Shown here: in pieces, positions 1-13,201 of the stretch
Layout: each line of letters opens with the position of its first letter
Position numbering within the stretch: position 1 is the stretch's first letter
DNA from: Bryobacterales bacterium
Lineage (GTDB): Bacteria > Acidobacteriota > Terriglobia > Bryobacterales > Bryobacteraceae
DNA: 13,201 nt
Reading direction: 5' to 3'
Assembly (NCBI GenBank): GCA_003142355.1
Contig: PLMF01000322.1
Coordinates: forward strand, 1-13,201
Program-made: the position numbers and the translations under genes
The notes under the pieces: generated by a model
Databases searched by the model: none
Told to the model about the DNA's origin: nothing
The model's input: the letters and a program-made list of their open reading frames with translations, nothing else

Positions 1-2316
1 GCGGCGCACAAGCCGGGGCGCTACGGGGATGCGCGGTTCATGCCGGACGGCAAGTCTTTGCTGATCCTTTCCACGGAAAGCGGGGAGGTGGAATTGTGGA
101 AGGTTCCGGCCAACGGGACGGGCACGGGCGAGCGGCTCACAACCGACGGCAAAGTGCTGCGGTGGGACGGGGTTCCCTCGCCGGACGGCAAGTGGATCGC
201 CCACCAGGACAAGGATAATCAGCTCTGGCTGCTGGATACCGGAAGCAAGACACAGAAGCGGATCGCCACGCTGGAAGCGTCCATCAATTCCAATCCGCAG
301 TTCGAGAACCTGAGTTGGTCGCCCGACAGCCGGTGGCTGACATACGCGCAGTCGCTGCCGAACCTGCTTTCGCAAATCGTGCTCTACAACGTGGAGACGG
401 AGGTCTTCACGCCGCTCACCACCGACCGGTACGACAGCGGTTGGGCGGCCTGGAGTCCCGATGGGAAGTGGATCTATTTTGTATCCGACCGCGCCTTGAA
501 ATCGACGGTGCCGGCGCCATGGGGATCGCGCCAGCCGGAGCCGTACTTCGATCATGCCAACAAGATCTATATGGTGGCGCTGAAAAAAGGGCTGCGGTCC
601 CCGTTTGAGCCGGCCGACGAACTGCACCCCGATAAGAAGGACGAGCCCGCCAAGCCCGCCGACGCCGCCAAGCCCGCCGAAACCAGGGCGGAAAAGGTGG
701 AGATCGATCTCGACGGAATTACGGCGCGGCTCGATGAAGTCCCCGTGCCTCCCGGCAACTACCGCAATCTGGCGGTGGCCGGCAAGCGGCTGTGCTGGAT
801 CGACGCCAACGCCGAGGACCCCCAAAAGAGCGTGCTCCAGTGTCTGGACATCGCCAACAAGGGCGACAAACCCGACACCCTGCTCGAAAGCGTGAACCGT
901 TTCGAAGTGTCGGGGGACGGCAAGAAGATTCTGGTTGCATACAAGCAGACCGAGATGCTGATTGTGGATGCCACCGTGAAAGGGGCTGCGTTGAAAGATC
1001 CGAAAACGCTCGCCGACAGCCAGGTCGATCTGAAGAGCTGGACGTTCTCGGTGATCCCCAGCGACGAGTTCCGCGAGGCGTTCCTGGACGCCTGGCGGCT
1101 GCACCGCGACTATTTCTACGACCGCAACATGCACGGCGTGGACTGGGCGGCCATGCGCGACAAGTATGGGGAACTGGTGGGCCGCGTGCGCGACCGCGCA
1201 GAACTCAGCGATCTGATCGCGGAGATGGTGAGCGAGCTTTCCGCGCTGCACGCGTCTGTCTCCGGGGGCGATATCCGCAGAGGCCCGGACCAGGTGGCGC
1301 TGGCGGCGCTGGGAGCGCGCCTGGTTCGCGATGCCAAGGCCGGAGGCTACCTGGTCGAGCACATTTATCGATCCGACCCGGACCGCCCCGACCGCAAATC
1401 GCCGCTGGCGCAACCCGGCGTGGACATTGCCGACGGCGACGTTCTGTTGGCGGCCAACGGCCGCGATCTGCTCTCGGCCGCCGATCCGGCGGAACTCTTG
1501 CGCAACCAGGCGGGCAAGCAGGTGCTGATGCGCGTGCGCCCGAAAGACAAGACCGAGGCGCGCGATGTAATCGTGAAGCCGGTTACCATGCAGCAGGAAG
1601 CCGACCTGCGTTACGCCGAATGGGAGTACACGCGGCGGCTGGCGGTGGACCAGGCGTCCGCCGGGAAGATCGGCTACGTGCATCTGCCGTCCATGGGAGC
1701 CAGCGATATCAGCCAGTGGGCGGAGCAGTACACCCCGGTCTTCACGCGCGAAGGCCTGATTATCGATGTCCGCCACAACCGCGGCGGCAACATCGATAGC
1801 TGGATTCTCGAGAAACTAATGCGCAAGGCGTGGATGTATTGGCAGACGCGAACCGGCAAACCGTTTTGGAACATGCAGCAGGCGTTCCGCGGCCACATGG
1901 TGGTGCTGTGCGATGAGTTCACTGCGTCGGACGGCGAAGCTTTCACCGAAGGGTTCCGCCGGCTCGGGCTGGGCAAGGTGATCGGGACGCGCACCTGGGG
2001 CGGAGAGATCTGGCTCACCTCGAGCAATCGTCTGGCGGACCGCGGAATCGCGACGGCCGCCGAATGGGGCGTATTCGGTTCCGATCGCCAATGGCTGATC
2101 GAGGGCCACGGCGTGGATCCGGATCTGGTAGTCGACAATCTTCCGCATGCGACCTTCGAGGGGAAGGATGCGCAGTTGGAAGCGGCCATCGAATATCTGA
2201 AAACCGAGATCCGGAATAAGCCCATCGAGCAGCCCGCGCCGCCGAAGTACCCGGACAAGTCCTTCAAGTACCCGAAGGAGGCTGGCGCAGGGGAGAAGGG
2301 GAAGGCGGTACGGTAA
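1..2316 (+). CDS. Tricorn-like protease (peptidase S41 family), 5' end outside the window
   Basis: The frame is open from base 1, so the start lies upstream; residue numbers here count from the Met at 40. The N-terminal half has TolB/PD40-type beta-propeller repeats (SPDGKWIAH, SPDSRWLTYA, SPDGKWIYF). A Lys/Ala/Pro-rich linker follows at about 195-220. A tricorn C1-type core runs from about 335 to 410 and includes His404 (ALHASV), then a PDZ domain at about 420-500 and the S41 catalytic domain at about 540-735. The likely nucleophile is Ser630 in FTASDGEAF. In the tricorn family these regions form a peptidase that cleaves peptides released by other proteases; the cellular role here is not known. 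Family members reach about 1,000-1,100 residues, so roughly 300 residues are missing upstream. Oddity: the usual N-G-G-G motif reads N-R-G-G at Arg581. The last 12 residues (EAGAGEKGKAVR) differ from the downstream copy. The stop lies only 10 bp from the convergent caspase-like gene. Confidence 0.9.
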   Translation, partial: AAHKPGRYGDARFMPDGKSLLILSTESGEVELWKVPANGTGTGERLTTDGKVLRWDGVPSPDGKWIAHQDKDNQLWLLDTGSKTQKRIATLEASINSNPQFENLSWSPDSRWLTYAQSLPNLLSQIVLYNVETEVFTPLTTDRYDSGWAAWSPDGKWIYFVSDRALKSTVPAPWGSRQPEPYFDHANKIYMVALKKGLRSPFEPADELHPDKKDEPAKPADAAKPAETRAEKVEIDLDGITARLDEVPVPPGNYRNLAVAGKRLCWIDANAEDPQKSVLQCLDIANKGDKPDTLLESVNRFEVSGDGKKILVAYKQTEMLIVDATVKGAALKDPKTLADSQVDLKSWTFSVIPSDEFREAFLDAWRLHRDYFYDRNMHGVDWAAMRDKYGELVGRVRDRAELSDLIAEMVSELSALHASVSGGDIRRGPDQVALAALGARLVRDAKAGGYLVEHIYRSDPDRPDRKSPLAQPGVDIADGDVLLAANGRDLLSAADPAELLRNQAGKQVLMRVRPKDKTEARDVIVKPVTMQQEADLRYAEWEYTRRLAVDQASAGKIGYVHLPSMGASDISQWAEQYTPVFTREGLIIDVRHNRGGNIDSWILEKLMRKAWMYWQTRTGKPFWNMQQAFRGHMVVLCDEFTASDGEAFTEGFRRLGLGKVIGTRTWGGEIWLTSSNRLADRGIATAAEWGVFGSDRQWLIEGHGVDPDLVVDNLPHATFEGKDAQLEAAIEYLKTEIRNKPIEQPAPPKYPDKSFKYPKEAGAGEKGKAVR
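1285..2280 (+). repeat. Left copy of ~1-kb direct repeat (tricorn PDZ + S41 region)
   Basis: This stretch aligns with 10945-11940 at a constant offset of 9660 bp with no indel. Counting by eye gives about 48 mismatches in 996 bp, or about 95% identity. Similarity begins abruptly at CCGGACCAGGT, about 34 bp after the catalytic His codon, and stops abruptly at GGAG. About 32 of the 48 changes look synonymous, so the copies have diverged under coding constraint and are not a very recent duplication. Confidence 0.95.
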
Positions 2317-2326
2317 GAGCGGCCAA

Positions 2327-3862
2327 CTACTTCGACCCAGCCTGGAGTGAGGCAATCGGCAACAGTTCTTGCGCGATCTGAAAACGCGGGTTTTCGGAAC
2401 CGTTGGTTTCGCTTCGTACCCGGCTCGAGATGTATCGGAACATCTCCGCCACTGTAACCTGCCTGTCTTGGTTCCAGTCGGCCTTGCCCTGAAGAGCTTC
2501 AACCACGGCCCGAGCGAACACGCTCTCGTATCCGCCGTTTGACGGCCGCTCGACTGAAACCTCATTCAGTCCACCGGAGACCAACACCGCGCGGCCTTCC
2601 TCTTTCGAGAAAAGCTTCAGGAGATAGTTGTTGACCAGGTTGCTGCCAGCTATCCTCCACTCCGGAGCGACTTTTCTCCCCACATCGAATGCGAGTACTG
2701 CGTGGCGTGAACGCACGTTTGAGGAGACTAACTGTTCGAGCTCGTTGAATCCCAGGCTTGTATCGGACAGTTGCTTCATCTGGGTATCGTACGCAGCCAA
2801 GAATAGATTATTCGCGTCCAGAGGGTCGTGCAGCCCATGAGAGGAGACATAGATCAGCATCAGATCATCAGGCTTTGCGAGAGCTACGAAATGGCGGAAT
2901 GCATTGCGGATCTTCGCCGCTGTCGCGTTCTCGTCGCGCAGCACCAAGACGTGGTCGGCGCGAAAACCCGCCTGCGATTCAAGAGTCGTCGCAATGTTCT
3001 CCGCGTCACTCGAGGCGGCGTAGAGGTCCGGCGGTCCTCCCGGCCGCACGCCAAAGCGAGAGATCCCCACAACTAATGCGTAGCGTTCCCCGGTGAACTG
3101 AGAAGGGGCCCTCTGACCCGACAGAACAACGGGCACGCTGATGCGCGTCCGGTTTCCGCTCTGGTCCGTGGCCGTGATTTCTATGTGCGAATCTTTTGGA
3201 GAGACCGTCACTTCCTGCTCGAACTCGGTATTGTTTCCAGAGGCATCGCCGGTCCAACGCGCGTTCTGGATAGTCAGCGCTGCTATTGGATGAGCCGAAT
3301 TGACAGTTCCTTTCACCCTCACGAGCCGGGGCCGATCGTTTGGTTCGAATATCACAGGGAATTCCGGTTGAACGATCAGCACATCCGGGGGGGCCCCGGT
3401 CTCGTCCCCAGGTGCGACGGCAGTCTCGTACGCGAACCACTCATTCCGAGCATCTTCGCGGGTGCGCAAGATGAAATTCTTGTAATAGCGCCTTCCCCGC
3501 TGGTCAGTGGCCGTGATCTCGAGCGCGTTGGACCCGGGCCTCAGATGAATATCTCTCCGCATTTTCAGGTTCATGCGGATGAACTTGCCCCGATCCGTGC
3601 TGCCGTACTGGCATATGGTGGTCGAGGCGTCGCCGTTGAGTTTGGAGTAAATCTGCCCGTAGGAAATACGGTCCGCAACAGGATTCAAAAGAGAGATGAC
3701 GATAGTGGAGACATCTTTGACGGGGAGTTCGATAACGTCCCCCTCAAAGATCTGGTCTCCAAATTCAGGAAGCTGCAGCTCGAAGAGTTTGGGTGGCGCC
3801 TGAGCGCGTGCCGAGGGCGCACCCACCAAACACACCCAAGCTATCGCTAAGATCGATCTCAC
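2327..3862 (-). CDS. Exported caspase-like (C14 fold) protein, catalytic Cys missing
   Basis: Encodes 511 residues from a GTG start 9 bp after the M48 stop; the next codons give a good signal peptide (1-20, cut after ARA). Two Ig-like or beta-sandwich modules seem present at about 95-135 and 165-247 (each has EITATDQ.G.R). The C14 caspase fold follows from 259: ERYALVVGIS, a D-A pair at 286-287, and the catalytic-type His342 in YVSSHG. The position that normally reads D-x-C-x-S/A-G is FDVGRK (392-397), with no Cys, so it is predicted to be a pseudo-protease. Residues 462-473 (DWNQDRQVTVAE) fit an EF-hand loop with acidic or amide residues at 1, 3, 5 and 12. It is the last gene of a minus-strand run and ends tail to tail with the tricorn gene. 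The role is unknown: a binding or scaffold function fits the lost Cys, but an unusual active site cannot be excluded. Confidence 0.82.
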   Translation of the reverse strand: MRSILAIAWVCLVGAPSARAQAPPKLFELQLPEFGDQIFEGDVIELPVKDVSTIVISLLNPVADRISYGQIYSKLNGDASTTICQYGSTDRGKFIRMNLKMRRDIHLRPGSNALEITATDQRGRRYYKNFILRTREDARNEWFAYETAVAPGDETGAPPDVLIVQPEFPVIFEPNDRPRLVRVKGTVNSAHPIAALTIQNARWTGDASGNNTEFEQEVTVSPKDSHIEITATDQSGNRTRISVPVVLSGQRAPSQFTGERYALVVGISRFGVRPGGPPDLYAASSDAENIATTLESQAGFRADHVLVLRDENATAAKIRNAFRHFVALAKPDDLMLIYVSSHGLHDPLDANNLFLAAYDTQMKQLSDTSLGFNELEQLVSSNVRSRHAVLAFDVGRKVAPEWRIAGSNLVNNYLLKLFSKEEGRAVLVSGGLNEVSVERPSNGGYESVFARAVVEALQGKADWNQDRQVTVAEMFRYISSRVRSETNGSENPRFQIAQELLPIASLQAGSK

Positions 3863-3871
3863 GGCTGCCTG

Positions 3872-5542
3872 CTACTTCTTCCTGAGCGGAAGGGGAAGCG
3901 GAATCAATCCCTTCTTTGCCGGAGGCGCAGGCTGGGGCTGCGAGGCGGGAACGGCCACGGAGGGCGCAGACGTTCCAACCGGCGTCAAACTGGCTGGTTG
4001 CAGGTCTGGGCTGTCGCCGCCATACACAAGAGGTGCATTCTCGGGCACTGTCGGCATCCAGCTATCCTCGCCGGTTAGCGTAAGATAATCGTAGATGGTA
4101 TCGAGGTTTGGAGGCAGCAGCGCCGTGCTCCGGGCGTTCGAGATCGAAAATGTGAGATAACCATCGACATAGCTCTTGAGTTCCTCAATAACCTGCGCCT
4201 GGTTCGCTTCGTTCTTCTCGCCCATTAGCGCCAACGCCAGGTGCAGGTGAGAACCAAAGTTCTGGTGCCGTTTATCGTACTTGGCCGCGGAAACGAAGGA
4301 TTGCTCGGCCAGTTTGGTTTCCTCCGGCGTGCGTGCCACCAACTCGAGCACCTTTCCGTAGAAATAGTTTGCGGTGGGATCGTTCGACCGAATACTTACG
4401 GCTTCGGACAGGTTCTTTTTCGCCAAGTCGAACATATCGTAGTAGTAGGCCATAATCCCGTTGTCCCGCTTCAACTCGGCCATGAGATGCCGATAGTCGG
4501 GATTGTCACCGATCAACACACCCGCCTTCTCCTTGGCTTCCAGGTCGGCCTTGTAAGCATTCCCAATGAGATCTTTTGCATTCTCCAGCCGCTCCCGAAC
4601 GCGTTTCCGGCTGCCGATGAAACCGAGGGCCACGCGATTGTCCTTTGCGGCGGAGTTTTGCAACGAAGCGTACAACTTCGGGACCTCTTTCACGTCATAA
4701 TTACACTTCAGCGCCGCCTTAAAGGCCACTTGGTCGGCCTCGTCCTCCTGAACTTTGTCCCAATCCAGGTTCATGCCCCGGTTTATCACCGCGCCCGCTA
4801 TGTATCCTCCTACACCGCCAACCAAAGCGCCAATTCCAGCGGATTGGGCGTCGCGCCCGATGGCCGCTCCTGTCGCGGCACCGGCAGCCACGCCGATCAA
4901 CCCCCACCACGCCCGCTTTGTTTCCTGTTTCTTGTTGTACTCGGGCTCGCCGAGTTTCATCATCGACTTTAGCCGCCAGTGGTCTTTGTATACATGGGCC
5001 ATCTCATGGCCCAGCACGTAGGAAAGCTGTGCCTCGTTATCCAATAGCGCCACGAGCCCCGTGGAGACGTATATCGTGCCCGTTGACAGCGTCTCGGCAA
5101 AGGGGATCGGGTGGGCCACGAGCCGGAATGCAAACAGCTTCTCGGAGTCATCCGGAACAAGCCGCTGTCCGATTCGGTTCACATAGTCCTGAATGACAAG
5201 GTTATCGTAAAGCGCACCATAATCATAGGACCGAAACCGGTCCTCATGAATCGCAACGGTCTGCGATCTCCGCGACACATTGCGCCGGAACGCATCCTCG
5301 CTATGCTGCTGCTGGACGAGGTCGAAGTCTCGATCGGCAGCATCCTTGAAATCCGTATCGTTGGCGTACAGGTCGAGCGAAAACTGTTTAAGCTTCTCGT
5401 AGGTTTGTTCATTCTTAGCGGCGGTCTTCTTTTCCTTGTCGCGCGTTTCGGCCGCCTTTTCCTCGGCGGTCTTCTTCGCACCAAACACGCCCGGCACAAG
5501 CGCCAGGGCGACACCAAGAACCACGATGCTGCGTATGTACAT
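3872..5542 (-). CDS. Exported M48-family zinc metallopeptidase with glycine zipper and TPR-like C-terminus
   Basis: Encodes 556 residues. A signal peptide covers about 1-21, followed by a Lys/Glu-rich helix. The zinc motif HEMAH lies at 179-183 and the third ligand in the M48 pattern E-x-x-x-D at 266-270 (EDEAD). Between the two zinc motifs, about 214-256 is a run of small residues with GxxxG and GxxxA spacing, which looks like a glycine-zipper membrane hairpin. TPR-like helices follow (about 355-460), then a Pro/Ala-rich tail. Known relatives such as BepA and LoiP act in the Gram-negative periplasm on outer-membrane protein quality control. A periplasmic or membrane-associated protease is the likely role here; its substrate is unknown. 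The ATG is supported by a GAGGTG ribosome site that overlaps the stop of the upstream TPR gene (8-bp gap), which indicates translational coupling. Confidence 0.88.
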   Translation of the reverse strand: MYIRSIVVLGVALALVPGVFGAKKTAEEKAAETRDKEKKTAAKNEQTYEKLKQFSLDLYANDTDFKDAADRDFDLVQQQHSEDAFRRNVSRRSQTVAIHEDRFRSYDYGALYDNLVIQDYVNRIGQRLVPDDSEKLFAFRLVAHPIPFAETLSTGTIYVSTGLVALLDNEAQLSYVLGHEMAHVYKDHWRLKSMMKLGEPEYNKKQETKRAWWGLIGVAAGAATGAAIGRDAQSAGIGALVGGVGGYIAGAVINRGMNLDWDKVQEDEADQVAFKAALKCNYDVKEVPKLYASLQNSAAKDNRVALGFIGSRKRVRERLENAKDLIGNAYKADLEAKEKAGVLIGDNPDYRHLMAELKRDNGIMAYYYDMFDLAKKNLSEAVSIRSNDPTANYFYGKVLELVARTPEETKLAEQSFVSAAKYDKRHQNFGSHLHLALALMGEKNEANQAQVIEELKSYVDGYLTFSISNARSTALLPPNLDTIYDYLTLTGEDSWMPTVPENAPLVYGGDSPDLQPASLTPVGTSAPSVAVPASQPQPAPPAKKGLIPLPLPLRKK

Positions 5543-5550
5543 TATTCACC

Positions 5551-6171
5551 TCATTTCTTTCTTGAAATATACTGCTCCACCATTTTCAGGAATAGACGTG
5601 TTTCGACATCAGACCAGGTTTTCGGCCGAAGGTTGTAGTTCTTCTTGTCCAGAGTCTTTATGTGGTAGGCTCCGGTTGCCTTACCGAATACGCGGTTGGT
5701 CTTAATTTCCAGGAATTCACCGGCTGGAATCACGAACGAGTGGCCGGGCACCGAAGATGTAAAGGCCAGGTGATCGCGATAGATCGACATCCGCCCGGTG
5801 CAGTAGTCGGAGATTTCACCGCCGCTGAGCTTGCCGAGTTTCTCGTGGGCGTGCTGCATCAGGAACGAAGCCCGGCCGCCCAATGCGATCGCCTTGTCCA
5901 TGTATTTGGCCGCGGTCACATCATCGGATTCTCCATAGAGGTAGCAGATGCCGAGGTTTTCGGCGATAGCCGGATCCGACTGGTCCTGCTCCCAGATTTC
6001 CTCGAGAACATTTATGGCCTGCTGGTACTTCCCTTTCTCGACGAGGTCCAACCCGATTCTTGACTGCTGCGCAAATCGGCCCGTGTTCTGAGCCTGCGAA
6101 GACGCGGCAAAGCCAAGCCACGCCACGGCTCCCAGCAGGAGCGCACCTCTGCGTGACGACGAAATTGTCAT
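5551..6171 (-). CDS. Exported TPR-repeat protein of unknown function
   Basis: Encodes 206 residues. A signal peptide covers 1-27 (SSQA|QN). Two TPR-like units lie at about 35-100 (GLDLVEKGKYQQAINVLEE and AENLGICYLYGESDDVTAAKYMDKAIALG). A beta-rich C-terminal half follows (about 118-190, YCTGRMSIYRDHLAFTS and FLEIKTNRVFG); this may be a PH-like fold, but that is a guess from strand pattern only. TPR modules bind peptides or partner proteins. Close coupling to the M48 gene downstream suggests it may present substrates to, or assemble with, that peptidase. It is separated from the upstream kinase gene by 72 bp, which hold a candidate promoter. Confidence 0.8.
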   Translation of the reverse strand: MTISSSRRGALLLGAVAWLGFAASSQAQNTGRFAQQSRIGLDLVEKGKYQQAINVLEEIWEQDQSDPAIAENLGICYLYGESDDVTAAKYMDKAIALGGRASFLMQHAHEKLGKLSGGEISDYCTGRMSIYRDHLAFTSSVPGHSFVIPAGEFLEIKTNRVFGKATGAYHIKTLDKKNYNLRPKTWSDVETRLFLKMVEQYISRKK

Positions 6172-6185
6172 GTAGGATCAGCAGT

Positions 6186-6214
6186 AGTATACGCCTAAAA
6201 TTTGGCGCAGTAAA
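6186..6214 (-). promoter_or_regulatory. Candidate promoter upstream of the TPR-M48-caspase genes
   Basis: On the minus strand, TTTACT (6214-6209) and TATACT (6191-6186) are separated by exactly 17 nt. The spacer holds an AT-rich core with CGCC/GGCG arms that could be an operator. The predicted transcript start would leave a leader of only about 8 nt before the ATG at 6171, with no clear ribosome site, so translation might be nearly leaderless. This is a sequence match only. Confidence 0.35.
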
Positions 6215-6243
6215 GGGAAATTGAGGTCTTTTCTTATTGAAAA

Positions 6244-8466
6244 CTATTTGTCGGACAGACAATAGAGGAACCGCTGAATGGAAGCCACATAAAGGCGGCC
6301 ATGGCGATCCATCGCCGGGGCGGCGTGGATCTCGTTCTGGAGATTGACTTTCCATACAAGCTCGCCGGCGTCACTGATAGCGTAGAAGTAACCGTCAGCC
6401 GAGCCAAAATAGGCTATGCCGGACGGGTCGATCGCTGGGGCCGAAAAGACCGGGCCCCGCGTCAAAAAGCGCCACCTGAGTTCGCCGCCTCGGACGCAAT
6501 ACAAATAGCCGTCGAAGCAGCCGAATATGACATCGCCGTTTTCTCGAACGGCCGGGGCGGCGGTGATCTTGACCGGCGCACGATAGGACCAGCGGCTTTT
6601 CCCGAGGCGACTGACGCAGTGCAGAATTCCCTTCGCCGTTCCGACGTAGAGATTCCCTGCGCCGTCCAGTACGACGGGGGTGGAAGGCAAGTCGCCGAGG
6701 TCGAAGTTCCAGGAGGAGTGGCCGGCCTCCAGGAGAGTAGAGCCGGTTATGTAGTAAATGCCCAAATCCGGCGATTGCGCATAGTCATAGGGCAGCAAGA
6801 TGGAGCGTCCGGAATTCAGCCGCTGGCCGGCGCTACTGACCTGGAACACGTTGCCGCTTATATCCTTGACGTGGAGGTTCCCTGTGGCATCGAGGGAGAG
6901 TAGGAAAGCGCCGGCTGTCTCGACCCTGTGGTTCCACAAAACTCGACCGTCACGCACAGCAAAGAGCGTTCCGTCGATCGTTCCCGCGAAGACCGTTCCA
7001 TCAAACCCGATCACGGGAGAAGTTCGAAGTTGCCCACCTAGTTCGGCCCTCCAGACAATTCGCGGCTCATGAGCGGGTCCCAGTACAGCGGTGACGCCAT
7101 TGTGTTGGAAATTGCCTCGGAAAACAGCCCACTGGGGTGACAGAGCCGGGGTTCGCACCGGCACAGGGCTCGCAGTAAGAGGTAGAGAGTCACTTGGTAC
7201 GGATGAGACGTTCGGCTTCTCGTCCGAAGTAGCCGGATGGACATCACGAACCGGACGGGCCCCTGAGCTGCCGGCGGTAATTTGCCCACCAGATTGATCA
7301 CTGCGTTGGCTACCACCAGTTGCGGGTGGTGGCGCTTGAGACGGCGGGTTCTTGTCTGGTTGGCTCGGCGGAACCTGGTTGTTCAATGGCGGCTTGTTGT
7401 TGCCGCCGCTTGAGTGGTCTGGACGCAAACGATAATAAGCTGTCCCCGCGAGCAGTCCGACCACAAGGAACACTGCGCCAGCCAACCATGCGGCCCTCGA
7501 ACGCCGAGCGGGGCTTTCAGGCTCCGTTTGGGAATACCGGCCCACAGGGGTCAAGACAGATCGTGTGCCCACAACAGCCAAGCCAGGCGCGGCAATCCCG
7601 CTGTTTTCGGCCGAGCCGGATTCGAGGGCGATATGCCATTCGTCGGACAAGTTCAGAGCCGCACCCAAAGCGTTTGCGAATCCCGTGCAGGTACTGTAAC
7701 GCTGAGCGGGCTGCTTATCCAAGGCTTTCGCCAAAACGCCTTCCACTTGATCTCCCAATGTGGGATTCGAAAGACTGACTGGCGCCGGGCGCTCGTGGAG
7801 GATCTGATAGAACAGCGCCGTAAGTGTCTCCCCCTGAAAGGGCCGGCGGCGCGTCAGAAGTTCATAGGCGATCACGCCAAGCGCGAACTGGTCCGTTCTC
7901 CCATCTACAGCCTTGCCTTCGATCTGTTCAGGCGACATGTAGCTCGGACTACCCACTGCCCAGCCTGTCTGCGTCTTGACCCCCTGTTCTCCAACAATTC
8001 TGGCCACTCCGAAATCACAGACCTTCACTGTTCCGTCTTCAGCAATCAGGATGTTCGCCGGCTTGATATCACGGTGGATGATCCCCTTCGAGTGAGCGTA
8101 ATCCAGCGCAGATGCCGTCTGCGCGATGATCTCAAGCACTTTTTGCTTTGAGAAAGCGTAGTCTGCCTGGCGGAGTTTGTCGAGCGACGGCCCGCTCACG
8201 AATTCCATTGCGATGTAGGCAGCGTCGCCTTGTTCAAGGATTTGATAGATCGTAACGATGTTCGGATGGGATAGAGTTCCTGCCGCGCGGGCCTCACGAA
8301 AGAAACGGTCTTTCAAAAACGATTGCTGTTCCGGCGCATCCGAGGGAAGAAGGTGAAATGTCTTGATTGCGATTGTGCGCCCGATGACTGGGTCGACTGC
8401 CTGGTAGACAATTCCCATGCCTCCCCGGCCTAATTCCCGGAGGATACGATACGGGCCAATTTGCAT
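6244..8466 (-). CDS. Membrane Ser/Thr protein kinase with extracytoplasmic PQQ-like beta-propeller
   Basis: Encodes 740 residues. A Hanks-type kinase domain spans about 5-270 with all key motifs: GRGGMG loop (13-18), catalytic Lys35, Glu58, HRD with Asp133, Asn138, DFG (151-153) and SPE (178-180). A basic-flanked transmembrane helix lies at about 327-345, then a Pro/Ser/Gln-rich linker at 350-445. A PQQ/pyrrolo-quinoline-type propeller fills 446-740, with repeats of the type DGTVFAGTIDGTLFAV and NGDVIFGCFDGYLYCV. The topology implies a cytoplasmic kinase and an exported sensor or binding propeller. The substrate and ligand are unknown. The gene starts 55 bp after the PAAR ORF on the same strand. 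PpkA-type kinases are known to control type VI secretion, which makes a link to the upstream PAAR and DcrB genes plausible, but this kinase has no feature that proves it. Confidence 0.93.
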   Translation of the reverse strand: MQIGPYRILRELGRGGMGIVYQAVDPVIGRTIAIKTFHLLPSDAPEQQSFLKDRFFREARAAGTLSHPNIVTIYQILEQGDAAYIAMEFVSGPSLDKLRQADYAFSKQKVLEIIAQTASALDYAHSKGIIHRDIKPANILIAEDGTVKVCDFGVARIVGEQGVKTQTGWAVGSPSYMSPEQIEGKAVDGRTDQFALGVIAYELLTRRRPFQGETLTALFYQILHERPAPVSLSNPTLGDQVEGVLAKALDKQPAQRYSTCTGFANALGAALNLSDEWHIALESGSAENSGIAAPGLAVVGTRSVLTPVGRYSQTEPESPARRSRAAWLAGAVFLVVGLLAGTAYYRLRPDHSSGGNNKPPLNNQVPPSQPDKNPPSQAPPPATGGSQRSDQSGGQITAGSSGARPVRDVHPATSDEKPNVSSVPSDSLPLTASPVPVRTPALSPQWAVFRGNFQHNGVTAVLGPAHEPRIVWRAELGGQLRTSPVIGFDGTVFAGTIDGTLFAVRDGRVLWNHRVETAGAFLLSLDATGNLHVKDISGNVFQVSSAGQRLNSGRSILLPYDYAQSPDLGIYYITGSTLLEAGHSSWNFDLGDLPSTPVVLDGAGNLYVGTAKGILHCVSRLGKSRWSYRAPVKITAAPAVRENGDVIFGCFDGYLYCVRGGELRWRFLTRGPVFSAPAIDPSGIAYFGSADGYFYAISDAGELVWKVNLQNEIHAAPAMDRHGRLYVASIQRFLYCLSDK

Positions 8467-8481
8467 AATCGGAACAACGCA

Positions 8482-8500
8482 ATTCTAGCTCACTGTGAGC
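8482..8500 (-). promoter_or_regulatory. Palindrome plus -10-like box ahead of the kinase gene
   Basis: A perfect 6-bp inverted repeat with a 1-nt centre (GCTCACTGTGAGC, 8488-8500) abuts TAGAAT (8487-8482), a 5-of-6 match to a -10 box, 15 bp before the kinase ATG. No convincing -35 is visible at 17 nt. The loop is too short for a terminator hairpin, so a protein-binding operator is the better guess. The match may be chance. Confidence 0.25.
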
Positions 8501-8521
8501 CGTACTTCCACAGCACCATGG

Positions 8522-8701
8522 TCAGCGCAACGAAAGTGAGGCTGCATCCGAGAAGACACAAACCGGTGACGGCGCGGAAGAGCCGCCGATCTCAACCGTG
8601 GGGCAACCGGCCGGCAACGCTGGCCCGACGACGTGTGGCTTCGGACCTGGATCCATCGTCGGGCACGTATGCGCGTCGCCAACTCGGGCAGCAGGAGGCA
8701 C
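8522..8701 (-). CDS. Short PAAR-domain (spike tip) protein, apparently truncated
   Basis: Encodes 59 residues from GTG. The ribosome site AGGAAGG overlaps the stop codon of the DcrB-like gene, giving a 15-bp gap and likely coupling. Residues 2-40 match the first half of PAAR proteins of the PPAARVGD...C..PH..GP..P.GCPTV.IGG type: PPAARVGDAHTCP at 2-14, PHVVGP at 22-27, and GCPTVEIGG at 32-40. In type VI and related injection systems, PAAR proteins bind zinc, sharpen the VgrG spike and carry cargo. Complete PAAR domains have about 90-100 residues. Here the second half (a further PAAR.GD and a final IGG) is replaced by 19 residues without similarity to it, so the protein may be degenerate or frameshifted. 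The homology is clear; whether it still works is not. Confidence 0.72.
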   Translation of the reverse strand: MPPAARVGDAHTCPTMDPGPKPHVVGPALPAGCPTVEIGGSSAPSPVCVFSDAASLSLR

Positions 8702-8716
8702 GGAATTGTAACCTTC

Positions 8717-9751
8717 CTATGTTTGGCCGGTGCCTACCACCGGGACCGACAACGATGCCACCACCATCTCGTAGGCCCGTTTGGCCCGCATCCATGCCAC
8801 GGGGTTCACGGTCTTGCCCGGACACAGCATCACCGCCGACAGCCACCCGAACGGTGCACGACGAAACAATAGGGCAACTTCACCTTTTCCCGAAGGTAGG
8901 GTGCACGTGCCAACCCACCGTTCCTTCGGCTTGGCGAGCGTTCCGCCAGGTACTGGATCGAGACGGTCCACTACAACACCCGATTCCTCGACCTCCTGCA
9001 CTGTGAGCAGAAACACCTGCTCCATCCCGGATTCAGTCGGTGGGATCCGCGTATCGGCCGCCACGCGAAGGTACGCCAAAGTGTCGGTGTCGCTGGTCAG
9101 CCGGAAATTGACGCCGCCCTTTGCAGGCCGCAACGAGTCTTCCGTGTCGTGGGACCAGGAGGACGGATGGAGAACCTGAAACAATCCTCCGGCATCCGTG
9201 AACACCTCCAACAGCTCTCTGGTCTTCTGACGGTGGAGATGAGTGAATTCGAAACTCGCGGCCGCAAGGCCGAGAATCTCCTTCACGCTGTCGGGCGCCG
9301 CGAACGGCGCCCTGCCCAACAGGAGGACCACCTTGGGCCCGTTACCTTTCGTGAGGAACCGTAGAAACGCGCCATCGCCGGCGCGTGCGACGCCGTGTAC
9401 AGTCTGCCCACTCTCCGTCTCGGCCGACTTCACGTTGAGAAGAGTGAAGCCCTGACGATGGGCAAGGAATTCCAACCAGTCGATCAGGTTCACCTCGAAG
9501 CGCAAGAGAGTTGCGAAAACCTGAACACTGATTTCGTCCGACTCGCGATAGGCGGCCAGTAGAGAGAAAGCATCCGCTTGGAGTGGCGGGGCGGGGAGAT
9601 TGGCTACCTGCGCCCAGTTTCTCGGCAACACGACCCGGAAGCTCAGATCCGGGTCCGCCGGCGGCGTGAAAGAGATCGACCCGAACGCGCTACCAAGCGA
9701 TTTGTCCGGTATCGCGTCGCCGAATGAGATGCGGATGTCGTCGTTCGCCAT
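8717..9751 (-). CDS. Tandem DcrB/DUF1795-like protein, possible Eag-type cargo chaperone
   Basis: Encodes 344 residues with no signal peptide or membrane helix, so it is likely cytoplasmic. Two similar halves are visible. Each has a hydrophobic strand ending in a Pro-x-x-Trp turn (FRVVLPRNWAQV at 38-49; FQVLHPSSWS at 191-200). Each has a RAPF motif (147-150 and 298-301) followed by a long helix (VKEILGLAAASFEF; AYEMVVASLSV). This fits two copies of the DcrB/PsbP/Mog1-like fold. Single-domain DUF1795 (Eag) proteins chaperone type VI effectors and load them on PAAR or VgrG. The gene begins 1 nt after the stop of the upstream Ala/Gly-rich gene and runs into the PAAR ORF, which supports that role. 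The family assignment is from pattern, not alignment. Confidence 0.7.
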   Translation of the reverse strand: MANDDIRISFGDAIPDKSLGSAFGSISFTPPADPDLSFRVVLPRNWAQVANLPAPPLQADAFSLLAAYRESDEISVQVFATLLRFEVNLIDWLEFLAHRQGFTLLNVKSAETESGQTVHGVARAGDGAFLRFLTKGNGPKVVLLLGRAPFAAPDSVKEILGLAAASFEFTHLHRQKTRELLEVFTDAGGLFQVLHPSSWSHDTEDSLRPAKGGVNFRLTSDTDTLAYLRVAADTRIPPTESGMEQVFLLTVQEVEESGVVVDRLDPVPGGTLAKPKERWVGTCTLPSGKGEVALLFRRAPFGWLSAVMLCPGKTVNPVAWMRAKRAYEMVVASLSVPVVGTGQT

Positions 9752-9752
9752 G

Positions 9753-10847
9753 CTACTTGAAGCCTATCTTGAAATTCAGTCCGCCACCCAACCCTAGCCC
9801 CACCTTGGCCGATGCGCCAAGGGTATATCCGTCCTCTTCGGTCCAGCCTGCCTGTGCGTTGGCTTCCGCGGATGCTCCAATCTCACCCTCCGCGCCGCCC
9901 CCCAAAGTAAGCGTGTGGCCGAACGGCAGCGGGATCTTAAAGGAACCTCCTACATCGGCCTTCACCAAATCGACACTGGCGCCCACCTTCGCCTGAACAA
10001 CCTTGGCCTTGTCATCCCAATCCGCGCCCACCTTGGCTTCCGCTTCCACATGATCGAGTTCGACAGAGCCGTCGACCTCGGCGGCGCCGCCGAGAAAGTC
10101 CTTCTGGCCCTGGGCGCTGATGGCTGAACCCTCAACAGAAGCGTCGATCAGGTTAAGCGAACCCCCTCCGTCCGAAGCCGTGAACCCCGAAGTCGCACTC
10201 GCCTCGTAGCTGAACAGGCTGATGTTGTTCTTGTCGTCTCCGAACTTTGCCGCGGCACCGTTCTTGTCAAACCATGTATGACTGACGCCCGCCGACGCCT
10301 CCAGCTTACCGTCGTCACCGGTTTCGACCTTGGCAAACGCTTCGCTTTTCTTCCACCACGCGCCGATCTTCTGTTTGGCCGCGGCCCCAATCTTCTCGAT
10401 TGCCTTCAGAACCGCGGGTGCTGTATGGGCGGGCAAACCGCGGCCCTGGCTGGCTGATGCGGCTACCGGCGGGGACGACTGGGCCGGTGGTTTTGTCCGT
10501 GGGGAAGAAGTGCGCGACGACGATGCGCGGGCAGTCTTCACGGGCGGTGGCACAGTTTCAGCACTCCCAGCGCCTTCGTCAGCCGACCCGGCCCAGGAAA
10601 AGGCCTGGAGCGATCTGGGGCGATAATAATTCACGGCACTGGGATCGAAGGGGCCGTCGCCATGGTAAAACCAAGCATCTTTATGGACCCAAGCTGCGAA
10701 GGAGCGCCACCCTTCAGTCCACACCGCAACGGCACGCCCGGTTTGGGAGACCGCGAGCGCCTCTAGTCTCGAGATTCTCTCCCAATCCCAAGGCCGAGTG
10801 AAAACGTCGTCCGGCACGGGCGGAAAGTTTCGAAGTGGCTCATTCAT
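9753..10847 (-). CDS. Ala/Gly-rich beta-repeat protein of unknown function, candidate secreted cargo
   Basis: Encodes 364 residues from the ATG at 10847. An in-frame extension to 10997 was rejected because it is antisense to the tricorn repeat. I do not recognise the N-terminal domain (about 1-88), which is rich in Trp and aromatics (TRPWDWERI, WTEGWRSFAAWVHKDAWFYHGDGPFD). A Ser/Pro/Thr/Arg linker covers about 96-140, then a cationic amphipathic helix at about 144-172 (KAIEKIGAAAKQKIGAWWKK). Residues 173-364 are alternating Ala/Gly-rich strands (EASAGVSH, EAKVGADWD, AKVGASVDLVKADVGG, GASAKVGLGLGGGLNF). Similar amphipathic Ala/Gly-rich segments occur in some polymorphic-toxin and injection-system proteins, but no toxin active site is visible. 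No Cys and no signal peptide were seen. Its place ahead of DcrB-like and PAAR genes makes it a candidate cargo. This is inference. Confidence 0.75.
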   Translation of the reverse strand: MNEPLRNFPPVPDDVFTRPWDWERISRLEALAVSQTGRAVAVWTEGWRSFAAWVHKDAWFYHGDGPFDPSAVNYYRPRSLQAFSWAGSADEGAGSAETVPPPVKTARASSSRTSSPRTKPPAQSSPPVAASASQGRGLPAHTAPAVLKAIEKIGAAAKQKIGAWWKKSEAFAKVETGDDGKLEASAGVSHTWFDKNGAAAKFGDDKNNISLFSYEASATSGFTASDGGGSLNLIDASVEGSAISAQGQKDFLGGAAEVDGSVELDHVEAEAKVGADWDDKAKVVQAKVGASVDLVKADVGGSFKIPLPFGHTLTLGGGAEGEIGASAEANAQAGWTEEDGYTLGASAKVGLGLGGGLNFKIGFK

Positions 10848-10884
10848 CAGGGTGGCACCGCGAGAGCCAATGCTGTCCAAAGTC

Positions 10885-10913
10885 CTTATAGCATACGGCA
10901 GTCTTCCAGACAA
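10885..10913 (-). promoter_or_regulatory. Candidate promoter of the seven-gene minus-strand run
   Basis: TTGTCT (10913-10908) and TATAAG (10890-10885) on the minus strand are spaced by 17 nt. This would place the start of transcription near 10878 and give a leader of about 31 nt before the ATG at 10847. It is the only good sigma-70-like match seen between the first gene and the right repeat boundary. The region just before the ATG has no strong ribosome site. Confidence 0.45.
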
Positions 10914-10944
10914 TGGATTTGGGGGCTCGGCTCGAGAATCGGAA

Positions 10945-11940
10945 CCGGACCAGGTCGCTCTGGCGGCGCTGGGAGCGCGCCTGGTTCGCGATGCCAAGGC
11001 CGGAGGCTACCTGGTCGAGCACATTTATCGATCCGACCCGGACCGTCCCGACCGCAAATCGCCGCTGGCGCAGTCCGGCGTGGACATTGCCGACGGCGAC
11101 GTTCTGCTGGCGGCGAACGGCCGCGATCTGCTGTCGGTCGCCGATCCGGCGGAACTGTTGCGCAACCAGGCCGGCAAGCAGGTGCTGATGCGCGTGCGCC
11201 CGAAAGACAAGACCGAGCCGCGCGACGTCATCGTGAAGCCGGTTACCATGCAGCAGGAAGCCGACCTGCGTTACGCCGAATGGGAGTACACGCGGCGGCT
11301 GGCCGTGGACCAGGTGTCCGCCGGGAAGATCGGCTATGTGCACCTGCGCGCCATGGGATCCAGCGATATCAGCCAGTGGGTGGAGCAGTACATCCCGGTC
11401 TTCACGCGCGACGGCCTGATTATCGATGTCCGTCATAACGGGGGCGGCAACATCGATAGCTGGATTCTCGACAAGCTGATGCGCAAGGCCTGGATGTATT
11501 GGCAGACGCGAACCGGCAAACCGTTTTGGAACATGCAGCAGGCGTTCCGCGGCCACATGGTGGTGCTGTGCGATGAGTTCACCGGGTCGGATGGCGAGGC
11601 TTTCACCGAGGGGTTCCGCCGGCTCGGGCTGGGCAAGGTGATCGGGACGCGCACCTGGGGCGGAGAGATCTGGCTCACCTCGAGCAATCGTCTGGCGGAC
11701 CGCGGAATCGCGACGGCCGCCGAATGGGGCGTATTCGGTTCCGATCGTCAATGGCTGATCGAGGGCCACGGCGTGGATCCGGATCTGGTAGTCGACAATC
11801 TTCCGCATGCGACCTTCGAGGGCCGGGACGCGCAGTTGCAAGCGGCCATCGAATATCTGAAAACCGAGATCCGGAATAAGCCCATCGAGCAGCCCGCGCC
11901 GCCGAAGTATCCGGACAAGTCCTTCAAGTATCCGGCGGAG
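10945..11940 (+). repeat. Right copy of ~1-kb direct repeat
   Basis: Colinear with 1285-2280 on the same strand, about 95% identical with no gap. Mismatches are uneven: 1951-2162 against 11611-11822 differs at a single base (2088/11748), and 1831-1922 against 11491-11582 at none, while the rest differs by roughly 6%. The uneven pattern could come from gene conversion or from strong constraint on the catalytic core. Confidence 0.95.
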
Positions 11941-11946
11941 CAATAG
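10945..11946 (+). pseudogene. 5'-truncated tricorn-like protease remnant (PDZ + S41 domain only)
   Basis: The reading frame holds the PDZ domain and complete S41 domain of a tricorn-like protease and ends in AEQ and a TAG stop. It retains the Ser of FTGSDGEAF (codon 11587-11589) and the family-typical N-G-G-G (codon 11440). It lacks the beta-propeller and the C1 region carrying the catalytic His, so it cannot form the usual active site alone. The frame stays open upstream to a GTG at 10798 and an ATG at 10870, but this stretch is unrelated and antisense to the start of the Ala/Gly-rich gene, so neither start is convincing. No stop or frameshift has accumulated and most changes are synonymous. 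The truncation is therefore fairly recent, or a short PDZ-S41 product is still made. Confidence 0.8.
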
Positions 11947-11994
11947 GGGCGGGCCCCCGGGGGTGCGACCAGAGGTCGAGCATTCGTGGCCGAT

Positions 11995-12020
11995 TCGGAG
12001 CCGCGACCGTTAGGTAGCGG
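11995..12020 (-). repeat. REP-like element, left arm of inverted pair
   Basis: A 26-bp sequence whose reverse complement matches 12234-12259 at 24 of 26 positions. Its core contains ACGGTCGCGGCTCCGA on the minus strand. It lies at the 3' side of the transposase remnant. Such inverted REP pairs flanking a REP-associated transposase are the typical arrangement of REP/RAYT systems. Confidence 0.75.
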
Positions 12021-12035
12021 ATGCCGCACACGCGA

Positions 12036-12213
12036 TTAAGGTCCTTGAGACTCGAACACGGACATTGCGGGACCCTGCTCGGCGACCACATATTGAATGG
12101 CCGCCGACACGTGCTGTGGTTTCCAAAGCCACCGGGTGCTCGCGGTCGACGGAGCCGGACTCGCTGCCATGCAGGTGGCATCCGTAACAGGCAAAGGTGA
12201 TCAGGTAAATCAC
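12036..12213 (-). pseudogene. REP-associated (IS200/Y1-like) transposase remnant, internally deleted
   Basis: The minus strand carries both ends of a RAYT/IS200-like transposase and nothing of its middle. From GTG at 12213 one frame reads [16 protein letters not shown], continuing to GSVDR, which is the typical N-terminal strand of the family. After a junction near 12145 another frame reads STRWLWKPQHV and YVVAEQGPAMSVFE, ending at TAA (12038-12036), which resembles the family C-terminus. The catalytic part, with the HUH-type His motif and the Tyr nucleophile, is deleted, and the remaining length (178 bp) shows the two ends are out of frame. It is therefore inactive. The family call rests on recalled motifs, not a search. 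Confidence 0.72.
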
Positions 12214-12233
12214 GGGCCGTGACAGCAATTCTA

Positions 12234-12259
12234 CCGCTCCCTTACGGTCGCGGCTCCGA
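12234..12259 (+). repeat. REP-like element, right arm of inverted pair
   Basis: Pairs with 11995-12020 in inverted orientation (24 of 26 bp). It sits about 20 bp beyond the start of the transposase remnant and about 80 bp before guaB. The remaining 12260-12325 shows nothing recognisable. Confidence 0.75.
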
Positions 12260-12338
12260 CCGAAGCACCGTCGCGCACCCCAATCCGATTCCCGCCAGCG
12301 CACCGCAAGGCGAGCACGTTATCATGGGAGGAATCACC

Positions 12339-13201
12339 ATGATTCAAGACGTACTCTCCGAGGGCCTCACCTTCGACGATGTATTGCTCGAGCCGGCCCG
12401 CAGCGAAGTGGTCCCGGCCGAGGTGGACACGCGCACGTGCCTCACTCGCCAGATCGCATTGAACATTCCGGTGGTCTCCGCCGCCATGGACACCGTCACG
12501 GAGTCGCACCTGGCGATCGCGCTGGCGCAGCAGGGCGGCATTGGAATCATCCATCGCAACATGTCCATCGAACGGCAGGCCGAAGAGGTGGACCGCGTCA
12601 AGCGCAGTGAAAGCGGCATGATCGTGGACCCCATCACCATCGGTCCCGACCAGCCCATCTCAGCCGCGCAGGAGCTCATGAGCCGGTTCCGCATCTCGGG
12701 CGTGCCGGTCACCCAGGGCGGCAAGCTGGTCGGCATCCTCACCAACCGCGACCTGCGGTTCGAGAACCGCTTCGACCTGCTCATCTCCGAGGTGATGACC
12801 AAGGAGAACCTGGTGACGGTTCCGGTGGGCACCACCCTCGAGCAGGCCGAGGCCATCCTGCACAAGCACCGCGTCGAAAAACTGCTGGTGGTGGACGACC
12901 AGTTCACCCTCAAGGGCCTCATCACCGTCAAGGACATCCAGAAGAAGTTGAAGTACCCGAACTCGGCCAAAGACAGCCAGGGCCGGTTGCGGGTGGGGGC
13001 GGCGATCGGCGCCACCGGCGATTTCTTCGAGCGCGCCCAAGAGCTGGTCAGGCGCAAAGTGGACGTGCTGGCCATCGACACCGCGCACGGCCACAGCGCT
13101 CGCGTCATGGCTGCCGTGAAGACCATCAAGAGCAAACTGCCGGATGTCGAGCTGATCACCGGCAACGTGGCCACTTACGAAGGCGCCAAGGAATTGATTT
13201 C
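12339..13201 (+). CDS. guaB: IMP dehydrogenase, N-terminal 287 codons (3' end outside the window)
   Basis: IMP dehydrogenase oxidises IMP to XMP with NAD in the cytoplasm, the first committed step of GMP synthesis. The N-terminus ([15 protein letters not shown], residues 10-24) and [12 protein letters not shown] (44-55) are family hallmarks. [10 protein letters not shown] (67-76) follows, then two CBS domains at about 93-205 (MIVDPITI... and [11 protein letters not shown]...). The barrel resumes at RVGAAIG (218-224), and DTAHGHS (248-254) contains the Asp that contacts the substrate and cofactor. The catalytic Cys loop and the mobile flap lie past the window; the usual length is about 490 residues. 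The start at 12339 is fixed by a strong GGGAGGA ribosome site (12326-12332) six nt upstream; an in-frame ATG at 12324 would precede that site and is unlikely. It is an intact housekeeping gene next to the REP/transposase debris. Confidence 0.97.

Follow-up and report, generated by a model that had tools for sequence, protein, structure and literature searches.

A truncated PAAR reading frame next to a tandem Mog1-fold protein gene: a possible orphaned type VI secretion cassette in a Bryobacterales contig

A 13,201-nucleotide stretch of a contig from a Bryobacterales bacterium (the window) carries on its minus strand, between 8522 and 10847, an Ala/Gly-rich cargo gene, a gene for a DcrB-like protein and a short PAAR-related reading frame, in that order (Table 1). 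The reading that we tentatively prefer is that this trio is an orphaned, partly decayed PAAR-effector cassette of a type VI secretion system (T6SS), and that its DcrB-like member would be a loading adaptor with two Mog1-type folds in one chain. The closest alternative would make the same protein an immunity protein.

Table 1. Features at and around the PAAR reading frame in the window
Feature	Position	Strand	Remark
Region from the end of PAAR homology to the kinase gene	8467..8572	-	other frame is an unrelated hydrophobic stretch, no PAAR
Truncated PAAR ORF, 59 aa, GTG start	8522..8701	-	8573-8701 encodes PAAR repeat 1 and no other; the tail behind it is not PAAR
Ribosome-binding site AGGAAGG of the PAAR ORF	8712..8718	-	read from the sequence
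Tandem Mog1/PsbP/DcrB-fold protein, 344 aa	8717..9751	-	domains at about 16-172 and 180-338; probable T6SS adaptor, possibly immunity protein
Ala/Gly-rich cargo ORF	9753..10847	-	C-terminal 178 aa share 55% identity with the end domain of the L001 PAAR fusion; start uncertain

Results

The 59-codon frame is a PAAR fragment

The initial annotation saw the first half of a PAAR domain in the 59-codon frame, and this similarity is borne out. The Pfam family PF05488 matches with E = 5e-4 at profile positions 24–54 of 70; the score of 20.7 bits lies below the curated cut-off of 27 bits, though homology is clear from the other searches. In a protein database, 16 of 22 candidates are related to the frame at E ≤ 0.001 (best 4.4e-10), with lengths of 95–99 aa. 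This search admitted lengths of about 32–103 aa, which leaves longer PAAR fusions outside its range, and it returned no relative shorter than 95 aa though it reached down to about 32 aa. An HMM of 12 full-length sequences, namely the protein of locus L001 (described below) and 11 of these 16 database matches, gives the frame 53 bits (E = 6e-16) in a six-frame scan of window pieces of at least 12 aa. When the window is shuffled 300 times by single bases, 95,375 frames of at least 30 aa result, and with default filters the same HMM matches none of them. Among PDB chains, phmmer finds a single clear match, SalCis10 (9rce; E = 1.8e-4, residues 1–43), which from our reading of the alignment is probably a PAAR protein; the named T6SS PAAR chains are weaker (8gra with E = 0.27, 4jiv with E = 2.1).

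The DcrB-like gene ends in a TAG stop (8717–8719) that overlaps with the ribosome-binding site of the frame, and its own ATG lies 1 nt past the stop of the cargo gene, both as originally described. With a good Shine–Dalgarno sequence and an open frame remaining, the 59-aa ORF may still be translated. The protein database returned no identical protein, though the neighbors are present there (the DcrB-like protein identically as P0001, the last 227 residues of the cargo as P0012), so the ORF was either not called or not kept. It had thus in effect been overlooked, as claimed; that it is too short for ordinary gene calling was a loose remark, since 59 codons are within reach of normal gene callers.

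The proposal that this frame completes a module, on the other hand, does not hold. Only positions 1–43 of 96 in the HMM are matched, that is one of the three PAAR repeats. All three DxxxC/H motifs of the zinc-bound cone are present in each of the 12 full-length rows; of these motifs the window ORF retains one, the DxxxC of repeat 1. For orphan PAARs, PMC7773334 describes DxxxH motifs as needed for zinc coordination, with four His/Cys ligands typical. With all 16 relatives as tblastn queries, the best match runs from 8701 down to 8573 or 8585 for 14 of them and, with a four-residue gap, to 8555 for the other two. The homology thus stops abruptly, and the tail behind it has no match. Since the two other repeats are missing from the window in all six frames (pieces of at least 12 aa; next-best frame with E = 2.1), the ORF is a truncated tip and not a completed one. 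The frames past the break were also read: one is hydrophobic and none contains PAAR, and the stretch is provisionally taken as non-coding. The hydrophobic stretch, TM-like and in a short other frame of the minus strand over the break (about 8490–8590), is probably due to chance. From this one sequence, we infer that the PAAR ORF has decayed.

A tandem Mog1-fold protein follows the cargo

The DcrB-like protein was expected to have a Mog1/DcrB fold, and comparisons with its structure model agree. The model has the Mog1/PsbP fold of the Eag (DUF1795) chaperones and is also similar to T6SS immunity proteins of the Tli4/TplEi/Tsi3 type. With the whole model, Foldseek places TplEi, a T6SS immunity protein of two domains, in second position (E = 1.5e-6 over 341 alignment columns), and DcrB (1.5e-3) and SciW (5.3e-3) both come far below it in rank. 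The likeness to TplEi and Tli4 spans two domains, but the superposition of TplEi on the whole model is poor (TM 0.24, rmsd 22). On the N domain, TplEi (9.5) ties with EagT6 (9.3), and PsbP, Mog1 and DcrB fit better than TplEi. Sequence likeness between the two halves is undetected (hhalign probability 0.3%), so that the tandem architecture is deduced from the predicted fold alone. The window protein is not recognized by Pfam, NCBIfam, PHROGs or PADLOC. It has no TM-like segment by crude hydropathy and, by eye, no evident signal sequence at its start.

In the cargo ORF, the pattern of GC by codon position that marks the later part is missing from the first 137 codons, and the database copy P0012 begins past them, at a TTG; the true start of the cargo is uncertain. 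P0012 covers 62% of the ORF and represents 10 contigs, with lengths of up to 33,855 bp. The N-terminus of the window cargo is without PAAR, and neither L001 nor L004 contains a convincing relative of its first 150 aa (best E 1.2). Crude hydropathy gives no TM-like segment. Structure prediction with 3 sequences yielded no usable model (pLDDT 30.7).

The initial annotation drew on the known partnership of Eag (DUF1795) chaperones with PAAR tips, but a reading of the DcrB-like protein as a classical Eag is not supported: none of 12 members of the DcrB-like family matches PF08786 (6 families matched at E ≤ 10), the cargo has no TM-like segment, and the prePAAR motif AARxxDxxxH, which together with an N-terminal TMD marks Eag partners, reads DxxxC for DxxxH in both the window and L001.

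A relative with a complete PAAR lies in a T6SS cluster

A scan of genome contigs, made with two peptide patterns, gave two loci, L001 and L002, and L001 is the single relative with a readable gene context. It is a 24,027-bp contig of a Verrucomicrobia MAG. Its genes begin, in the order of transcription, with TssB, TssC, Hcp, ImpE, gp25 (TssE), TssF, TssG and a ClpV-type ATPase; a 426-aa ORF, a 209-aa ORF, VgrG, a DUF4123 protein and two ORFs without T6SS matches follow. Next come a 315-aa DcrB-like paralogue, a 407-aa PAAR fusion and, 1 nt later, the relative of the window DcrB-like protein (36% identity). The 407-aa protein has a complete PAAR domain (79 bits) at its N-terminus, then the Ala/Gly domain shared with the window cargo (identity in Table 1); by crude hydropathy, its only TM-like stretch is where the PAAR domain ends. 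The order of the genes, the gap of 1 nt and the cargo domain that they have in common indicate that the window pair and the L001 pair are the same unit. In L001, the cargo itself begins with PAAR, which is not the product of a third gene.

A different contig of this MAG carries TssK, DotU and IcmF_N (PF14331) side by side, and PF06761 (IcmF-related) was not found in this genome, which encodes a T6SS. In this MAG, of unstated completeness, the 407-aa fusion is the one match to PF05488, and PF08786 has no match. With a complete PAAR, the same Ala/Gly domain and a DcrB-like gene all on a T6SS contig, L001 supports a T6SS setting for the window genes. The link to type VI secretion made at the outset was thus right in kind; what the window itself holds is a cargo whose fusion to PAAR appears to be lost and a PAAR cut short.

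The 315-aa paralogue (L001:7683-8630) is a second, distant DcrB-like protein (hhalign probability 90%, E 1.5e-6), and its gene, upstream of the PAAR fusion gene, occupies the usual place of an Eag gene.

Surroundings in the window and distribution of the families

On the same strand, 55 nt past the PAAR ORF, a gene for a Ser/Thr kinase with a PQQ-type propeller opens a run (2327–8466) that continues with TPR, M48 peptidase and caspase-domain genes. The gene of a tricorn-type S41 protease is partly duplicated in direct orientation (1285–2280 and 10945–11940; 996 nt, 95.2% identity, no gaps). The two copies bracket the entire minus-strand gene cluster, and, as the second stands immediately upstream of the cargo, the sequence makes a rearrangement of the trio stretch likely. 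No consensus promoter or terminator was found at 8300–11100 (shuffles gave 0.5 and 2.9).

With about 8000 candidates scored in each search, 11 database proteins were found for the DcrB-like family and two for the cargo domain. Neither has a match in plasmids, phages or viral contigs, the viral search for the DcrB-like family being pattern-limited. In samples around the genome of L001, which overlap and each take in that genome itself, the DcrB-like family matched 1 of 387 genomes of the phylum, 2 of 320 of the order and 1 of 384 of the class, and the cargo domain matched 2 of 387. The second match in the order (L010, E = 5.8e-4) was dropped because, in our reading of the ORFs, it is antisense to ordinary metabolic genes, and the second cargo match (L007, E = 8.5e-4) because it looks like a chance match of Ala/Gly-rich sequence. 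L002, from an archaeal MAG, is probably also a chance match (23% identity over residues 195–334, E = 4e-6 within candidates only) and was set aside.

Discussion

In the intact relative, the complete N-terminal PAAR of the cargo would cap a VgrG spike, capping being the established role of PAAR proteins, and deliver the attached Ala/Gly C-terminal domain into the target. The product of the next gene, with its tandem Mog1/PsbP fold, would remain cytoplasmic; there it would bind the PAAR-cargo protein and either load it onto the spike or stabilize it in that place. This would be an Eag-like task performed by one chain that contains the fold twice. As the window has a cargo without fused PAAR and a PAAR ORF with one of three repeats, its copy is most likely unable to build a tip; the cassette would be inactive, or would depend on a PAAR and a VgrG encoded elsewhere. 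The direction of change would be from fusion to separation, that is, the fusion would have been lost and not gained.

An immunity gene would be expected where the DcrB-like gene lies, directly after the cargo, and the absence of a TMD in the cargo leaves an Eag-type clamp nothing of the kind to hold. It is quite conceivable, if less probable than the adaptor, that the tandem protein confers immunity to the Ala/Gly cargo and that the upstream paralogue of L001 (DcrB-A) is the chaperone, the cassette being still a broken T6SS one. We regard this as a close rival. The second rank of TplEi in Foldseek and its tie with EagT6 on the N domain of the model would fit it, and PMC3482391 lists a fusion of PsbP/MOG1 with an immunity family. 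The better fit of PsbP, Mog1 and DcrB to the N domain argues the other way. So do the counts of the two families (11 and two proteins, in searches that each scored about 8000 candidates), which do not look like those of a strict pairing. Immunity proteins of the TplEi/Tli4/Tsi3 type act in the periplasm, whereas the window protein has neither an obvious signal sequence nor a TM-like segment.

The good Shine–Dalgarno sequence of the PAAR ORF over the upstream stop, its open frame and the retained DxxxC would also fit a working short PAAR in an intact cassette, pairing in trans with another PAAR piece or forming trimers, and a PAAR split within a protein has been published for Tse6 (PMC7773334). 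We consider this improbable: relatives below 95 aa are missing at the eligible lengths, a second PAAR piece is in no frame of the window, and homology ends abruptly before an unmatched tail. Assembly can go wrong at repeats such as the S41 copy just upstream of the cargo, and the PAAR break and the odd N-terminus of the cargo might both be artefacts of a metagenome assembly or a chimera. This too is unlikely, as the missing repeats are not merely frame-shifted and as the P0012 cluster represents several contigs, though the PAAR break is outside its coverage. We give a very low probability to a further reading, in which the ORF encodes a PAAR microprotein of one repeat whose translation is coupled to that of a single-chain tandem Mog1-fold adaptor. 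It would trimerize into a truly three-fold symmetric tip (the usual one being pseudo-symmetric) and carry a separately encoded Ala/Gly cargo, so that the T6SS tip would be put together from separate pieces.

If the tandem protein is a loading adaptor, as we tentatively hold, several known systems come close to it. Eag chaperones are described in PMC12881460 as domain-swapped dimers. Compared with Eags such as EagT6 or SciW, the window protein has two domains in one 344-aa chain and no PF08786 match, and its gene comes after that of the cargo; compared with the partner effectors of Eags, the window cargo has no TMD and the window PAAR no AARxxDxxxH. A PsbP/MOG1-like T6SS adaptor was proposed for polymorphic-toxin operons (PMC3482391) and resembles the window protein in fold, neighborhood and proposed job; the tandem two-domain form and the Ala/Gly cargo do not appear in that paper's passage on the adaptor. 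DcrB genes lie around more than 90% of one class of PAAR, according to PMC8651086. The kind of partnership between DcrB and PAAR is thus already known from these two papers (PMC3482391, PMC8651086), and what would be new is the two-domain single-chain form with a cargo lacking a clear TMD. Among the matches listed in a literature search, titles and abstract openings contained no tandem DcrB-like T6SS adaptor or one-repeat PAAR.

PAAR-fusion T6SS effectors are represented by L001, where a full PAAR is fused to the cargo domain of the window inside a T6SS cluster; in the window, the PAAR stands apart from the cargo, behind the DcrB-like gene, and has one of the three repeats. The TplEi/Tli4 and Tsi3 immunity proteins share with the window protein a similar fold and a gene downstream of the effector, and the poor whole-length superposition sets TplEi apart. 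Gene order ties this two-domain Mog1/PsbP-fold family to PAAR-fusion cargo in the T6SS of a little-studied lineage. As an adaptor, one chain would do the job of an Eag dimer, and would do so for a cargo in which no transmembrane segment is clear; as an immunity protein, it would define a new effector–immunity pair. The window, for its part, may illustrate how cassettes of this kind fall apart and survive as orphans.

Other genes of L001 may be mentioned. The 426-aa ORF, which has a strongly hydrophobic segment, and the 209-aa ORF (L001:1506-3419), located after the ClpV-type gene and before vgrG, could form a further effector–immunity pair. After the T6SS module come a DUF6931 protein (L001:11143-11859; PF22011, 76.8 bits) and, downstream, a Ser/Thr kinase gene (13904–15418).
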